Assembly: GCA_026414565.1 (NCBI GenBank)
Contig: JAOAIT010000027.1
Span: 1 to 64,000, forward strand
Source: Verrucomicrobiia bacterium
Lineage (GTDB): Bacteria; Verrucomicrobiota; Verrucomicrobiia; Limisphaerales; Fontisphaeraceae
Direction: 5' to 3'
Length of the DNA: 64,000 nucleotides
Shown: positions 1 to 64,000 of the stretch, piece by piece
How positions within the stretch are numbered: the stretch's first letter is position 1
How the letters are laid out: each line of letters starts with the position of its first letter
Notes under the pieces: generated by a model
Database searches by the model: none
What the model was told of the DNA's origin: nothing
Seen by the model: only the letters and a program-made list of their open reading frames with translations
Made by a program: the position numbers and the translations under genes

Positions 1-11
1 TCAGGCAGCAC

Positions 12-1166
12 ATGGCCGCCGCCCGTTCAGTTTATTTTGATTACAACGCCGCCACACCGCTGGATGCCAGCGTCCTCGCGGCCATGCAGCCTTTCCTTGC
101 GGAAATCTTCGCCAACCCTTCCAGCATCCATGCGCGGGGCAGGGAAGCCCGGGCGCATCTCGACGAAGCCCACGAGCGTCTGGCCGCCCTCCTCCATTGC
201 AAACCCTCGGAAATCGTCTTCACCTCCGGTGGCACCGAGGCCAACAACCTCGCCATCCTGGGCACCGCCCGCGCCTTGAAATCCAAGGGCCGCCATCTCA
301 TCACCTCCCGCATCGAACACCACGCCGTCCTGGAGTGCTTCCAATTCCTCCAAAAACATGAGGGCTTCGACGTAACCTACATCCCGGCCCAACCCGATGG
401 ATGTGTCAGTCCTCAATCAGTCCGCCAAGCCATCACCCCCGGCACCATCCTGGTCTCCCTCATGGCCGCCAACAACGAAACCGGTGCCCTCCAGCCCGTG
501 GCCGAAGTGGGCTCCTTCTGCCGCGAGCGCGGCATCCTCTTTCACACCGACGCCATCCAGTGGTTTGGAAAAATGCCTTTTTCCAGCATCCAAGACTTCC
601 AGGCCGACCTGGTCTCCGGCTGCGCCCACAAATTGCACGGCCCCAAAGGCGCCGGCTTCCTCTACATCCGCTCCCCCCTGCATCCCTTGCCGCTCATCTT
701 GGGTGGCCCCCAGGAAAACGAAATGCGCGCCGGCACAGAAAACCTCGCCCAAATCGTCGGCCTCGTTAAGGCTTTCGAACTCTTCGCCGCCTCCCCCATC
801 TTCGACGCTCCCCAAATCCGCTCCTTGGTCCAGGAGCTGAAAGACGATCTGCTTAGCTTTCCCTCCGTCCGCCTCATTCAACCACCTCACTCACTCCCCA
901 ACACCCTCTCATTTACCGTTAAAGGAGCCTCCAGCCTCGAGCTTCTCGCCAATCTCGATCTCGAAGGCATCCAAGCCAGCGCCGGAGCAGCCTGCATGTC
1001 CGGTGCACTCCAGCCTTCCCACGTGCTCCTGGGCATGGGCTTTTCCAACGCCGAGGCCGCCTCGCTCGTCCGGCTCTCCCTCGGTCGCGAAAACACCCCG
1101 GAAGACGTGGCTCACTTCAAACAAGTCTTTCCCGCCGTCCTCCAACGGTGCATAACCTCTGGATAA
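12..1166 (+). CDS. Cysteine desulfurase (NifS/IscS-like, PLP-dependent)
   Basis: Class V aminotransferase-fold enzyme of 384 residues, the usual length, that takes sulfur from cysteine as an enzyme persulfide for Fe-S clusters or tRNA thiolation in the cytoplasm. The N-terminal YFDYNAATPLD, the GGTEANNLAI cofactor loop and the IEHHAV motif are typical. The PLP-binding lysine is Lys207 in AHKLHGPKG and the persulfide cysteine is Cys328 in GAACMSG. The ATG lies only 11 nt from the window edge, so upstream context is unseen. The gene ends where a DnaA-box cluster begins, and dnaN follows on the same strand. The exact subtype (IscS, NifS, SufS-like) cannot be fixed from sequence alone. Confidence 0.93.
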   Translation: MAAARSVYFDYNAATPLDASVLAAMQPFLAEIFANPSSIHARGREARAHLDEAHERLAALLHCKPSEIVFTSGGTEANNLAILGTARALKSKGRHLITSRIEHHAVLECFQFLQKHEGFDVTYIPAQPDGCVSPQSVRQAITPGTILVSLMAANNETGALQPVAEVGSFCRERGILFHTDAIQWFGKMPFSSIQDFQADLVSGCAHKLHGPKGAGFLYIRSPLHPLPLILGGPQENEMRAGTENLAQIVGLVKAFELFAASPIFDAPQIRSLVQELKDDLLSFPSVRLIQPPHSLPNTLSFTVKGASSLELLANLDLEGIQASAGAACMSGALQPSHVLLGMGFSNAEAASLVRLSLGRENTPEDVAHFKQVFPAVLQRCITSG

Positions 1167-1371
1167 CCCCCCATAACCCCCCGGCACAGCCTGTGAATAC
1201 CTCCAACAACCTCCCTTTTTCCCGGTTGCCCAATTTTGACCACGCAGTTATCCACGCCACTGAACCCGCCCAACCCCTTGATGGAAGCTTGACAGCAATA
1301 GTTGTTTGCCTTATCCACAGGCCTTAATACTAGTCTTTCAGTTTTACTAAGACATCAGCATATTAAGCCGC
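1150..1371. other. DnaA-box cluster with AT-rich tract, candidate oriC or dnaN control region
   Basis: Four 9-mers match the DnaA box TTATNCACA with zero or one mismatch: TTATCCACA at 1311-1319 (+), TTATCCACG at 1248-1256 (+), TTATCCAGA as reverse complement at 1158-1166, and GTATTCACA as reverse complement at 1192-1200. The last 50 bases before dnaN are strikingly AT-rich for this genome and could act as an unwinding element. A DnaA-box cluster plus AT-rich stretch beside dnaN is the classic origin layout, but dnaA is not in the window. A DnaA-regulated promoter is the main alternative. Confidence 0.45.
1289..1317 (+). promoter_or_regulatory. Putative sigma70-type promoter of dnaN
   Basis: A perfect -35 TTGACA (1289-1294) is followed after 17 nt by TATCCA (1312-1317), four of six matches to the -10 consensus. 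The -10 is embedded in the best DnaA box (1311-1319), so bound DnaA would be expected to block or tune transcription of dnaN. Confidence 0.45.
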
Positions 1372-2484
1372 ATGAAATTCAAGATCACCAAAGACAACCT
1401 GTTCAACGGACTGGCAGCCCTACAAGGGGTTGTGGGGCATCGCACCACTCTGCCCATTCTGTCGAATGTGCTGGTCCATGCGGATGCTGGTCGTCTGGAT
1501 TTAACCGCCACGGATTTGGACGTTACCGTCACGCGCGTTGTCCCGGCTGATGTCCCCAAAAAAGGCCAGGTGACCCTCCCCGCCCGCCGCCTCTTCAGCC
1601 TGGTCCGCGAACTGGGCACCGGTGACATTGAATTCGATGTGGACGACCAATGCCGCTGCAACATGCGCGTCGGCGCCTCCTTCTACAAAATCCACGGCCT
1701 CTCCCCCGAAGAATTTCCGCCGCTCCCCAAATTCAAAGACGAACGCAAGGTGGTGCTCGACCAAAGCAAAGTCCTCACCATGCTCAAGCGCACCTCCTAC
1801 GCCGCCTCCTTTGACGAAGCGCGCTACGTCCTCAACGGCATCAACTTCAGCCTCCGCGATCACAAAATGACCATGGTCGCCACCGACGGACGCCGCCTCG
1901 CGCTCGCCGAAGAAGAAGTGGACCTGCCAGAAGGCATGCAGGCCGATTTCACCATCCCCACCAAGGCCGTGAATGAACTCTCCCGGCTCCTGGGCCCGGA
2001 AGGGCAGGTGGAGATCATGAGCTCCGAAAACTACGCCGGCTTCACCCTCCGCGGCGAAGGCCAGCCTCCCACCAGCCTCTTCACCAAACTGGTGGACGGC
2101 ATCTATCCCAACTACCGCCAGGTCATCCCCTCCGAAACCAAAATCCGCGTCCAGCTCCCGCGCGAAGAATTCCTCCACGCCCTCCGCCGCTCGGAGATCA
2201 TGACCAGCGACAAACAAAACTCCGTCCGCCTGATCTTCGCCAACAACACCCTCATCATCACCGCCAACAGCCCCGAAGTCGGCGAAGGCGAAGAGCGGAT
2301 CGCCGTCAACTACCAGGGCCAGCCCCTCTCCATCGCCTTCAACCCCCGCTTCCTGATCAGTCCCCTGGAAGCCCTGGAAGGCGAGGAAGAAATCTTCTTT
2401 GACTTCGTGGACGAGCTGGCCCCCGGCGTCATCCGCATCAAAGGCCCCTTCCTCTACGTCGTCATGCCCATGCGCCTCTCCTAG
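1372..2484 (+). CDS. dnaN: DNA polymerase III subunit beta (sliding clamp)
   Basis: Ring-forming processivity clamp of the replicative polymerase. The 370-residue length fits the three-domain clamp. The start MKFKITKDNLFNGLAALQGVVG, the LPILSNVLV segment, the TDLDVTV segment, the mid-protein MVATDGRRLA motif and the C-terminal GPFLYVVMPMRL tail are diagnostic of DnaN. The tail forms part of the pocket that binds clamp-binding peptides. It follows a cysteine desulfurase rather than dnaA, which is not the common dnaA-dnaN pairing. Its upstream region holds DnaA boxes and a likely promoter. Confidence 0.98.
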   Translation: MKFKITKDNLFNGLAALQGVVGHRTTLPILSNVLVHADAGRLDLTATDLDVTVTRVVPADVPKKGQVTLPARRLFSLVRELGTGDIEFDVDDQCRCNMRVGASFYKIHGLSPEEFPPLPKFKDERKVVLDQSKVLTMLKRTSYAASFDEARYVLNGINFSLRDHKMTMVATDGRRLALAEEEVDLPEGMQADFTIPTKAVNELSRLLGPEGQVEIMSSENYAGFTLRGEGQPPTSLFTKLVDGIYPNYRQVIPSETKIRVQLPREEFLHALRRSEIMTSDKQNSVRLIFANNTLIITANSPEVGEGEERIAVNYQGQPLSIAFNPRFLISPLEALEGEEEIFFDFVDELAPGVIRIKGPFLYVVMPMRLS

Positions 2485-2612
2485 GCGCCCCCGCCAACAA
2501 CAACAGCATCAGCGCCGGCCGGCGACCAGCCCGTCGCCGCCATCCTATCACCGCGCTGCTGCTTTCATTCAACAGCCCAAGCCTTGATCCCTGCCCGCCC
2601 TGCCACCCTCGT

Positions 2613-2641
2613 TTGACAAACCCCCGCACCGGAACTATCCT
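2613..2641 (+). promoter_or_regulatory. Putative sigma70-type promoter for the secreted repeat protein
   Basis: TTGACA (2613-2618), a 17-nt spacer and TATCCT (2636-2641), giving a predicted start site about 20 nt before the ATG at 2668. The -10 resembles the TATCCA proposed for dnaN. An AT-rich stretch (TATAAAT at 2653-2659) follows. Confidence 0.45.
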
Positions 2642-2667
2642 ATGTTTGCGCCTATAAATTTTCTACT

Positions 2668-5184
2668 ATGTCAGCCAAGCCGGCTTTTTTTGTTTTTTTC
2701 GGGATTTGCCTGCTGCCCCTTGGAATCAATGCCCAAATAAATCTTTCCAGAATTGCTGACTTCACCACCCCCGTCCCCCATGCCCCCGGCACAACCTTCA
2801 GAGAAATTGGCCAGCCCTTCCTCTACAACGGCCAGGTTCTCTTTTACGCCACCAATAATGCCGGCATGCCCGGCCTCTACCTCTACAACGGCAGTATGCT
2901 GGTGAAAATCGCCGACACCAACACCGCCTCGCCCGGCGGAGGCACGCTGCGGGACATCTCCTTCTATGCTTACTCGCTCGAAAACGGAGCGGCAGTGTTT
3001 GTGGCCTCCGACAACAACGGCCCCGCCATCTTCCACTGGACCAACCAAACCCTGACCCGCCTCGTAAAAAACGGCGACCCCATCCCCGGCGCCGGCACCA
3101 ATCGCTTTAACTTCTTCGGCTTGCCGGCCCTCGATCAGGGCGTGCTCTACTTCCTCGGAGGCGGAGCCGACAACTACCGCGGCATACATCGCCTGGTGAA
3201 CGGCGTGGTCAGCACCGGGCTGGTCAGCTCACTCGAGCTCTACCCCGGCACTGCCTCGCCGCACGGTTTCAGCGCCCAGTTCACCGTCGAAAGCAACCGC
3301 TTGGCGTTCTGGTCCTTAACCACCAATCAGAACGCCATCTTCACCTGGGCCAACGGCGTCAAAGACTTCCTCGTCTCGTCCAATCACACCATCCCCTCCA
3401 CCAGCGAGAAATTTTCCACCTTCCAAAGCCCGCCCGACCTCCACCTGGGCCTGGTGGCCTTCAAGGGAGGCTCGGCCGCCAACTTCCAGGAAGGCATCTT
3501 CCTGCGCCGCTTCGACGGCGGCGACATCGTCCCCGTGGTCCGCCGCGGCGATCCCCACCCCGGCTTCTCCGGCTCCCTTACCACCTTCAATGAAATGGCC
3601 GTGGACAACGGCCGCGTTTGGTTTCAGGCCGGCGGCATCGGCGGCCAAAGCCTCTTCCTCTGGCAGAGCAATCGCTACTCCCGCATCATTTCCAGCGGCA
3701 TGCGCCTTGACAGCACCCTCACCATCTCCTCCAGCGCCAGCTTCACCCTCAACCAAAACTGCGGTCACCAGGGCCTCCTGACCTTCGTCGCCCGCTTTTC
3801 CAACAACTCCAAGGCTCTCTATCTTGCCACCGAAACGCCCCCGCCCCCCTCCCGCCTTGCCCTCACCAACCTCGTCGGCACCAACACCCCCATCCCCGGC
3901 GGCTCCGGCAACTTCACCAGCGCTGACCGGCCCATGTTCTGGAGCGATGGCCTCGCCTTCATCGGCAACGGCGCCGGTGGGCAGTTCGGCGTTTACCTCT
4001 ATCGCAACGGCCAGTTTTCCGTCCTCCTCAACACCTCCCTGAATTTCCCCGGCAGCACCAACACCTTCGCCGCCTTCGACCTGCTCGCGGCCGACACCTC
4101 CCGCCTGGTTATCCGCGCCCTCGGCGCCGGCGGCGAATGGGGACTCTTCATCCACGACGGCTCCAGCCTCACCAAAGTCGTGGACCACAACACCCCCATC
4201 CCCGGCGGCGCTTTCGGCAACTTCACCACCGCCCCGCGCGCCCAGTTGGTTGGCCCCCACCTCACCTTCAGCGCTTCGGGCACCAACAACTTCACCGGCA
4301 TCTACGAGTTCAACGGCAACGCCATCAACCCCCTCCTCGACTCCACCTCCTTCTTCCCGGGCACTACCCAAAACCTGCGCATCCTCACTTTTGACCGCGC
4401 GGGCAGCCTCCTGAGCCTCATTGCCTACCCCGGCAACAACCCTTCCCAGATGGCCGTGCTCCTCGCCAGCAACCAGGTGCTCTCCCTCATCATCACCAAC
4501 AGCGCCACCATCCCCGACCGCACCAACCGCGTTTTCGCCAGCCTCAACACCGTGGCCTTCTACGGCGGCGACCTCTACTTCAGCGCCCAGGCCTCCGGCA
4601 CCGGCTTCTCCGGCAACTACCTCCTCAAAGTCCCCGCCGGCTCCCTCCTGCCCCAAACCGTGCTGGACGAAACCACCCTCTTCCCCGGCATCCCCGGCCA
4701 GGCCTCCCTCTCCGCTTTCGTCGTCGAGCCTTCAGGCCTTTACCTCAACGCCCTCAACGGCTCCCTGGTGGGCCTATACCGCTACACCCCCGGCGGCCTC
4801 GAACTCCTCTACCTCAACACCGCCCCCCAGGCGGGCGCCGCCATCCTCTCCATCTCCTTCAACCGCGGCAGCTTGAGCACCAACGGCTTGGCCTTCGGTG
4901 CCACCACCTCCCTCGGCCCCGTCCTTTACTACTCCCCTCCCGCCTCCACCGCCCCTGCCGGCGGCCGGTTCCTCCCCGGCAGCCTCGCCTACTCCCCCGG
5001 CGCCGGCTTCTGCCTCACCTTCGCCGACGCCACCCCCGGCGCGAACTACCGCCTGCAATACCGCACCCTCGAGCACGACGCCCTCTGGATCACCCTCACC
5101 AACTTCACCTACACCGCCCCTTACACCTACTGCGACCTCACCGCCACCAACCGGGCCCGCCTTTACCGCGTCCTCACCCCCTGA
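2668..5184 (+). CDS. Secreted repeat protein (beta-propeller-like repeats)
   Basis: 838 residues with a clear signal peptide (hydrophobic stretch, cleavage after about residue 22, NAQ-IN). The mature protein is a series of irregular repeats of roughly 50-60 residues that recur to ADTNT.SPGG, GDPIPGAGTNRFNFF, NTPIPGGSGNFT and NTPIPGGAFGNFT, each followed by YLYNG or YRNGQ strands. This resembles beta-propeller-type repeat proteins predicted in many Verrucomicrobiota. The C-terminal 50 residues (YRLQYR ... LYRVL) match a module seen at the ends of two other secreted proteins in this window. No catalytic motif is visible. Role unknown; probably cell-surface or extracellular. Confidence 0.85.
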   Translation: MSAKPAFFVFFGICLLPLGINAQINLSRIADFTTPVPHAPGTTFREIGQPFLYNGQVLFYATNNAGMPGLYLYNGSMLVKIADTNTASPGGGTLRDISFYAYSLENGAAVFVASDNNGPAIFHWTNQTLTRLVKNGDPIPGAGTNRFNFFGLPALDQGVLYFLGGGADNYRGIHRLVNGVVSTGLVSSLELYPGTASPHGFSAQFTVESNRLAFWSLTTNQNAIFTWANGVKDFLVSSNHTIPSTSEKFSTFQSPPDLHLGLVAFKGGSAANFQEGIFLRRFDGGDIVPVVRRGDPHPGFSGSLTTFNEMAVDNGRVWFQAGGIGGQSLFLWQSNRYSRIISSGMRLDSTLTISSSASFTLNQNCGHQGLLTFVARFSNNSKALYLATETPPPPSRLALTNLVGTNTPIPGGSGNFTSADRPMFWSDGLAFIGNGAGGQFGVYLYRNGQFSVLLNTSLNFPGSTNTFAAFDLLAADTSRLVIRALGAGGEWGLFIHDGSSLTKVVDHNTPIPGGAFGNFTTAPRAQLVGPHLTFSASGTNNFTGIYEFNGNAINPLLDSTSFFPGTTQNLRILTFDRAGSLLSLIAYPGNNPSQMAVLLASNQVLSLIITNSATIPDRTNRVFASLNTVAFYGGDLYFSAQASGTGFSGNYLLKVPAGSLLPQTVLDETTLFPGIPGQASLSAFVVEPSGLYLNALNGSLVGLYRYTPGGLELLYLNTAPQAGAAILSISFNRGSLSTNGLAFGATTSLGPVLYYSPPASTAPAGGRFLPGSLAYSPGAGFCLTFADATPGANYRLQYRTLEHDALWITLTNFTYTAPYTYCDLTATNRARLYRVLTP

Positions 5185-5220
5185 GCTGCCCGGGCCGCCC
5201 CACCAACCACAAAAACAAGC

Positions 5221-5248
5221 TTGCGCCGCGCGCGCGGGTGCATAAACT
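5221..5248 (+). promoter_or_regulatory. Weak candidate promoter for tRNA-Cys
   Basis: TTGCGC (5221-5226), a 16-nt spacer and TAAACT (5243-5248) lie about 40 nt before the mature tRNA. A short hairpin (GCACCC at 5262-5267 paired with GGGTGC at 5273-5278) sits in the leader. The match to consensus is only partial. Confidence 0.25.
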
Positions 5249-5285
5249 TGCCCCTCAGGACGCACCCCCTCCGGGTGCCCGGAAC

Positions 5286-5360
5286 GGCGGGGGAGCCAAG
5301 TGGTAAGGCAGAGCTCTGCAAAAGCTCCATTCGTCGGTTCGATTCCGACCCTCGCCTCCA
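5286..5360 (+). tRNA. tRNA-Cys (anticodon GCA)
   Basis: The sequence folds into a full cloverleaf. The acceptor GGCGGGG pairs with CCTCGCC through one G-U. The D arm is GCC/GGC, the anticodon stem GAGCT/AGCTC encloses the loop CTGCAAA with anticodon GCA, and the T stem GTCGG/CCGAC encloses TTCGATT. The CCA end is encoded (5358-5360). It lies between two secreted-protein genes, and the next ATG follows within about 12-30 nt. Confidence 0.95.
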
Positions 5361-5390
5361 AAACCGATACGCATGGTGTTCTCGCCGCCA

Positions 5391-6770
5391 ATGTCGCGCC
5401 CTTCCAACCGCCCCATTTGTCGCCCGGCCCTGCCCGCCCTCTTGGCGGCCTGCCTCGGGGCGGCCGCCGCCGCGGCAGACTCCACCGGCACCGTCCGGGT
5501 GGTGACCGCCTTCCCGGCCAACCGCGGCCCGGGGTGGAAGCAAACCATTGATGTGGCCGGCGCCGTCGGCCCCCGCCACGTGGTGGCCTTTGACGAGGGA
5601 GGATTCGTGGTGCAGGAAAAAGCCACCGGCCGCGAAGTCCAGCGGTTTGCGCCCCGCGAGTTCTGGCGCCGGGTGCAACCCGCCCACACCCTCGTGCCCC
5701 AGGCCGAGGCCAATGACCCGCGCATCCTCTATGACCCGCTCGCCGAGCGCTGGTATGCCTGCGCCGCCGGCACCACCGTGGCCGACTGTTTCCTGGCCGT
5801 CTCCACCAGCGCCGACCCCACCGGGCCGTGGAAGGGCGTTAAACTGCCCCTCCCGCCCATTGATCCCTACATGAAAATGGGGCTCGATAAACACGCGCTC
5901 TACATCTGCTCCTGCAACGGCGATCCCGACTGGCGCAAAGGCATGAACTGCTACGTCATCCCCAAGCAGGATGTCCTGGCGCCGGACGGCCCGCTGCTCC
6001 ACCGGGCGCAGACCTTCACCGGCTTGATCTTCGCCCTCATGCCCGCGCTGGATTTGGACCCCCGCAAACCCCCGGAGGCGCCCCACGCGCTGCTAATCAA
6101 TGAATTCAGCGAGGGCCTCTGCCGCCAATTGTTTCTCTACCGCCTCACCTGGTCCGCCGGCCGCGCCGCGCTGTCCGCCCCCCAAACCATTCCCCTCAGC
6201 CGCACCTATTACACCCCGGCGACCAACCTCGCCGTCCAGCCCGCGCCGGGCCCCCGCCTGCGCGCCGGCGGCGGCAACCGCCGCCTCGAGAGCGCCTTTG
6301 TTTTCCAGGGCAGCCTCTTCGGCTGCCACGGCGCCAAGCGCGCCCCGGATTCCCGCCCCGGCATCCTGTGGTATGAAATCCGCCTGCGCGACGGCGCGCT
6401 GCTCCAGGAGGGTTTCGTGGAAGATGCCCACAGCGACTATCTCCATCCCTCCCTGGCGGTGGACGCCCGGGGCAATCTGGGCCTGGGCTGCACCCGCACC
6501 TCCGAGACGGAATACCCCTCCGTCTATGTCCTGATGCGCGCGCCCACCGATCCGCCGCACACCCTGCGGCCTCCCGTCCTGGCCATGCGCGGCACCACCT
6601 GTTACCGCTACGGCGATTACCCCGCCATCAATTTGAGCCACTACAGCTCCACCTGTGTGGACCCGGTGGCGCCGGGCCGGCTGTGGACCTACCAGGCCTA
6701 CGGCAACAGTCCGGTGGACAAACAATGGTGCACCGCCTGGGCGGCCTTCGAACTGGCCGCCCCCGAATAA
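5391..6770 (+). CDS. Secreted hypothetical protein
   Basis: Starting at the ATG at 5391 gives 459 residues. An in-frame ATG at 5373, only 12 nt after the tRNA CCA, would add six residues. The N-terminus has a basic region then an alanine/leucine-rich hydrophobic stretch ending in AAAAAAD, a likely signal peptide. The mature protein has motifs such as NDPRILYDPLAERW, YICSCNGDPDW and a cysteine-containing C-terminal half. These resemble uncharacterised exported proteins, possibly a beta-propeller, with no recognised catalytic site. It has no good Shine-Dalgarno sequence and may be read through from the tRNA promoter. A GGCAG tandem repeat and a broken TetR gene follow it. Confidence 0.8.
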   Translation: MSRPSNRPICRPALPALLAACLGAAAAAADSTGTVRVVTAFPANRGPGWKQTIDVAGAVGPRHVVAFDEGGFVVQEKATGREVQRFAPREFWRRVQPAHTLVPQAEANDPRILYDPLAERWYACAAGTTVADCFLAVSTSADPTGPWKGVKLPLPPIDPYMKMGLDKHALYICSCNGDPDWRKGMNCYVIPKQDVLAPDGPLLHRAQTFTGLIFALMPALDLDPRKPPEAPHALLINEFSEGLCRQLFLYRLTWSAGRAALSAPQTIPLSRTYYTPATNLAVQPAPGPRLRAGGGNRRLESAFVFQGSLFGCHGAKRAPDSRPGILWYEIRLRDGALLQEGFVEDAHSDYLHPSLAVDARGNLGLGCTRTSETEYPSVYVLMRAPTDPPHTLRPPVLAMRGTTCYRYGDYPAINLSHYSSTCVDPVAPGRLWTYQAYGNSPVDKQWCTAWAAFELAAPE

Positions 6771-6793
6771 CCCCGCCCCGCAGGACGGGGCAC

Positions 6794-6813
6794 GGCAGGG
6801 CAGGGCAGGGCAG
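6794..6813 (+). repeat. Short tandem repeat, four copies of GGCAG
   Basis: Four perfect head-to-tail GGCAG pentamers lie directly downstream of the secreted-protein gene and just before the degraded TetR/permease remnants that mark the island edge. Such tracts are prone to slippage; no function is apparent. Confidence 0.8.
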
Positions 6814-6849
6814 GGGGCCTGCCTCTGCGGGAAGAAAAACCAAAATAAG

Positions 6850-7047
6850 ATGACCCATATTCCCAGATACGCCCTACATACGTAGGACTCGACGCCGCCG
6901 AGCGGCTGCTGGCCGAACGCGGGGTGGATGCAGTGTCCTTCCGCGACATCACCGCCGCGGCAGGCGCCAACCTGGAAGCCATCAATTATCACTTCAGCAG
7001 CAAAGACCGGCTGCCAGAAGCCGTCTTCGAGCGGGGGCTAGGGCCCA
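6850..7047 (+). pseudogene. TetR-family regulator remnant (frameshifted and truncated)
   Basis: An ATG at 6850 opens MTHIPRYALHT followed by a stop. A different frame then continues with LDAAERLLAERGVDAV and SFRDITAAAGANLEAINYHF, the helix-turn-helix of a TetR regulator ending in SSKDRLPEAVFERGLGP. So the gene has a frameshift near 6880 and lacks its whole ligand-binding domain. The coding match stops at about 7047, where it joins directly to the tail of an ABC-transporter permease. TetR regulators often head efflux operons of this kind, so an internal deletion probably removed the rest of such an operon. Confidence 0.8.
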
Positions 7048-7092
7048 GCGCGGCTGCCCGCCTGGACCCCATCGAAGCCCTCCGCCATAATA
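7048..7092 (+). pseudogene. ABC transporter permease (MacB/FtsX-like) C-terminal remnant, copy 1
   Basis: About 15 codons reading SAAARLDPIEALRH match the highly conserved end of MacB-type permeases (AARLDPIEALR). Bases 7056-7087 are identical, 32 of 32, to 13259-13290, where the longer copy of the same tail lies before the fucosidase gene. This copy is fused in frame to the TetR remnant and marks the left edge of the island. Confidence 0.7.
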
Positions 7093-7113
7093 ATTCGGCG
7101 GGGAGGACGGCAC

Positions 7114-8874
7114 CTAGCGCAGTTTTTTATGCACCCAACGCCATTGCGTGTAGGCCCGCTCCATGCATTTGCTGAAAGCGGCATTGGTGCGCAGAAACGC
7201 AAAATTGCCCTCCGCCACGCGGTCACGGTATTCCTTGCAGTCAATCAACCAGCTCATCAGCATCCGACACCGAGCAGTCGCCAGGTAACTGAGCCTGGCA
7301 ACATAATCCGCCTCCACACTCAGGCTCGTTCCATATTTCTCGGCCAAATCGGGGAGGTTGGATTCATTGAGCACTCCCTGGCATAGCAGCGCCCACAACA
7401 GCCCGCGGGCGCGGCTGATGTAGCTGTAACGGTTGGGTCCTTTTTCGACAATGTCGCTCATCAGGCGGCGGAGGCGGTAATGGATCTTGTAGCAGAGCAC
7501 GATGTGCCGGGTGTCAGCCCGCAGGCGTGCCTCGTTGAAAGCCAGGTTGTAGATGCGATCTTCCTCAAAGACCTCGGAAATGCTGTTGGTTTTGTCCACC
7601 TCGCCATCGGTGACGAGAAAGGTTTGCGCCAGCAAGCGGATTTGAATGGGCTTGCTTTCCGTGATGCCTTCGTCATCGAGATCATCCAAAGCTTCAAACG
7701 CGTTTTCCTGGCGCTCGTAAAAGATGCCCAAATCTTCTTTGAATTTCTCCTGCAACTGAAGCTGAATCATGTCATTGGCTCGCAGGTTCCATGGTTCGAC
7801 CGGATTCTGCCGGTTGTTGTTGATGGTGACGCCCGTAATAAAATCGGCGGTGGCCTTGGTGATGATTTTACACAGCACGCGCACTTCTTCCATGGCCGCC
7901 TGCCGTTGCTTAAGCAGAGGGTTCTCAACATTGTTCCTCATGAAATCATCGAAAGTGGTCACGGTTTGAGCGCCGTTAAGCAGGCGGGGAGAGGTAATAT
8001 GGCACTGCCCGTCCAGCTTTTCCAACTGCTCGGCGGCAAGCGTGATGCCGTTGTGGTTGAAGGCAAAAATCAACGGGGATTCGCCATCCATCGCAATTTG
8101 CTTGAAGGCGCGCATGAGTGCCCGGTTGACCGAGCGGTTCAGCCCCAGCCCATAACGGATGTTGCGTTCAAAAAAACGCGCTCCCATGTCGCGGTACATC
8201 GCATGCAGGTCCGTCAGACGTATAAACCCCACAAACATCTGCTCACCTCCGGGGCCGGGACGTTCGATCAAATCTGTGATAGGGATTTGATACACCCGCG
8301 CATGGGTGTGGTCTTCCACTGCGCCGATTTTGCCGGTAACCGAACGGAACTCGACCAGAAAACTGACCTGTCGGCCCTCGAAAAACTTGTCAATAAGGTA
8401 TTTTTTGTTTTCCAAATCCTCGCGGAGATGATCAAGCAACGGGCTTTTGTCGGCTTCTGCGGGATCCCCAAGATAAATAAATCGCAGGCACACCTGCTTG
8501 ATGGCTTCTCGGTTCTCCAGCATGCAACTGCGAAGTTGCAGGAGTATCTGATTCTTGGCGGGATTTGCTTTTTGCGGGTTAAGAAAGATCACCTCCATCC
8601 CCTCATCAATCAATCGTTGCATGGAGGCTTTGAATTGCGCGTGCGATTTGGTGTATTTAAACTGAAACAAATAGAGGTTCTTTCTTTCGGGATCAAAGTG
8701 GAATCCGTCCACCCCGTAATCATTTCCCCCAAAAGCCACCTGATTCAGGGCCTGCTCACGCGGCACCTTGTAATCACGCTCTAGCACCAGGAGCCCGAAG
8801 TAGTCTTCACGTCTCCCTCCGCAAGTGCTCTTCAGGTCGGAATAGGTTTGATCGAGCATCTTTTCGGTGATCAT
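7114..8874 (-). CDS. AIPR-family abortive infection protein with PD-(D/E)XK-like N-terminus
   Basis: 586 residues. The central region has the AIPR signature: FFERNIRYGLG at 234-244, FAFNHNGIT at 270-278 and SPRLLNGAQTVTT at 295-307. The N-terminus contains GGNDYGVDGFHFD followed by LYLFQFKY, where Asp56 and the Gln71-Phe-Lys73 triad fit a Mrr/PD-(D/E)XK nuclease core. AIPR proteins are linked to phage resistance and to restriction-modification loci. AGGA seven nt before the ATG supports the start at 8874. It is divergent from the RT-nitrilase gene and shares the 550-bp intergenic region with it. A DNA- or RNA-cleaving effector role is inferred from the fold, not shown. Confidence 0.85.
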   Translation of the reverse strand: MITEKMLDQTYSDLKSTCGGRREDYFGLLVLERDYKVPREQALNQVAFGGNDYGVDGFHFDPERKNLYLFQFKYTKSHAQFKASMQRLIDEGMEVIFLNPQKANPAKNQILLQLRSCMLENREAIKQVCLRFIYLGDPAEADKSPLLDHLREDLENKKYLIDKFFEGRQVSFLVEFRSVTGKIGAVEDHTHARVYQIPITDLIERPGPGGEQMFVGFIRLTDLHAMYRDMGARFFERNIRYGLGLNRSVNRALMRAFKQIAMDGESPLIFAFNHNGITLAAEQLEKLDGQCHITSPRLLNGAQTVTTFDDFMRNNVENPLLKQRQAAMEEVRVLCKIITKATADFITGVTINNNRQNPVEPWNLRANDMIQLQLQEKFKEDLGIFYERQENAFEALDDLDDEGITESKPIQIRLLAQTFLVTDGEVDKTNSISEVFEEDRIYNLAFNEARLRADTRHIVLCYKIHYRLRRLMSDIVEKGPNRYSYISRARGLLWALLCQGVLNESNLPDLAEKYGTSLSVEADYVARLSYLATARCRMLMSWLIDCKEYRDRVAEGNFAFLRTNAAFSKCMERAYTQWRWVHKKLR

Positions 8875-9113
8875 TCAGCAATCCTTTCTAGTTCCTCCCC
8901 CACATGGTTATGCAAGCTTTGCTGCGTCCCGAACATCCAGGAACCGGGCCAGGGCTTGGCCATGCCCCGCTTGGCTTTGCGGCCATGCCGGCGTAGCTTG
9001 CAGTCTGGTGGGTTGCACATGGGTTCATCGGCCCAACGCTGCACAGCAGCCAATGGGTAGTTTAGTGTGGCGCATTATCTAATGTAGCCTTGGTGGGGTC
9101 AAGTCCGTCAATT
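8875..9113. other. Intergenic region between AIPR gene and duplicated fucosidase 5' region
   Basis: About 240 bases with no convincing gene. It must contain the AIPR promoter on the minus strand and the breakpoint with the fucosidase-derived repeat. Short similar units GGCTTGGCCATGCC and GGCTTTGCGGCCATGCC occur near 8955-8995. I see no RNA gene. Confidence 0.5.
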
Positions 9114-9232
9114 TCCCCCCGCCGCGCCCCTGCATTCCCCCCGGCGCATCGCCCGCTTGCCCCCGGCGGCGCAGGCGCGTAAGATGCCGGCATGATCTAC
9201 CGCACGCTCCTCCCGCTCGTCCTCGCGCTGGC
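9114..9232 (+). repeat. 119-bp direct repeat, copy A (fucosidase upstream region and first codons)
   Basis: Aligned base by base with 13313-13431, offset 4199, this segment differs at one position only (GCAGGCGCG versus GCACGCGCG). It includes the spacer, the putative ribosome-binding region and codons 1-13 of the alpha-L-fucosidase gene. The low divergence implies a recent duplication or ongoing gene conversion. Confidence 0.95.
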
Positions 9233-9419
9233 TTGCATAGCATGGCACTTGGACTCATTTGCGCGAGACTGTCTAGTTGATGCGAATGGCGGACGCCGAA
9301 TGGTGTGCCGGGCGGACGTTTGCGTTCTCGGAGGGAATCCAGTCCCACCCAATTCGTCTCATCCCACCGCCTGTTGGTCCCCGCGTGGCGGCATACGCCA
9401 CGTCCGGCAACTTGAATAA
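9192..9419 (+). pseudogene. Chimeric ORF: duplicated fucosidase start fused to unrelated sequence
   Basis: The ORF starts at the copied fucosidase ATG (MIYRTLLPLVLALA, its signal-peptide core). It leaves the repeat at 9232 and continues for about 60 unrelated codons to a TAA at 9417-9419. That stop is 5 nt before the ATG of the RT-nitrilase gene. The peptide is probably a by-product, but its translation could couple ribosomes into the RT gene, which lacks its own Shine-Dalgarno sequence. Confidence 0.6.
9384..9402 (+). promoter_or_regulatory. Perfect hairpin just upstream of the RT gene
   Basis: CGTGGCG (9384-9390) and CGCCACG (9396-9402) form a 7-bp perfect stem with the loop GCATA, 22 nt before the RT start codon. 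It could be a translational control element or part of an RT-associated structured RNA. It has no T-tract and so is unlikely to be a terminator. Confidence 0.45.
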
Positions 9420-9424
9420 GATTT

Positions 9425-12400
9425 ATGTCCTGGGAAGACCCTAACTTCATCACCCTGTCCGACCTCTATTTGGCCTACCGGAAGGCCAAAGTTGACGTGT
9501 ATTACGAAAAGGTTAACATCGCCGGAGTCCCCTTTTGCAAATACGAGGTCAATCTGGATCGCAATCTCCGTTCCCTCCTCAAACAGTTGAGTTCCGACCG
9601 GCCGGCTTGGATGACTAACACCAACTTTATCGGTTCACACTCTTACATTCCGAAATCCATTGAACCAGACCCAAGACTTATGGCGGACACGAGCTGTCCT
9701 CACTTTTTCAGCTCCGACGCGGACAAGCGGTGGGACTGGTGGTGCCAACAGAACAAAGATAAGCCGGAGGCCTCATTCCGTTTAGTCGGCCAACACCCAG
9801 TGGACTTCCACATCGTTTCGACCCTCTGGATTATGAAGGTGGGCCAATATTACGATGCCTGCCTAGGGGTGGAGGCAAAAGGTTCACGCCTTCGGCGCTA
9901 TACGGAAGTCGAGAATGACCTGCCGCCTGATCGAATACCGGAATTGAATCCGTATGCAACAGGTTGTTTTCGCCCATATGCGGTGGATTACAAAAACTGG
10001 CGGTCTAGCGGCCTGGCTGCTATTCGTAAGTCTTTGGAAAACAAAGAGTCGGTTGTCGCCATCACAATGGACATCCGGCAGTTCTATCACCGGGTTTGCC
10101 CTGAGTTTCTGCTTGATCCTGATTTTCTGGATGAGGCGAAACTGAAACTTTCCGCGGACCAGAAGACTTTCACCCGTCAAATGATCACAGCCTTGGCAAC
10201 CTGGGCGCAGTCATCTGGACAGCCTGAAACCAGCCAGCGCCCCATTGGGCTGCCGGTTGGCCTGACAGCCTCGAAAGTTATCGCCAACGTCGCGCTCCTG
10301 GCTTTCGACCGTGCCGTTAAGCGAGAGCTCAGCCCAATCTACTATGGGCGTTACGTGGACGACGTGTTTCTAGTCATCCGGGACACCGGGGAATTTTCAT
10401 CAAGTTCCGCTTTGGGTCAGTTCATCGTCGATCGTCTCAGGGGTCTGCTCCGGAAGGCTGATACGGGAAACTCTTACCGGTTCGTGCCTGTGTATGACAA
10501 AGAACGCAGCCTTATGGAGTTTGCGGAGGCCAAACAGAAGATGTTTTTGCTGTCCGGGCAGGCTGGACTCGATTTGCTGGATGGCATCGAGCAGCAGGTG
10601 AACGATGCGTCCAGCGAATGGCGGATGCTCGCGGATTTACCGGACGATGAAGGTGAATTGCTAAAAAACATTTTGTGCCCCGGTCGAGACGCCAGTGCTG
10701 CCGTGGACAATCTCCGCAAAGCCGACGGTGTCAGCGTTCGCCGATTGGAGTTTTCTCTCGTGCTGCGGAATTTGGAAGCCATTGAGCGCGACTTGCCCCC
10801 GAGCGCCTGGAAGAAACAGCGGAAGGCTTTCTTCGACGTGGTTTTCAACCATATTCTCACAATTCCGGGGGTGTTTGATTTCTTTCCATTTTTGACCCGC
10901 CTCCTTGGATTGTCGGTCGCCTGCGGGGAATTCGACATCGCCGTAAAACTGGTTCGCAGGTTCCAGCAGGTCATGAGGCACATGAAGCAAACGACGCGCT
11001 TTGAACCGACTAATGCGGTTGCTTCCTGCCTTGAATACACAGCACGCGCTTTTGCCTTGAGCGTACTTCAAGCTCTTGGCCCGTCTCCGAACGTCAAAAA
11101 AAGCCTCTGGCGTTTGTGGAAGGCACTGGATGCACTGGCGGACGGCCGACTGGCGATGACCAAAAGCGAGATTTCATCTGCAGCATTTCAACTCTGGCTT
11201 CATGATCTTGGGAGGCAGAGCTACCGGGAGAGCCTCATGAAGCGCGGCACCCTTGCCGCGCAGGCCCGCGTAAAGTTCCCGCCAATTAAAATTGATGTAG
11301 TGGCGAAACGGAAACTGCGCGTCGCTGAAATCGAGGCATTTATTGAGGCTGCGCAACCCTTGTTGAAGCGCACTCCATTCCTGGGGGCCTTGGTATTCCC
11401 CACCCGCCCATTCTCCCCTGCCGAGATCACACAACTCATCCCCGAATCGCTTAATAAACCGCAAATATTGTGGCGGTTCGTGAAGGCGTTGAGGGGGCTG
11501 GCCATCAGTCCACCGCCTGGCAATGGCACGGGCCAGAAAACCATTCAGGGTGACCGCCCAATCCGCTTGCCAGTTGAAAACGCACCTGCAAAACCGCTCG
11601 TTGCTTTGCCTTGCCTGCTGACCCACTTGGGAAGCTGGAGGGCATCCGTTCGCGGTCAGATCGACCCTGACAAAAGAAGGTATTTTAGGATCAACCGGTT
11701 GGTTAACGATATTTTGCGACACCCCAAGAAGCCCCACTACATTATTTTTCCAGAGCTGTCCATTCCTAGGAACTGGTTTGGGCGGATTGCCTATAAGCTG
11801 GCCAAGAGTGGGATTTCAGTAATCGCCGGACTTGAGTATGAGCACCACGGCCATAGCCTCGTCTCGAATCAGGTGTGGGCCTCCCTCGTGACCGACGTTC
11901 TGGGATACCGCTCGAGCGTCATATACTGGCAAGAAAAAGAGGAAGCCGCTCTGCACGAAGAAAGAGAGTTGTGGCAGCAGGCCCGTCTGCGGCTCGCTCC
12001 AATGGGGGCGATTCAGAAGCCTGTGATTCAACATGGGCTCTGTGCTTTTGGCCTTCTGGTGTGCAGCGAGCTTACGGACATGCAGAACCGGTTGCGTTTC
12101 CGTGGGAATGTTGACGCCATCTTCGTCGCCGAGTGGAATCAAGATACCAAGACGTTTGCGTCTTTGGTCGAGGCTGCCGCCTTGGATGTCCATTGCTACG
12201 TAGTTCAGGTCAACAATCGTGCCTACGGTGATTGCCGCATCAGAGCGCCAGCAAAAGAGGATCACAACCGGGACCTGGTGCGCCTCAAGGGGGGGGTAAC
12301 CGACTACTTTGTTGTTGGTGAATTGGATGTGCCCGCATTGCGAGAGTTTCAGTCACAGGCGCGGTCACCTGATAAACCTTTTAAGCCGGTGCCTTCCGGG

Positions 12401-12448
12401 TTTGAATTGGCGCCTTTTCGTCAAAGTCCCCCGTCATTGAATGGGTAA
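9425..12448 (+). CDS. Defence-associated reverse transcriptase with C-terminal nitrilase domain (DRT1/UG1-like)
   Basis: 1007 residues. The N-terminal third is a reverse transcriptase: motif A TMDIRQFYH with Asp216, motif B RPIGLPVGLTAS from about 272, and catalytic YVDD at 310-313. A helical region of about 370 residues follows. The C-terminal part is a carbon-nitrogen hydrolase (nitrilase) domain with catalytic glutamate Glu777 in FPELSIP and nucleophile Cys880 in LLVCSELTD; Lys865 is a possible third catalytic residue. This order matches class 1 UG reverse transcriptases, whose member DRT type 1 protects against phages. The gene is divergent from an AIPR gene and has no Shine-Dalgarno sequence; its start is 5 nt after a chimeric ORF. 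Codon and base composition differ from the GC-rich neighbours, consistent with transfer. Product and target of either active site are unknown. Confidence 0.9.
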   Translation: MSWEDPNFITLSDLYLAYRKAKVDVYYEKVNIAGVPFCKYEVNLDRNLRSLLKQLSSDRPAWMTNTNFIGSHSYIPKSIEPDPRLMADTSCPHFFSSDADKRWDWWCQQNKDKPEASFRLVGQHPVDFHIVSTLWIMKVGQYYDACLGVEAKGSRLRRYTEVENDLPPDRIPELNPYATGCFRPYAVDYKNWRSSGLAAIRKSLENKESVVAITMDIRQFYHRVCPEFLLDPDFLDEAKLKLSADQKTFTRQMITALATWAQSSGQPETSQRPIGLPVGLTASKVIANVALLAFDRAVKRELSPIYYGRYVDDVFLVIRDTGEFSSSSALGQFIVDRLRGLLRKADTGNSYRFVPVYDKERSLMEFAEAKQKMFLLSGQAGLDLLDGIEQQVNDASSEWRMLADLPDDEGELLKNILCPGRDASAAVDNLRKADGVSVRRLEFSLVLRNLEAIERDLPPSAWKKQRKAFFDVVFNHILTIPGVFDFFPFLTRLLGLSVACGEFDIAVKLVRRFQQVMRHMKQTTRFEPTNAVASCLEYTARAFALSVLQALGPSPNVKKSLWRLWKALDALADGRLAMTKSEISSAAFQLWLHDLGRQSYRESLMKRGTLAAQARVKFPPIKIDVVAKRKLRVAEIEAFIEAAQPLLKRTPFLGALVFPTRPFSPAEITQLIPESLNKPQILWRFVKALRGLAISPPPGNGTGQKTIQGDRPIRLPVENAPAKPLVALPCLLTHLGSWRASVRGQIDPDKRRYFRINRLVNDILRHPKKPHYIIFPELSIPRNWFGRIAYKLAKSGISVIAGLEYEHHGHSLVSNQVWASLVTDVLGYRSSVIYWQEKEEAALHEERELWQQARLRLAPMGAIQKPVIQHGLCAFGLLVCSELTDMQNRLRFRGNVDAIFVAEWNQDTKTFASLVEAAALDVHCYVVQVNNRAYGDCRIRAPAKEDHNRDLVRLKGGVTDYFVVGELDVPALREFQSQARSPDKPFKPVPSGFELAPFRQSPPSLNG

Positions 12449-12570
12449 AATACAAGAACAGGCATTGCGAATCCTCATTGAAACAGTGATAAACGCCCCA
12501 AAGTCGTAGTCAAGACTTCTCGCAACGGGCGCTTGGATGCCTGGATTCGACACTACTTTTGAGCAAAGCT

Positions 12571-12861
12571 TCAATCTTTTTCTTCTAGCGGGAAAATAGG
12601 CCTAAATAATTGAGTCGCCATTGCATCAAGGACGGTCTCAGTACTGCTCGGAAACAACGGGTTAAGGAAGGCCACATCGAGGACAGCCCACGAATTGAAC
12701 AGCAAGCGCAGGACGTTGGCGACACATGAGACATTACCCACACAATTACAAGGCGATGCTTCTGAAGTTAAATAGAAGCTCATCCAAACCCTAAGGCAAG
12801 CCGTAGCGGCCGCCTTCAGCGCAAAATACAAGGCCGCTCCAGGGGTAAAGATGCGGCTCAT
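12571..12861 (-). CDS. Doubtful small hypothetical ORF
   Basis: A 96-codon frame with an ATG and two hydrophobic stretches (around NVLRLLFNSWAVLDVAFLNP). It has no clear ribosome-binding site and matches no family I recognise. It may be a decayed or chance frame in the island. Confidence 0.2.
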   Translation of the reverse strand: MSRIFTPGAALYFALKAAATACLRVWMSFYLTSEASPCNCVGNVSCVANVLRLLFNSWAVLDVAFLNPLFPSSTETVLDAMATQLFRPIFPLEEKD

Positions 12862-12876
12862 TGCGGAATCCGTGGC

Positions 12877-13026
12877 ATGAATAATAATGAGTTTTCCGCC
12901 AAAGCACCGGCCACTCCAGCCAGCGCCATGGCTCTGCTTCTAGATGTTGTGATAGATCGGCTACTTGACAAGGGACCGATCATCGCATTTGACAACCCAA
13001 ATCAAGGCACCTACAGCTCTTACTGA
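12877..13026 (+). CDS. Doubtful 49-residue hypothetical ORF
   Basis: ATG AAT AAT AAT opens a frame that contains MALLLDVVIDRLLDKGPI and ends at TGA 13024-13026. A weak GGA lies about 9 nt upstream. It is amphipathic-helix-like in the middle. Its small size and unknown family leave it uncertain. It is divergent from the 12571-12861 frame. Confidence 0.2.
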   Translation: MNNNEFSAKAPATPASAMALLLDVVIDRLLDKGPIIAFDNPNQGTYSSY

Positions 13027-13055
13027 AAGCACCTGGGAAGGAGCATCAACGAGAT

Positions 13056-13085
13056 TGATGAAGGCGCAAAGCCTTCAGGTCATCA
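13056..13085 (+). other. Stem-loop in the 3' intergenic region of the RT gene
   Basis: TGAAGGC (13059-13065) and GCCTTCA (13071-13077) form a perfect 7-bp stem with the loop GCAAA. The stem can extend through TGA/TCA after a short bulge. No T-run follows, so a terminator is less likely than a structured RNA element. Confidence 0.4.
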
Positions 13086-13207
13086 GGCTTAATGATAGAG
13101 GCTCCGTATGGACGGGCCATTCCGCTCTTCGAGATTGCCCCTTGTAGTTTCCTTGCCCCGTTCAACCGGGTCATCTTAAATTAAAGTCAGCGCAAGAATT
13201 GGGTTAA

Positions 13208-13297
13208 CCTCCTGCCGCCGTGGGCGTGATCTTCGGCTTCGTCCCGGCCTGCAAAGCCGCCCGCCTGGACCCCATCGAAGCCCTCCGCCAAGAATAA
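13208..13297 (+). pseudogene. ABC transporter permease (MacB/FtsX-like) C-terminal remnant, copy 2
   Basis: After an in-frame stop (13205-13207), 29 codons read PAAVGVIFGFVPACKAARLD and PIEALRQE, then TAA. This is the last transmembrane segment and conserved end of a MacB-type permease. The rest of the gene is absent, cut off at the right edge of the island. It appears to keep the native junction with the fucosidase gene 93 nt downstream. Confidence 0.75.
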
Positions 13298-13312
13298 TCC
13301 ACGGGCGGCCCG

Positions 13313-13431
13313 TCCCCCCGCCGCGCCCCTGCATTCCCCCCGGCGCATCGCCCGCTTGCCCCCGGCGGCGCACGCGCGTAAGATGCCGGCATGATCTACC
13401 GCACGCTCCTCCCGCTCGTCCTCGCGCTGGC
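13313..13431 (+). repeat. 119-bp direct repeat, copy B (native fucosidase 5' region)
   Basis: The counterpart of 9114-9232, with a single mismatch. Here the repeat continues into the intact fucosidase gene, so this is taken as the original copy. Confidence 0.95.
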
Positions 13432-15178
13432 CGGGACACTGGCCGCGCAAACCCCCACCAAAGATTTCCGTCAGGAAACCCCCGCCGAGCGCGACGCCCG
13501 CATGGCCTGGTTCCGCGAGGCCCGCTTCGGCATGTTCATCCACTGGGGCGTTTACGCCGTGCCCGCCGGCGAATGGCAGGGCAAAACCCACTACGGCGAA
13601 TGGTTTCTGGAGGAAACCAAAATGCCGGTCTCCCAGTACGAGCAATTCGCGCAGCAGTTCAACCCCGTGAAATTCGACGCCCGCCAATGGGTCCGCATGG
13701 CCAAAGAGGCCGGCATGCGCTACCTCGTCATCACCAGCAAGCACCACGACGGCTTCGGCCTCTTTCGCTCCGAGCTTACCGACTGGTGCATCAAGCGCAC
13801 CCCCTTCCCGCGCGATCCGCTGCAGGAACTGGCCGCGGCCTGCAAAGACGCGGGCCTCGTGCTCTGCTTCTACTATTCCATCATGGACTGGCACCACCCC
13901 GACTGGGGCACGCGCCGCAAATATCATGACCTCGCCACCGGCACGCCCGACATGGACCGCTACGTGGCCTTCATGAAAGGCCAGCTCAAGGAACTCCTCA
14001 CCCGCTACGGCCCCATCGGCATCTTGTGGTTCGACGGCGAATGGGAAAGCCCCTGGACCCACGAGCGCGGCGTGGACCTTTACAACTACGTGCGCAGCCT
14101 GCAACCCCGCATCATCGTCAACAACCGCGTCGGCAAGGGCCGCGCCGGCATGAGCGGCATGGACCAGGGCCAGGGCGTCGGCGATTACGGCACCCCCGAG
14201 CAGGAAATCCCCCCCACCGGCTTCGGCCCCGGCGTGGACTGGGAATCGTGCATGACCATGAACAACCATTGGGGCTACAACAAACACGATCAAAACTGGA
14301 AATCCACCCGCACCCTCCTCCGCAACCTGATTGACTGCGCCAGCAAAGGCGGCAACTACCTCCTCAACATCGGCCCCACCGCCGAGGGCACCTTCCCGGA
14401 ACCCTGCGTGCAACGCCTCGCCGAGATGGGCGCCTGGATGAAGCTCAACGGCGAGGCCATTTACGGCACCACCGCCAGCCCCTTCAAAAAACTCCCCTGG
14501 GGCCGCTGCACCCAAAAACCCGGCAAGCTCTACCTGCACGTCTTCGACTGGCCCAACGACGGCCGCCTGCTGGTGCCCCTCGCCAATCAAGTCACCCGCG
14601 CCTACCTCCTGGCCCACCGCCAAACCGCCCTGGCCGTCGCCCCCGGCCCGGCAGACACCGGCGGCCTGCTGGTGAGCGTGCCCGCCGCCGCACCCGATCC
14701 CCACGCCTCGGTCGTGGTGCTCGAAATCACCGGCCCGCCGCAGGTCACCGCCCTGGCCCCTCCCCTCACCCAGGCGGCCGACGGCACCCTCACCCTGAAA
14801 GCCGACGACGCCGAAATTGTCGGCCGCACCGCCCGGCTCGAGACCAAGGCCGGCGGCGTGCCCAACATCGGCTTTTGGACCAACCCCCAGGACCGCGTGG
14901 AATGGACGGCCAAAATCACCCGGCCCGGCGCCTTCGCCGTCGAGCTGCACTACGCCTGCGCCCCCAACAACGGCGGCCAGTTCGCCCTCACCGCCGGCAA
15001 CCAAAAACTGGAGGCCACCGTCGCGCCCACCCAGGATTGGACCGATTTTGTCACCACCCGCATCGGCCGCCTCACCCTCGAAACCGCCGGCCCCGTCACC
15101 TTCACCCTCCAGCCCCTCAAAAAACAGGGCCAAGCCCTCATGAACCTCCGCGCCGTCAAACTCATCCCCCTCCCCTAA
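13391..15178 (+). CDS. Secreted alpha-L-fucosidase (GH29)
   Basis: 595 residues. The signal peptide (about residues 1-18, LPLVLALAGTLAAQ) directs export. The GH29 catalytic domain spans about 30-370: ARFGMFIHWGVYAVPAGEW, the ITSKHHDGFGLF substrate motif, YYSIMDWHHPDW, and the nucleophile Asp215 in ILWFDGEW. The enzyme releases alpha-L-fucose from glycans such as algal fucoidan fragments or mucin-type chains. The C-terminal about 120 residues (from about 475) look like a carbohydrate-binding beta-sandwich. The gene's 5' end is the source of the duplicated repeat at 9114. It is convergent with the PQQ-repeat protein. Confidence 0.95.
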   Translation: MIYRTLLPLVLALAGTLAAQTPTKDFRQETPAERDARMAWFREARFGMFIHWGVYAVPAGEWQGKTHYGEWFLEETKMPVSQYEQFAQQFNPVKFDARQWVRMAKEAGMRYLVITSKHHDGFGLFRSELTDWCIKRTPFPRDPLQELAAACKDAGLVLCFYYSIMDWHHPDWGTRRKYHDLATGTPDMDRYVAFMKGQLKELLTRYGPIGILWFDGEWESPWTHERGVDLYNYVRSLQPRIIVNNRVGKGRAGMSGMDQGQGVGDYGTPEQEIPPTGFGPGVDWESCMTMNNHWGYNKHDQNWKSTRTLLRNLIDCASKGGNYLLNIGPTAEGTFPEPCVQRLAEMGAWMKLNGEAIYGTTASPFKKLPWGRCTQKPGKLYLHVFDWPNDGRLLVPLANQVTRAYLLAHRQTALAVAPGPADTGGLLVSVPAAAPDPHASVVVLEITGPPQVTALAPPLTQAADGTLTLKADDAEIVGRTARLETKAGGVPNIGFWTNPQDRVEWTAKITRPGAFAVELHYACAPNNGGQFALTAGNQKLEATVAPTQDWTDFVTTRIGRLTLETAGPVTFTLQPLKKQGQALMNLRAVKLIPLP

Positions 15179-15248
15179 CCCCCCCGAGCGGGCAAAGGTA
15201 CGGCAGGCATCACGCCGATCCAACGCCAGTTGCCCCTTCGGGCCGGCG

Positions 15249-16598
15249 TTACTTCGCCTGGATGTCGTAGCAGTAGAGCGTCTCCTGATCCCGGAGGTAG
15301 AGCTTGCCGTTGGCAATCACCGGATGCGCCCACGCCGGCAGCCGCGTGCGGTCCGGCTGCTCAAAACGCCCGCGCTCGCGGTACTCTTTGGCATTCGGCT
15401 CAATCAACAGCACCGTGCCGCGCTCGGTGCGGTAGTAGATGCGGCCGTCCGCATAGGCCACCGACCCTTTGGGGGCGGGGCGCTCCGGCAGATCGCGCGC
15501 ATCCCACAGCACCTCACCGGTTTTGAAGTTCAAACAGGCCAGGTAACCGCCCTCGTTGCCGCCGTTGGCCCCGTACAGGCAGCCGTCCAGCACCACCATG
15601 CCGCCATGATGATTTTGCATCCGCCGGGTGAAATACACTTCTTCGGCCGTCCAGTTGCCGGCGGCATCTTTGCTCAGTTTCACCGCCCCGCCGCCGGCGC
15701 CGTAAGCGGAGGCGGCGAAGACCAGCCCGTCCTGGTAAATGGGCGTGGAGCAGTTGATGCCCATGCCGTTGGCCGGCTTGTCATAGCGCCACAGCAGTTT
15801 GCCGTCCGCCGCCGCCACGCCAATCACGCCCCGCGCGGTGAACTGCACATACTGCCGCTGGCCCTCCACCTCAATGGCAATGGCCGAGGCATAGGCCGCC
15901 CCCCCGCCGCCCATGCCGCCCCGCCGCCCGCCGCCCGGGCCGGGCGGGCCGCCCTCCGCCGGCGGGGGATTGGTGCTCTGGGGCACCGTGGTTTTCCAGA
16001 GCGTTTCGCCCGTCATTTTGTTGAGCGCCACCAGCATGGCGTCCGGCGCGCCGGGCGTGACGATGACTTTGTCGCCATCCACCAGCGGGGACTCACGATA
16101 GCTCCACGCCGGCACGCGCCCGCCAAAATCGCGCGTGAGGCTGCGCTGCCAGAGGATTTTGCCGTCGCTGGTTTGCAGGCAGGCCACCTCGCCCCCCAGG
16201 CCCACCACATACAGCCGGTTGCCGTCCACCGTGGGGGTGCAGGCGGGGCCTTCGCGGCTCTGGGTCATCCGCTGATTGTACGCCGGGCCCAGGCGGGCCG
16301 CCCAGATTTCCTTGCCGTCCTTTTCGTTCAACGCCCAGACCACCTCGTCCTCGCCGCGGTTGGCCATGCCGTAGATGCGGCCGGCCGCAACGGAGGGGGT
16401 GCTGTCGCCCCCGCCCAGGCCGGTGGCTTTCCAGGCCAGCGGCGGGCCCTCCTTGGGCCATTCTTTGAGCAGGCCGGTTTCCTTGGAGAGATTGTTGCGC
16501 TGGGGACCCTGCCATTGCGGCCAGTCCTCGGCGCCGACAAAACTGGCGCAGGCCGCGGCGGTAAGCAGAGCCAGGAGGGACGACGAATAATGCATCAT
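15249..16598 (-). CDS. Exported PQQ-binding-like beta-propeller protein
   Basis: Starting at the ATG at 16598 gives about 449 residues with a signal peptide ending near SFVGAED. The longer frame to 16646 adds 16 residues upstream and lacks better support. The mature start [12 protein letters not shown] and repeated strands such as [37 protein letters not shown] and [11 protein letters not shown] are blades of a PQQ-type eight-bladed propeller, as in BamB-like proteins. There is a glycine-rich loop (about [14 protein letters not shown]) in the middle. No heme or PQQ-dehydrogenase catalytic motif is seen. It is likely a periplasmic scaffold or binding protein, common in Planctomycetes and Verrucomicrobia. 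Confidence 0.88.
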
Positions 16599-16802
16599 GA
16601 GATTCACCAGGTTAATAGCCGATGGCACACCCGGCCATCGTGACACCGCCCTAGACGCCCAAACCGCCGGATTGGTTACAGCCTAACGCCAGGGCCGCCG
16701 GCCGGCCGGCTTGGGCCGCGCGGGGCAGGGGATCCGGGCGGGGGGGCGGGGCCTTGGGCATTGTCACTCCCCGCTCCCGCGTCTATATTGCGGCGACTGC
16801 TT

Positions 16803-18344
16803 ATGCAAACTGCCTGCAAACTCGGGTCGCTCGCGGCCCTGTTGTGGCTCCTGCCCGCCGCGGCGCAACAGGTGCCGGTCATCGAAAAAACGCTCAGCAA
16901 CGGCATGCGCCTGCTCATGGTGGTGCGGACGGACGAGCCGACCATCGCCGGCGGCTGGGTGGCGCACGTGGGCAGCGCCAACGAGCGCCCCGGCATCACG
17001 GGCATCGCGCATCTCTTCGAGCACATGATGTTCAAGGGCACGCCCACCATCGGCACCAAAGACCCCGAAAAAGACCGCCAGATCATGGCCGAGCAGGACC
17101 GCATCCGGGAGGCCATGCGCGTCGAGGAGGCCCGCGTGCGCGCCGCCTTCCGCCGGGGCGAGATTGACGACTGGCAGAAGCCGGAGCACCAAACCCCCCG
17201 CTGGCGCGAGTTGAACCAGCGTTTCCAGGAGCTTATCCGCCAGCAACGCGAGCTGCTGGTGAAAAATGAATTTGACCGCATCTACACCGCCCAGGGCGGC
17301 TCCGGCATGAACGCCTTTACCAGCAAGGACTTGACCGCCTATTTCATCACCGTCCCCGCCAACAAACTCGAGCTCTGGATGTGGATGGAATCCGAGCGCC
17401 TCTACCGCCCGGTGTTTCGCGAGTTTTACGCCGAGCGCGATGTCGTCTATGAGGAGCGCCGCCTCCGCGTGGAAGCCACCCCGCTCGGCAAATTTGAGGA
17501 GGCCTTCGAAGCCATGGTCTGGAAGGCCCACCCCTATCACTGGCCGGTCATCGGCTGGCCCTCGGATGTCGCCTCCATCTCCAAGGCCGAGGCCGACGCC
17601 TTCTATGCCACCTACTACGCCCCCCAAAACCTCACCGCCATCCTCGTCGGCGACTTCCAGCCCGACACCGCCCTCGCGCTGGCCGAGCGGTATTTCGGGC
17701 GCATCCCCCGCGGCCCCCAGCCGGCCCCGGAGGTCATCACCCTCGAGCCCCCCCAGCCGGCGGAGCAGCGCCTCCTGGCCGAGGCCGACACCAACCCCCG
17801 CGTGGACGTGGTCTGGCAGAGCGTGCCCTTCCAGCATCGCGACAGCTACGCCCTCCAGGTGCTGGCCCAGGTGCTCAACGGCCGCACCGGCCGGCTCTAC
17901 AAACGCCTGGTCCTCGAGCGCCAGCTCGCCACCAGTGCCCAGGCCGCCCAGGACTCCATGAAGTGGGGCGGTTTGTTCGGCCTCAGCGCCGAAGTCCGCG
18001 AGCCGCGCACCCCCGCCGAGCTGGAGCAGGCCCTCTACGAGGTCCTGGACGAATTGAAAACCCGCCAGGTGCCGGCGGACGAGCTGCAGAAGGTCAAAAA
18101 CAACTTCGCCGCCGCCGAGTATCGCAAACTGACCTCCAACACCGCCATCTTGTTCCAGTTGATCTTCAATGACGGCCTGGGCGACTGGCGCGAAATCAAC
18201 GAAGCCGGAGCCAAGATTCAGGCCGTCACCGCCGCCGACATCCAGCGCGTGGCGCAAAAATACCTCACGCGCGAAAACCGCACCGTGGCCCTGTACCATC
18301 GCAAGGCCGCGCCGGCGGCGGCCGCCACCGCGGCGGTGAAATAA
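16803..18344 (+). CDS. M16 family zinc metallopeptidase (catalytic subunit)
   Basis: About 513 residues from the ATG at 16803. A TTG-initiated frame from 16761 would spoil the signal peptide. The signal sequence ends around AAAQQ. The inverted zinc motif HLFEH (His70, Glu73, His74) lies in the first domain. Unusually, about 95 residues rich in Arg, Glu and Gln separate it from the region where the third ligand is expected (VVYEERRLRVE). The C-terminal domain has the usual NNFAAAEYRKL region. The peptidase probably degrades or processes peptides in the periplasm. It is followed 26 nt later by a second M16 gene. Confidence 0.92.
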   Translation: MQTACKLGSLAALLWLLPAAAQQVPVIEKTLSNGMRLLMVVRTDEPTIAGGWVAHVGSANERPGITGIAHLFEHMMFKGTPTIGTKDPEKDRQIMAEQDRIREAMRVEEARVRAAFRRGEIDDWQKPEHQTPRWRELNQRFQELIRQQRELLVKNEFDRIYTAQGGSGMNAFTSKDLTAYFITVPANKLELWMWMESERLYRPVFREFYAERDVVYEERRLRVEATPLGKFEEAFEAMVWKAHPYHWPVIGWPSDVASISKAEADAFYATYYAPQNLTAILVGDFQPDTALALAERYFGRIPRGPQPAPEVITLEPPQPAEQRLLAEADTNPRVDVVWQSVPFQHRDSYALQVLAQVLNGRTGRLYKRLVLERQLATSAQAAQDSMKWGGLFGLSAEVREPRTPAELEQALYEVLDELKTRQVPADELQKVKNNFAAAEYRKLTSNTAILFQLIFNDGLGDWREINEAGAKIQAVTAADIQRVAQKYLTRENRTVALYHRKAAPAAAATAAVK

Positions 18345-18370
18345 CACTAACCAGGCAGAGCACCAAAACC

Positions 18371-19870
18371 ATGCGCGGGCTTATGAACAAACCTTGGGCA
18401 TTTTGGCTGTGGGCGCTCGCCGCCCTGCCGCTGGCCGCGGCCGACGCCATCCCGGACCGGCCGGAAAAGTTGCAATTCCCGCCGCTGCACTATGAGCCGC
18501 CCAAGGCGGCCGATTACCGCGTGGTGTTGCGGCAGGGCACCGTCGCCTACCTCGTGCCCGATCGCTCCCTCCCCCTGGTCAACGTCGTCGTGCTCCTGCG
18601 CGGCGGCAGTTATCTGGAGCCCGCCGGCAAGGCCGGCCTGGCCGAGCTGACCGGTTATCTCCTCGCGCGCGGCGGCACCGCCCGCCTGCGGGCCGAGGAG
18701 CTGGAGGAGCGCCTGGCCTTCCTGGCCGCCAACCTGAATTCCAGCCTCGGCGATGTGCGCGGCAGCGTGAGCCTGAATCTGCTCTCCAAGGACCTGGACG
18801 AGGGCCTGCGCCTGCTCCGCGAAGTCCTGGCCACGCCCCGCTTTCAGGAGGACAAGCTGGCCCTGCGCAAGCAGCAGCTCCTCCAAAGCCTGAAGGAGCG
18901 CAACGATGAATCGGCCTCCATCGAGGCCTATCAATCCAGCTTCCTCGCCTATGGCGAGGACTTCTTCCTCAACTGGCACATCACCCAGGCCTCCCTCGAC
19001 GCCCTCACCCGCGACGACCTGCTCGCCTTTCATCGGCGCTGGGTGCATCCCGCCAATTTCATTCTGGCCGTCAGCGGCGATTTCGACCGCGACGCCATGA
19101 AAGCCAGACTCGAGGAGCTTCTCGACCAGTGGCCCCACCAGGGCGATAAAGCCCCGCCGCCCCCCGCCGATTACCAGATGGCCGCCCCCGGCATCTACCT
19201 CACCGAAAAGGACGTGAATCAGGGCCGCGTGCAAATCCTGCTCCCCGGCGTCCGGCGCGGCGACCCCGACCTGATTGCCTCCCAGGTGATGAATCACATC
19301 CTGGGCGGCGGCGGCTTCACCTCCCGCATCATGAACCGCGTCCGCAGCGATGAAGGACTGGCCTACTCCGCCGGCACGCGCCTCACCCCCGGCGTCTATT
19401 ACCGCGGCCTCTTTCAGGCCGGTTTTCAGACCAAGTCCCGCACCGTGGCCTATGCCACCAGCATCGTGCTCGAGGAAATGCGGCGCATCACCACCGAGCT
19501 GGTCAGCGAGCAGGAGCTGGAAACCGCCAAGCGCGCCTTCATTGACACCTTCCCCCGCCAGTTCGCCACCAAGGCCCAGATCGCCGCCGCCCTGGCCGAT
19601 GAAGAACTCACCGGCCGCTACGCCACCGATCCCGACTGGTGGGAAAAATTCCGCGCCCGCGTGGCGGCGGTCACGCGCGAAGACGTCCAACGCGTGGCCC
19701 GGCGCCTCTTGCAACCGGAGCGCGCCGTGATCCTGGTGGTGGGCCACAAACCCGACATCCTCCTCGGCCATCCGCAGCATCCGGTGGCGCTCAAAGATTT
19801 GTCCCGCGGGCCGCTGGTGGATTTGCCGCTCCGGGATCCGCTGACCATGAAACCGCTCCCGCTCAACTGA
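18371..19870 (+). CDS. M16 family peptidase-like protein (non-catalytic partner)
   Basis: 499 residues with a signal peptide (ending AAADA). The first domain lacks HxxEH: the corresponding helix reads AELTGYLLARGG. The second domain has the conserved SDEGLAYSAG and LGGGGFTSRI motifs; in two-chain M16 enzymes the non-catalytic chain supplies the Arg-Tyr pair. Paired with the upstream catalytic gene, it fits a heterodimeric M16B peptidase. An alternative start is the ATG at 18383, four codons in. Confidence 0.9.
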   Translation: MRGLMNKPWAFWLWALAALPLAAADAIPDRPEKLQFPPLHYEPPKAADYRVVLRQGTVAYLVPDRSLPLVNVVVLLRGGSYLEPAGKAGLAELTGYLLARGGTARLRAEELEERLAFLAANLNSSLGDVRGSVSLNLLSKDLDEGLRLLREVLATPRFQEDKLALRKQQLLQSLKERNDESASIEAYQSSFLAYGEDFFLNWHITQASLDALTRDDLLAFHRRWVHPANFILAVSGDFDRDAMKARLEELLDQWPHQGDKAPPPPADYQMAAPGIYLTEKDVNQGRVQILLPGVRRGDPDLIASQVMNHILGGGGFTSRIMNRVRSDEGLAYSAGTRLTPGVYYRGLFQAGFQTKSRTVAYATSIVLEEMRRITTELVSEQELETAKRAFIDTFPRQFATKAQIAAALADEELTGRYATDPDWWEKFRARVAAVTREDVQRVARRLLQPERAVILVVGHKPDILLGHPQHPVALKDLSRGPLVDLPLRDPLTMKPLPLN

Positions 19871-19873
19871 CCG

Positions 19874-20359
19874 CTACGGCGTCTTTTGCAGGCGGAAAAA
19901 TTGCCGCCCCGGCGTCAGCGGCTCCAACACAAAAATGTGCGTGCTGTTGGTCTGATACGCGCCGCTCACCGGCCCCCACGGAATGGGTGAGCCTTCCAGC
20001 GAGGGGCTCTTCTGCAGCCGATACCCCTCCGCCGGCAGCGGCCACGCCACCCGCGCCAGATTGTTCGTCAGGGTCAATTCCAGCCGGGGCGCCCCCGGCA
20101 CTTGCACCAGCCCCACCGCCGCCAGAAATCCCCCCTCCAGCGTGTAGGCGCCCCCGCTCAGGCGGCCGGCGGCCGGCTGGCCGACGACGCCCTGCAAGGT
20201 GTACACCCCTCCCGTGCTCGTCCCCCCGCCGGCGCTGATGCTGAACCAGTCCACCTGCGCAGTCTGCGCGGCGGCGGCCATGACGCCGGCCAGCCACAGG
20301 CCGCACCCCAGCCATGCAACCGCCCGTCCCGGCCAAGGCCATGATTTTTGCGGAGCCAT
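19874..20359 (-). CDS. Small secreted protein with shared C-terminal module
   Basis: About 161 residues from the ATG at 20359. A start at 20389 would add ten residues before the signal peptide. After the signal peptide (ends near AAAAQT) comes VDWFSISAGGGTSTGGVYT, then GVVGQPAAG, LSGGAYTLEGGF, a pattern frequent in Verrucomicrobia exported proteins. The C-terminal part (GYRLQKSPSLEG ... QFFRLQKT) is the same type of module as at the end of the 2668-5184 and 24287-30745 proteins. Convergent with the M16 pair, 3 nt apart. Function unknown. Confidence 0.8.
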   Translation of the reverse strand: MAPQKSWPWPGRAVAWLGCGLWLAGVMAAAAQTAQVDWFSISAGGGTSTGGVYTLQGVVGQPAAGRLSGGAYTLEGGFLAAVGLVQVPGAPRLELTLTNNLARVAWPLPAEGYRLQKSPSLEGSPIPWGPVSGAYQTNSTHIFVLEPLTPGRQFFRLQKTP

Positions 20360-20441
20360 ACCCCAACCAAACCACACCCGCGCCGCCAAAGCAAGCCGGC
20401 AATCGGACTATTTCCACCCCTCGCGCGCGCCCGCGCCGCGC

Positions 20442-20819
20442 TCAATCCTCCCTCACTTCATCGCCCACCGCCGCCTCGCCCACCACCAGATCCGCCGCAA
20501 TATTGGTGTCCATCTGCGGGCCGGTGACCTTCACCTCCCCCACCTTGAGGCCCTTCCGGTACACATTCAGCCGCCGCTCCAGCGCGGGCAGCCAGCCCAG
20601 CGGAAAACTCAGCACCACCGTGCGCGCCTGCGGATTCACCATCGCCACCCGCCCCTGCAGCGCCAGATCCGGCGTCACCACCGGCCCTTTTTGGCCCCGG
20701 GCCGGCCGGGTCTTGCCCGGCCCGCCGGCGGGGACGTCCGTTGTCCGCTTGCGGCAGCCCCCGGCGCCGAGCGCCAACGCCGCCACCAGCATGAACACCA
20801 CGATGCGCATAATTTCCAT
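20442..20819 (-). CDS. Small putative lipoprotein
   Basis: 125 residues. The signal region IVVFMLVAALALGAGGC gives a plausible lipobox with Cys22. After a Pro/Gly/Lys-rich linker, the C-terminal 75 residues (GRVAMVNPQARTVVLSFPLG ... GPQMDTNIAADLVVGEA) resemble small beta-barrel domains seen in uncharacterised PVC lipoproteins. It lies 38 nt after the Dus-family gene on the same strand and could be co-transcribed. Confidence 0.75.
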   Translation of the reverse strand: MEIMRIVVFMLVAALALGAGGCRKRTTDVPAGGPGKTRPARGQKGPVVTPDLALQGRVAMVNPQARTVVLSFPLGWLPALERRLNVYRKGLKVGEVKVTGPQMDTNIAADLVVGEAAVGDEVRED

Positions 20820-20857
20820 TATTCAACCCGCCCCCCAAAGGTCAACGGCAAACGCCC

Positions 20858-21868
20858 TCACCGCAGCCCGCCCAGCAGCAGCGTCCGATTCAACGCCGGC
20901 CCGCGGCCCAAAAAATCCCGCGCATAGGCCCGCGCCTCGGCCACGGTGGCCATCCGGCCCAGCGTGGTCTGAAATTGATGCCCGTAGAGAAAATGCAGCG
21001 CGTAATACCGCGCAAAGGCTTGAATGCGCCGCAGGGCCGGGCGCGGCGGAAAATCCTCCTCCACATAATCGCAATACCGCTCCCACACCGCGGCGTAATC
21101 CACCGGCTGCGGCCGCTCCCAATGCGCGAAGACCCACGGGCACACCACCGCCATCCGGCCCAGCATGATGGCCCGCGCGGGCGCCAGCCATTCCCGCAGA
21201 CTCTCAACCTGCCCGGCGCTTTGCAAATCGCCGTTGGCAATGAGCGGCAGCCGCGTCAATCCGGCGGCCCAGGGAATCCATTGCCACTGCGCCGGCCGCC
21301 GGTATTTGTCCTCGAAAAAACGGGCATGCAGCACCACCGCATCCACGCCGGCCTCCTCCAAAAATTTAAGCCGCTCCCGAAAGGCCTCCTGCCAGCCGTC
21401 GCGGCGATGGCCCAGGCGGATTTTGACCGAGAACCAGCCGGGCCACGCGGCGCGCATCTGCCTCACCACCTGCCGCAGCCCCTCCCAGTCGTCCCACAAG
21501 GCGCTGCCGGAGGCCATGGCGCGGATGTTGTGGGCGTCGCAGGCCAGATTCAAATCCACCGCCTGCACGCCGTGCTCGGCCATCCGGCCCAGCACCCGCT
21601 CCAGGGGATCGCCGGGGCGGGCCATGAGCTGATATACCACCAGCCCCTCGTGCGGACGCCGCTTCAGCCAGGGCGAGGTGTGGAAATCTTCGCACAACAG
21701 CCGCCGCGCCGCCAGCATCTCCGTCCACACCGCGCCGCAGCCCCCCAGCTCGGCCAGCAGCCGGCGAAAGGCGCTGTGCGTGTACAACGCCATGGGCGCG
21801 CACACGCGGGCGGGCCTGAGCGTCAGCCGGCCCAGCGTGGCCAAGGCAAACAGCCGGGGGGAGCTCAT
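20858..21868 (-). CDS. tRNA-dihydrouridine synthase family protein
   Basis: 336 residues from the ATG at 21868, whose ATGA overlaps the stop of the EboE gene, so translation is coupled. FMN-dependent Dus-type TIM barrel: LRPARVCAPMALYTHSAFRR at the start, VYQLMARPGDPLERV, DLNLACD in place of the usual DLNxGCP, and the substrate/FMN elements VKIRLGHRRDGW, LHAR and LIANGDLQSA. The catalytic cysteine position seems kept (LAC) but the surrounding motif is divergent, so its exact tRNA target, or even a different flavin reaction, is open. Confidence 0.8.
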   Translation of the reverse strand: MSSPRLFALATLGRLTLRPARVCAPMALYTHSAFRRLLAELGGCGAVWTEMLAARRLLCEDFHTSPWLKRRPHEGLVVYQLMARPGDPLERVLGRMAEHGVQAVDLNLACDAHNIRAMASGSALWDDWEGLRQVVRQMRAAWPGWFSVKIRLGHRRDGWQEAFRERLKFLEEAGVDAVVLHARFFEDKYRRPAQWQWIPWAAGLTRLPLIANGDLQSAGQVESLREWLAPARAIMLGRMAVVCPWVFAHWERPQPVDYAAVWERYCDYVEEDFPPRPALRRIQAFARYYALHFLYGHQFQTTLGRMATVAEARAYARDFLGRGPALNRTLLLGGLR

Positions 21869-23052
21869 GCCAGTTGCCGCCGCCGCAATTCGTCGAGCGT
21901 CCAGCGGTACTCCGCCACGATCTGGTCCTCCACCCGCCGCGCGCGCAACTCCGGCGGCAGCACCGCCCAGGTGTAGGTTTCCATCTCCAGATGGCTGCAA
22001 AGGTTGGGCCGCCGCGCCAGGTAATCCAGCACGCCCGTCACGTGCTCGCGGGTGTTGCCAAACTGCCCGTCCGGCGGATGATGCAGCGGAATGTGGAAAT
22101 GAATGCGCCACTCCGGCAGCGGGTGCTCCGCGGGCCAGGCCGCCGCCGCCGCCAGGGCCTCCGGCAAATCCACAAAGCGCGTGAGCTGCGCCCAGCGATC
22201 GGCGGCCACCACCTGATGCAGGTACACCGGCTCCACAAAGGCCTGCAACGTCGCGCGCACCGCCGGCGTGGGCGTGACCTTGAGCGCGTTGCTCAGGTGA
22301 ATCTTGCTCACGCGGATGCCGTGCCGGCGCAGCGTCTCCAGCGACTCGCGCGGATCCTCATACTGCAACGCCAGATGGCAGCAGTCATAATTCACCCCCA
22401 GCAGCTCCTCCAGCCGCGTGTCGCCGGGCCGGTCCGCCCGCAGGCGCGCAAAGAAGTCCACCGTCTCCCGCGTGGTTTCCAGCGCGCACATCGGCTCCGG
22501 CTCCAGCCCCACGTGCAGGTTGCGCCCGTAACGGCGGCAGATGCGGTGCGCCTGCTCCACACAGGCCCAGAGCTGCCGGCGCGCCTGCGCCTCCTGCGCG
22601 GGGCTGCGCAGGGCCGGCTTGAACCCCACCGGCACGGTGCTCACGCTGCCCTCCAGGCCCGGCGGCAAAAGCTGCGCCAGTATCTCCAGCAACTGCACCG
22701 TGTACTCCAGCCGCTCCGGCGTGGTCCAGTCCGGCTGATACACCCGCTCCTTGACGGCCGTGCCGTGAAAGGGCCCGTAGGGGAAGCCGTTGAGGGTGAA
22801 CACGTAGCACTGATGCCGGTCCAGCCAGCGGTTGAACTCCAGCAGGGCGGCCGGATCCCCCAGCTCCGCCGCCGCCTGCGCCCCCAGCCGCAGCCCGATG
22901 GCAAAGGGCCCGCCGGGGCACACCGCCTCGCGCACGGCCAGCACGTGCTGCTCCAGCGCGGCCCGGATTTCCCCCCAGCGCTCCCCCCGATGCACATTGG
23001 TGCAGTAGGCCAGGTGCAGTCCGTAACGCAGTTGCATGGGAAATGAAATCAC
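21865..23052 (-). CDS. eboE: Metabolite traffic protein EboE-like (TIM-barrel, xylose isomerase-like)
   Basis: 395 residues. The opening RYGLHLAYCTNVHRGERW, FNRWLDRHQCYVFTLNGFPYG and the core NLHVGLEPEP ... ETTRETVDFF and GVNYDCCHLALQYE are characteristic of EboE, part of the ebo cluster proposed to move a metabolite precursor to the periplasm. The metal-ligand-like residues (LEPEP, DCCH, KIHLSNALK, HLEMETYTW) suggest an isomerase-type barrel. It lies directly downstream of a TatD-family gene (EboB-like), but eboA, C, D and F are not adjacent here. The Dus-family gene overlaps its end by 4 nt. Confidence 0.82.
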   Translation of the reverse strand: MISFPMQLRYGLHLAYCTNVHRGERWGEIRAALEQHVLAVREAVCPGGPFAIGLRLGAQAAAELGDPAALLEFNRWLDRHQCYVFTLNGFPYGPFHGTAVKERVYQPDWTTPERLEYTVQLLEILAQLLPPGLEGSVSTVPVGFKPALRSPAQEAQARRQLWACVEQAHRICRRYGRNLHVGLEPEPMCALETTRETVDFFARLRADRPGDTRLEELLGVNYDCCHLALQYEDPRESLETLRRHGIRVSKIHLSNALKVTPTPAVRATLQAFVEPVYLHQVVAADRWAQLTRFVDLPEALAAAAAWPAEHPLPEWRIHFHIPLHHPPDGQFGNTREHVTGVLDYLARRPNLCSHLEMETYTWAVLPPELRARRVEDQIVAEYRWTLDELRRRQLA

Positions 23053-23067
23053 CCCGGAAGCCGGGCC

Positions 23068-23883
23068 TCAGCCGGGCGTTTCCGGCAGCTTGAAACGCGG
23101 GCTTTGCCGCAGAAACTGGCACGGATTCTGGAAAAGGATGCGGTCCACCGCCGCCGCGCTGTGCCCGCGCCGGCGCATCTCCAGGGCGGTGTAGGGCACG
23201 TTGAGCGGTATGCTGTGGCCCCAGTCGCAGGCGCTGTTGAGCCACAGCCGCTCCGGCCCGTACTGCTCCAGCATGTCCACCGCGCGCGCCGGGCTCACCT
23301 TGGACTCCGGATACAGGGTGATGCCCGCCCAGAAACCGGCCTCGAGCACCAGCCGGATGGTGTGCTCCTCCACGTGATCAATAATCACCCGCTCCGGCCG
23401 CACGCGCGGATGGGCCTTGAGCACGTCCAGCGTCAGGCGCGTGCCTTTGAGCTTGTCCTCCAGGTGGGGCGTGTGCACCAGGATCAACAAATCGTGCTGC
23501 ACCGCCAGCTCGATGTGCTCCTCCAGCACCGCCAGCTCGTTGCGGCTGTTCTTGTTCAGCCCAATCTCGCCGATCCCCAGCACGTTGGGCCGCGGCAGAA
23601 ACTCCGGAATGATTTTCATCACCTCCCGCGCAAAACCGGCGTCCTCCGCCTCCTTCGGATTCACGCACAGCCAGCAATAATGCGGCAGCCCAAACCGCGC
23701 CGCCCGCCGCGGCTCGTAATCGGTGAGCTGGCAGAAGTAATCATAAAACGCATCCACCGAGCTGCGATCAAAGCCGGCCCAGAACGCCGGCTCGCTCACC
23801 GCGGCGCAGCCGGCCGCCACCATGGCGCGGTAATCGTCCGTGGTGCGGCTGACCATGTGGGCATGCGGCTCGATGTAGCGCAT
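23068..23883 (-). CDS. TatD-family metal-dependent hydrolase (EboB-like)
   Basis: 271 residues. Amidohydrolase metal ligands are visible in order: EPHAHM near residue 6, [22 protein letters not shown] and NSACDWGHS. The neighbourhood (15 nt upstream of the EboE gene) matches the EboB-EboE pairing, so a role in ebo-type metabolite handling is inferred rather than DNA repair. The start is supported by compact spacing of 3 nt after the preceding small gene. Confidence 0.85.
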
Positions 23884-23886
23884 ACC

Positions 23887-24192
23887 TCACCTCCGGGCCG
23901 CTCGCGCCCCGCTCCCGCGCCGCCGCGTCACCGGCGGCGGACACGTGCCACAGGCCGATTGGGTGGTGGCCCGCGCAATCGGCTGGCGCGTCGGATCACT
24001 CAACGCCACCAGGATTTTCTCCACCCGCGGCCCGCGCGGTTGCTGGAGCAGCGGCAGCGCGCGCCGCAGGGCCGCCAGGCGGAAGTCCGCCGTCCCCTCG
24101 GCCCGCTCCACCCGGTCCAGAAACGCCGCCAGCTCAAGCAACTGATGGCGGGCGGCAATGAAGTATTGATCCAGGACTTGCGTCTTCGTCAT
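23887..24192 (-). CDS. Small hypothetical protein upstream of the EboB/EboE pair
   Basis: 101 residues, mostly helical (TKTQVLDQYFIAARHQLLEL, AAFLDRVERAEG), with a Cys-x2-Cys near a basic, arginine-rich C-terminus (CGTC ... RRRGSGARAARR). It is the first gene of the operon with the TatD-like hydrolase 3 nt downstream. Too short to be EboA. No known domain recognised. Confidence 0.65.
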   Translation of the reverse strand: MTKTQVLDQYFIAARHQLLELAAFLDRVERAEGTADFRLAALRRALPLLQQPRGPRVEKILVALSDPTRQPIARATTQSACGTCPPPVTRRRGSGARAARR

Positions 24193-24286
24193 ACGCGACG
24201 CCCGCCATCTTGGGCCGCGCGCCGCCCGCGCTCAAGCTCTTAATTGCCCCGCTCCGCGCCCCGCCGCCGCCGCCCCGCCCGGCGCC

Positions 24287-27200
24287 TCAGGGGGTGCCCC
24301 GGCGAAGGCGGTAAAACTGCTGCGGACTTCCCGGCATCCACGGCAGCACCACCGGCCCGTTGGTATGGGTGAAGGAAGATAACTCGCGCCACTGGCGGAG
24401 GTCCGCGCTGCCTTCCACCACGTAGCGCAGGCCCGGATTGGCCTGCACCGTCAGGCGCAACCCTTCAGGCGTGGCCGCAGGAGCCGCCTCCAGCACGATC
24501 GGCCGCGGCAGCGTCAGCCAGGCCGGCGGCGTCACCAGCTCATCCTCCGGAATAGTCAGGCGCACCGCGTAGGCCCCCTGGTGGGCGGCGGTGAAATTGC
24601 TGAGCGTGAGGCTCACATTAGTCTGGCCGGGCAGCGGCTCGCCGTTGAACAGCCATTGACGGGCCACCGCCACCATGCCGGTGGCCCCGCTCTGCAGGGT
24701 GACCGTGGCGCCCTCGGCCACCACCTGGCTGAGCGGGTAATTGGTCACCACCACCACAAAGAACAGCCGGCTGGCCACCCCCGCGCTGGCCACGTTGGTG
24801 ACCGTCACGCGGTAATACGACGCGGCCTCGGCATTCAGATTGGTGAGGATCAGAACCGGATCGTCCACGTTGGTGGCCAGCATCGTGCTGGGGCCGCGCT
24901 GCCACCGGAAGGTCAGGGGCGGGGTGCCCTCCACCCCCACGCGGAAGGTCAGGGATTGTCCCGCCAGCGCAATCCGGTTGGAGGGCGGCAGCACGAAATT
25001 GGGCCGGAACAACAGCGTCAGCGTGGCCGGCTCGCTGTCCAGCGTGGCGAGATCATCGGTGAGGCGCACGAAGTATTGCCCCAGGTGATTGCTGCCCACG
25101 TTGCTCAGCGACAGCGTGGCGTTGGTGGCGCCGGCCAGCGGCTGCCCGTTTTGATGCCATTGATAACGCAGGGTGCCCGTGCCCTGCGCCCACACGGAGA
25201 AGGTGACGGCATTCCCGTTGGTGGCCAGCACGCTGGCGGGCTGCTGGAAAATGGTCAGCGGAAAGAACACCACGTTGGGCCCCTCGGGCGTCAGCACGCT
25301 GGTGAAATACACGTTGACCGAGCCATTGGGCAGCCGCGCCTGGCCGTAGCCCGGCAGCGTCTGCAGCGTGTCCACGCTGTCCACAATGCCAAAGGTGGTG
25401 TTGTACAAGCGCAACGTTTCCCCCACCGCCGCCAGGGCAAACGCCGCGTGATTGCCCCCGCGCTCGGGCCGATTATCGAGAATCACCTGCACAAAGCCCG
25501 TCGGCGCAATGAAGGACAGCGGCGGAAATTGATACCGCGTCTGGCCGGGGATGGAGGGATCATCGGTGAGGTAGAAGCCGCTCAATTCCACCGGCAGCGA
25601 GGCCATGTTGTAGATTTCCACCCAGTCATCCTCCCCCGGCAGGCTGTTGGCATACCATTCATTGAGCCGCAGGTTGCTGCCCACCGCCAGCCCCGCGGCG
25701 GCGCTGTTGGTGGCGCCCGGCGTGGGCTGGGCGCACAGACGCCAGACCCCGCTCACCCGCCCGAGGCTCCAGTTGGCCGGCTGAAAACCAAAGTCCACCG
25801 CATCCGTCACGCGGCCGTCGGCGGTGTAGAGGTACACGCCGCCGCCTTCCGATTCGAGGCCGTAGCCGGTGTTCAACGCGCCCCCGGCGTTGGTGGAGGG
25901 CGGCTGCCGGCCGTCACACCACACCAGCAGGAAGCCGCGCGGCTCCAGCGTCACCCCGGGCGGGAAATACCACCGGTTTTTGCCGGGCTGGTCCAGGCAC
26001 AGGCTCATGCCCGCCAGCGAGACCGGCGTGTTGTTGGTGTTGTGCAGCTCGATCCAGTCCGCATAATTGCCCGCCGCATTGGTGCGGAAGCTCAAGTTGC
26101 GCGCCATGATTTCATTCAGCACAATCCCGCTGGCCACGTTCAGGTAGTTGGAAAAGCCGGGGCTTTGGCTGGCGGTGAATGTGGTCTGCACGGTGCTCCC
26201 GTCCGGCAGGCTGCCCCGCGAAACATTCTGGGCCTGCGCCGTGTAGGTGACCTTCTGCAGCTCAAAGCCCCAGGCATCATACAAGAAAATCGCGCCCCCG
26301 CCGGCCGGCAGCTTGAAGTTGACATGCTGCGGCCCGGGGTTTTCGTCCGCCTCCAACACCAGAAAGCCGGACGGCCCGATGAAGGCCGGATAACGCAACC
26401 GGTGCAGCACATTGCTGGTGCCCACGTAAAGCCCCTGCACGGCCACCGGCAGCGAGGGATGCCGGTTGTGCAATTCCAGCCAGTCCGGCTGGCCCGGCAG
26501 GCTGTTGGCCAGCCATTCATTGATCCACAAATTCGTGGCCGCGGCCGTGGCGGCAGGCTGATTGGCCGCGCCCGGCGTGGGCACACACAACCCCCAGCTT
26601 TCGCCCCCGCTCCGGCCCAATGTGTAATTGGGCAACTGCTGCCCAAACTCCACGGCGTCCACCGTCTGCCCCGCGGCGTTCTCCAGAAAGAGCGCGCCCC
26701 CCCGCCGGCTCAGCCCAAACCCCGCATGCAACCCGGGCGCGGCAAAGTCACGATCCATCCACACCACCAGATATTGGCCGGCGGGCAGCAGGGTGTTCGT
26801 GGGGAAGACAAAAACATTGGTGCCGGCATCCCGCAACCGCCACCCGGCCAGCAGCACCGGCTCGGCGCTGCGGTTGTAAAGTTCAAGCCAGTCGGGGAAG
26901 GCGCCCCCGTTATTCACGGCCCCGGCATTGTCCGCCATCAACTCACTCAGCAGCACCGGCGACGGCGGGGGCAGGGCCGGCCCCGCGCCGGGCGTGCCGT
27001 TGGGCACCAGACTGGCCCGCCACGACGCCGGCGAGCTGGGATCGCCCCCCCAATCCACCAGCTCCAGCGACGCGCCGCCCCCGGCGGCGGCCGCCGGCCA
27101 GCCGTTTTTGTAGTGGTAGGTCACGGAGTCCACCAGCCGGCCGTTGAAATCAAACAAGTCCAGGCGCTCGCCTTCGTTGCGCAGGTTGCCGTTGAACCAC

Positions 27201-30200
27201 CCGGCCACCGCCAGGCCGGGGTAACGAGTCAGGAAATCCGCCGGGCTTTGCGCGGAGGCCACCACAAGGCGCTGGCCCGGCGCCAGCCACGTATCGGGCA
27301 GAAACTTGAAGTCAATCCCGCCAAAAAAGAAGTTGCCCAGATTCACCGCCGCGCCGCCGGTGTTCAACAGCTCCACGTACTCATAGGCGCCCCCGCCCAC
27401 CGGCTGATACATGATCTCGCTGATGCGGATGGGCACCCCCAGCTCGCCCACCTGGAAATCCGCGGCCGTCAACGCGCTCCACTGCGTGCCCACGCGCGCC
27501 CGCGCCCGCAGGGGCAGGCTCTGGTTCAGGATCAGCGGCCCGCTGTACAGGCGGGCGTCGGGGGAAATCTCCCCCGTGAACGGCACGCGCGGATCGGCGC
27601 CGTTGGTGGTGTAGTAAATCTGCCCGGCGGTCGTGGTCATGGTGAGCTGATACCCCGGCGGCACGCGCCCCCCATGCTGCCGCAGCACCGGCGCATTGGT
27701 GTAGGCCGCCAGACCGTATTGCGGGAAATGACTGAAAATGGCCGGGCGCCGCTGCGGCACCCAGGTGTCAATGATGGTGGTCTGCATGCTGGGTATCACC
27801 CCCAGCAGCTCCTGGCGCATCCGCTGGAAGTGGGCCACCACATTGCTGTCCGTCAGCGCCCCCTGATTGAAGAAGTGCTTCTGAATGCGGTCCGCAAACA
27901 GCAGGCGAAATTCCGGGTTCTGCACCAGCGCCTGGTACAGCCGCGGAATTTCCGACGTGCCCGACACCAGCGCGTTGGTGAAGGTGCTTTCGTCCACCGG
28001 CTGCCCAAACGTGCCAAACGCGCCCTCGGCATCCCAGATGTAAAACCGCCACAGCGCCCCCGTCCGCCGCTCGCGCGCGGCCCGCCAGTTGTTGTGGGGC
28101 CAGTCCCGCATCGCCCCATAGATGTTCACCAGCAGGTAATCCACAAAATTGGTCAGATCCAGCCAGCGCGCCGCGGCCACATAGTTCGCATGGTTGGTCA
28201 TGCGCGTGCCGCTGATGAACGAGCGCATGGCGTTGAAATCCAGATTGTTGCCGTCAATCGCCTCGCTGCGCACCCCCACCACGTCCCATTCCTCGCCCCC
28301 CAGCCACGCCTTGAAGAAGGTGTCGTCCACCCGCTCGGTGGGATTGTAGTACCCCTTGTACACCCCATTGACAAAGAGGTTCACAAACGTGCCGCGCACA
28401 TTGACCTGGCCCATGTCAATCGCCAGCCGCCGGATCAGCTCGTCCTTGATGAACGGATTGGTCAAATCATTCTTGCCGGCCCGGATCACCAGCCGGTCAA
28501 AGGTCTGCACCGGCGAATCCCCCATCAGCGGATACACCAGCTTGCCCTCCCCATAATCGCCCCGGAAATACAGGCGGTAGCTGAACTTGCTGGTCGTCGT
28601 GTAGCGGGGCCGGATGTGATCGCTCCCGTGCACGCGGATGCCGCAATCAATCTGGAAACCGTCGGCGCCGTCATAGCGGATCAGCTCCGCCGACACGGGC
28701 CGCTCCCAGGCGATCCCATGATTGGTGGGGTTGAAATAATCCCCGGGATTCACCCCCTGCCACACGCCGTTGGAATAAGTCCCCCCGTTGATGCCAATAA
28801 TGCCCGTGGGGCCGGTGAGATTCGACTCCGCGGTCACCAGCGACATCACCGGCAGCGACGCCACAGCCGCGCTCTGCCCCAGCAGATAGGTGTGCGTCAC
28901 CACCTTGGACGGCAGATGGCCCGGCTTGAAGGCGGCCGCCCGGATCATGCGCGTGGAGGTGATGGCGATCCTGCCGGTGTACACCAGCCCCACCGTTTCA
29001 GTGGGCGGCTGGCCGTCGGTGGTGTACCGGATGATGGCCCCGGGCGTGGGACAGGAAAGCTGCAGATTGAACGACGCCGTGTAAAAACCGCGCCGGGCGC
29101 TGAACACCGGCGCGCTCACCATCCCCGTGGCGGTGAGGCCCGTGTTGGGCGCGCCGGGCGTGGGCTGCAGGAAATAACGCCACTGGCCGTTGGGGTCCAC
29201 GCCGTAGGCAATGTCATTGCGCTGCTCCGGAAACCGCGGCGCCAGCTCGCTCACGGCCTGCCGCGGGCTGTTGCCGTCATACAGCCCCAGATACTCCCCC
29301 GCGCCGGCCAGTTGGAAGTTGGTGTGCAGCCGGTTGGTGCCCCCGCCTGCCGGGCGGCGATCCTTGCCGGAGGCAAACACCACCAGATAACCGCCCGGCG
29401 CCAGCGAGACGGAGGGAAACACCCACTGCCCGGGCAGATTCGGATCATCGGTGAGCGCCCAGCCCGTCAAATCCACCGTGTTGCTGCCGGCGTTGTACAG
29501 CTCGATCCAGTCCACCTCCTGGCCGTCCTCGTCCAGCAGCCCCTTTTCATTGCTGGCCACCAACTCATTCAGGCGCACCTGCGGCGCCGGCGCTCCCGGC
29601 TGATAATGCACCGTCCAACTGCCCCCGCCAAAGCGATTCGAGACTTCCGAGTAATCGGTAATCTGATGCGCCCCCCACGAGAACGTCACCGGCCCCGCCG
29701 CCGGCGCCGGAAATTGGAAAACATACGGCCCTGACCCAAGCCCGGTCACCTGGGTGGCCGGCTGGCCGTTGACCAGCAAATCCTGCGCCCGCAACCCCGT
29801 CACCGGCTCGGTGAAATGCACCTCCACCTGTTCCAGCCGCCGCACCACGGCGTTGGTGGTCGGATGCACCCGCAACACCGCCGGCGGGGTGATGTCCCGC
29901 GTCACCGTAAGCGTGGCGACGGCGCTGGTGACCGCGCCAAACGGATTGGAGATGAGGCAATAAAATTGCGCGCCGCTGTCCTCGCGCACCACGCGGTAGA
30001 ACAGCAGCGTGGCGGTGATCTCGCCGTCGAGCGCCACCCCATTTTGATACCACTGGTAGCGCAGCGGCTCATCCCCCCCGGCCAGCACGGTGAAGGCCAC
30101 CTGGCTGAACTCCTGCACCACCTGGCTCTGGGGCTGCTGCAGGATCACCGGGGGATTGGTGGAGCGCACCCACGGCGCCAGATATTCGCTGGTGATCGGC

Positions 30201-30745
30201 CGGTTCAGCGTCCCATCCGGCAGTTGCCACCCCACCGCAATGTTATCCCCGCCCGTGCCCTCCACGTGCAGCACCTCCACATAATACCGCTGGCCCGCCA
30301 CCAGCGATACCGGGGCCGATTGCTGGTTGGGCTCTTTGGTCCATTCGCGCGAGCCGGTGTAGTTCTGCACCGTGGCCAGCAGCCGCTTGTTCGCCGGCAT
30401 CTCGTTGGTGCTGAGCAACAACTGGCTCGCATTATCGCTGGCAATCCAGAAAATGTAATTGCCGGTCTGCGGCGGAATCAGATAGCCGCGGATGCGCGTC
30501 CCGTACCGCTCCCCGATGTTCACCGGCCCCTCAAACAGGGTGATGTAGGAAAACTCCGCCGGTGAAGAGGGGTAATCCGGATGGCTGGTCAAATCCGCCA
30601 CACTGTTGCCCTCCACCCCATACCACACTTCGCGCAGCAGGGATTGGGCGGAGAGGGCGGGGGCCAGCACCAGCAGCGCGGCCCACCAGATTGTAACCAA
30701 CGTGTCACAACTACGTTGCCAAACGACGCAAAAACGCATGTTCAC
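24287..30745 (-). CDS. Giant secreted CotH/lamin-tail/PA14/Ig protein
   Basis: 2152 residues. A signal peptide (1-33, ending ALSAQ) is followed by a PA14-like domain (about 35-190), an Ig-like domain (about 195-285), a lamin-tail domain (about 395-540) and a chitobiase C-terminal-like domain (about 545-625). A CotH kinase-like domain (about 630-1010) follows, with GYYNPTERVDDTFF and FYIWDAEGAFG. Then come a second chitobiase-type domain and about five more lamin-tail domains (ELMADNAGAVNNGGAFPDWL, NEWYANSLPGEDDWVEIYN). Three Ig-like domains and the C-terminal module YVVEGSADLRQW ... QFYRLRRG close the protein. CotH proteins can be protein kinases; here the domain may act outside the cell or be purely adhesive. 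Cell-surface or matrix binding is the best inference. Confidence 0.88.
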   Translation of the reverse strand: MNMRFCVVWQRSCDTLVTIWWAALLVLAPALSAQSLLREVWYGVEGNSVADLTSHPDYPSSPAEFSYITLFEGPVNIGERYGTRIRGYLIPPQTGNYIFWIASDNASQLLLSTNEMPANKRLLATVQNYTGSREWTKEPNQQSAPVSLVAGQRYYVEVLHVEGTGGDNIAVGWQLPDGTLNRPITSEYLAPWVRSTNPPVILQQPQSQVVQEFSQVAFTVLAGGDEPLRYQWYQNGVALDGEITATLLFYRVVREDSGAQFYCLISNPFGAVTSAVATLTVTRDITPPAVLRVHPTTNAVVRRLEQVEVHFTEPVTGLRAQDLLVNGQPATQVTGLGSGPYVFQFPAPAAGPVTFSWGAHQITDYSEVSNRFGGGSWTVHYQPGAPAPQVRLNELVASNEKGLLDEDGQEVDWIELYNAGSNTVDLTGWALTDDPNLPGQWVFPSVSLAPGGYLVVFASGKDRRPAGGGTNRLHTNFQLAGAGEYLGLYDGNSPRQAVSELAPRFPEQRNDIAYGVDPNGQWRYFLQPTPGAPNTGLTATGMVSAPVFSARRGFYTASFNLQLSCPTPGAIIRYTTDGQPPTETVGLVYTGRIAITSTRMIRAAAFKPGHLPSKVVTHTYLLGQSAAVASLPVMSLVTAESNLTGPTGIIGINGGTYSNGVWQGVNPGDYFNPTNHGIAWERPVSAELIRYDGADGFQIDCGIRVHGSDHIRPRYTTTSKFSYRLYFRGDYGEGKLVYPLMGDSPVQTFDRLVIRAGKNDLTNPFIKDELIRRLAIDMGQVNVRGTFVNLFVNGVYKGYYNPTERVDDTFFKAWLGGEEWDVVGVRSEAIDGNNLDFNAMRSFISGTRMTNHANYVAAARWLDLTNFVDYLLVNIYGAMRDWPHNNWRAARERRTGALWRFYIWDAEGAFGTFGQPVDESTFTNALVSGTSEIPRLYQALVQNPEFRLLFADRIQKHFFNQGALTDSNVVAHFQRMRQELLGVIPSMQTTIIDTWVPQRRPAIFSHFPQYGLAAYTNAPVLRQHGGRVPPGYQLTMTTTAGQIYYTTNGADPRVPFTGEISPDARLYSGPLILNQSLPLRARARVGTQWSALTAADFQVGELGVPIRISEIMYQPVGGGAYEYVELLNTGGAAVNLGNFFFGGIDFKFLPDTWLAPGQRLVVASAQSPADFLTRYPGLAVAGWFNGNLRNEGERLDLFDFNGRLVDSVTYHYKNGWPAAAAGGGASLELVDWGGDPSSPASWRASLVPNGTPGAGPALPPPSPVLLSELMADNAGAVNNGGAFPDWLELYNRSAEPVLLAGWRLRDAGTNVFVFPTNTLLPAGQYLVVWMDRDFAAPGLHAGFGLSRRGGALFLENAAGQTVDAVEFGQQLPNYTLGRSGGESWGLCVPTPGAANQPAATAAATNLWINEWLANSLPGQPDWLELHNRHPSLPVAVQGLYVGTSNVLHRLRYPAFIGPSGFLVLEADENPGPQHVNFKLPAGGGAIFLYDAWGFELQKVTYTAQAQNVSRGSLPDGSTVQTTFTASQSPGFSNYLNVASGIVLNEIMARNLSFRTNAAGNYADWIELHNTNNTPVSLAGMSLCLDQPGKNRWYFPPGVTLEPRGFLLVWCDGRQPPSTNAGGALNTGYGLESEGGGVYLYTADGRVTDAVDFGFQPANWSLGRVSGVWRLCAQPTPGATNSAAAGLAVGSNLRLNEWYANSLPGEDDWVEIYNMASLPVELSGFYLTDDPSIPGQTRYQFPPLSFIAPTGFVQVILDNRPERGGNHAAFALAAVGETLRLYNTTFGIVDSVDTLQTLPGYGQARLPNGSVNVYFTSVLTPEGPNVVFFPLTIFQQPASVLATNGNAVTFSVWAQGTGTLRYQWHQNGQPLAGATNATLSLSNVGSNHLGQYFVRLTDDLATLDSEPATLTLLFRPNFVLPPSNRIALAGQSLTFRVGVEGTPPLTFRWQRGPSTMLATNVDDPVLILTNLNAEAASYYRVTVTNVASAGVASRLFFVVVVTNYPLSQVVAEGATVTLQSGATGMVAVARQWLFNGEPLPGQTNVSLTLSNFTAAHQGAYAVRLTIPEDELVTPPAWLTLPRPIVLEAAPAATPEGLRLTVQANPGLRYVVEGSADLRQWRELSSFTHTNGPVVLPWMPGSPQQFYRLRRGTP

Positions 30746-30991
30746 CGCAGCATCTTCTCGGGTTCCCGCCTAATCTACGCGAGCCATTGGGTTTTGACAA
30801 CCATCACCACTTAAAAAAGGCCGTTTCCAGGCCGCCGGCTTGCCGCCCACGCAGGCCAGCCCCCGGCTGTGGCCCGGCCAGATGACCCCCCCGGTGGTTT
30901 GCAGGCTTGTCGGCGCGGGGCGCTTGCTTTAGGCTGGCATGCAAACACGGCGGCGGGACCTCGCCCGCTGCTGCCACGAAACAAAGCATTT

Positions 30992-31516
30992 ATGAAATGT
31001 CCCGCCTGCGGTAAGTCGCTGTGGTTTCGGCTGCCGGAATGTCCGCATTGTCATGCCGCCCTGGCCGGCGCGGGCCGGGCGGGCCGGCCGTGGACGGTGA
31101 GTTTGCCGTGCTGGGTGTTCTTTGCCCTGGCCTGCTTGAATCTGGCCATGATCCTGCTGGCCGACTGGGCCCCGGGCAACGCAGGCTGGCGGGAATCCTT
31201 CCGGGTCAAGGCGCCGTTTGCCTTTTACATGCGCTACGCCATGCCGGTGCTCATGCTGGCGCTGGTGTGGTTCATGCTCTACGGGCGCAACTGGGCGCGC
31301 TGGGTGTTTGTGGTCTGGTTTGGCAACGCCTTTTTCTGGCAGGTGCTCAAAACGCCCAAGCTGGCCTGGCCGCAGGCGGTGTTGTTTGCCGTGAGTGTCG
31401 TCCTGTGGTTCCTGCCGCGCTCCAACCAGTTCTTCTCGCCCCCCGCCCCCGGCCGCGCAGGCGGGGCCGCCCCCGCCCCGGCGGCGCCGGCCGGCCCCAA
31501 TCCCACCGCCCCGTGA
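30992..31516 (+). CDS. Zinc-ribbon membrane protein
   Basis: About 174 residues from the ATG at 30992; the longer frame from 30869 lacks support and has an Arg-rich, unlikely N-terminus. A rubredoxin-like zinc ribbon (MKCPACGK ... PECPHC) precedes four predicted transmembrane helices (VFFALACLNLAMILLA, MPVLMLALVWFMLYG, WVFVVWFGNAFFW, AVLFAVSVVLWFLP) and a Pro/Ala-rich tail. Function unknown. The gene is convergent with rpe, 10 nt apart. Confidence 0.75.
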   Translation: MKCPACGKSLWFRLPECPHCHAALAGAGRAGRPWTVSLPCWVFFALACLNLAMILLADWAPGNAGWRESFRVKAPFAFYMRYAMPVLMLALVWFMLYGRNWARWVFVVWFGNAFFWQVLKTPKLAWPQAVLFAVSVVLWFLPRSNQFFSPPAPGRAGGAAPAPAAPAGPNPTAP

Positions 31517-31526
31517 AGCAGCCCCC

Positions 31527-32213
31527 TCAGGCCACGGCGGCCGGCTGCCCGGCGTGAGCCTCGGCGGCAAGCCGGCGAAGGCGGGCCACCGCCGTTTTCA
31601 TCTGGCGTTTTTGAAAGAGAAACGTGCCGGCCACCAGCGTGTCGGCCCCGGCCCGGGCGCACTCGACGCCGGTTTGATAATTGATGCCGCCGTCCACTTC
31701 AATGCGGTAGGGCAGCCGGCCTTCCGCCCGCCAGGCCGCCGCCTGCTGGATTTTGGGGACGCATTCCGCAATGAATTCCTGGCCGCCGTAGCCGGGGTTG
31801 ACGGTCATCACCAGCAGCAAATCAATCTGCCGCAGATGCGGCCGCACCCGTTCCATGGCCGTGGGCGGGTTGATGGCCAGCCCCGCCTTGAGGCCCAGGC
31901 TGCGGATTTTCCACAAAAGCTGGGAAACCTGCGCCTCCCCCAGCTCCACATGCACCGTGAGCTGGTTGGCGCCGGCGCGCGCAAACGCCTCGAACAGCAC
32001 CTCCGGCTTCTGGCACATCAAATGCACATCCAGAAACAGCCGCGTGGCCGAGCGCACCGTCCTCACCATCGCCGGCCCAAACGATATGTTGGGCACAAAA
32101 TGGCCGTCCATGATGTCCAAATGCAGCCAGTCCGCCCCGGCGCGGACGGCGCGGGCCACCTCGGCGCGGATGCGTCCAAAATCCGCCGCCAGCATTGAAG
32201 GCGCAATGATCAT
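31527..32213 (-). CDS. rpe: Ribulose-phosphate 3-epimerase
   Basis: 228 residues, standard length. It interconverts ribulose 5-phosphate and xylulose 5-phosphate in the pentose phosphate pathway. Motifs: MIIAPSMLAADFG, HLDIMDGHFVPN with metal-binding His and Asp, HLMCQKPE, MTVNPGYGGQ and EVDGGINYQTG, all canonical. The start has the usual MIIAPS beginning. Confidence 0.97.
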   Translation of the reverse strand: MIIAPSMLAADFGRIRAEVARAVRAGADWLHLDIMDGHFVPNISFGPAMVRTVRSATRLFLDVHLMCQKPEVLFEAFARAGANQLTVHVELGEAQVSQLLWKIRSLGLKAGLAINPPTAMERVRPHLRQIDLLLVMTVNPGYGGQEFIAECVPKIQQAAAWRAEGRLPYRIEVDGGINYQTGVECARAGADTLVAGTFLFQKRQMKTAVARLRRLAAEAHAGQPAAVA

Positions 32214-32317
32214 GCCGCGCTCACCATATAAACCGCCGCCCCCCGCGTCCAGTCTGGAAGCACCCCCCGCCGGCGCGCGCGCAAAACATTGACGGCCCCG
32301 CTCCGCCCTGCCAAAAC

Positions 32318-33256
32318 ATGAGCATGCAAATCCCTTCCGCTCCGGCTCCGCCGTGCAGCCGCCGGCACTGGCTCAAGGCGGGCGCTGCCGTCACGGCGGC
32401 CGCCCTCCTCCCGCCCCTGGCCGCCTCCGCCCAAAGCCCCGCCGCCCGCGCCAGTGTGGAGCCCGACTACCGCATCCGCCACGGGCGCATCCGGCAGTCC
32501 ATCATGGGCTGGACGTTCAACCCCATGCCCACGCTGGAGCTGGCCCGGCTCTGCAAGGAGATCGGCCTGGTCGCCATGGAGGGAATTGACGCGCAGTTTT
32601 ATCCGCAGGTGCGCGAGCTGGGGCTGGCCATTTCCCTGGTGGGCAGCCACGGGTTTGCCCGCGGGCCCTTCAACCCCGCCCATCATGAGCATTGCGTGGA
32701 AAAGTTGCGGGAGGGCATTGACCTGGCCGTGCAGGTCCAGTGCCGCAACGTGATCACCTTCACCGGCATGCGCGAGCCTGGCATCAGCGACGAACAGGGC
32801 GCCCGCAACTGCGTGGACTGCTGGAAAAAAGTCATCGGTTACGCCGAGCAAAAAGGAGTCAACCTCTGCCTGGAGCATCTGAACAGCCGCGATAACACCC
32901 ACCCCATGAAGGGGCACCCGGGCTATTTTGGGGATGATGTGGATTTCTGCGTGGAGCTGATCCGGCGCGTGGGCTCGCCCAACATGAAATTGTTGTTCGA
33001 CATCTACCACGTCCAGATCATGAACGGCGACGTCCTCCGCCGCCTGCGCCAGTACCGGGACGTCATCGCCCACGTGCACACCGCCGGCGTGCCCGGCCGC
33101 GGGGAGCTCGACGAAACCCAGGAGCTGAATTATCCCGTGCTCATGCGGGCGCTGCTGGACCTGGGCTACACGGGCTATGTGGCTCAGGAGTTCATCCCCA
33201 CCTGGCCGGACAAGGCGCTCGCGCTGCGTCACGCCGCGAAAGTGTGTGACGTGTGA
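32318..33256 (+). CDS. Tat-exported sugar phosphate isomerase/epimerase (hydroxypyruvate isomerase-like)
   Basis: 312 residues. A twin-arginine-type signal (SRRHWLKAGAAV, cleavage near AASAQ) suggests export. The AP-endonuclease/xylose-isomerase-fold barrel shows metal-ligand positions Glu in CLEHLNS, Asp in LLFDIYHVQ, His in HVHTAGVPG and Glu in VAQEFIP, the pattern of hydroxypyruvate isomerase-like enzymes. Substrate unknown; secreted PVC members are usually linked to sugar catabolism. The start codon is supported by the signal peptide. Confidence 0.85.
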   Translation: MSMQIPSAPAPPCSRRHWLKAGAAVTAAALLPPLAASAQSPAARASVEPDYRIRHGRIRQSIMGWTFNPMPTLELARLCKEIGLVAMEGIDAQFYPQVRELGLAISLVGSHGFARGPFNPAHHEHCVEKLREGIDLAVQVQCRNVITFTGMREPGISDEQGARNCVDCWKKVIGYAEQKGVNLCLEHLNSRDNTHPMKGHPGYFGDDVDFCVELIRRVGSPNMKLLFDIYHVQIMNGDVLRRLRQYRDVIAHVHTAGVPGRGELDETQELNYPVLMRALLDLGYTGYVAQEFIPTWPDKALALRHAAKVCDV

Positions 33257-33307
33257 GCCGCCGCCCCCCCGGCGCGGGCACCCCTTGCCTCCCCGGCCTC
33301 CCGCGGC

Positions 33308-35248
33308 CTATGGCCCGATGGATTTCAGCAAATCCTGCGCCCGTTTTTTGACGGCTTCGTTTTGCGCCACGGCCGCCACGCGGGCCAGCGGCTCCTTCAG
33401 CCGCGCCGCGGCGTCGGCGGTGTTGGTGCGCACGCCTTTGAGGGTGCGCTCGGCCAGATTCACAATCGCCGAGCTGGCCTCCTCCCGGGTGCCCGCCTGC
33501 TCCAGATAGGGCAGAATGACCGGCAGGGCCTCGAGCGAGCCTTTGCTCAACACGCCCAGCAGCACGCGGCGTTCTTCATCCCGGGTGATGAGCGGCTCGG
33601 CGGCCTTGCACATGGTGATCTTCTGCGCCCCCTGCACGCCGTCGGCAATCTTCAGATAATTCCGCAGGCAGAGCACCTTGTCCGTCAGCTTCTGGCTCGT
33701 GCGCGCCAGCTCCAGCAGCACCTCCGCCACGTCCGGCGTGCGCCACTCGCCCAGCGTGCGGATGGCGTCGGCATGGACATCCGGGTTGGGATCGCCCACC
33801 ACCGAGCGCACCGCCTGCAGCGCGCGGGCGCCGCCCACGCCGCCCAGCACGCGCAACAACGTGCTCTTCTGCGCCCCCTGCGCCTGCGGCAGCACCGCGG
33901 CAATTTTCTCGGCCGATTCATCCGGCCGGCCGGTGGCGTTGCAAATCGCAATCAACCCCTGCTCCAGCGCCCCCAATTCCTGCGCCCCGGTGTTTTTCAA
34001 CACCAAATCCAGCAGCGTCTTCACCTCCGCCGGGCCGCCCAGCTCGCCCAGCCGCCGCAACGCCGCCAGCCGCACCTCCGGCGCCGTGTCGCTCGCGGCC
34101 CTGGCCAGCAGGGGGATCGTCTGGGTCATGCGCCGCCGCGCCGCCAGCTCAATGGCCCGCGCCCGCTGCGCCGGCTCCGGCGCCTCAAACAGCTTCATCA
34201 CGGCGGCGTCAGCCTCCTTGCCGGGAAATCCCGCCAGCGCGTCCATGGCGGCGGTGCTCGCCGCCTTGTCGGCGTCGCCCAGCAGGCCGGCCAGCACCGG
34301 CACGGCGCCCGGCTTGCCAATTTCCGGCAGGGCCCGGATGGCCGCCAGGCGCACCTGGCCCTGGCCGTTGCGCGCCAGTTCAAACAGGGCGGGATACGCG
34401 GCGGCATCCCCCCGCCGGCCCAGCACCTGGATGAGCAGAATCTGTTTGTCGGCATTGAGCTTGGGCAGCTCCGCGGCCAGGACCTTGCTCAATTCCGCGT
34501 TTTTCAATTCCATGGCCGCCCCGGCCGCCGCGGCGGTCAGCACGTAATCCTCGCTGCGCACGCCTTCCAGCACCAGATTCACCGCCGCCTTGGCCGGACT
34601 GTTCAAAATCGCGCCCCGCAAGGCCCCCGCCCGCACCTGATGCGGCGCCGGGCTGAGCGCGCGCAACCGCTGGTACACCCGCAAGGCCTCCGTCGTTTTC
34701 CGGGCGGCCGCCAGCGATTCCGCCGCGCGGAAAAGCCCTTCGCAGAAGGCCACCTGATGGGCTGGCGGCGCCTGGCCCACGGCCTTCTCCAGCGCGCTCA
34801 CCGCCTCCGGCGTGGCAATCTGCCCCAGGGCGCGCGCCGCCGCCTGCGCCACGTCGCCATCCGCATCGGTCAGCAGCGCGCTCAAGGCCGGCACGGCCTG
34901 GGCGTCCCGCCGCATGCCCAGGGAGCTGATGATCCCCACCTTCAGGCGGCCCCGGGTTTTGCCCAGCGCCTCGCGCAGGGCGGGATTCACCGCCGGCGCG
35001 GGATTCGGCTCCAGCGCATACCGCGCCATGTGCGAAAGCTCCTCGTCGGTCAACAGCTCCGCCAGCACGGGCACCGCCGAGGCGCCGCCCACAATGGCAA
35101 GCTGCCGGCAGGCCGCCGCCTTGGCGGACCGGTCGGCATTGGATTTCAACACCCCCAGCAGCTCCGCCTCCGTGGCGGCGCGGGTGGCGGGGGACAGGGC
35201 AAAGCACGCCGCCGCGAGGGCGGTCAGCCAGGCGATGGAAGGACGCAT
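33308..35248 (-). CDS. Secreted HEAT-repeat protein
   Basis: About 646 residues from the ATG at 35248, where a signal peptide begins (IAWLTALAAACFALSPATRA); the longer frame to 35296 adds an unlikely leader. The mature protein is a near-continuous series of about 30-residue HEAT repeats with the motif pattern AVPALSALLTDADGDVAQAA and AVPVLAGLLGDADKAAS. An all-helical scaffold is expected. Its partner is unknown. It lies just downstream of the Gfo/Idh gene, 35 nt, on the same strand, and may be co-transcribed. Confidence 0.85.
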   Translation of the reverse strand: MRPSIAWLTALAAACFALSPATRAATEAELLGVLKSNADRSAKAAACRQLAIVGGASAVPVLAELLTDEELSHMARYALEPNPAPAVNPALREALGKTRGRLKVGIISSLGMRRDAQAVPALSALLTDADGDVAQAAARALGQIATPEAVSALEKAVGQAPPAHQVAFCEGLFRAAESLAAARKTTEALRVYQRLRALSPAPHQVRAGALRGAILNSPAKAAVNLVLEGVRSEDYVLTAAAAGAAMELKNAELSKVLAAELPKLNADKQILLIQVLGRRGDAAAYPALFELARNGQGQVRLAAIRALPEIGKPGAVPVLAGLLGDADKAASTAAMDALAGFPGKEADAAVMKLFEAPEPAQRARAIELAARRRMTQTIPLLARAASDTAPEVRLAALRRLGELGGPAEVKTLLDLVLKNTGAQELGALEQGLIAICNATGRPDESAEKIAAVLPQAQGAQKSTLLRVLGGVGGARALQAVRSVVGDPNPDVHADAIRTLGEWRTPDVAEVLLELARTSQKLTDKVLCLRNYLKIADGVQGAQKITMCKAAEPLITRDEERRVLLGVLSKGSLEALPVILPYLEQAGTREEASSAIVNLAERTLKGVRTNTADAAARLKEPLARVAAVAQNEAVKKRAQDLLKSIGP

Positions 35249-35283
35249 AATCAGGGCTAAATTCACAGGTTGAGGTTGAGGGC

Positions 35284-36651
35284 TTAGAAGGTCCACGGCT
35301 CGCGCATGGCGCGCGACAGGTAACGATTGGCCTCCGGATCATTGAGGAAGACCTCCTTCTCCGGATCAAAGCGCACATCCCGCTGCAGCCACATGCACAC
35401 GTTGGCCGCGTGCACCACCGTCATCGAGCGGTGCATCACCTCCGCGTTGGCCACCGGCTGCCGCCGGCTCTTCACGCAGTTCAGAAAATCCCGCACATGA
35501 TTCATGGGCCGGCCCGTCCGCGCCATGTAATCGCCCACAATCTTCTTGAAATCCGCCAGCAGCGACGGCTTCGACACATCGGGCCGCGGATACCCGTCGC
35601 CCGCCGCTACCCAGCCCTCCGGCCCGTCAAACCGCATGCCGCAGGAGCCGTGGAAATGTTTGTCAAACCGCGACAGCACCATCTTCACCCCGTTGGGGAA
35701 GAGGATTTCCATGCCGTCGCCGGAGTCATTGTCCACATACTTGTAATGCACGCCGGCGGTGTGCAACTGATCGATGCCCGCCATGGCCTGCGCAAAGGTG
35801 TGCGCGCCCCACTCCCCGATGCAACTGGTGTGAAAATCAAAATGATTCCGCCACTGCCCGTTCACGTAGGCCACGTTGTACGGCCGCCACGGGCACGGCC
35901 CCAGCCATTGATCCCAGTCCACCTCCTCCTTCGGCGGCAGCGGCTGCGCCGGCAGCCAGTCGGTCCGCATCTTGGCCGCGTCCCACGGCGCAATGTGCGC
36001 GTAGGTGGTGTGCACCTTGCCCAGATAACCCAGCCGGGCCGCCTCGATGCAGAACACAAAATTGGCCTCGCTCAACCGCTGCGTGCCCGTCTGATAAATG
36101 CGCCCGTACCGTTTGGCCGTCTCCACCACCATCCGCCCCTCGGCCACCGTCATGGCGGAGGGCTTCTCACTATACACATCCATCCCCGCCCGCATCGCCC
36201 ACGTGGCCGCCAGCGCGTGCCAGCGGTCCCCCGTGGCCACCAGCACCGCGTCAATGTCCCGCCGCTGCGCCAGAAAATCGCGGATGTCATCGTACATCTT
36301 GCAGTCCTGGTTGCCGTAGTGGTTGTCAATCCGCTGCTTCACCCGCTCCCGCGAGGAGCGCCGCGCATCGCAGATCGCCACAAACTGCACATCCGGCTCG
36401 GGCAGCATCCAGTTCAAATCGTGCAACCCCCGGTTGCCAATCCCCAGCCCCGCCATGATGATCCGCTCACTGGGCGGCACCCGCCCGTCCCGGCCCAGCG
36501 CCGTGGCGGGAATGAGCGTGGGCGCCGCCAGCGCCCCGCCCGCCAGCGCCAGCCGGCCCAGGAAGGTACGACGACTTAACGACGAAGAAGCACCAGGAGC
36601 CGGGCCGGCAAAAGCCCGTCCCCTGCGTGGGAGCGTGGATGCAGGTGTCAT
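35284..36651 (-). CDS. Gfo/Idh/MocA-family oxidoreductase, Tat-exported
   Basis: 455 residues. The leader carries SRRTFLGRLALAGGALAAPT, a twin-arginine signal. The NAD(P)-binding Rossmann start is IIMAGLGIGNRGLHDL, and the EKPSAMTVAEGR motif contains the conserved Glu-Lys-Pro. A typical PVC Gfo/Idh/MocA protein, probably acting on a sugar or sugar-derived compound outside the cytoplasm. It is divergent from the histidine kinase gene, with a 117-nt shared region holding a 20-bp palindrome. Confidence 0.88.
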   Translation of the reverse strand: MTPASTLPRRGRAFAGPAPGASSSLSRRTFLGRLALAGGALAAPTLIPATALGRDGRVPPSERIIMAGLGIGNRGLHDLNWMLPEPDVQFVAICDARRSSRERVKQRIDNHYGNQDCKMYDDIRDFLAQRRDIDAVLVATGDRWHALAATWAMRAGMDVYSEKPSAMTVAEGRMVVETAKRYGRIYQTGTQRLSEANFVFCIEAARLGYLGKVHTTYAHIAPWDAAKMRTDWLPAQPLPPKEEVDWDQWLGPCPWRPYNVAYVNGQWRNHFDFHTSCIGEWGAHTFAQAMAGIDQLHTAGVHYKYVDNDSGDGMEILFPNGVKMVLSRFDKHFHGSCGMRFDGPEGWVAAGDGYPRPDVSKPSLLADFKKIVGDYMARTGRPMNHVRDFLNCVKSRRQPVANAEVMHRSMTVVHAANVCMWLQRDVRFDPEKEVFLNDPEANRYLSRAMREPWTF

Positions 36652-36700
36652 AAGTTTTAATTACAAAAATTCCTGACGCCCCGCAAAACAAAATATTCAG

Positions 36701-36720
36701 CCGCCCGCCCGGGCGGGCGG
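36701..36720. promoter_or_regulatory. 20-bp perfect GC palindrome in a divergent promoter region
   Basis: CCGCCCGCCC followed by GGGCGGGCGG is an uninterrupted inverted repeat between two divergent genes. It is not a standard terminator, because the adjacent A7 tract on the plus strand would be on the wrong side. A binding site for a dimeric regulator or an RNA hairpin is possible. Confidence 0.4.
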
Positions 36721-36768
36721 TTGAAAAAAATCTCGCCCCCCTCCTGCCGGGCGCGTTACGCTGGGGGC

Positions 36769-39261
36769 GTGGCAGAACCACCCAACAACCCAAACCCCAA
36801 CCCCCGGCCTGCCACGCCGGCCCCGGCCGCGGGAGGGCCCCCGCCGGGGGGCGACGAGCTGGCGGGCCAGGCGCCGGGTGGCGATCTGGCCGGCCTGCAG
36901 GCGCGGATGTATTTCTCGCTGGGGTTGATCGCGGCCCTGGGGCTGATCATCACCGCGGGCATTCTGCTGCTCGTCTATCAGCGCGACCAGGAGCGGCGGC
37001 GCATGGAATTTGCCAAGCTGGCCGATGACCGCGCCCAGGCCGTGCAACTGGCCGCCAATGGCTGCGTGGAGGTGCTCAGCGCCATGGCCGACCTCTACGC
37101 CGCCAGCGAGCGCGTGGAGCCGGATGAATTCCGCCACTTCGCCACGCGCGCCATGCAGCGGCATCCCGAAACGGTGTACCTCGCCTGGCTGCCGCGGGTC
37201 ACCCACGCCCAGCGCCAGAGCATTGAGCGCCTCCCGCCCCGGATCAACCGCGGCTTCCGCATCCTCCAGCTCACCCCCAACGGCACCCTCGCGCCCGCCG
37301 AGACGCGCCCGGAATATTTTCCCGTGTTCTACATCGAGCCGTTCTGGGAAAACCGGTTTCTGCGGGGGCTGGATCACTACCAGGAGCCGCCCCGCCGCGC
37401 CGCCATGAACCTGGCCCGCGATACCGATACGCCCGTCGCCACCCCCTGGATCCGCCTGGCCCAGCGGGAAACGGAAACGGCCACCGACTACGGCGTGTTT
37501 CTCTATCAGGCCGTGTACACCAACGGCCTGCCGGCCGAAACCGTGGAGCAGCGGCAGAAAAACCTGGCCGGCTTCCTCACCGCCGTGGTCACCGTCGAGG
37601 GCCTGGTCCGGCGGGCTTTGCCGGCGGGCGCGCTGAAAAATGTGGAGGTCTTTCTGGCCGATGAATCCACCGAGGACGGCGCGCCGCTCACCATTCATTT
37701 CACCCCCGCCGGCTGGAGCGTCCGGCGGCAGCCGCTGGAGGAAATCAAGCGCCTCCGCCGCAGCCCCATCGTGTGGGAGGGGGCCGTGGATCTGGCGGGC
37801 CGCCCGTGGGCGGTGCTGTGCTATCCCACGCGGCAGTTCATGGCGGCCTACCGCTCCTGGAGCTTCTGGGCCATCCTGGTGGTCGGCCTCATGTTCACCG
37901 GCTTTCTGGTGAATTACCAGCGCCTCATCATGCAGCGGGCCAGTTACGTCGAGCAGTTGGTCGCCCAGCGCACCCGCGAGCTGAAGGAGGAAATCGCCAG
38001 CCGCGCCCGCCTGGAGGAGGAATTGCAGCGCGAGCGCGATTTGTTTCACACGCTGCTGGACAACCTGCCCGACCGCATTTACTTCAAGGACACCCAGAGC
38101 CGCTTCCTCCGCATCAACCGCGCGCTGGCCGACCTGTTCGGCCTGCAACACCCCCGCGAGGCCGTGGGCAAGAGCGACTTTGACTTCTTCACCCTGGAAC
38201 ACGCCCGCCCGGCCTTCGAGGATGAACAGGAAATCATCCGCACCGGCCAGCCGCTCATCGGCCGCATCGAGCTCGAAACCCTGCCCGACGGCAAGAAATG
38301 CTGGGCCCACACCACCAAAATGCCGTTTCGGGACAAGCAGGGCAACATCATCGGCACCTTCGGCATCTCGCGCGACATCACCTCGCTGCGCGAGATGACC
38401 GAGCAGCTCAAAAAGGCCAACGCCGAGCTGCAGCGCTCCCATGAGGAGTTGAAGGCCGCGCAAATGCAGCTCATCCAGGCCGAGAAAATGCAGAGCGTGG
38501 GCCGCCTGGCCGCCGGCGTGGCCCATGAGGTCAAAAATCCCCTCGCCATCCTCGGCATGGGGCTGGATTACCTGGCCAGCTCGGTGGACATGCAGGACCC
38601 CACCCTCCGCACCGTGGTGGAGGACATGCGCCAGGCCATCCGCCGCGCCGACAACATCATCCTGGGCCTGCTGGACTTCTCCAAGCCGCGGGACCTGGAG
38701 CTGAAGCCGGTGAACTTGAACGAGATCATCCAGCAGGCCCTCGCCCTGACCCGCCATGAGCAGGTGGGGGCCCTGGTCCAGGTGCAGACCCATCTGGCGC
38801 CCGATCTGCCCCTCATCCGCGGCGATGCCCACAAGCTCTCCCAGGTGTTCGTCAACCTCCTTCTCAATGCCTGTCAGGCCATGGAAAATGGCGGCACCCT
38901 CACCGTCCGCACCCACGTCCGCACCCTCGCGGCCGACGAGGTCCGCCTCGAGGCCGGCAGCCGCGAGGCCCTGCGCTTTCATGCCGGCCAGCCCGTGGTG
39001 GAGGCGGTGGTGGACGACACCGGCCCGGGCATTCCGCCGGAAAAACTGACCCGCATCTTCGAGCCGTTTTTCACCACCAAACCCACCGGCCAGGGCACCG
39101 GCCTGGGCTTGACCGTCAGCCGCCAGATCATGGAATGGCACGGCGGCCGCATCCAGGTGCTCAACCGCCCCGAAGGCGGCGCGCGGGCGATCCTCTGGTT
39201 CCCCATCGAGCAACCGACCGGGCAGGATCAACCCCAGGATTCCCCGCCCGCCACGCCCTGA
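36769..39261 (+). CDS. Membrane sensor histidine kinase (CHASE-PAS-HisKA-HATPase)
   Basis: About 830 residues using GTG at 36769, which has a GGGGG ribosome-binding run just before it; an upstream TTG at 36721 is weaker. After a Pro-rich segment come one transmembrane helix (SLGLIAALGLIITAGILLL), a CHASE-type extracytoplasmic domain (about 70-330), a second helix (FWAILVVGLMFTGFLV), then a PAS domain (LFHTLLDNLPDRIYFKD). The HisKA phosphoacceptor is His586 in VAHEVKNPLA, and the HATPase has NLLLNACQAM, DDTGPGIP and GTGLGLTVS. No response regulator is adjacent, so the output partner is elsewhere. Ligand unknown. Confidence 0.92.
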   Translation: MAEPPNNPNPNPRPATPAPAAGGPPPGGDELAGQAPGGDLAGLQARMYFSLGLIAALGLIITAGILLLVYQRDQERRRMEFAKLADDRAQAVQLAANGCVEVLSAMADLYAASERVEPDEFRHFATRAMQRHPETVYLAWLPRVTHAQRQSIERLPPRINRGFRILQLTPNGTLAPAETRPEYFPVFYIEPFWENRFLRGLDHYQEPPRRAAMNLARDTDTPVATPWIRLAQRETETATDYGVFLYQAVYTNGLPAETVEQRQKNLAGFLTAVVTVEGLVRRALPAGALKNVEVFLADESTEDGAPLTIHFTPAGWSVRRQPLEEIKRLRRSPIVWEGAVDLAGRPWAVLCYPTRQFMAAYRSWSFWAILVVGLMFTGFLVNYQRLIMQRASYVEQLVAQRTRELKEEIASRARLEEELQRERDLFHTLLDNLPDRIYFKDTQSRFLRINRALADLFGLQHPREAVGKSDFDFFTLEHARPAFEDEQEIIRTGQPLIGRIELETLPDGKKCWAHTTKMPFRDKQGNIIGTFGISRDITSLREMTEQLKKANAELQRSHEELKAAQMQLIQAEKMQSVGRLAAGVAHEVKNPLAILGMGLDYLASSVDMQDPTLRTVVEDMRQAIRRADNIILGLLDFSKPRDLELKPVNLNEIIQQALALTRHEQVGALVQVQTHLAPDLPLIRGDAHKLSQVFVNLLLNACQAMENGGTLTVRTHVRTLAADEVRLEAGSREALRFHAGQPVVEAVVDDTGPGIPPEKLTRIFEPFFTTKPTGQGTGLGLTVSRQIMEWHGGRIQVLNRPEGGARAILWFPIEQPTGQDQPQDSPPATP

Positions 39262-39282
39262 TCCGCGCCGGAGCGTTTGATC

Positions 39283-39300
39283 CCGCCCCTGCAGGGGCGG
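39283..39300. terminator. 18-bp palindrome between convergent genes
   Basis: CCGCCCC-TGCA-GGGGCGG is a perfect inverted repeat in the 49-nt gap between the histidine kinase and alpha-2-macroglobulin stop codons. It lacks a U-tract, so it is at best an atypical bidirectional terminator. Confidence 0.35.
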
Positions 39301-39310
39301 CGGCGGCCGC

Positions 39311-42300
39311 TCACTTCACCACCAGCGTGAAGCTCTCCGAGTGGCTGTTGAACTCCGGCGCGTACATGCACTGGATCGAGGCCATGCCGGTCTGGTAGGT
39401 GCCCCGGTGCTGCACGCGGGTGGAGTATTCAAACACATACACGCCCTTGGGCAGATAGCTGATGAAGAAATGACTCGCCGTGTCGCGGGTGCTCTCGTAG
39501 TAGCCCAGCCCGTCCTGATACCGGTAGCGTGAGAGCACATTCACCGGCTCCACGCCGCTGCCCCGCTGGTCTTTGAGATGCACGTATTCCATGTCGCGAT
39601 CCACGCGCAGCTCGATCCGCACCACCAGCTCGTCGCCCACGTTCACGGGGCCTTTCACCGGCTCGAGCACCGGGCCTTTCTTGGTGGTGGTTTTAACGTA
39701 CAACGTCTTTTTGAGTTTGAGCGGCGTCCCCTCGTAGGGGGTCACCTTGCTCATGTCCTCCAGGTATTGCCAGTGCACGCTGCCCCAGGAAACCCCCGCA
39801 TCGGTCTTTTTGACGGTGATCTGGCCCATCTTGCTCTTCACCTCGGCCCCGCTGAAGCGTTTCTCATAGAACCCGGTGCCCGCCTCCACCTTCTCCGGCT
39901 TGATGGCCAGGCCGCCCACGCTCACCTCCACCAGGGCGTCGCTGGCAAGCAGATTGCTGCCCCGCAGCAGCAGGCCGTACACCGCATCGGCCGTGGCCTT
40001 GGTGGTCTTCCAGTTCTGGGTTTGTTTCTGCTTGAGCAGCCAGACCTTGCAGTCCTCCACGGCGCGGGCGTCGTTCAGCACCTCGTCAAACGCCTCGATC
40101 ATCAACGCCTGGGTTTCAATGGGCGCGTGGAACCACCACCACGACAGCTCCAGATCGCGCCAGAACATGCCCATCTCCTCGTTCGACACCGAGCGCTCCT
40201 TGATGGAGCGCATGATCGCCTGCGCGGCCTCCACGTTCTCGGCCCCGCCCCAGCGCTTCAGCGCAATGGCCAGATGCGCCTGGCTCTGCCGGACGCCCAG
40301 CTTGAGCCAGTGTTTGCGCGCTTGCTTCAGGTAAAACTGCACCGCCGCCTCATGGGGCTTGCCCACGGCCTTGTCCTTGAGGAAGAAGCTGCGCCCGTAG
40401 AGGTACAGGGCATCCAGAAAGCTGGGCGCGTAATCGTCGGGATTCTTCATCGTGCGCAGAATCTGCTCATGCCGCTCGGTCATCCATTCGTCCAGGCGGC
40501 CCAGCGCCCGGAGGGCGGGATCCACCTTCAAATCGCAGCCCAGATGCCGCAGCCGGCCAAACCCGGTGACGATGTAGAGGGTGATGTAGTCGTCCCCCGG
40601 CGCGCCGGGGAACCACGGCCAGCGGCCGTCGTTCATTTGCATCTCGGTGAGCTTTTGCAGGGCGCGATTCAGCTCGTAATTGAGGCGGTTGTCCTCAAAC
40701 AGCAGCCCCACATTGCGGCGGGCCTGGCTTTCATTCTGGGCGTCCCGATACCACGGCGTCTCCTCCAGCAGCACCGACTTCAGCTCGAGGTTTTTCTCCA
40801 GCGGACTGTCCAGCGCCGGGGTGTTTTTCCACTGGTCAAAAATGCGGCGGATTTTGGGATCGCTGTGGGCGATGTGCCGCGCCAGGGTGTTGGCGTAGTA
40901 ACGGTTGAAGATCTGCTCCGAGCATTCATACGGATACTCCATCAGGTACGGCAGCGCCATCACCGCATACCACGCGGGCTGCGACACCATCTGCACCGTG
41001 AAACCCTGATGCTGCAGGGTGCTGGAGCGGTTCTTCACCAGCCTGGTGAACTCAAACTTCCTGGTGCCCGCGCCGCGGATCGGCAGGGGCAGCGATTCGG
41101 TCACGTAAATGCGCCGCGAAAGCACGGGCAGATGGCCCTCCTCGCCATCGGCCAGCTTCCCGGTGGAGGCCACCGCCTTGTAAATCAGGAAGCCCAGGCC
41201 GTCCGGCACGCTCAACCGCCAGGCGTACGTGCGGGATTCCTTGGGCGGAATGTCAAACGCCAGCTCGTTGCGGGTGTTGCCCAGCTTCTTGTCCGCCGGC
41301 GCGTCGGTGGCCGCCTCGCGCAAGGTCAGCACCACCTTGCCCGTCTGGCGCTCGGTGGACTGGTTGGAGATTTTGACGGTGAACTCCAGCGTGTCGCCCT
41401 CGCGCAAAAAGCGCGGCGGGTTGGGCTGCACCATCAAATCCTTGGCCGTCACCACCTTTTCTTCGATGAAACCCGAGCGCAGCTCCTTGTCGTGCGCAAA
41501 GCCCAGGAAACGCCACGTCGTCAGCGCCTCCGGCATGGTGAACTCCAGGCGCACCACCCCGTCCTTGTCGGCAATCAGTTGCGGGAAGAAAAAGGCCGTT
41601 TCATTCAAATTTTTGCGCGGGCTTACCTTGCTTAAATCCGGCGCGCCGCCCGCGCCCGCCCCGGCGCCTTTGCGTTCTTCCCGGGTGGCGGCGGCGCGAT
41701 CGCTTTGGGCCTCGGCGGCCTTGGCCATGTCCATGGGCGCGCCGGCCTGGCGCATGGCGGCGTTTTCGCCGGCCAGGCCGGGCGGGGGAGCGGCGGGCAT
41801 CGCCATGGCGGCCATCGGCGCCCCGTCGGCCATGGCGGCTTCCATCTCGACGCCGCGCCGGGCCATCAGAACGCGGCCGCCGCCCCGGCCGCTAAAGTAC
41901 ATGTAGCCCCACAGGTTTTGCGTCAGATCCGGCGGAAAGGCGCGGTAGCGCCAGTCCACGCCCACATACTCCTCGCGCCACCCGCCGTAGAGATGGTTGA
42001 AGTGCTTCAGCACGTTTTCAAACTGCCGGCTCAAGTTGGAGTAATCGGTGCGGAAAATGTTGAACCGCTGCATCCAGTTGTGCTTGAGATAGGCGTCCAG
42101 CGATTCATCATACAGCGCGGCCGCCATCTCCGCGGCGGCCCGTTGGGCGTTGGGACCGGAGATCACCAGGCTCCAGGTTTCCTTCTGGCCGGGCAGCAGT
42201 TTCGAGACCAGCCGCTCCCACTTCAGTTGCAGTTGCTTGTTGCTCCAGGGCACCTCGATGCGCCGGCTCTCCAAATAGGCGCGGTTTTCCCGCACCTGGG

Positions 42301-45300
42301 TCACGTGCAGGGTGAAGCCGCCGCGCTGGGCTTCCGTCACCGCCTGCTTGATCTGCTCCTGCGTGCGGCCCGCGCGGGTCCAATACTTCTGGATCATCTT
42401 GCCGCGATGCTCGATTTCAACGTAGGCCCGGCCGGTGTCGTAGCCCGTGCCCCACACGGCCATAAACTCCTCGCCCGGCTCGCACTGCCATTTCGGCGCG
42501 GCCAGCAGGCTGGGAAGCTTGAGGTTAAGTTTTTCCGCCGCCGGCTCGAGCACCTGCAGCGGCAGCATGGCCTTGACGGGTTTGCCAAAACGATCCTGGG
42601 TCTCAAAGATCGCCCGATACAGCCCGGGCGCCAGGTTGAAGCTGGCCGTCTGGCGGCCGTTGGTGGCCGTGGTCAGGCCGCGCTCGGCCACCAGCTTGCC
42701 CAGGGGCCAGGTGTTGGGATCCGCCGTCGGCCCCGGTTGCTCCGCTCCCCCCGCCTGCGCCCCGCCGCGCCCGCGCGGGTGGTAGGGCGGCGCCAGCTCG
42801 GGCCGGATCACCGCCGCCGGCTGCTCCACCTGATAAATCTTCAGCGCCCCTTCGGCGGCCTGCCCCTCGCCGTCCAGGGTGGCGGTGAAGAGGGCAATGG
42901 CCACCGGTTTTTCGCTCACCTGCCATTCCTCGGCCGCAAGGCTGGCCTGCAACGCCGTGTAGCCCACCACCACCGCCCGCTGGGCCGAGCGCGTTTCACC
43001 CGTGGCATCCGTCACGTCCGCATAGATGGTGAAATGGAAGGTCGGCTCGTTGGTGGGGGAGATGGACGGATCGGGTTTGGCCACAAACTCCACCTTGAAC
43101 GTCCCATCCGTGCCCGTGCGGGTGCTGCCATGCGCAATTTCCTGGGCGCCCGATGGCGGGAAGGGATCCCACCAGCAATACCAGCGCCACCAGACGGGGT
43201 AGCGCACCTCGCGCACCACCCGGTACTTCACCAGCGCGTTGTCCACCGCCGCGCCGGTGTAGCTCTCGGCCTTGCCGCCCAGCTCCACGCGGTCATTCAG
43301 GCGCGCCGCGGTTTTGGGGGCTTCCAGGGCGACCTGGAACTTCGGCCGCTTGTATTCCTCCACGCTCACCGTGGTGCTGCCATTGGGGCCGCCCTGCACA
43401 AAAAGCCGCATGCGCCCGGTGACGCGATCGCGCGGCGCGGTGAAGCTGCCGCTGAACGAGCCGAAATCATTGGCCTGCACTTCGCGGCGCTCGACCTCCT
43501 TGCCGTTGGGATCGGCCAGCACCACCGTCAACTTCTGGCCGGGCAGCAGCTCGTACTTGTCCTGCTCCTGATCCACCTGCAGGCAGATGCCCTTGAACGA
43601 AATGGTCTGGCCGGGCCGGTAAAGCGCCCGATCGGTGAAGAACAGCGTTTGCGAAGTCGGCCGCCGGCGCCCGGGGCTCGAGGCCCAATATTCATTCTGG
43701 GTGGCCAGCTCCTGGCCCTGATGCCGGACGTGCAGGATGTGGCCGCGCTGCGCCGGGGCATCCACGATAAACAGCCCGTTTTCGTCCGTGCGCACCGGCG
43801 CGTTGGCCACGCGGTTGCCCTGGGCGTCGAAATGCCAGCTCCGCACCTCGGCATCGGCCACCGGCTCGCCGCTCCGCGCGTCCAGCACAAAGCCCTGCAG
43901 CATCCCGTTGAAGGTGCGCGGGATCAGGGCCAGCTCGCTCACCCAGATATCGGTGAAGTGCACCACATTATCCTGCTCGCCAAAGTCGGCCTTCGCGCTG
44001 GCCAGGAGGTAGTAAAAGCCGGGCTTCAGGTTCTCGGGCACCGCCACCTTTTCCACCCGGCTCTGATAATCGGTGGTGGCCGGCAGCTTCACGGACCACG
44101 CCTGCGCCGGCGCGCGTTTGAGAACTTCCTTGCGCCCGGCGTCGTCCAGCCATTCGGGCCGGCGGCCGCGATTGGAGAAGGCGGCATTCCAGTCCCACGG
44201 CACCAGGCGGAAGTGGACCTCGGTCAGATTGCGGTAGTGCACCCGGATCGGCGGCCAGGGCGCATTCCACACCCGCTCGGTGTTGAGGCTCAGCTCGCGG
44301 CTCTCGATCTCGGTCACCAAATTGCGGCACATCATGCCCCCGGCGCTCTTGGGATAAACCTTCGCCCCGCGGGAGGCGAGCCGGTGGGCCTCCACCCAGT
44401 CGCCCTCGTCGCGCACCACCACGGCCCACCGATGCAACGCCATGGCGGCCAGCTCGTGATCCGCCCATTGATCCACAAACGCCTTCAAGGCCGCCTTGTA
44501 ACGGGCGCGTTTCTCATCCCCAAACGCCGTGTTGTACCCGTAATGCAGCCGCGCCAGATCCACATCCAACCGCGCGGTGGGATCAGCATCCGGCTGGTGA
44601 AAACGCAGCAGGGCCTGATACAGCCGGAGGGCCTTGAGCTTGGGCGACTCCGTATCGGTGGTCTCGGGATTCCAGGCCAGAAAGGCGGCCATCGGCTCCA
44701 AAATCGGGCTGGTGGCCGGGATTTCAAAGGCGTCCTGCGGCTTGGCCGCGGCCTGCTCGCCGGAGGTGTAGAATTGCAGGGCCTCGTGCGCCAGAAAATC
44801 GTACATCGTCGGCCGGTACCGATCGGGAATGGTGCCCTTGATCAGCAGGTCATCAAACTGCGCCACCGGCATCTGCTTCAGCAAATCCGCCGCCGCCAGC
44901 GCGGCGGTGAATTCCTTGTCAATTTCCGCAAACAGCCGGGGCAAATCCCACGTGGTGAAATCCTTGCCCGGCTCGGTGGCGGTGGCGGTGCGCTGCATGA
45001 AGCGCCAGCGGTTTTGCTGGAAATAGTGCCAGTACCACGTCGCCTGCAGGGCATGGTAGATTGGTTTCAGCTCCGGCGGCGCCTTGGCAATCTCGGCCTG
45101 CAACCGCGTGATCTTCTCCTCCGGCTTGTTGCCCTGAATGTTGGCCTCCAGAACGATCTTCCGGCAGACGGCCTTGGCCACCTCGCCCCAGGCCTTGTCT
45201 TTGGTGGCCCCCTGAATGATGGGCTCGAGGGCCTCAATGGCCGATTTGGGCAGGCCTTGGTTGATGGCCTCGTCCACTTTCTTCCATTGGGCATCTCTCA

Positions 45301-45367
45301 CACCAGCCATAAGTGGAATCTGGACGGCCAAAACCGTCCCCAGCAGGGCTAGCCATGTGCGCATCAT
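39311..45367 (-). CDS. Bacterial alpha-2-macroglobulin family protein
   Basis: About 2018 residues. The start is uncertain: ATG at 45367 or 45364, or GTG at 45382 close to an AGGGAG. A hydrophobic signal is at the start (TWLALLGTVLAVQIPLMA). The multi-MG-domain order fits: MG2/MG-like domains, a long Met/Ala-rich bait-like linker (GVEMEAAMADGAPMAAMAMP), the ANATO-like MG7 region, and the thioester domain with CSEQ (Cys at about residue 1482, in YPYECSEQ). The C-terminal MG10-like domain ends in SHSESFTLVVK. These proteins trap proteases. No penicillin-binding protein gene (pbpC) is next to it, unlike the common pairing. Confidence 0.9.
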   Translation of the reverse strand: MMRTWLALLGTVLAVQIPLMAGVRDAQWKKVDEAINQGLPKSAIEALEPIIQGATKDKAWGEVAKAVCRKIVLEANIQGNKPEEKITRLQAEIAKAPPELKPIYHALQATWYWHYFQQNRWRFMQRTATATEPGKDFTTWDLPRLFAEIDKEFTAALAAADLLKQMPVAQFDDLLIKGTIPDRYRPTMYDFLAHEALQFYTSGEQAAAKPQDAFEIPATSPILEPMAAFLAWNPETTDTESPKLKALRLYQALLRFHQPDADPTARLDVDLARLHYGYNTAFGDEKRARYKAALKAFVDQWADHELAAMALHRWAVVVRDEGDWVEAHRLASRGAKVYPKSAGGMMCRNLVTEIESRELSLNTERVWNAPWPPIRVHYRNLTEVHFRLVPWDWNAAFSNRGRRPEWLDDAGRKEVLKRAPAQAWSVKLPATTDYQSRVEKVAVPENLKPGFYYLLASAKADFGEQDNVVHFTDIWVSELALIPRTFNGMLQGFVLDARSGEPVADAEVRSWHFDAQGNRVANAPVRTDENGLFIVDAPAQRGHILHVRHQGQELATQNEYWASSPGRRRPTSQTLFFTDRALYRPGQTISFKGICLQVDQEQDKYELLPGQKLTVVLADPNGKEVERREVQANDFGSFSGSFTAPRDRVTGRMRLFVQGGPNGSTTVSVEEYKRPKFQVALEAPKTAARLNDRVELGGKAESYTGAAVDNALVKYRVVREVRYPVWWRWYCWWDPFPPSGAQEIAHGSTRTGTDGTFKVEFVAKPDPSISPTNEPTFHFTIYADVTDATGETRSAQRAVVVGYTALQASLAAEEWQVSEKPVAIALFTATLDGEGQAAEGALKIYQVEQPAAVIRPELAPPYHPRGRGGAQAGGAEQPGPTADPNTWPLGKLVAERGLTTATNGRQTASFNLAPGLYRAIFETQDRFGKPVKAMLPLQVLEPAAEKLNLKLPSLLAAPKWQCEPGEEFMAVWGTGYDTGRAYVEIEHRGKMIQKYWTRAGRTQEQIKQAVTEAQRGGFTLHVTQVRENRAYLESRRIEVPWSNKQLQLKWERLVSKLLPGQKETWSLVISGPNAQRAAAEMAAALYDESLDAYLKHNWMQRFNIFRTDYSNLSRQFENVLKHFNHLYGGWREEYVGVDWRYRAFPPDLTQNLWGYMYFSGRGGGRVLMARRGVEMEAAMADGAPMAAMAMPAAPPPGLAGENAAMRQAGAPMDMAKAAEAQSDRAAATREERKGAGAGAGGAPDLSKVSPRKNLNETAFFFPQLIADKDGVVRLEFTMPEALTTWRFLGFAHDKELRSGFIEEKVVTAKDLMVQPNPPRFLREGDTLEFTVKISNQSTERQTGKVVLTLREAATDAPADKKLGNTRNELAFDIPPKESRTYAWRLSVPDGLGFLIYKAVASTGKLADGEEGHLPVLSRRIYVTESLPLPIRGAGTRKFEFTRLVKNRSSTLQHQGFTVQMVSQPAWYAVMALPYLMEYPYECSEQIFNRYYANTLARHIAHSDPKIRRIFDQWKNTPALDSPLEKNLELKSVLLEETPWYRDAQNESQARRNVGLLFEDNRLNYELNRALQKLTEMQMNDGRWPWFPGAPGDDYITLYIVTGFGRLRHLGCDLKVDPALRALGRLDEWMTERHEQILRTMKNPDDYAPSFLDALYLYGRSFFLKDKAVGKPHEAAVQFYLKQARKHWLKLGVRQSQAHLAIALKRWGGAENVEAAQAIMRSIKERSVSNEEMGMFWRDLELSWWWFHAPIETQALMIEAFDEVLNDARAVEDCKVWLLKQKQTQNWKTTKATADAVYGLLLRGSNLLASDALVEVSVGGLAIKPEKVEAGTGFYEKRFSGAEVKSKMGQITVKKTDAGVSWGSVHWQYLEDMSKVTPYEGTPLKLKKTLYVKTTTKKGPVLEPVKGPVNVGDELVVRIELRVDRDMEYVHLKDQRGSGVEPVNVLSRYRYQDGLGYYESTRDTASHFFISYLPKGVYVFEYSTRVQHRGTYQTGMASIQCMYAPEFNSHSESFTLVVK

Positions 45368-45517
45368 AAGTATTTGTATCACTCTCCCTGTGAGACGGCA
45401 AAACCGTAATAATGCTCCCTCTCCTGCTGCCTCCGCCGTGGATTGGGCCCCGGAGACATCTCCCCCGGCATGAAAACGCCATCCGCCCCGGCCGTGCCCT
45501 GCCGCCCGGGCGCCGCC

Positions 45518-46213
45518 TCAACGGCGGGCGTTGTAGGCGGGGCAGGCGTACTTGGTGGCCGCCAGATGGCGGGCTTCCTCCAGCAGGGCGGGGGGCGGGA
45601 CGAGCACCTCCCAGCCCACTTGCCATTGCTCGCGCGCGTGGGCGAGCATGGCCGCCTCCCAATCGGCGCGGGCCAGACCGCGCGGGGGCGGCTGAAGGGA
45701 GCCCTGGATGAGCAGCCCCTCGCGGGTGCGGCGCTGGGCGGCCCCGGCAATCTTGCGCCCGTGGCGCAGCAGATCAAATTGCTCGTAACCCGCAAAACAC
45801 TGCCCGGGCGCTTCCTCGCGGCGCTGGGGGGCCAGCTCGGTGGCGAGGCCCAGCCGCGCCAGCGCGCCCTGAATCCATTGATGCATCCGCTGATAACTCT
45901 GCGCGGCGCGCAGGTCATACCAGGCATCGGCCGGCGGCACCGCCACACTGTAGGTCCAATCCGCGTCATGGGGCACCAGCCCGCCGCCGGTGGGACGCCG
46001 GATGAGCGGGCGCAGCGCGGTGAGCCGCTCCAGCTCGGCGTATTTCTGGAAAAAACCAAACGTGGCCGCCGGCGCGCTCCAGCCGTAGAACCGCAGCACC
46101 GGCCGGCCAAGGGCCGGAGCGGCCCGCAGGATCGCCTCATCCAACGCCATGTTGAAGGCCGGCTCGTGCAGGGCGCAGGGCAGGTAATACCAGGCATGCA
46201 GCGTGTCGGCCAT
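45518..46213 (-). CDS. Lipoate-protein ligase A family protein (BPL/LPL fold)
   Basis: 231 residues. The opening YYLPCALHEPAFNMALDEAI, VLRFYGWSAPAATFGFFQKY, the RRPTGGGLVPHD motif and GRKIAGAAQRRT loop with its lysine are the biotin/lipoate ligase catalytic core. It could ligate lipoate or transfer octanoate or lipoate (LipM/LipL-like). Eighteen nt downstream of nth on the same strand, suggesting co-transcription with the repair genes. Confidence 0.82.
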   Translation of the reverse strand: MADTLHAWYYLPCALHEPAFNMALDEAILRAAPALGRPVLRFYGWSAPAATFGFFQKYAELERLTALRPLIRRPTGGGLVPHDADWTYSVAVPPADAWYDLRAAQSYQRMHQWIQGALARLGLATELAPQRREEAPGQCFAGYEQFDLLRHGRKIAGAAQRRTREGLLIQGSLQPPPRGLARADWEAAMLAHAREQWQVGWEVLVPPPALLEEARHLAATKYACPAYNARR

Positions 46214-46230
46214 GCAGACGGCAGGGGGCG

Positions 46231-46902
46231 CTAGACTTTGTCCGCGCTGGGGCAGTGGGCGCGGATTTCACAGTGGGCGCAGTCCGGTTTGCGGGCGCTG
46301 CAACGGCGGCGGCCATGCCAGATCAGCCAGTGGCTGAACCGCGTCCACTCCGCGCGCGGGACCAGCTCCATGAGCTCGCGCTCGATTTTCTCCGGATCTT
46401 TCTCGGGCGTGAGCTGGAGCCGCGCCGCCAGCCGGCTCACGTGGGTGTCCACCACAATGCCCTCATTCAGCCCAAAGGCGTTGCCGAGGACAACGTTGGC
46501 CGTCTTGCGCCCCACGCCCGCCAGCGCGGTCAACTCCTCCATGGTGCGCGGCACCTCCCCCCCGTGGCGCTCCACCAGCGCGCGGCAGGCGGCCTGGATG
46601 CTTTTGGCCTTGTTGCGATAAAATCCGGTGCTCTGGATGTCCTTCTCCAGCTCGGCCTGCGGCGCGCGCGCGTAATCGGCGGCGCAGCGGTATTTCTGAA
46701 ACAAGATGGCCGTGACCTGATTCACCCGCGCATCCGTGCACTGCGCGGAGAGGATGGTGGCGATGAGCAGCTCCAGGGGATTGGTGTAATTCAGCTCGCA
46801 ATGCGCGTCGGGGTAGGTGGCCCGCAATGCGGCGCACAGGCGCGCGACGCGCGCCGCGCGGGCGGCGGCGGACTCGCGGCCGGAAGAGGCGGGACGGGGC
46901 AT
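46231..46902 (-). CDS. nth: Endonuclease III (DNA glycosylase/AP lyase)
   Basis: 223 residues. It removes oxidised pyrimidines and nicks at abasic sites. NPLELLIATILSAQCTD, the helix-hairpin-helix region LTALAGVGRKTANVVLGNAF with catalytic Lys, VDTHVSRLAARL with catalytic Asp and the C-terminal [4Fe-4S] cysteines (CSARKPDCAHCEIRAHC) are all present. Six nt separate it from the upstream uracil-DNA glycosylase gene. Confidence 0.96.
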   Translation of the reverse strand: MPRPASSGRESAAARAARVARLCAALRATYPDAHCELNYTNPLELLIATILSAQCTDARVNQVTAILFQKYRCAADYARAPQAELEKDIQSTGFYRNKAKSIQAACRALVERHGGEVPRTMEELTALAGVGRKTANVVLGNAFGLNEGIVVDTHVSRLAARLQLTPEKDPEKIERELMELVPRAEWTRFSHWLIWHGRRRCSARKPDCAHCEIRAHCPSADKV

Positions 46903-46908
46903 GGCAGG

Positions 46909-47835
46909 TTACTTTTTCAGAAAATATTGGCGCTGTTTTTCGCTGATCGGCAGGCCCAGCTTCTCCATCACCTGCAGCAAATCCTCCCACACCTGCCGCT
47001 TGGCGGCGAGGGATTGATTGCGCAGCAGGTAGGCGGGGTGATACGTGGGCATGAGCGGGATGCCGCGGTAATCGCGCCACACCCCCCGCTCCTTGGTGAT
47101 GGAAACTCTCTGCTGGGTCAGCCCCTCCAGGGCCGTGGCGCCCAGGGCCACGAGCACCTTGGGCCGGATCAGATCAATCTGCTGCTGCAGCCACGGCAGG
47201 CAGGTGACCATTTCCTGGGGCGTGGGCTTGCGGTTGCCGCTGGTCTGGCCCGGGGTGTCCGGCCGGCATTTGAGCACGTTGGCTATGAAAACCTCCTCCC
47301 GCCGCAGGCCCATGGTCTGGATCATTTTGGTCAGCAACTGGCCCGCCGCCCCCACAAACGGCTCCCCCTGCGCGTCTTCATCCGCCCCCGGCGCCTCGCC
47401 CACAAACATCAAATCGGCGTATAGGTTGCCTACCCCAAAAACCACCGTGCGGCGGCTGCGAACCAGATGCGGGCACTTGACGCAGGCCAGCACCCGGGCC
47501 CGCAGGGAGGCCAGGGCCAGCTCGCGATCCCCGGCCTCCACCGGCACCGGCTTCGGCCCCGGCGCCGGCGCAGCGGAGGGCGGCGCTGCCGGCGGTTTCG
47601 GCGCGGTAACAAAACCCAGAGTGCCGGGCGGCAGGGAGGGTTTCGGCGGGGCGGGGGACGCAGACGGCGCGGGCGGCAGCGCTGGGGCGGCCGCCGGCCG
47701 CCGTGGCGCGGCCACGGCCGGCCTGGCCAGCGCGGCCAGGGTTTCAGGTTTCACCAAAACCCAGGACTGGCCGCGATGCCGCAGCTCTTCCAGGTGGGCA
47801 ATGGTGGCTTCCAGAAGCTGCTGGTACCCGTTCAC
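46909..47835 (-). CDS. Uracil-DNA glycosylase, family 4 ([4Fe-4S])
   Basis: 308 residues. The catalytic half (about 110-305) shows FVGEAPGADEDAQGEPFVG, the iron-sulfur cysteines of ACVKCPH and ANVLKCRP, and the PTYHPAYLLRN loop, all typical of family 4 UDG. It excises uracil from DNA. The N-terminal 100 residues have a short helical segment then a Pro/Ala-rich linker (APALPPAPSASPAPPKPS), longer than the minimal enzyme. It forms a repair gene pair with nth. Confidence 0.93.
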   Translation of the reverse strand: MNGYQQLLEATIAHLEELRHRGQSWVLVKPETLAALARPAVAAPRRPAAAPALPPAPSASPAPPKPSLPPGTLGFVTAPKPPAAPPSAAPAPGPKPVPVEAGDRELALASLRARVLACVKCPHLVRSRRTVVFGVGNLYADLMFVGEAPGADEDAQGEPFVGAAGQLLTKMIQTMGLRREEVFIANVLKCRPDTPGQTSGNRKPTPQEMVTCLPWLQQQIDLIRPKVLVALGATALEGLTQQRVSITKERGVWRDYRGIPLMPTYHPAYLLRNQSLAAKRQVWEDLLQVMEKLGLPISEKQRQYFLKK

Positions 47836-47902
47836 GGCGGTGATGTTAATGGGTGTGACCGCTCATGCACGAAAAAATTGCGCCCCCGCGCCGGCTGCGG
47901 GC

Positions 47903-49819
47903 CTACCAATTCTTGAAAGTGCGGTTGGAGCGCTTGCGGGCATCAGCGGCCTCCGGCGGAATGTAGGGCAGCATTTTCTCCTCCACCTTGGCCGCCTCCA
48001 ACAACTGCCGCGCCTGCTCCGGCGTCAGGCCCATGACTTTGACCGCGCGGGAGGGATCCGCCTGGCCTTGTCCCTCGGGCGGCGGATTTTTGTTGCCCGC
48101 GGCGTCTTGCGCCTCCGCGGGTGAACGATCGCCCTGCTGTTGCTGCTGCTGCTGGTCCGGCGTGGGCTGCGGTTGAGCCTGCGGCGCCGGGTTCTGCTCC
48201 GGCTGCCGGGCATTCTGTCCGCCTTGCTGCTCATTTTGCGCCTGGGATTGCTGGGAGGGGTTGGGGGAGTTCTCCCCCTGCGAATCCTGGGAATTGGAGG
48301 AGGACTGCTGCTGTTGCTGCTGCTGCTGCTGTTGAAGCTGCTCCAGCTCCTCCAGTTTGCGCCGGATGACCTCCAGGTTGTGCTGGGCATCGGCATCCTG
48401 CGGATTCAGGCGCAGGGCATGGGCCAGATGATTGGTGGCGGTCTGCCAGGCGGCCTTTTTCTTCTCCAGCTCCGGCTCGGCCTGGCCCAGATGATAGCGC
48501 GCGCTGGCGGCGTTGTAGAAGGCGCGCTGCTGCAAATCCAGGTTTTCGGGGGTCATCGCCGCCGCCTCGAATTCCCGGGCGGCCCGCTCGTAATCGCGAT
48601 CGCGGAAGGCCGCCACGCCCAGGTTGTAGCGCAGGCGGTTGTCCTCCGGACGTTTGAGCAGCAGCTCTTCATAGGCTTTTTTGGCCGCCTTGTGGTAACC
48701 GCGATCCAGCTCCCGGCGGGCCTCCGCGGGCGACACCGCCTGCGCCGGCCCGCCGGCCCACAGCAGGGCCAGGCCGGCCAGCCCCCACACCACGCGCCGG
48801 GCGCGGCGCCATGTCCAGCGTTCACGCATGGGACAATCGCCCACGAGAATTTCGGCCAGCAGCAGCAAAATGGCAAGCCCCAGCGGCCAGTGATACCGCT
48901 CATGATAGACGCGCACCATGCGCGCCGCCTGCTCGGCTTTGGGCAGGGGGGCAATGCCTTTTTCGTACAGCAGGGCCATGGTGCCCGCCCCGGCCAGCCG
49001 CAGATAAAACCCGCCCCCGGTGGTGGCCACCTCGTGCAGCAGGCGCTCCTCCAGCCGGGTGCGCACGGGCCGGCCCTCGGCATCCCGCGCCGTTTCGCGG
49101 CGGCCGCCCGGCTCGGGCACGCGCAATTCCTCGCCTTCGGGCGTGCCGATGCCGATGGTAAAAATCTTGATGCCCGCCCTGGCGGCGGCGGCGGCGGCCT
49201 CCAGCACGCCGGCCTCGTGATCCTCGCCATCCGAAAACACGACCAGCACCTTGTGGCTTTCGCCCGCGTTGGTGAAGGCGGCCTGCGCCACTTCGATCGC
49301 CTCGGCAATCGCGGTGCCGCCCTGCGGAATGATTTCCGTGTCCAGCATCATGACGCTCTGCCGGAAGGCCTCGGTGTCCATCGTCAGCGGGCATTGGAGA
49401 AACGCCGAGCCGGCAAAGGCAATCAGCCCCACCCGGTCGCTGCGGGCCGTCTGGGCCAGGTCCAGCGCGGCAAGCTTGGCGCGTTCAAGGCGGTTGGGCT
49501 TGATGTCCTCGGCCAGCATGCTGCGGGAGGTGTCCACGGCCAGCAGAATGTCCACGCCCCGGCGTTTGACCTCCTCCCAGTGATACCCCCACTGCGGCCG
49601 GGCGGCGGCGACAATCAGCAGGGCCAGCGCCGCCAGCAGCAGCGCCTGCCGCCCGCGCCGGCGGGCCGGGGAGAACCCCTCGGTGAGGCCCGGCAGCAGC
49701 CGCGCGTGAATGAAGCGCTCCAGCAGCGCCTGGCGCCGCCGGCCCAGGTGCCAGAACAGCCACAGCGCCGCCGGCACCAGCAGCAGCAGCCATAACAGTT
49801 GGGGTTCGGCAAATCTCAT
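47903..49819 (-). CDS. VWA/TPR membrane protein (BatB/BatC-like fusion) with poly-Gln region
   Basis: 638 residues. Starts with a transmembrane anchor (LLWLLLLVPAALWLFW). The VWA domain has the metal site DTSRS in LAVDTSRSMLAEDIKP and VFSDGEDHEAGV. A second membrane segment (VWGLAGLALLWAGG) precedes TPR repeats (about 370-480). After these comes a low-complexity Gln/Ser/Asn/Pro-rich stretch with a run of ten glutamines, encoded by CTG/TTG-type repeats on the plus strand near 48305-48340. Its start overlaps the upstream VWA gene (ATGA). The Bat architecture suggests a membrane complex with the MoxR ATPase. Confidence 0.9.
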   Translation of the reverse strand: MRFAEPQLLWLLLLVPAALWLFWHLGRRRQALLERFIHARLLPGLTEGFSPARRRGRQALLLAALALLIVAAARPQWGYHWEEVKRRGVDILLAVDTSRSMLAEDIKPNRLERAKLAALDLAQTARSDRVGLIAFAGSAFLQCPLTMDTEAFRQSVMMLDTEIIPQGGTAIAEAIEVAQAAFTNAGESHKVLVVFSDGEDHEAGVLEAAAAAARAGIKIFTIGIGTPEGEELRVPEPGGRRETARDAEGRPVRTRLEERLLHEVATTGGGFYLRLAGAGTMALLYEKGIAPLPKAEQAARMVRVYHERYHWPLGLAILLLLAEILVGDCPMRERWTWRRARRVVWGLAGLALLWAGGPAQAVSPAEARRELDRGYHKAAKKAYEELLLKRPEDNRLRYNLGVAAFRDRDYERAAREFEAAAMTPENLDLQQRAFYNAASARYHLGQAEPELEKKKAAWQTATNHLAHALRLNPQDADAQHNLEVIRRKLEELEQLQQQQQQQQQQSSSNSQDSQGENSPNPSQQSQAQNEQQGGQNARQPEQNPAPQAQPQPTPDQQQQQQQGDRSPAEAQDAAGNKNPPPEGQGQADPSRAVKVMGLTPEQARQLLEAAKVEEKMLPYIPPEAADARKRSNRTFKNW

Positions 49820-50814
49820 GGCAACTGTCGCAGCCAGGTCTGGCTCAGCACCATTTCCAGCACCAGCAGCCCCACCGCCCCCAGCAGCAGCCAGTGCGCC
49901 AGCTCGGTGTGCTGCGAAAATTTTTTGATGACCACCTCGGTTTTCTCCAGGCGGTCAATCTCCTCGTAAATCTGGCGGAAACGCTCCGTGTTGTCGGCGC
50001 GGTAATACTTGCCGCCGGTAAGCTCGGCGATTTTCTGCAGGGTCTCCTCGTCAATGTCCACCAGCACCGGCTCGCGGATGAGCCGGCCCATGAACTGGCG
50101 CAGCACATACGACTGTCCCTGCCGCCCGATGCCGATGGTGTACACCTTGATGCCCAGCGCCCGGGCGGCTTCGGCCGCCGCCAGCGGGGGCACCTTGCCC
50201 GCGTTGTTCTGGCCGTCGGTCATCAGGATCACCAGGCGGCTTTTGGCGGGCACGTGCTCCAGCCGATTCACCGCCGTGGCCAGGGCCGAGCCGATGGCCG
50301 TGGAGTTGTATTCGCGCACCGCCCCCAACTGCAGCCGCTCCAGATTCTGCAGCAGAAAATCATGGTCCAGCGTCAGCGGCGCCGCCACGTACGGGCGCCC
50401 GGCAAAGGCCACGATGCCGATCCGATCGCTGGGCCGTTTCTTGATGAACTCCCGCAGCACCTCCCGCGCCATGTCCAGCCGGTTCACATCCCGCCCCCGC
50501 AGGTTGAAGTCCATGGCCTCCATGCTGCCCGACATGTCCAGCGCCACCATGATGTCCACCCCGCTCGCGCTGATGGACGTCTCGGTGTGGGTCCGCCGCG
50601 GCTGGGCCAGCGCCACGAGGGCCAGCGCCAGCGCCAGCCAGCGCAAATGCGCCAGCCAGCTCCCCGGCGCCGAGCGGGCCGGCCGCAGCCCCGTGGGCAG
50701 CAGTTGCAGCGAGGAATACACCAGCGCCGCGCGCCGGCCCGTGCGCCCCACCAGCCACGCCACCGCCGGCACCAGCAGCAGCAACCATAACAGTTGGGGA
50801 TGCGCAAAGGTCAT
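49816..50814 (-). CDS. VWA-domain membrane protein (BatA-like)
   Basis: 332 residues from the ATG at 50814, which overlaps the stop of the upstream gene (ATGA). N-terminal transmembrane segment (LLWLLLLVPAVAWLVG), then a second (LAHLRWLALALALVALAQP). VWA domain with metal site DMSGS in IMVALDMSGSMEAMDFN, and a C-terminal transmembrane helix (LAHWLLLGAVGLLVLEMVL). Its order beside MoxR and DUF58 genes is the classic Bat operon. Confidence 0.9.
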   Translation of the reverse strand: MTFAHPQLLWLLLLVPAVAWLVGRTGRRAALVYSSLQLLPTGLRPARSAPGSWLAHLRWLALALALVALAQPRRTHTETSISASGVDIMVALDMSGSMEAMDFNLRGRDVNRLDMAREVLREFIKKRPSDRIGIVAFAGRPYVAAPLTLDHDFLLQNLERLQLGAVREYNSTAIGSALATAVNRLEHVPAKSRLVILMTDGQNNAGKVPPLAAAEAARALGIKVYTIGIGRQGQSYVLRQFMGRLIREPVLVDIDEETLQKIAELTGGKYYRADNTERFRQIYEEIDRLEKTEVVIKKFSQHTELAHWLLLGAVGLLVLEMVLSQTWLRQLP

Positions 50815-51410
50815 GACCGGCACGCAGGCGCGGCGGGCGGGGCCTCCGCCGCCGGCACGGTTTCCACCAGCGAAGTTTCATCCACCAGGCGCAGCGCCGC
50901 GGCATGCAACCGGCGCAGCGCCTCCTCCGTCGGCTCGAAGCGGGCGAACTTGATCAGATCGCACTCCGTCAGAAAATCGGCCAGCAGCTCCTTGTGGCGC
51001 GGCTGCAACAGCAGGGTGCGCTGCAAATCCTGGAGAAACTCCTCCGTGGTCCGCTCCGGGGCGGGCAGATGAAAGCGGCGCTCCAGATACCAGCGCAGGG
51101 CGGCGGACACGGCCACGGTGAAGCGCTCCGGATCTCCCAGAAGCTGCCAGGCCGCCTCGAGCCGCCGGCGGGCCTCCACGTGCGGCGGCAGCGGCGGGGC
51201 GGCGGCCGCGGGCGGGGCCAGGCGCCGCTTCTGCCACCACCGCCACAGCCCCCACGCCAGCGCCGCCAGCAGCAGGCACGCCGCCACCCACCCCAGCCAG
51301 GCCCAGCCGGACGGGATGTCCACCGGCGGTTTGAGCGGCCGCAGCTCCTCCACGGCGTTGGTCACGGCCGCCGGCGCAGAAGGTTGAGGCATGGGCAAAC
51401 CCGCCGCCAT
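50811..51410 (-). CDS. Membrane-anchored DUF4381-like protein of the Bat operon
   Basis: 199 residues. N-terminal Pro-rich segment, one transmembrane helix (WLGWVAACLLLAALAWGLW), a basic region, then a cytosolic helical domain with VSAALRWYLERRFHLPAPER and TTEEFLQDLQRTLL. The location between DUF58 and BatA-like genes is where DUF4381/BatD-type small membrane proteins are usually found. The next gene overlaps its stop. Confidence 0.75.
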   Translation of the reverse strand: MAAGLPMPQPSAPAAVTNAVEELRPLKPPVDIPSGWAWLGWVAACLLLAALAWGLWRWWQKRRLAPPAAAAPPLPPHVEARRRLEAAWQLLGDPERFTVAVSAALRWYLERRFHLPAPERTTEEFLQDLQRTLLLQPRHKELLADFLTECDLIKFARFEPTEEALRRLHAAALRLVDETSLVETVPAAEAPPAAPACRS

Positions 51411-51416
51411 AAACGC

Positions 51417-52340
51417 TCATCCGCGCAGCCGCCGTTTTTCGCGCGTGGCGAAGAAACGGCCCAGCGCGGCCTCGTACGGTTGATCCGTGCGCACCTGCAG
51501 GGCATCGGTGCGGGCAAGCCGGAAGGTTTGCTCGAGCTGCGCCTGCTGCTGGCGGCGCTGCTGCTGCCAGGCGGCGCGCCAGGCCTCGTGGCCGGTGTCC
51601 ACCACCGCCTGCTCGCCGGTTTCGGCGTCCTGCAACACCAGCCGGCCCACATCGGGCAGCGTGAATTCGTGGGGATCGGTGATCTGCACGCACACCACAT
51701 CATGCCGCCGGCGGGCCTGCCGCAGGGCGGACAGCCAGGGCGGGGACGGCAGGGGCGCCCGGCGCGCCCAGCGCGGCGTGTTGTCCAGAAAATCCGACAG
51801 CACCACCACAATCGCCCGGCGGGGAAGGACCCGGTTGAGAAAGTCCAAAGCCCCGGCCAGATCGGTCTGCGCCTGCTGCGGCGCGTAAAACAAAATCTCG
51901 CGGATGACCCGCAGCACGTGGCGGCGGCCCTTGCGCGGCGGGATGAACTTTTCCACCTGCCGCGTGAACAACGCCAGCCCCACCTTGTCGTTGTTGCGGA
52001 TGGCCGAGAAGGCCAGCACCGACGCAATCTCCGCCGCCAGCTCGCGCTTGGACGGCCCGGCGGAGCCAAAGCGCCCGCTGCCGCTGGCGTCCACCAGCAG
52101 CATGACGGTCAGCTCGCGCTCCTCCACAAATTTCTTGATGAAGGGATGATTCATCCGGGCGGTGACATTCCAGTCAATCGCGCGCACCTCATCGCCGGGC
52201 TGGTACTCGCGCACCTCGTCAAAGTTCATGCCCTGCCCCTTGAAGACGCTGTGATACTGCCCCCCCAGCGTCTCGGTCACGAGCCGGTTGGTGCGGATTT
52301 CAATCTGCCGGATTTTTTTGAGAATTTCCGGGGGGATCAT
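51417..52340 (-). CDS. DUF58 domain protein (VWA-like)
   Basis: 307 residues from the ATG at 52340 (MIPPEILKKIRQIEIRTNRL). The family hallmark is YQPGDEVRAIDWNVTARMN followed by IKKFVEERELTVMLLVDASG with a VWA-like metal site DASGS. Its start is 28 nt downstream of the MoxR stop. It probably acts with the MoxR-type ATPase on the Bat-type membrane proteins. Confidence 0.92.
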   Translation of the reverse strand: MIPPEILKKIRQIEIRTNRLVTETLGGQYHSVFKGQGMNFDEVREYQPGDEVRAIDWNVTARMNHPFIKKFVEERELTVMLLVDASGSGRFGSAGPSKRELAAEIASVLAFSAIRNNDKVGLALFTRQVEKFIPPRKGRRHVLRVIREILFYAPQQAQTDLAGALDFLNRVLPRRAIVVVLSDFLDNTPRWARRAPLPSPPWLSALRQARRRHDVVCVQITDPHEFTLPDVGRLVLQDAETGEQAVVDTGHEAWRAAWQQQRRQQQAQLEQTFRLARTDALQVRTDQPYEAALGRFFATREKRRLRG

Positions 52341-52368
52341 AGGCCGGGGCGCCCGCCCCGCCCGCGCC

Positions 52369-53412
<1,044 letters not shown>

Positions 53413-53533
53413 TTTCCGCCCGATTCACGCCGCCGCGCCGGGACGCCTGTTAACGTTTGGCGCAAGGGAATGGGCTGCGCTGCCGGAGCGTGGGCAGCGG
53501 GAGATGACCAAGTCTCAGCCGCTGAAGGCGCGC

Positions 53534-55510
53534 TTATTTCTTGGGCGGGGGATTCCCGGCTTTGGCCGCCGCGGCGGGACGCGCCGGGGGAGCGGGACGC
53601 CCGATCACGGCCACCAGCAATTCCTGCGCGGGCACCAGATGCCGATAATAAAAGGCCTGCATCATGTCCTCGGCCGGCACGGCCGTGCGCACCACCTCCT
53701 GCCCGTCCACCACGGCCCGCCCCTCCAGGGTGAGGCGCAGGAGGTTGGTCTCCGGCGCGGGCGGAGCGGTGAGATTCAACCGCGCCACATTCGTGCCCGC
53801 CGGCACCCGCCCCCCGCCGAGCACGAAGCCCCTGGGCGCGTCTTTGAGCACCACCTTGATTTCATTGGTGAATCCATCCTTGCGCAGGGCGTGGACGGTC
53901 ACCGGCACACTGGCCCCGGGACGCACATTCAGGCTGGACGGCACCACCCGCAGCTCGAAGTCCGGCCGCGGCGCGCTCAAGCGCAGGCGATAGGCGTATT
54001 CCGGCCCGCCCTGATTTTGCGTGTCGCTCAGGTGGACGAAATAACGGCCCGCCGCCGGCAGCTTGAACAGGACATACGCATCGGCGTGATGCGTGTTCAG
54101 GCCGCTGGCCTTGTCCTCGTGATCATCGTTCAAGGCCACCGTCCGTCCCTGGGCATCCGTGACGCGCAGCAACGCATCGAGCGGGGAATTCAGCCGGCGG
54201 GCCATGACCTCGGCCACCACCGTTTCGCCCGCCCGGCCTTCCCACACGAACACATCCACATCGCCCGGGCGGTCAATCCGGCCGTTGAGCACCACCGGCA
54301 GCTCCACCGGCTGCGCCGTGCGCACCACGTTGTTGGCCTCGGTTTCCTCCCGCTCGGGCAGGGTGTCGGCGGCAAACGGCACGGGGGGCGACTCCCCCTT
54401 GTCGCCGCGCACCTGCAGCCATTGGATGCCCGCCGCAGTGGGGGTGATGTCCAGCGTGGTTTGCGTCAAATTCCAGCCCTTCAGCTCCACCCTGGTGGTT
54501 TGCCCCACCGGCCCGCCCAGGGGGTAAATGCTGGTGATGAACGGCACGGCCCCGGCGGTGATGCGATACACAAAATCCTCGCGCCCGCGATACAGGGCGT
54601 CCTTGATTTCCAGGACATACTCGCCGTCGGCCGGCAGCTCGTAGTACAGCACGGGATCCGGGTTGTGCCGGAAATCATCCACATATTGCAGCTCCCGCCC
54701 GCGGCTGTCGTACAGGCCAATGGTGGCTTGAAACCAGCCCGGCACGGCGTCCGCCACATACGGGATGAGCTGCCGTGCCTGCACCTGCACCACCAGCCGC
54801 TCGCCGCGGCGGCCTTTGAAGCGATACCGGTCCACGTCGCCCGGCAAGATCTGGCCATTGATCACCACCGGCAGCGCCACGCTGGCGCCCAGCTCGGTGG
54901 CGTTGGGCCGCGGCTCCACCTCCACATGCTCCGGCAGCTCGCCCACATAAAACGCGACGGGATTGGACAACCCCGCCGCCGTGCGCATCCGCAGCTCGCG
55001 GCGGCCCGGCTGGGCATCCGGGGCCAGGGTCAGGCGCAGGGCGACATCCTCCGCCAACTGCGGGTTGGGCGGGCGCTGGTTTTTGGGGTTGGCCAGTTTG
55101 CGCCGGATCTCATTCATCTCCCGCTCCAGCGCGGCGCGATCCAGGCGCTCGATGAGGTTGGTGTTCAGCTCGCTGACGAAGCTGACCACCGGATTGGTTT
55201 TGGGCGTGCTGGCCAGGGCCTGCTGCATGTTGCGCAGGCGATCCCGCAGCAGCGTCAACTGGCGGCCGTTCAGCGGCTTGATGTGCTCCACCACCACCCC
55301 CTCCACCCCGCCGCCCGTCACCACGGCGTTGGTGATGCCGTCCAGATATTGCCCGCTCAAGACCGCCTGAAAAGTGGTCCCCGGCCGCCCGCCGGCGGGG
55401 TACAGGTAACCGATATAAGGATTGCGCTGCGCCGCCAGCGGCGCCGCCGCGGCCCACCCCATCACCGCCGCCAGCGCGGCCATGAGTCGCCCAACGTGCA
55501 TCCCCGCCAT
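53534..55510 (-). CDS. Secreted pre-peptidase C-terminal (PPC) domain protein
   Basis: 658 residues. Signal peptide (MAALAAVMGWAAAAPLAAQ) then YIGYLYPAGGRPGTTFQAVL, an N-terminal region with a strongly helical section (about 55-120), then PPC-type beta domains (RYRFKGRRGERLVVQVQARQ, ELPADGEYVLEIKDALYRGR, DVFVWEGRAGETVVAEVMAR). Ends in a Pro/Ala/Lys-rich tail. Such proteins occur beside DUF1501 genes in PVC bacteria; the neighbour 4 nt upstream fits. Confidence 0.85.
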   Translation of the reverse strand: MAGMHVGRLMAALAAVMGWAAAAPLAAQRNPYIGYLYPAGGRPGTTFQAVLSGQYLDGITNAVVTGGGVEGVVVEHIKPLNGRQLTLLRDRLRNMQQALASTPKTNPVVSFVSELNTNLIERLDRAALEREMNEIRRKLANPKNQRPPNPQLAEDVALRLTLAPDAQPGRRELRMRTAAGLSNPVAFYVGELPEHVEVEPRPNATELGASVALPVVINGQILPGDVDRYRFKGRRGERLVVQVQARQLIPYVADAVPGWFQATIGLYDSRGRELQYVDDFRHNPDPVLYYELPADGEYVLEIKDALYRGREDFVYRITAGAVPFITSIYPLGGPVGQTTRVELKGWNLTQTTLDITPTAAGIQWLQVRGDKGESPPVPFAADTLPEREETEANNVVRTAQPVELPVVLNGRIDRPGDVDVFVWEGRAGETVVAEVMARRLNSPLDALLRVTDAQGRTVALNDDHEDKASGLNTHHADAYVLFKLPAAGRYFVHLSDTQNQGGPEYAYRLRLSAPRPDFELRVVPSSLNVRPGASVPVTVHALRKDGFTNEIKVVLKDAPRGFVLGGGRVPAGTNVARLNLTAPPAPETNLLRLTLEGRAVVDGQEVVRTAVPAEDMMQAFYYRHLVPAQELLVAVIGRPAPPARPAAAAKAGNPPPKK

Positions 55511-55513
55511 GAA

Positions 55514-56902
55514 TTAAATGATCTCCCGCAACAAACCCGCCGACTTCAGCCCTTCCTCGCCCACCGGCATCACCCGGGCCGGCTTGCCCTGCGGATGGGG
55601 CAGCCGGGCCTGCAAATCAATGCCCAGCAGCTCGTACATCGTCCCAATCAAATCCGCCGGATACACCGGCCGCTCCTTCACCTCCTCGCCCCGCTCGCTG
55701 GAGGCGCCCAGCACCTGGCCCGGCTTGAAGCCGCCGCCGCTGACCAGGGCCGAGAACACCTTGCCGTAATGCCCGCGCCCGCCATTCCACGGGGCTTCCA
55801 CGTCCACCTTCGGCGTCCGCCCAAACTCCCCGCAACACCAGACAATGGTGGATTCCAGCAGGCCGCGATCGTGCAAATCCTGCAGCAGCGTGGCCAGCCC
55901 CTTGTCCAATTCCGGCAGCTTGCGGCGCATGGCCTGGAAATGCTCCTTGTGGGTGTCCCAGCCTTTCGAGTTGATGGTCACATACGGCACACCGCGCTCC
56001 ACCAGCCGCCGGGCCACCAGGCACGACTGGCCAAAGGTGTTGCGCCCGTAGCGATCCCGCAGCTCGTCCTTTTCCTCGGACAAATCGAAGACCTTGCCCG
56101 CGTCGCCCAGGATCAAGTCATAGGCCATTTTCTCCGCCTCGTTGAGGGCCTTAACCTGCGGATCCGCCGGCGCCAGCCGCCGCAGAGTGTCAATTTCCTG
56201 CAACAAATTGCGCCGGTCCTGCTGCCGCTTGTCGGTGATCCCCTGCGCCACCACGCCCTCCACCACAAAGCGCGCCTGCGCCGGATCGCCACCCGTGGCA
56301 AAGGGCTTGTATTTGGACCCCAGAAAACCCGCCTCCGAAAAACGCCCCTGCGGCTCGGTCAGCACGATGTAGGGCGGAATCAAACCGCTGTAGCCCGCCT
56401 CGTAGCCCTTGAACAGCGCCGTGACCGCCCCCATGCTGGGGTACACGTCCGTGCCGCCGGGGCTGCGGCCGGTCTGCACCCAGTACGCGGCGGTTTCGTG
56501 GCCGTTGTTGCCGTGCGTCATGCTGCGGATGAGGGTGTATTTGTCCGCCTGCTTCGCCAGCAACGGCAGCAGCTCGCAAATGCGAATGCCGCTGACATTC
56601 GTTTCGATCGGCGACACCAGCGGACCGGCATACGCCGCGCCCGCCTCCGGCTTGGGATCGAAAGTGTCGAGATGACACGGCCCGCCCCACAACCAGATCT
56701 GGATGACGGATTTGGCTTTGGGTTTTTTGGCCGGATCGGGCGTGGCCGCCAGCGGACCAAAGCTCAGAAAATCCCCCAGCAGAAAGCTGGCGGCCCCCAT
56801 CAACCCCACCCGCATCATCGAGCGGCGGGTCAAACGCGGCCCCTGGCCGGCCACCAGCGCGGCATATTCCGGACACCCCAGCGGATCAGCGATGTTCTTC
56901 AT
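55514..56902 (-). CDS. DUF1501 family protein, Tat-exported (sulfatase-like fold)
   Basis: 462 residues. The leader TRRSMMRVGLMGAASFLLGD is a twin-arginine signal. Family features: IWLWGGPCHLDTFDPKP, RSMTHGNNGHETAAYWVQTG, TINSKGWDTHKEHF and WCCGEFGRTPKVD, all typical of DUF1501. In PVC bacteria these proteins are often paired with cytochrome/DUF1549-DUF1553 proteins, thought to act on polysaccharide or sulfated substrates. Biochemical role is not established. Confidence 0.9.
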   Translation of the reverse strand: MKNIADPLGCPEYAALVAGQGPRLTRRSMMRVGLMGAASFLLGDFLSFGPLAATPDPAKKPKAKSVIQIWLWGGPCHLDTFDPKPEAGAAYAGPLVSPIETNVSGIRICELLPLLAKQADKYTLIRSMTHGNNGHETAAYWVQTGRSPGGTDVYPSMGAVTALFKGYEAGYSGLIPPYIVLTEPQGRFSEAGFLGSKYKPFATGGDPAQARFVVEGVVAQGITDKRQQDRRNLLQEIDTLRRLAPADPQVKALNEAEKMAYDLILGDAGKVFDLSEEKDELRDRYGRNTFGQSCLVARRLVERGVPYVTINSKGWDTHKEHFQAMRRKLPELDKGLATLLQDLHDRGLLESTIVWCCGEFGRTPKVDVEAPWNGGRGHYGKVFSALVSGGGFKPGQVLGASSERGEEVKERPVYPADLIGTMYELLGIDLQARLPHPQGKPARVMPVGEEGLKSAGLLREII

Positions 56903-57087
56903 ATCTCAATCTCGGGCGCCTGCACCCGGCCCAACCCGCAGGCCCCCGGCGGTCTCCCGCCAAAGGAAACCGCTGGCTGCCTACTATTGGACGCCTGGAG
57001 ATGCTTAAACATTACATGAAAGCGCCGCCCAAGGCAAACCCCCTCGCCGGCCGATGGGGTTTGCCGGCGCCTTCGCCGCCGCCCGCT

Positions 57088-58152
57088 TCACGGCTCCCGG
57101 GGCTGGATCAATTCCCAGCTCAAGGGCGTGCCGCGGGGAATGTCGCAGGCCGCGCGGCGGCCCAGGATTTCCTCATAGTGCCGCGGATGCAACCCGTTTG
57201 CCGGGCGGAGGGAGCGAACGTTTTGGGGCGTGAACACCTCGCCCGCCCGCATGGCCTCCACCACAAAGAGGGAGCGCCGGAACTGGCGGCTCTTGCTTTC
57301 CTGGGGGCTGAGCTCGTAGTTGATGCGGCCCAGGGCCCGCTCGGTTTCGCGAATGGCCTTGACCATCGCCTGGAACTCCGCCGGTTCAAGCGAGAAGGCG
57401 GAGTCCGGGCCGGGCAGGGAGCGGGAAAGGATGAAATGTTTTTCAATGATGCAGGCGCCCAGGGCGACGGCGGCCACGGGCGCGGCCAGGCCCAGGGTGT
57501 GATCCGAGAGACCCACCGGCACCTGGAAACGGGCGGCCAGATCGGGCAGGGTGCGCAGGTGCATTTCCTCCGGCGGGGCCGGGTAGGCGCTGGTGCATTT
57601 GAGCAGGGCCAGCTCGCGGGCGCCGGCCTGGCGCAGCGTGGTGACCGCCTCGGTGATCTCCTCCAAAGTGGCCATGCCGGTGGACGCAATCACCGGCTTG
57701 CCGGTGGCGGCCACCTTGCGCAGCAGCGGCAGGTCCACCAGCTCGAAGGAGGCAATCTTGTAGGCGGGGACCTCCAGTTGCTGGAGATAATCCACGGCGG
57801 AAAAATCAAAGGGAGTCGAGAAAAAGTGCAGCCCCAGCTCCGCGGCGAGGGCCTGCAGGCGGGGTGTCCATTCCCACGGCATGGCGGCCTGCTGGTACAG
57901 CTCGTGCAGGGTGCGGCCGTCCCAGAGGGTGCCGCCCTGGATGCGAAACCAGGGCTGGTCGGAGGCCAGCGTCAGGGTGTCGGCGGTGTAGGTCTGGACC
58001 TTCACCGCATCCGCCCCGGCCTCCTTCATGGCGCGAAGGGTCTGGGCGGCCTGTTCAAAACTCCCGCCGTGATTGGCGGAAAGCTCGGCCACAACATAGA
58101 CCGGGTGCCCCGGCCCGATGGGGCGTCCGGCAATATGCACTTCCTGGCTCAT
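57088..58152 (-). CDS. pseI: Pseudaminic acid synthase
   Basis: 354 residues from the ATG at 58152, which overlaps the upstream stop (ATGA); a start at 58167 adds five residues. It condenses the 6-deoxy-altropyranose sugar with phosphoenolpyruvate to give pseudaminic acid. The NeuB-type TIM barrel has YVVAELSANHGGSFEQA, AVKVQTYTADTLTL, STGMATLEEI and a C-terminal SAF domain (RRSLFVVEAMRAGEVFTPQN ... RGTPLSW). Assigned to PseI rather than sialic or legionaminic acid synthase by its neighbours and the AELSANHGG motif. Confidence 0.9.
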   Translation of the reverse strand: MSQEVHIAGRPIGPGHPVYVVAELSANHGGSFEQAAQTLRAMKEAGADAVKVQTYTADTLTLASDQPWFRIQGGTLWDGRTLHELYQQAAMPWEWTPRLQALAAELGLHFFSTPFDFSAVDYLQQLEVPAYKIASFELVDLPLLRKVAATGKPVIASTGMATLEEITEAVTTLRQAGARELALLKCTSAYPAPPEEMHLRTLPDLAARFQVPVGLSDHTLGLAAPVAAVALGACIIEKHFILSRSLPGPDSAFSLEPAEFQAMVKAIRETERALGRINYELSPQESKSRQFRRSLFVVEAMRAGEVFTPQNVRSLRPANGLHPRHYEEILGRRAACDIPRGTPLSWELIQPREP

Positions 58153-59654
58153 AGGGGGCGTTTCCATTCATAAACCAGCGCGGGCTGGCCGTGCACGTCT
58201 TTTTCCGCCCAGGGGAGGAAATCGGCTTTCTCAAAGGCCCGCCGCGAGGCCGCATTGTCCGGCTTGATCCAGGCCTCCACGCGGGCCACCTCCGGATGCT
58301 GGCGGCAGAGTTTCCGGCAGGCCGCCCAGATGAGCAGCGGGCCCCAGCCCTGCCCGCGGGTCTCCGCCGCCAGACTGATGGACAGCGTGGCCGTCGCGCC
58401 CGCCAGCGCAAAGCGGGCCTGCCCGATCGGCCGCCCGGGGGCCGCCTCCGCCATCCAAAGCACATGGTGCGGATCGGCCAGGCGGGCTTGCAGCCAGGCC
58501 AGATGGTGTTCCCACGACACCTTTTCGCTGGAAAAGGAGACCGCCCGCACCGCCGGTTCGTTGAACCATTCAAACAACAGGCGCGCGTCATTGAGCGTGG
58601 CCGGGCGCAGCAGAACGTCCTCCTCGCGCAGGTGCAGGCAGACGCGCCCGGCGCCGCGGCCATCCACCAATTGGCGCCCCGCGGCGGACATGGCGCCGCG
58701 GCGGGGGGCGTCGGCGGCGAGGGCCTCGAGGGCCTGGGCGATGGCCTCAGGAGTGGCCTCCGCATGCCAGCCCAGATTCAGCGCCGCGCCGGCGGCGGCA
58801 AGGGCCTCGCAATTCCGTCGCTGGTTGTCGGCCAGGCAGAGCAGCAGGGCGGGCAGGCCCATGACAGCCAGCTCCCAGACGGTGGTGCCGCCGGCGGCAA
58901 GGGCCAGATCCGCCTCCGCCATGAGCCGGGGCATGTCGTCGGCCTGGCGCACGAGTTGATGCGGCAGCCCCTCCACGGCCCGGGCCAGGGCCTCGGCATG
59001 GGGATTGGCCGCCCCGGCCAGGATCAGGGCCGTGGGCGCGCGCTCCCCCAGCCGCCGCAGGGCCTCAATGACCCGGGCGGTGACATTGGCGGGATCGCTG
59101 CCGCCCAGCGTCACGAGCAACCGGCCGGCGCGCGGGGGAATGGGGCGTGCCCAGGTGTGCCAGCCGGCAAACTCCCGGCGCAACAGCGCAAACCGCGGCC
59201 CCAGCAGCAGCTCGGTGGAGGGCGCCAGGTGGGGATACCACGCGGCCGCCGCGCCCAGGTTCTGATTGAGCAACAAGTCCGGAGCAAAACTCTCCGGGGT
59301 GCCAAAGTCATCCACCCACAGCACCCGCAGGCCGGCCGCCTGCAGCATGGGGCAAAGCGCGGGCGGCAGATGATAGCCATCCACCACCACCCAATGGGCA
59401 TCCTGCCGGGCGGCGGTCTGGGCGGTGAGGCGAATGTCCTCCCCTTCCTGGGCGGCGGCGGGCAGCTCCAGCACGGCCACGCCCTGCGCTTCGGCGCGGC
59501 GGACCAGGGCGGGAGGCAGCGCGCGGCTGAGCAGCAGCGCGCGGCCGCCGCCGGCCTGCCAGGCCTCGGCCAGGGCCAGGCAGCGCATCACGTGGCCGGT
59601 GCCCATGGCCGGAGAAGCATCCGCACGCAACAGCAATGACCGGGGTTTGAGCAT
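58149..59654 (-). CDS. PseG-PseH fusion: UDP-sugar hydrolase plus GNAT acetyltransferase
   Basis: 501 residues. The N-terminal 340 residues are PseG-like: LLLRADASPAMGTGHVMRCL, VVVDGYHLPP, LWVDDFG and the GGSDPANVT loop with AAGGTTVWEL, which hydrolyses the UDP-linked altropyranose intermediate. The C-terminal 160 residues are a GNAT domain (TLNDARLLFEWFNEPAVRAV, LISLAAETRGQGWGPLLIWA pattern), the N-acetylation step usually done by a separate PseH. Sits between the pseC gene (98 nt upstream) and pseI (4-nt overlap). The fusion order PseG-PseH matches the pathway in reverse order of chemistry. Confidence 0.88.
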   Translation of the reverse strand: MLKPRSLLLRADASPAMGTGHVMRCLALAEAWQAGGGRALLLSRALPPALVRRAEAQGVAVLELPAAAQEGEDIRLTAQTAARQDAHWVVVDGYHLPPALCPMLQAAGLRVLWVDDFGTPESFAPDLLLNQNLGAAAAWYPHLAPSTELLLGPRFALLRREFAGWHTWARPIPPRAGRLLVTLGGSDPANVTARVIEALRRLGERAPTALILAGAANPHAEALARAVEGLPHQLVRQADDMPRLMAEADLALAAGGTTVWELAVMGLPALLLCLADNQRRNCEALAAAGAALNLGWHAEATPEAIAQALEALAADAPRRGAMSAAGRQLVDGRGAGRVCLHLREEDVLLRPATLNDARLLFEWFNEPAVRAVSFSSEKVSWEHHLAWLQARLADPHHVLWMAEAAPGRPIGQARFALAGATATLSISLAAETRGQGWGPLLIWAACRKLCRQHPEVARVEAWIKPDNAASRRAFEKADFLPWAEKDVHGQPALVYEWKRPL

Positions 59655-59752
59655 CCGGGTTTTTCCGCAGGTTAACCGTGGGTTGACCGTTTCAAATGGG
59701 CAGTGGCTTCAGGTTCAGTGCGCGCGGTGTTGCAGGGGCACACCTCACAGCC

Positions 59753-60928
59753 TCAGGATTGCAGGGCCCGTTTGAGGGCCTCCACCACGCGATCTTGTTG
59801 GGCCTCGGTCATGCCATAGTACAGCGGCAGCGTCATGGCTTCCTGGTAATACTCGAGGGCCTGGGGGCAGGGGATGGCATTCAAACTTTTGTAATAAGGT
59901 TGCAGGAAGACCGGAATGTAATGCAACTGCACCCCGATGCCCTGGCGGCGCATCTGGCGGAAAACCTCCGCGTGCGGTTTTTTAATCTCCTTGAGGTTCA
60001 GGCGGATGATGTACAGATGCCACGAGCTTTCCGCCTCGGGCGCCCGGGCCAGGGGCGTGACGGGCAGACCGCGGAGCAGTTGCTCATAGCGATCAGCCAG
60101 CTCGCGGCGGCGGCGCACAAAGGTGTCCAGCTTGTCCATCTGGCTCGCGCCCAGGGCGGCCTGCAGGTCGGTCATGCGATAGTTGTAACCCAGCTCAATC
60201 TGCTCGTAGTACCACGGCCCCGGCACGGGATTTTGCAGATGGCGGGGATCGCGCGTGATGCCGTGGCTGCGCAGGCGCAGGAGCTGCTCGTACAAATCCT
60301 CCCGGTTGGTGGTGATGACCCCGCCCTCGCCGGTGGTGATGATTTTGACGGGGTGAAAGCTGAACACGGCGAGATCCGAATACTGGCAGCCGCCCACCGG
60401 CCGCCCCTGATAACGCCCGCCCAGGGCATGGGCGGCATCCTCCATCACGGCCACATTATAATACCGGGCCAGCGCGTGAATGGCCTGCATGTTGCAGGAT
60501 TGACCGGCCAGATGCACCGGCACGATGACCCGCACCGGCCATTCCCCCAGCCAGGCGTACGTCAGCTTTTGCTCCAGGTCAAACGGGCACAGGTTGGCCG
60601 TGCCGGGCTCAATGTCCACAAACAGCACGTTGGCCCCGCAGTAGCGGGCGCAATTCGCGCTGGCCACAAAGGTGATGGCGCTGGTCAGCACGTAATCCCC
60701 CGGCTTGACCCCCAGCGCCAGCGCGCCCAGATGCAGGGCGGCGGTGGCGCTGGACACCGCCACGGCGTGGCGCGCCCCGCAATACTCGGCCACCTTGCGC
60801 TCGAAGCGTTCAATCGCCGGCCCCTGCGTCAGATAATCGGAGCGCAGGACGGCCTCCACCGCGGCAATGTCGGCTGCATCAATGAACTGATGCCCGTAGG
60901 GAATCTCGATGGGATGCTGTTCGCTCAT
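59753..60928 (-). CDS. pseC: UDP-4-amino-4,6-dideoxy-N-acetyl-beta-L-altrosamine transaminase
   Basis: About 391 residues from the ATG at 60928, chosen because GGAGAG lies about 7 nt upstream; a GTG at 60949 would overlap the pseB stop. DegT/DnrJ/EryC1-type PLP enzyme: PYGHQFIDAADIAAVEAVLR, YLTQGPAIERFE, CGARHAVAVSSATAALHLG and AVFSFHPVKIITTGEGGV with the PLP lysine. It transfers an amino group to the 4-keto sugar made by PseB. Confidence 0.92.
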   Translation of the reverse strand: MSEQHPIEIPYGHQFIDAADIAAVEAVLRSDYLTQGPAIERFERKVAEYCGARHAVAVSSATAALHLGALALGVKPGDYVLTSAITFVASANCARYCGANVLFVDIEPGTANLCPFDLEQKLTYAWLGEWPVRVIVPVHLAGQSCNMQAIHALARYYNVAVMEDAAHALGGRYQGRPVGGCQYSDLAVFSFHPVKIITTGEGGVITTNREDLYEQLLRLRSHGITRDPRHLQNPVPGPWYYEQIELGYNYRMTDLQAALGASQMDKLDTFVRRRRELADRYEQLLRGLPVTPLARAPEAESSWHLYIIRLNLKEIKKPHAEVFRQMRRQGIGVQLHYIPVFLQPYYKSLNAIPCPQALEYYQEAMTLPLYYGMTEAQQDRVVEALKRALQS

Positions 60929-60945
60929 CAGGCCGCTCTCCGGGT

Positions 60946-61926
60946 TCACTCGCCGGCCAGGCGCTGCAGCTCAGGCACGGTGAGCCACTGGGTGTTGGTG
61001 TCGCTGGCGTAGCGGAAGCCGTCCGGCAGTTTCACGCCGTGCTGCCAGTGGCGCGCCTCGAAGCCCGGCACGTACGGCTGCAACACCACATATTTGTCCG
61101 GCAGCTCCACCGCATGGCGGGCCTCGTCCTCGCTCAGCAGCACCTCGTGCAGCTTTTCCCCGGGCCGGATGCCGATGGTCTCCACGGCGCAGCCGGGGGC
61201 GATGGCCTGGGCGAGATCGGTGATGCGCATGCTCGGGATTTTGGGGATGAACACCTCGCCGCCGTGCATTTCCTCGACGCAGCGGATGACAAAGCGCACG
61301 CCCTGCTCGAGCGTGATCCAGAAGCGGGTCATCCGCGCATCCGTGAGGGTGATCCGCCCGGTGGCGCGCTGCTGCCGGAACAGCGGGATCACACTGCCGC
61401 GGCTGCCCACCACGTTGCCGTAGCGCACGCAACTGAAACGCACCGGCGATTCGCCGGCGTAGGCGTTGCCGTGGATGAACAATTTTTCGGCGCACAACTT
61501 GGTGGCGCCGTAGAGATTGACCGGATTGACGGCCTTGTCAGTGCTCAGGGCGAGCACTTTTTTCACCCCCTGATCAATCGCGGCGTCAATGATGTTTTTG
61601 GCCCCCATCACATTGGTGAGGATGGCCTCGAAGGGGTTGTACTCGCAGGCCGGCACCTGCTTGAGCGCCGCCGCGTGCACCACCACATCCACCCCATGAA
61701 AGGCGCGCTCCAGCCGCTCCCGGTCCCGCACGTCGCCCAGGAAAAAGCGCAGGGGCGAATCATCGCCGTGGGGGTAAAGCTGCTGCAGCTCGTGCTGCTT
61801 CAGCTCGTCGCGGCTGAAGATGATCAATTTCTTGGGCCGGTGCTCGCGCAGCAATATCTCCACAAACTTGCGGCCAAAAGAACCCGTGCCCCCGGTGATG
61901 AGAACGACGCTGTCGTGCCAATTCAT
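60946..61926 (-). CDS. pseB: UDP-N-acetylglucosamine 4,6-dehydratase (inverting)
   Basis: 326 residues. Extended SDR fold with VLITGGTGSFGRKFVE and the catalytic region LALSTDKAVNPVNLYGATK, where the Asp-Lys...Tyr set distinguishes PseB from retaining dehydratases. RDELKQHELQQLYP and FFLGDVRDRERLERAF are also conserved. First gene of the pse operon. Confidence 0.94.
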   Translation of the reverse strand: MNWHDSVVLITGGTGSFGRKFVEILLREHRPKKLIIFSRDELKQHELQQLYPHGDDSPLRFFLGDVRDRERLERAFHGVDVVVHAAALKQVPACEYNPFEAILTNVMGAKNIIDAAIDQGVKKVLALSTDKAVNPVNLYGATKLCAEKLFIHGNAYAGESPVRFSCVRYGNVVGSRGSVIPLFRQQRATGRITLTDARMTRFWITLEQGVRFVIRCVEEMHGGEVFIPKIPSMRITDLAQAIAPGCAVETIGIRPGEKLHEVLLSEDEARHAVELPDKYVVLQPYVPGFEARHWQHGVKLPDGFRYASDTNTQWLTVPELQRLAGE

Positions 61927-62109
61927 GTTGCCGGCGGCACTCTAATGTTAACCCGATGATAAAGCAACCCCGGCGGCAGCCCCCGCCCCGGCGGCCTCGG
62001 CCCTCCCATGCGCGGCGCGGGCACAGCCCGCCCGGGCCTGGGTTTTTTGAACTTGTGAAAGGGGGCGGGCGGGGCGTGGCCGCTTTAGTAAGCCTGGCGG
62101 GGTAGTCCT
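61927..62109. other. Intergenic region upstream of the pse operon
   Basis: On the minus strand TTGCTT, 17 nt and TAGAGT form a weak promoter candidate about 20 nt before pseB. A GC-rich inverted segment followed by TTTTTT (62042-62047) may act as a terminator on the plus strand. No gene seen. Confidence 0.3.
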
Positions 62110-62229
62110 ATGGCGGCAATTACAGTCTTTGGCCCAGCCCGTACGCCGGGCAGTGATTCAGCTATTACAGAGCAAGTATTAAGCAGCCCCGGAATTGCTG
62201 AATTGAAAAACTGGCTTGCGGCTCAATGA
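62110..62229 (+). CDS. Doubtful 39-residue ORF
   Basis: ATG at 62110 preceded by GGCGGGG about 7 nt upstream; the frame reads MAAITVFGPARTPGSDSAIT and ends TGA 62227-62229. A lower-GC, tidy small frame in the gap before the defence-like operon. Family unknown; may be chance. Confidence 0.2.
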   Translation: MAAITVFGPARTPGSDSAITEQVLSSPGIAELKNWLAAQ

Positions 62230-62631
62230 CGGGGCTATGTATGATTTTGTCATTGCCGGACGGTTTTACGAGCGCCAATTTTTTACAAAAACTGAGGATG
62301 GGGCGAATTGTTACCCCGGCCTCCTTTGTAGCCCGCTGCGCGATGAAGGCCAGCGGAGGGCTGGTTTTCCGCCGCACAGCCCGGTGCTTCCAGCGGGGGC
62401 TGGCTGTCTGGTGGGGCTGGTGGGCCGGCCGCCTCGGCCCCTTTATTAGCGTAACCTCCTTGTGGCTCGCCGAAAGCTGCGGCGCAAACGTCAGGGGGCT
62501 GGCGCTCCGGCGGCAAGCTCCGCCTTGGCTGTGCCCCCCCGTTCAGTGCGAGGCACCGGAAATCACGGCATGCTCAACCCGATATTTTTCACCGGGTACG
62601 TCACGGTATTTAACAGGAGACAAATCCCTTT
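62230..62631. other. 400-bp intergenic region before the BREX-like operon
   Basis: No convincing gene; a 152-codon frame across it overlaps the next gene and has no family signature. A hairpin GGGCCG (62422-62427)/CGGCCC (62435-62440) followed by CTTTATT is a weak terminator candidate. AGGAGA at 62616-62621 is the ribosome-binding site of the next gene. Composition becomes less GC-rich here. Confidence 0.45.
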
Positions 62632-63477
62632 ATGAATCAGGCTCAACTACCTATCACATCGCAGCCCGCGGATTGGCTCGCTGAAACCAGAAGCCAGGCG
62701 CGGGAACGAGCCGCACGAGCTAAAACCGAGGCCGAAGCGGCTGCCCGTGCCCAGGCCATTTGGGAAAAGCTCGCCAGCAACGTCGAAAAGAAATGGTGGT
62801 TCCACATCCGGGCCATCCTCGAGCAGGAAGCGGCGTTCTTCCATCAGTTGCGCGAGACCGCCAACAATGTGGCACCCCATCTGGAAGGGCTTTATGAGGA
62901 GGCGAAAAAACAAACTGAGGAATTGCTACTCCAATTGCCACGGGACATGGAACGAATGGCGGCAAACCACCAACTGCCCTTGGACCGATCCCAAAGTCGC
63001 CATCCGCGTTATAAGTTTCGAGATGGCTTCATCACGGTCGAGATTGACGAGCTGAAGCGCTTGGCCCGCATCAAGGACTACGAGGAGCGATTGGCTGAAT
63101 TGCCGCCCGACACCGAGGCCATCGCCGAAGTTTTGAAGCGGGAGGACCACCGGCTTTTTGGGCGGCGTTTTGATGGGGCGGAATTTCTGGCGTGCTTGCG
63201 GAAACATTACCTTGCCATTCTGAAGAAGAACAAACAGGCGGATGGTGATCCCGTCCCGCTTCGGCATATCGCCCGCCGTATGGCGGACAAAAAGCGGCAT
63301 TTTAGGCGGGACGAGTTTCTGATTGATCTTTCACGCCTCGTGGTGGAAGGCCCAGCGGAGGTTGATGGCATGAGGTTCGATTTGCAGCAGACTAAGGATA
63401 CCGAACAGGGGATGTTGCTCTACGGTCCAGCCGGGCGCGGGATGGTCAACTTGCTGATATTTAGAAAGGAAAAGTGA
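62632..63477 (+). CDS. Hypothetical protein, first gene of a BREX/DUF2791-like operon
   Basis: 281 residues with a good ribosome-binding site (AGGAGA, 10 nt upstream). The N-terminal 110 residues are highly charged and helical, probably coiled coil (ARERAARAKTEAEAAARAQA, LYEEAKKQTEELLLQ). The C-terminal part is mixed alpha/beta with RDEFLIDLSRLVVEGPAEVD and ending in LLIFRKEK. No known domain recognised. It lies 4 nt before the P-loop ATPase gene, so the two are surely co-transcribed; a scaffold or adaptor in a defence complex is a guess from position. Confidence 0.75.
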   Translation: MNQAQLPITSQPADWLAETRSQARERAARAKTEAEAAARAQAIWEKLASNVEKKWWFHIRAILEQEAAFFHQLRETANNVAPHLEGLYEEAKKQTEELLLQLPRDMERMAANHQLPLDRSQSRHPRYKFRDGFITVEIDELKRLARIKDYEERLAELPPDTEAIAEVLKREDHRLFGRRFDGAEFLACLRKHYLAILKKNKQADGDPVPLRHIARRMADKKRHFRRDEFLIDLSRLVVEGPAEVDGMRFDLQQTKDTEQGMLLYGPAGRGMVNLLIFRKEK

Positions 63478-63481
63478 TGCC

Positions 63482-64000
63482 ATGACAACGAACAAACTCG
63501 CCGTTCCAGTGATTGAGGCCCTGAGAAAAGGTCTTCCTCCTCAGCGAGGCACGCATTTGTATGCTGTGGGCCACGAAAAATTGATGGAGGGCATCAAGCG
63601 GTTCCACCTGACCGGGATCGAGGACAAGGGGATTATCCGGTTCATCAGCGGCTCGTGGGGTGCCGGTAAAACGCATTTCTTCCGGCTCATGCGTGAACTC
63701 TCCTTCGACCAGGGCTGCCTTGTCTCCAACGTCGAGCTGAACGTGAACGAAGCGCCGCTGAACCGCTTCGAGAGAGTCTTCTATGGAATTCTTAGAAACA
63801 TCATCACCCCGACGTTCTTCCGCGAATACGGCCAGCCACAAGCCGCGCCCTTTGGCATCGTGTTGCAGGAAGCCTTGACGTTCTTGGCGACCGGACAGCA
63901 CGCGCTGACGGAAACAGCGACCCATGAGAACTATACCAAGGCGGCGGAAAAACTGATGGCGTGTGAGGCGCTCGATATTGATTTCCGCAAGATCGTGAAA
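63482..64000 (+). CDS. P-loop ATPase, BREX BrxC/BrxD (DUF2791)-like, cut by window end
   Basis: The visible 173 residues begin MTTNKLAVPVIEALRKGLPP, carry a conserved HEKLMEGIKRFHL segment and the Walker A GSWGAGKT (57-64) in IIRFISGSWGAGKTHFFRLM. This order (short N-terminal helix region, then FISG.WGAGKTHF) is that of DUF2791 ATPases found in BREX and related phage-defence islands. Walker B and the C-terminal part lie beyond the window. Base composition is lower-GC than the pse genes. The whole operon should be read in the neighbouring sequence to confirm a BREX-type or other helicase-ATPase defence locus. Confidence 0.7.
   Translation, partial: MTTNKLAVPVIEALRKGLPPQRGTHLYAVGHEKLMEGIKRFHLTGIEDKGIIRFISGSWGAGKTHFFRLMRELSFDQGCLVSNVELNVNEAPLNRFERVFYGILRNIITPTFFREYGQPQAAPFGIVLQEALTFLATGQHALTETATHENYTKAAEKLMACEALDIDFRKIVK

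Follow-up and report, generated by a model that had tools for sequence, protein, structure and literature searches.

A divergent UG5-nitrilase reverse transcriptase with a candidate DNA-priming serine

The window (the whole stretch of DNA analyzed, 64,000 nucleotides) contains a gene at positions 9425 to 12448 (+ strand) whose 1,007-residue product is, judging from its sequence, a UG5-nitrilase, a class 3 defense-associated reverse transcriptase (RT). The family is known, and the protein is a divergent addition to it; the pairing of a UG5 RT that ends in a nitrilase with a transmembrane (TM) partner (RT-nitrilase + 1TM) is reported to be a validated, active anti-phage system (PMC9122126).

Family assignment of the RT-nitrilase

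The translated reading frame is open throughout, with no stop. As the first-pass annotation had it, RT and nitrilase are joined in one polypeptide, with D216 (positions 10070 to 10072), the YVDD motif at residues 310 to 313 (10352 to 10363), E777 (11753 to 11755), and C880 (12062 to 12064) in the places it named, all on the + strand. The PADLOC model RT_UG5-nitrilase (PDLC03780) matched residues 5 to 1002 over profile positions 20 to 899 of 907 with 903 bits and an E value of 6.9e-272, so the likeness is not due to chance; the next-best PADLOC model reached 154.6 bits. The first-pass annotation had also placed the protein among DRT1-like class 1 UG RTs. The fusion of a DRT/UG RT with a nitrilase stood, but the class did not, as RT-nitrilase fusions belong to class 3 (PMC13275509). 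Membership in DRT1 (UG1) was likewise rejected, since the end-to-end UG5-nitrilase match contrasts with a partial match of 103 bits to the Drt1a models, the best stretch of which covered only residues 179 to 379; a bona fide DRT1 scores 1,440.8 bits on the Drt1a model. An RT tree made up of UG5-nitrilase, UG5_small, and DRT1 sequences alone separated 82 UG5-nitrilase and UG5_small rows from eight DRT1 rows by a branch with 100/100 support. The 1,007-residue protein falls on the UG5 side as a deep, lone branch, its nearest aligned relative sharing 44% identity in the RT region, and close relatives at the DNA level were not found.

A chance union of a hydrolase with the RT of a mobile element (group II intron or retron), having no role in defense, would account for the weak matches to retron_St85 (31.9 bits) and to the group II intron model TIGR04416 (23.7 bits). 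However, these scores lie far below the curated cutoffs of 235 and 300, respectively, and both assignments were rejected. Rfam gave a tRNA as the sole match between positions 5000 and 17000, with no other noncoding RNA and no msr/msd RNA. A chance fusion is excluded by the full-length UG5 match together with the many fused relatives, and we regard this explanation as almost certainly wrong.

Of 586 candidate stretches, 531 were relatives, and the best 80 of these were kept, so the counts given here describe the closer relatives. The alignment of fused proteins has 79 rows, including the protein from the window, with identities as low as 27%. In the series of loci L017 to L101, L100 and L101 (matches of ~40 residues) were left out, and L051, L059, L091, and L093 (early frame end) and L099 (853 residues, 23% identity) were omitted from all counts. 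The truncated L072, L083, L085, and L086 are outside the 79-row alignment but inside the neighborhood counts. The structure alignment comprises 52 rows picked among related loci with ATG starts, and UG5_small is represented by four genomes, the partial gene of G376 being left out.

Catalytic sites, invariant serine, and C-terminal tail

The AlphaFold2 model of the protein has a mean pLDDT of 88.8 and a pTM of 0.92. Profiles, alignment, model, and Foldseek place the RT core at about residues 150 to 400 (9872 to 10624, +), and the Foldseek matches include the RT chains of DRT9, DRT6, DRT4, AbiA, and AbiK; the DRT1 structure 9YFD was not among the hits (fold library up to April 2026). The RT is followed by a predicted helical region at about residues 409 to 690 (10649 to 11494, +), in agreement with the helicity in the first-pass annotation, the length of which, ~370 residues, is nearer 320. 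The nitrilase (CN hydrolase) domain, identified by profile, fold, and alignment, spans residues 719 to 994 (11579 to 12406, +). Its modeled fold is confidently that of a nitrilase, with a Z score of 23.5 to 4kzf and a root mean square deviation of 3.0 Å over 240 residues for the best solved amidase/nitrilase. The rows listed in this structure comparison (VIA) were all of the nitrilase family, and the absence of RT rows there carries no meaning.

On the evidence of the alignment, the catalytic residues of both enzymes are intact in all 79 proteins (best 80 of 531 relatives). RT residues D216, D312, and D313 are present in 79/79 and Y310 in 78/79, and the first-pass annotation understated the nitrilase site, in that K838 (11936 to 11938, +) and E845 (11957 to 11959, +) join E777 and C880 in a Glu-Lys-Glu-Cys tetrad found in 79/79. 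The nitrilase substrate is unknown in the family, as the first-pass annotation noted and as the DRT1 paper says of DRT1 (PMC13275509).

Among the 43 invariant columns of the 79 aligned proteins (best 80 of 531 relatives), the only serine is S397 (10613 to 10615, +), which lies near the C-terminal end of the modeled helix 378 to 400. It follows the thumb lysine K370 by 27 residues in all 79 of these UG5-nitrilases, and the same spacing occurs in 3/3 UG5_small proteins; the corresponding spacing in eight DRT1s is 25 to 29. The priming serine has been mapped experimentally only in 9YFD (S402, within EVGTSS), and in the eight DRT1s it was assigned from one alignment, an earlier alignment of six DRT1s having set it two columns away. 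In joint alignments, the DRT1 serine fell exactly on S397 in 4 of 16 runs and within six columns in 15 of 16, with one run 10 columns off. The local profile-profile match of UG5 and DRT1 ended ahead of the serine region, and the model of a DRT1 fragment was poor (pLDDT, 43.9). Template-free, protein-primed DNA synthesis has been published for DRT1 and for purified DRT5S and DRT5L (PMC13275509), the last two of which we read, from their names, as UG5 proteins. S397, situated in the region where DRT1 primes, may thus be the DNA-priming residue and is a putative equivalent of the DRT1 serine.

The C-terminal motif KPVPSGF (residues 987 to 993; 12383 to 12403, +) was aligned by phmmer, with low posterior confidence there, to DRT1 residues 1219 to 1225, K987, P990, G992, and F993 matching K1219, P1222, G1224, and F1225. 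Among the 79 aligned proteins (best 80 of 531 relatives), K987 and P990 are present in all, G992 in 76, and F993 in 72, the other 7 having tyrosine. In DRT1, K1219A and A1223F were as defective as C-terminal deletions (PMC13275509). A1223, one of these two key tail residues, is not conserved, being S991 here. The lid motif of DRT1 thus appears to be partly conserved in the UG5-nitrilase tail.

Genomic neighborhood

The gene at 7114 to 8874 (− strand) encodes a 586-residue AIPR/AbiU-like protein (Pfam AIPR, 6.9e-20; PADLOC AbiU, 1.5e-26) and is divergent from the RT-nitrilase gene, 551 bp away. Both genes lie in one low-GC, repeat-framed segment behind a tRNA-Cys(GCA) gene (5286 to 5360, +), at which collinearity with a same-genus genome stops; the segment is missing from that genome. 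Its left edge is marked by a short repeat (7053 to 7102, +), by eye a permease tail, and its right edge by a second copy with 84% identity (13256 to 13305, +). A 119-bp direct repeat is present at 9114 to 9232 (+), between the two genes, and, with 99% identity, at 13313 to 13431 (+), where it spans the alpha-L-fucosidase gene start at 13391 that the left copy repeats. No third copy was found in the genome. The 119-bp repeat between the genes is GC-richer, which suggests stepwise insertion. What appear to be remnants of truncated genes lie at the insertion site.

The RT-nitrilase could be a decaying, inactive passenger carried in with the segment, as these gene remnants and the cysteine at position 937, which is serine in 74/79 aligned proteins (best 80 of 531 relatives), might indicate. 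The open frame, the full set of catalytic residues, and the confident model make this very unlikely.

The two neighbors might also form one system, the RT-nitrilase sensing phage or signaling and AIPR acting as the effector, or the reverse. Their divergent arrangement within one segment and the fact that AIPR/AbiU is itself a phage-resistance family would fit such a system, but the interposed repeat and the stepwise insertion that it suggests would not. A tblastn search (E value, 1e-3) with AIPR, which covers its nearer homologues, matched only the window's own sequence and no relative's locus among those retrieved, the flanks covering at most 8 to 10 kb. Instead, BREX or restriction-type methylase matches were found at 28 of 81 loci (best 80 of 531 relatives), BREX genes at 14 of them, and the gene order with BREX genes was tight in several relatives; the 53 loci with neither match include some with short flanks. 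A joint system is accordingly quite unlikely, and a conserved AIPR partnership was rejected on the tblastn result for these loci. The neighbor reported in the first-pass annotation is real, but the pairing is, as far as seen, one of proximity or shared acquisition. The Escherichia coli homologue is present in 253 of 5,426 complete E. coli genomes, and the copies examined are sited between AbiE genes and tRNA-Thr.

In another arrangement, the DNA product would control a TM protein as effector, and the nitrilase would be regulatory. The reported RT-nitrilase + 1TM system (PMC9122126) provides a precedent, and a TM-like ORF of 60 to 350 residues on the same strand, at most 400 nucleotides downstream, was found by a simple ORF caller at 4 of 80 loci at least (best 80 of 531 relatives). 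However, no convincing TM partner was seen in the window, where the gap ORFs score up to 1.48 on a 19-residue hydropathy window, except for the duplicated fucosidase start (9192 to 9419; 1.79); the next annotated gene of the E. coli plasmid homologue scores 1.14, and DRT1 is protective without its TM partner (PMC13275509). We therefore regard a membrane effector as unlikely.

Proposed mode of action and comparison with known systems

By analogy, the UG5-nitrilase probably works like DRT1, in abortive infection, a proposal that covers its activities, assembly, trigger, and outcome. The RT would make short DNA without a template, using one of its own residues, in all likelihood S397, as the starting point, and the covalent DNA would promote assembly of the protein via the nitrilase domains, DNA-dependent assembly having been published for DRT1 (PMC13275509). 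The C-terminal tail would act as a lid over the nitrilase pocket of a neighboring subunit and hold it shut. Phage infection would upset the assembly, upon which the nitrilase would attack an amide or a nitrile, with growth arrest or death of the infected cell as the outcome. More tentatively, and with the balance tipping somewhat against it, serine priming could be ancestral to the nitrilase-bearing class 3 RTs. S397 and its UG5_small counterpart would then be true equivalents of S402 in DRT1, at odds with the DRT1 paper, according to which other class 3 DRTs do not conserve S402 (PMC13275509). The serine-linked DNA and the C-terminal lid would then keep the nitrilase dormant throughout the group, including cases in which it has a gene to itself or lies inside a BREX operon. 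The proposal gives the UG5 branch a mechanism that can be tested, in that one serine and one tail lysine, invariant across 79 proteins (best 80 of 531 relatives), are open to mutation in the E. coli homologue. The BREX gene order raises the question of whether the nitrilase is wired to the failure of a restriction-type system.

AbiK, AbiA, DRT4, and DRT6 have an RT fold match in common with the protein; their chains are 494 to 600 residues long and, to our knowledge, have no nitrilase. DRT1 (UG1; PDB 9YFD) resembles it in carrying RT and nitrilase in one chain with a Glu/Cys site, in an apparently similar C-terminal tail, and in the comparable spacing between the thumb lysine and a serine that follows it. 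The two differ in that DRT1 forms the separate clade and matches through Drt1a only in part, and the protein is 222 residues shorter than the 1,229-residue DRT1 chain and has no TM partner seen in the window. In UG5_small (PADLOC PDLC03781), RT and nitrilase are both homologous to the domains described here, the RT having a serine that aligns with S397 and the nitrilase a tail resembling this one, whereas they are encoded by two genes with overlapping ORFs instead of one, and the RT lies on a long branch. The closest likeness in architecture is to the UG5-nitrilases of the E. coli and Sinorhizobium plasmids, which show the same order of RT, helical region, and nitrilase over their whole length, the S. 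meliloti member being 37.0% and the E. coli member 33.1% identical to the query by tblastn across 99% of its length. Compared with other UG5-nitrilases, over a third of whose loci (28/81; best 80 of 531 relatives) have BREX or methylase matches, the gene described here adjoins AIPR behind tRNA-Cys.

Gene integrity, fold, and family placement

The gene at 9425 to 12448 (+) forms a frame of 1,007 residues with no internal stop. Residues 5 to 1002 of its product (P0001) matched the PADLOC profile RT_UG5-nitrilase at 903 bits (E = 6.9e-272), the second-best PADLOC model scoring 154.6 bits. The Pfam model RVT_1 scored 29.5 bits against a curated cut-off of 29.6, and CN_hydrolase scored 17 against 23.2; since neither reached its cut-off, this gene could escape generic annotation. 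An alignment of 79 fused proteins, with pairwise identities down to 0.27 (median, 0.32) and 35 greedy clusters when grouped at 60%, had 43 invariant columns, including D216, D312, D313, E777, K838, E845, and C880. The open frame and the invariance of the reverse transcriptase (RT) aspartates, E777, and C880 bear out the first-pass annotation of an intact RT joined to a nitrilase. Residue 937, adjoining the conserved D936 and R938, is Cys in P0001 and Ser in 74 of the 79 proteins.

The AlphaFold2 model of P0001 (52-row alignment; mean pLDDT, 88.8; pTM, 0.92) was matched by Foldseek to the RTs of DRT9, DRT6, DRT4, AbiA, and AbiK and to nitrilase-family amidases. Residues 719 to 994, which model as a nitrilase, superposed on amidase 4kzf (VIA-align; Z, 23.5; 240 residues; 3.0 A).

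In an RT-region tree of 90 rows, built without retron and group II rows, eight DRT1 rows stood apart from 82 rows of UG5-nitrilases and UG5_small, the UG5 RTs with a separate nitrilase gene (support, 100/100). The window RT grouped with the latter, and the earlier placement with DRT1 in class 1 had to be abandoned; DRT1 itself is assigned to class 3 (PMC13275509). A retron or group II intron identity was excluded by profile scores, not by the tree. The window RT is a long branch (0.8) whose sole partner is a very long Chryseolinea branch (95/86); it lies away from the three Verrucomicrobiota rows, and its exact position is unsure because of these long branches. The gene is a real, intact, and divergent UG5-nitrilase, of a kind already known.

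The UG5-nitrilase model was matched in 8 of 387 genomes of the phylum sample, including the window's own. Three of these (G274, G286, and G328) carry a two-gene form with overlapping ORFs, an RT of ~650 amino acids (UG5_small by profile) followed by a nitrilase of ~311, and two (G376 and G377) gave partial matches. A P0001 search of 58 relatives at 1e-10 found a match in the window's own genome only.

The low-GC segment

The GC content is 0.49 to 0.57 across most of 7.2 to 13.2 kb versus 0.63 to 0.71 outside, and a GC-richer patch (0.585 to 0.597) separates the AIPR gene (7114 to 8874, -) from the RT gene. Within this patch lies the left copy of a 119-bp direct repeat (9114 to 9232 and 13313 to 13431; 99%), a truncated duplicate of the fucosidase gene start; no third copy was found in the genome. 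A 50-bp pair (7053 to 7102 and 13256 to 13305; 84%) frames the low-GC segment, and together the two direct-repeat pairs frame the AIPR and RT genes. A same-genus genome has a collinear block up to tRNA-Cys, then ~1.2 kb, and then the fucosidase gene; in the window, 8.0 kb separates the block from the fucosidase gene. Given the repeats, the low GC, and this extra interval, the AIPR and RT genes were probably acquired behind the tRNA gene, perhaps in steps. Scans of ORFs in this region turned up no integrase.

Within the differing interval, a 465-amino-acid ORF (5373 to 6770, +) of host-like high GC had no Pfam, NCBIfam, or PADLOC match at 0.01 and no match in genomes G001 or G002. At the left edge of the segment, 6880 to 7102 appears by eye to be debris, a truncated TetR-like start merging into a permease-like tail. 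The N-terminal DYGVDGFHFD...LYLFQFKY of the AIPR protein resembles, by eye, a PD-(D/E)XK nuclease motif. The region looks variable, since the same-genus locus L121 (reverse complement) has extra ORFs of its own a few kilobases onward, at 14946 to 16820, before window position 15249 realigns.

Gene neighborhoods of relatives

BREX genes (BrxC, PglZ, or BrxL) occurred at 14 of 81 relatives' loci (L017, L018, L031, L033, L039, L040, L044, L045, L047, L054, L061, L084, L087, and L094), restriction-type methylase matches (PglX, HsdM/S, or Eco57I type) at 14 further loci, and neither kind at 53. At L017, PADLOC identified BrxC, PglX, the RT, PglZ, and BrxL in that order, the RT stop overlapping the PglZ start. 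Same-strand coding neighbors lay -8 to +10 nt away on at least one side at 22 loci. The overlaps of the RT gene with its neighbors in several BREX loci suggest translational coupling with BREX; the literature passages searched described no link between BREX, an RT, and a nitrilase. The Escherichia coli homologue was matched in 253 of 5,426 genomes with at least 99% identity (252 over 80% of the gene). In the two records examined, it is flanked by AbiE genes and tRNA-Thr, and the surroundings also include an ash gene and the remnant of an integrase. In one E. coli genome, an IS5-like element interrupts the gene (L126, 3001 to 5824), and another record has two annotated features under the match, an RT and a carbon-nitrogen hydrolase. 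Among the validated systems of P4-like satellites, PMC9122126 reports a UG5 RT that carries a nitrilase at its C terminus and is accompanied by a TM effector.

Candidate priming serine and C-terminal tail compared with DRT1

DRT1 performs template-free DNA synthesis primed on S402, forms tetramers and dormant filaments, and has swapped C termini acting as nitrilase lids; the outcome is abortive infection, the nitrilase substrate being unknown, and covalent DNA is also made by DRT5S and DRT5L (PMC13275509). P0001 holds 67 serines, of which only S397 is invariant in the 79-protein alignment. The K370-S397 spacing is 27 in all 79 UG5-nitrilases, as is the equivalent spacing in 3/3 UG5_small, counted from the lysine paired with K370 by hhalign. 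In eight DRT1s, the nearest K-T lies 27 (three), 25 (two), 29 (two), or 28 (one) residues from the assigned serine, taken outside 9YFD from one alignment, the other (six DRT1s) being shifted by two columns. In 9YFD, S402 falls within EVGTSS, consistent with T401, S402, and S403 of PMC13275509. In 16 joint alignments, each using 31 of the 79 UG5 rows, the UG5_small serine coincided with S397 every time and the DRT1 serine exactly in 4, lying at most six columns away in 15. A local UG5-DRT1 profile-profile match (probability, 99.06) ends ~10 residues beyond the thumb lysine, short of S397. S397 is modeled near the C-terminal end of helix 378 to 400, before a stretch with pLDDT below 50 (421 to 432). 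DRT1 residues 382 to 478 are unresolved (PMC13275509); a fragment model with a helix at 387 to 399 and the serine at 401 is not evidence, because its pLDDT is below 50. The literature listings and passages searched contained no proposal of an S397-type priming residue.

For the tail, phmmer paired P0001 residues 878 to 993 with DRT1 residues 1114 to 1225, placing K987-F993 opposite K1219-F1225, the last part with low posterior confidence. K987 and P990 are conserved in 79/79 proteins, P988 in 78, and G992 in 76; position 993 is Phe in 72 and Tyr in 7. Separate nitrilases of the two-gene forms terminate in FK/YK-x-T-P-P-G/D-F, and the eight DRT1 tails read K-T-x-P-A-G (six), K-A-R-P-A-G (G376), or K-Y-P-P-A-G (Sphingobium). 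DRT1 A1223, essential there as K1219 is, corresponds to S991 in P0001.

The most useful result is the serine-and-tail prediction for UG5-nitrilases. Both mechanistic readings are somewhat weakened by the low confidence of the alignment at the tail end, by the lack of conservation of A1223, and by the assignment of the DRT1 serine from one of two alignments. That serine priming is ancestral to nitrilase-bearing class 3 RTs, with S397 the true equivalent of DRT1 S402 and a lid shared across the group, we propose only tentatively and consider rather doubtful. The best explanation, which we regard as reasonably likely, is that this UG5-nitrilase acts by abortive infection in the manner of DRT1.
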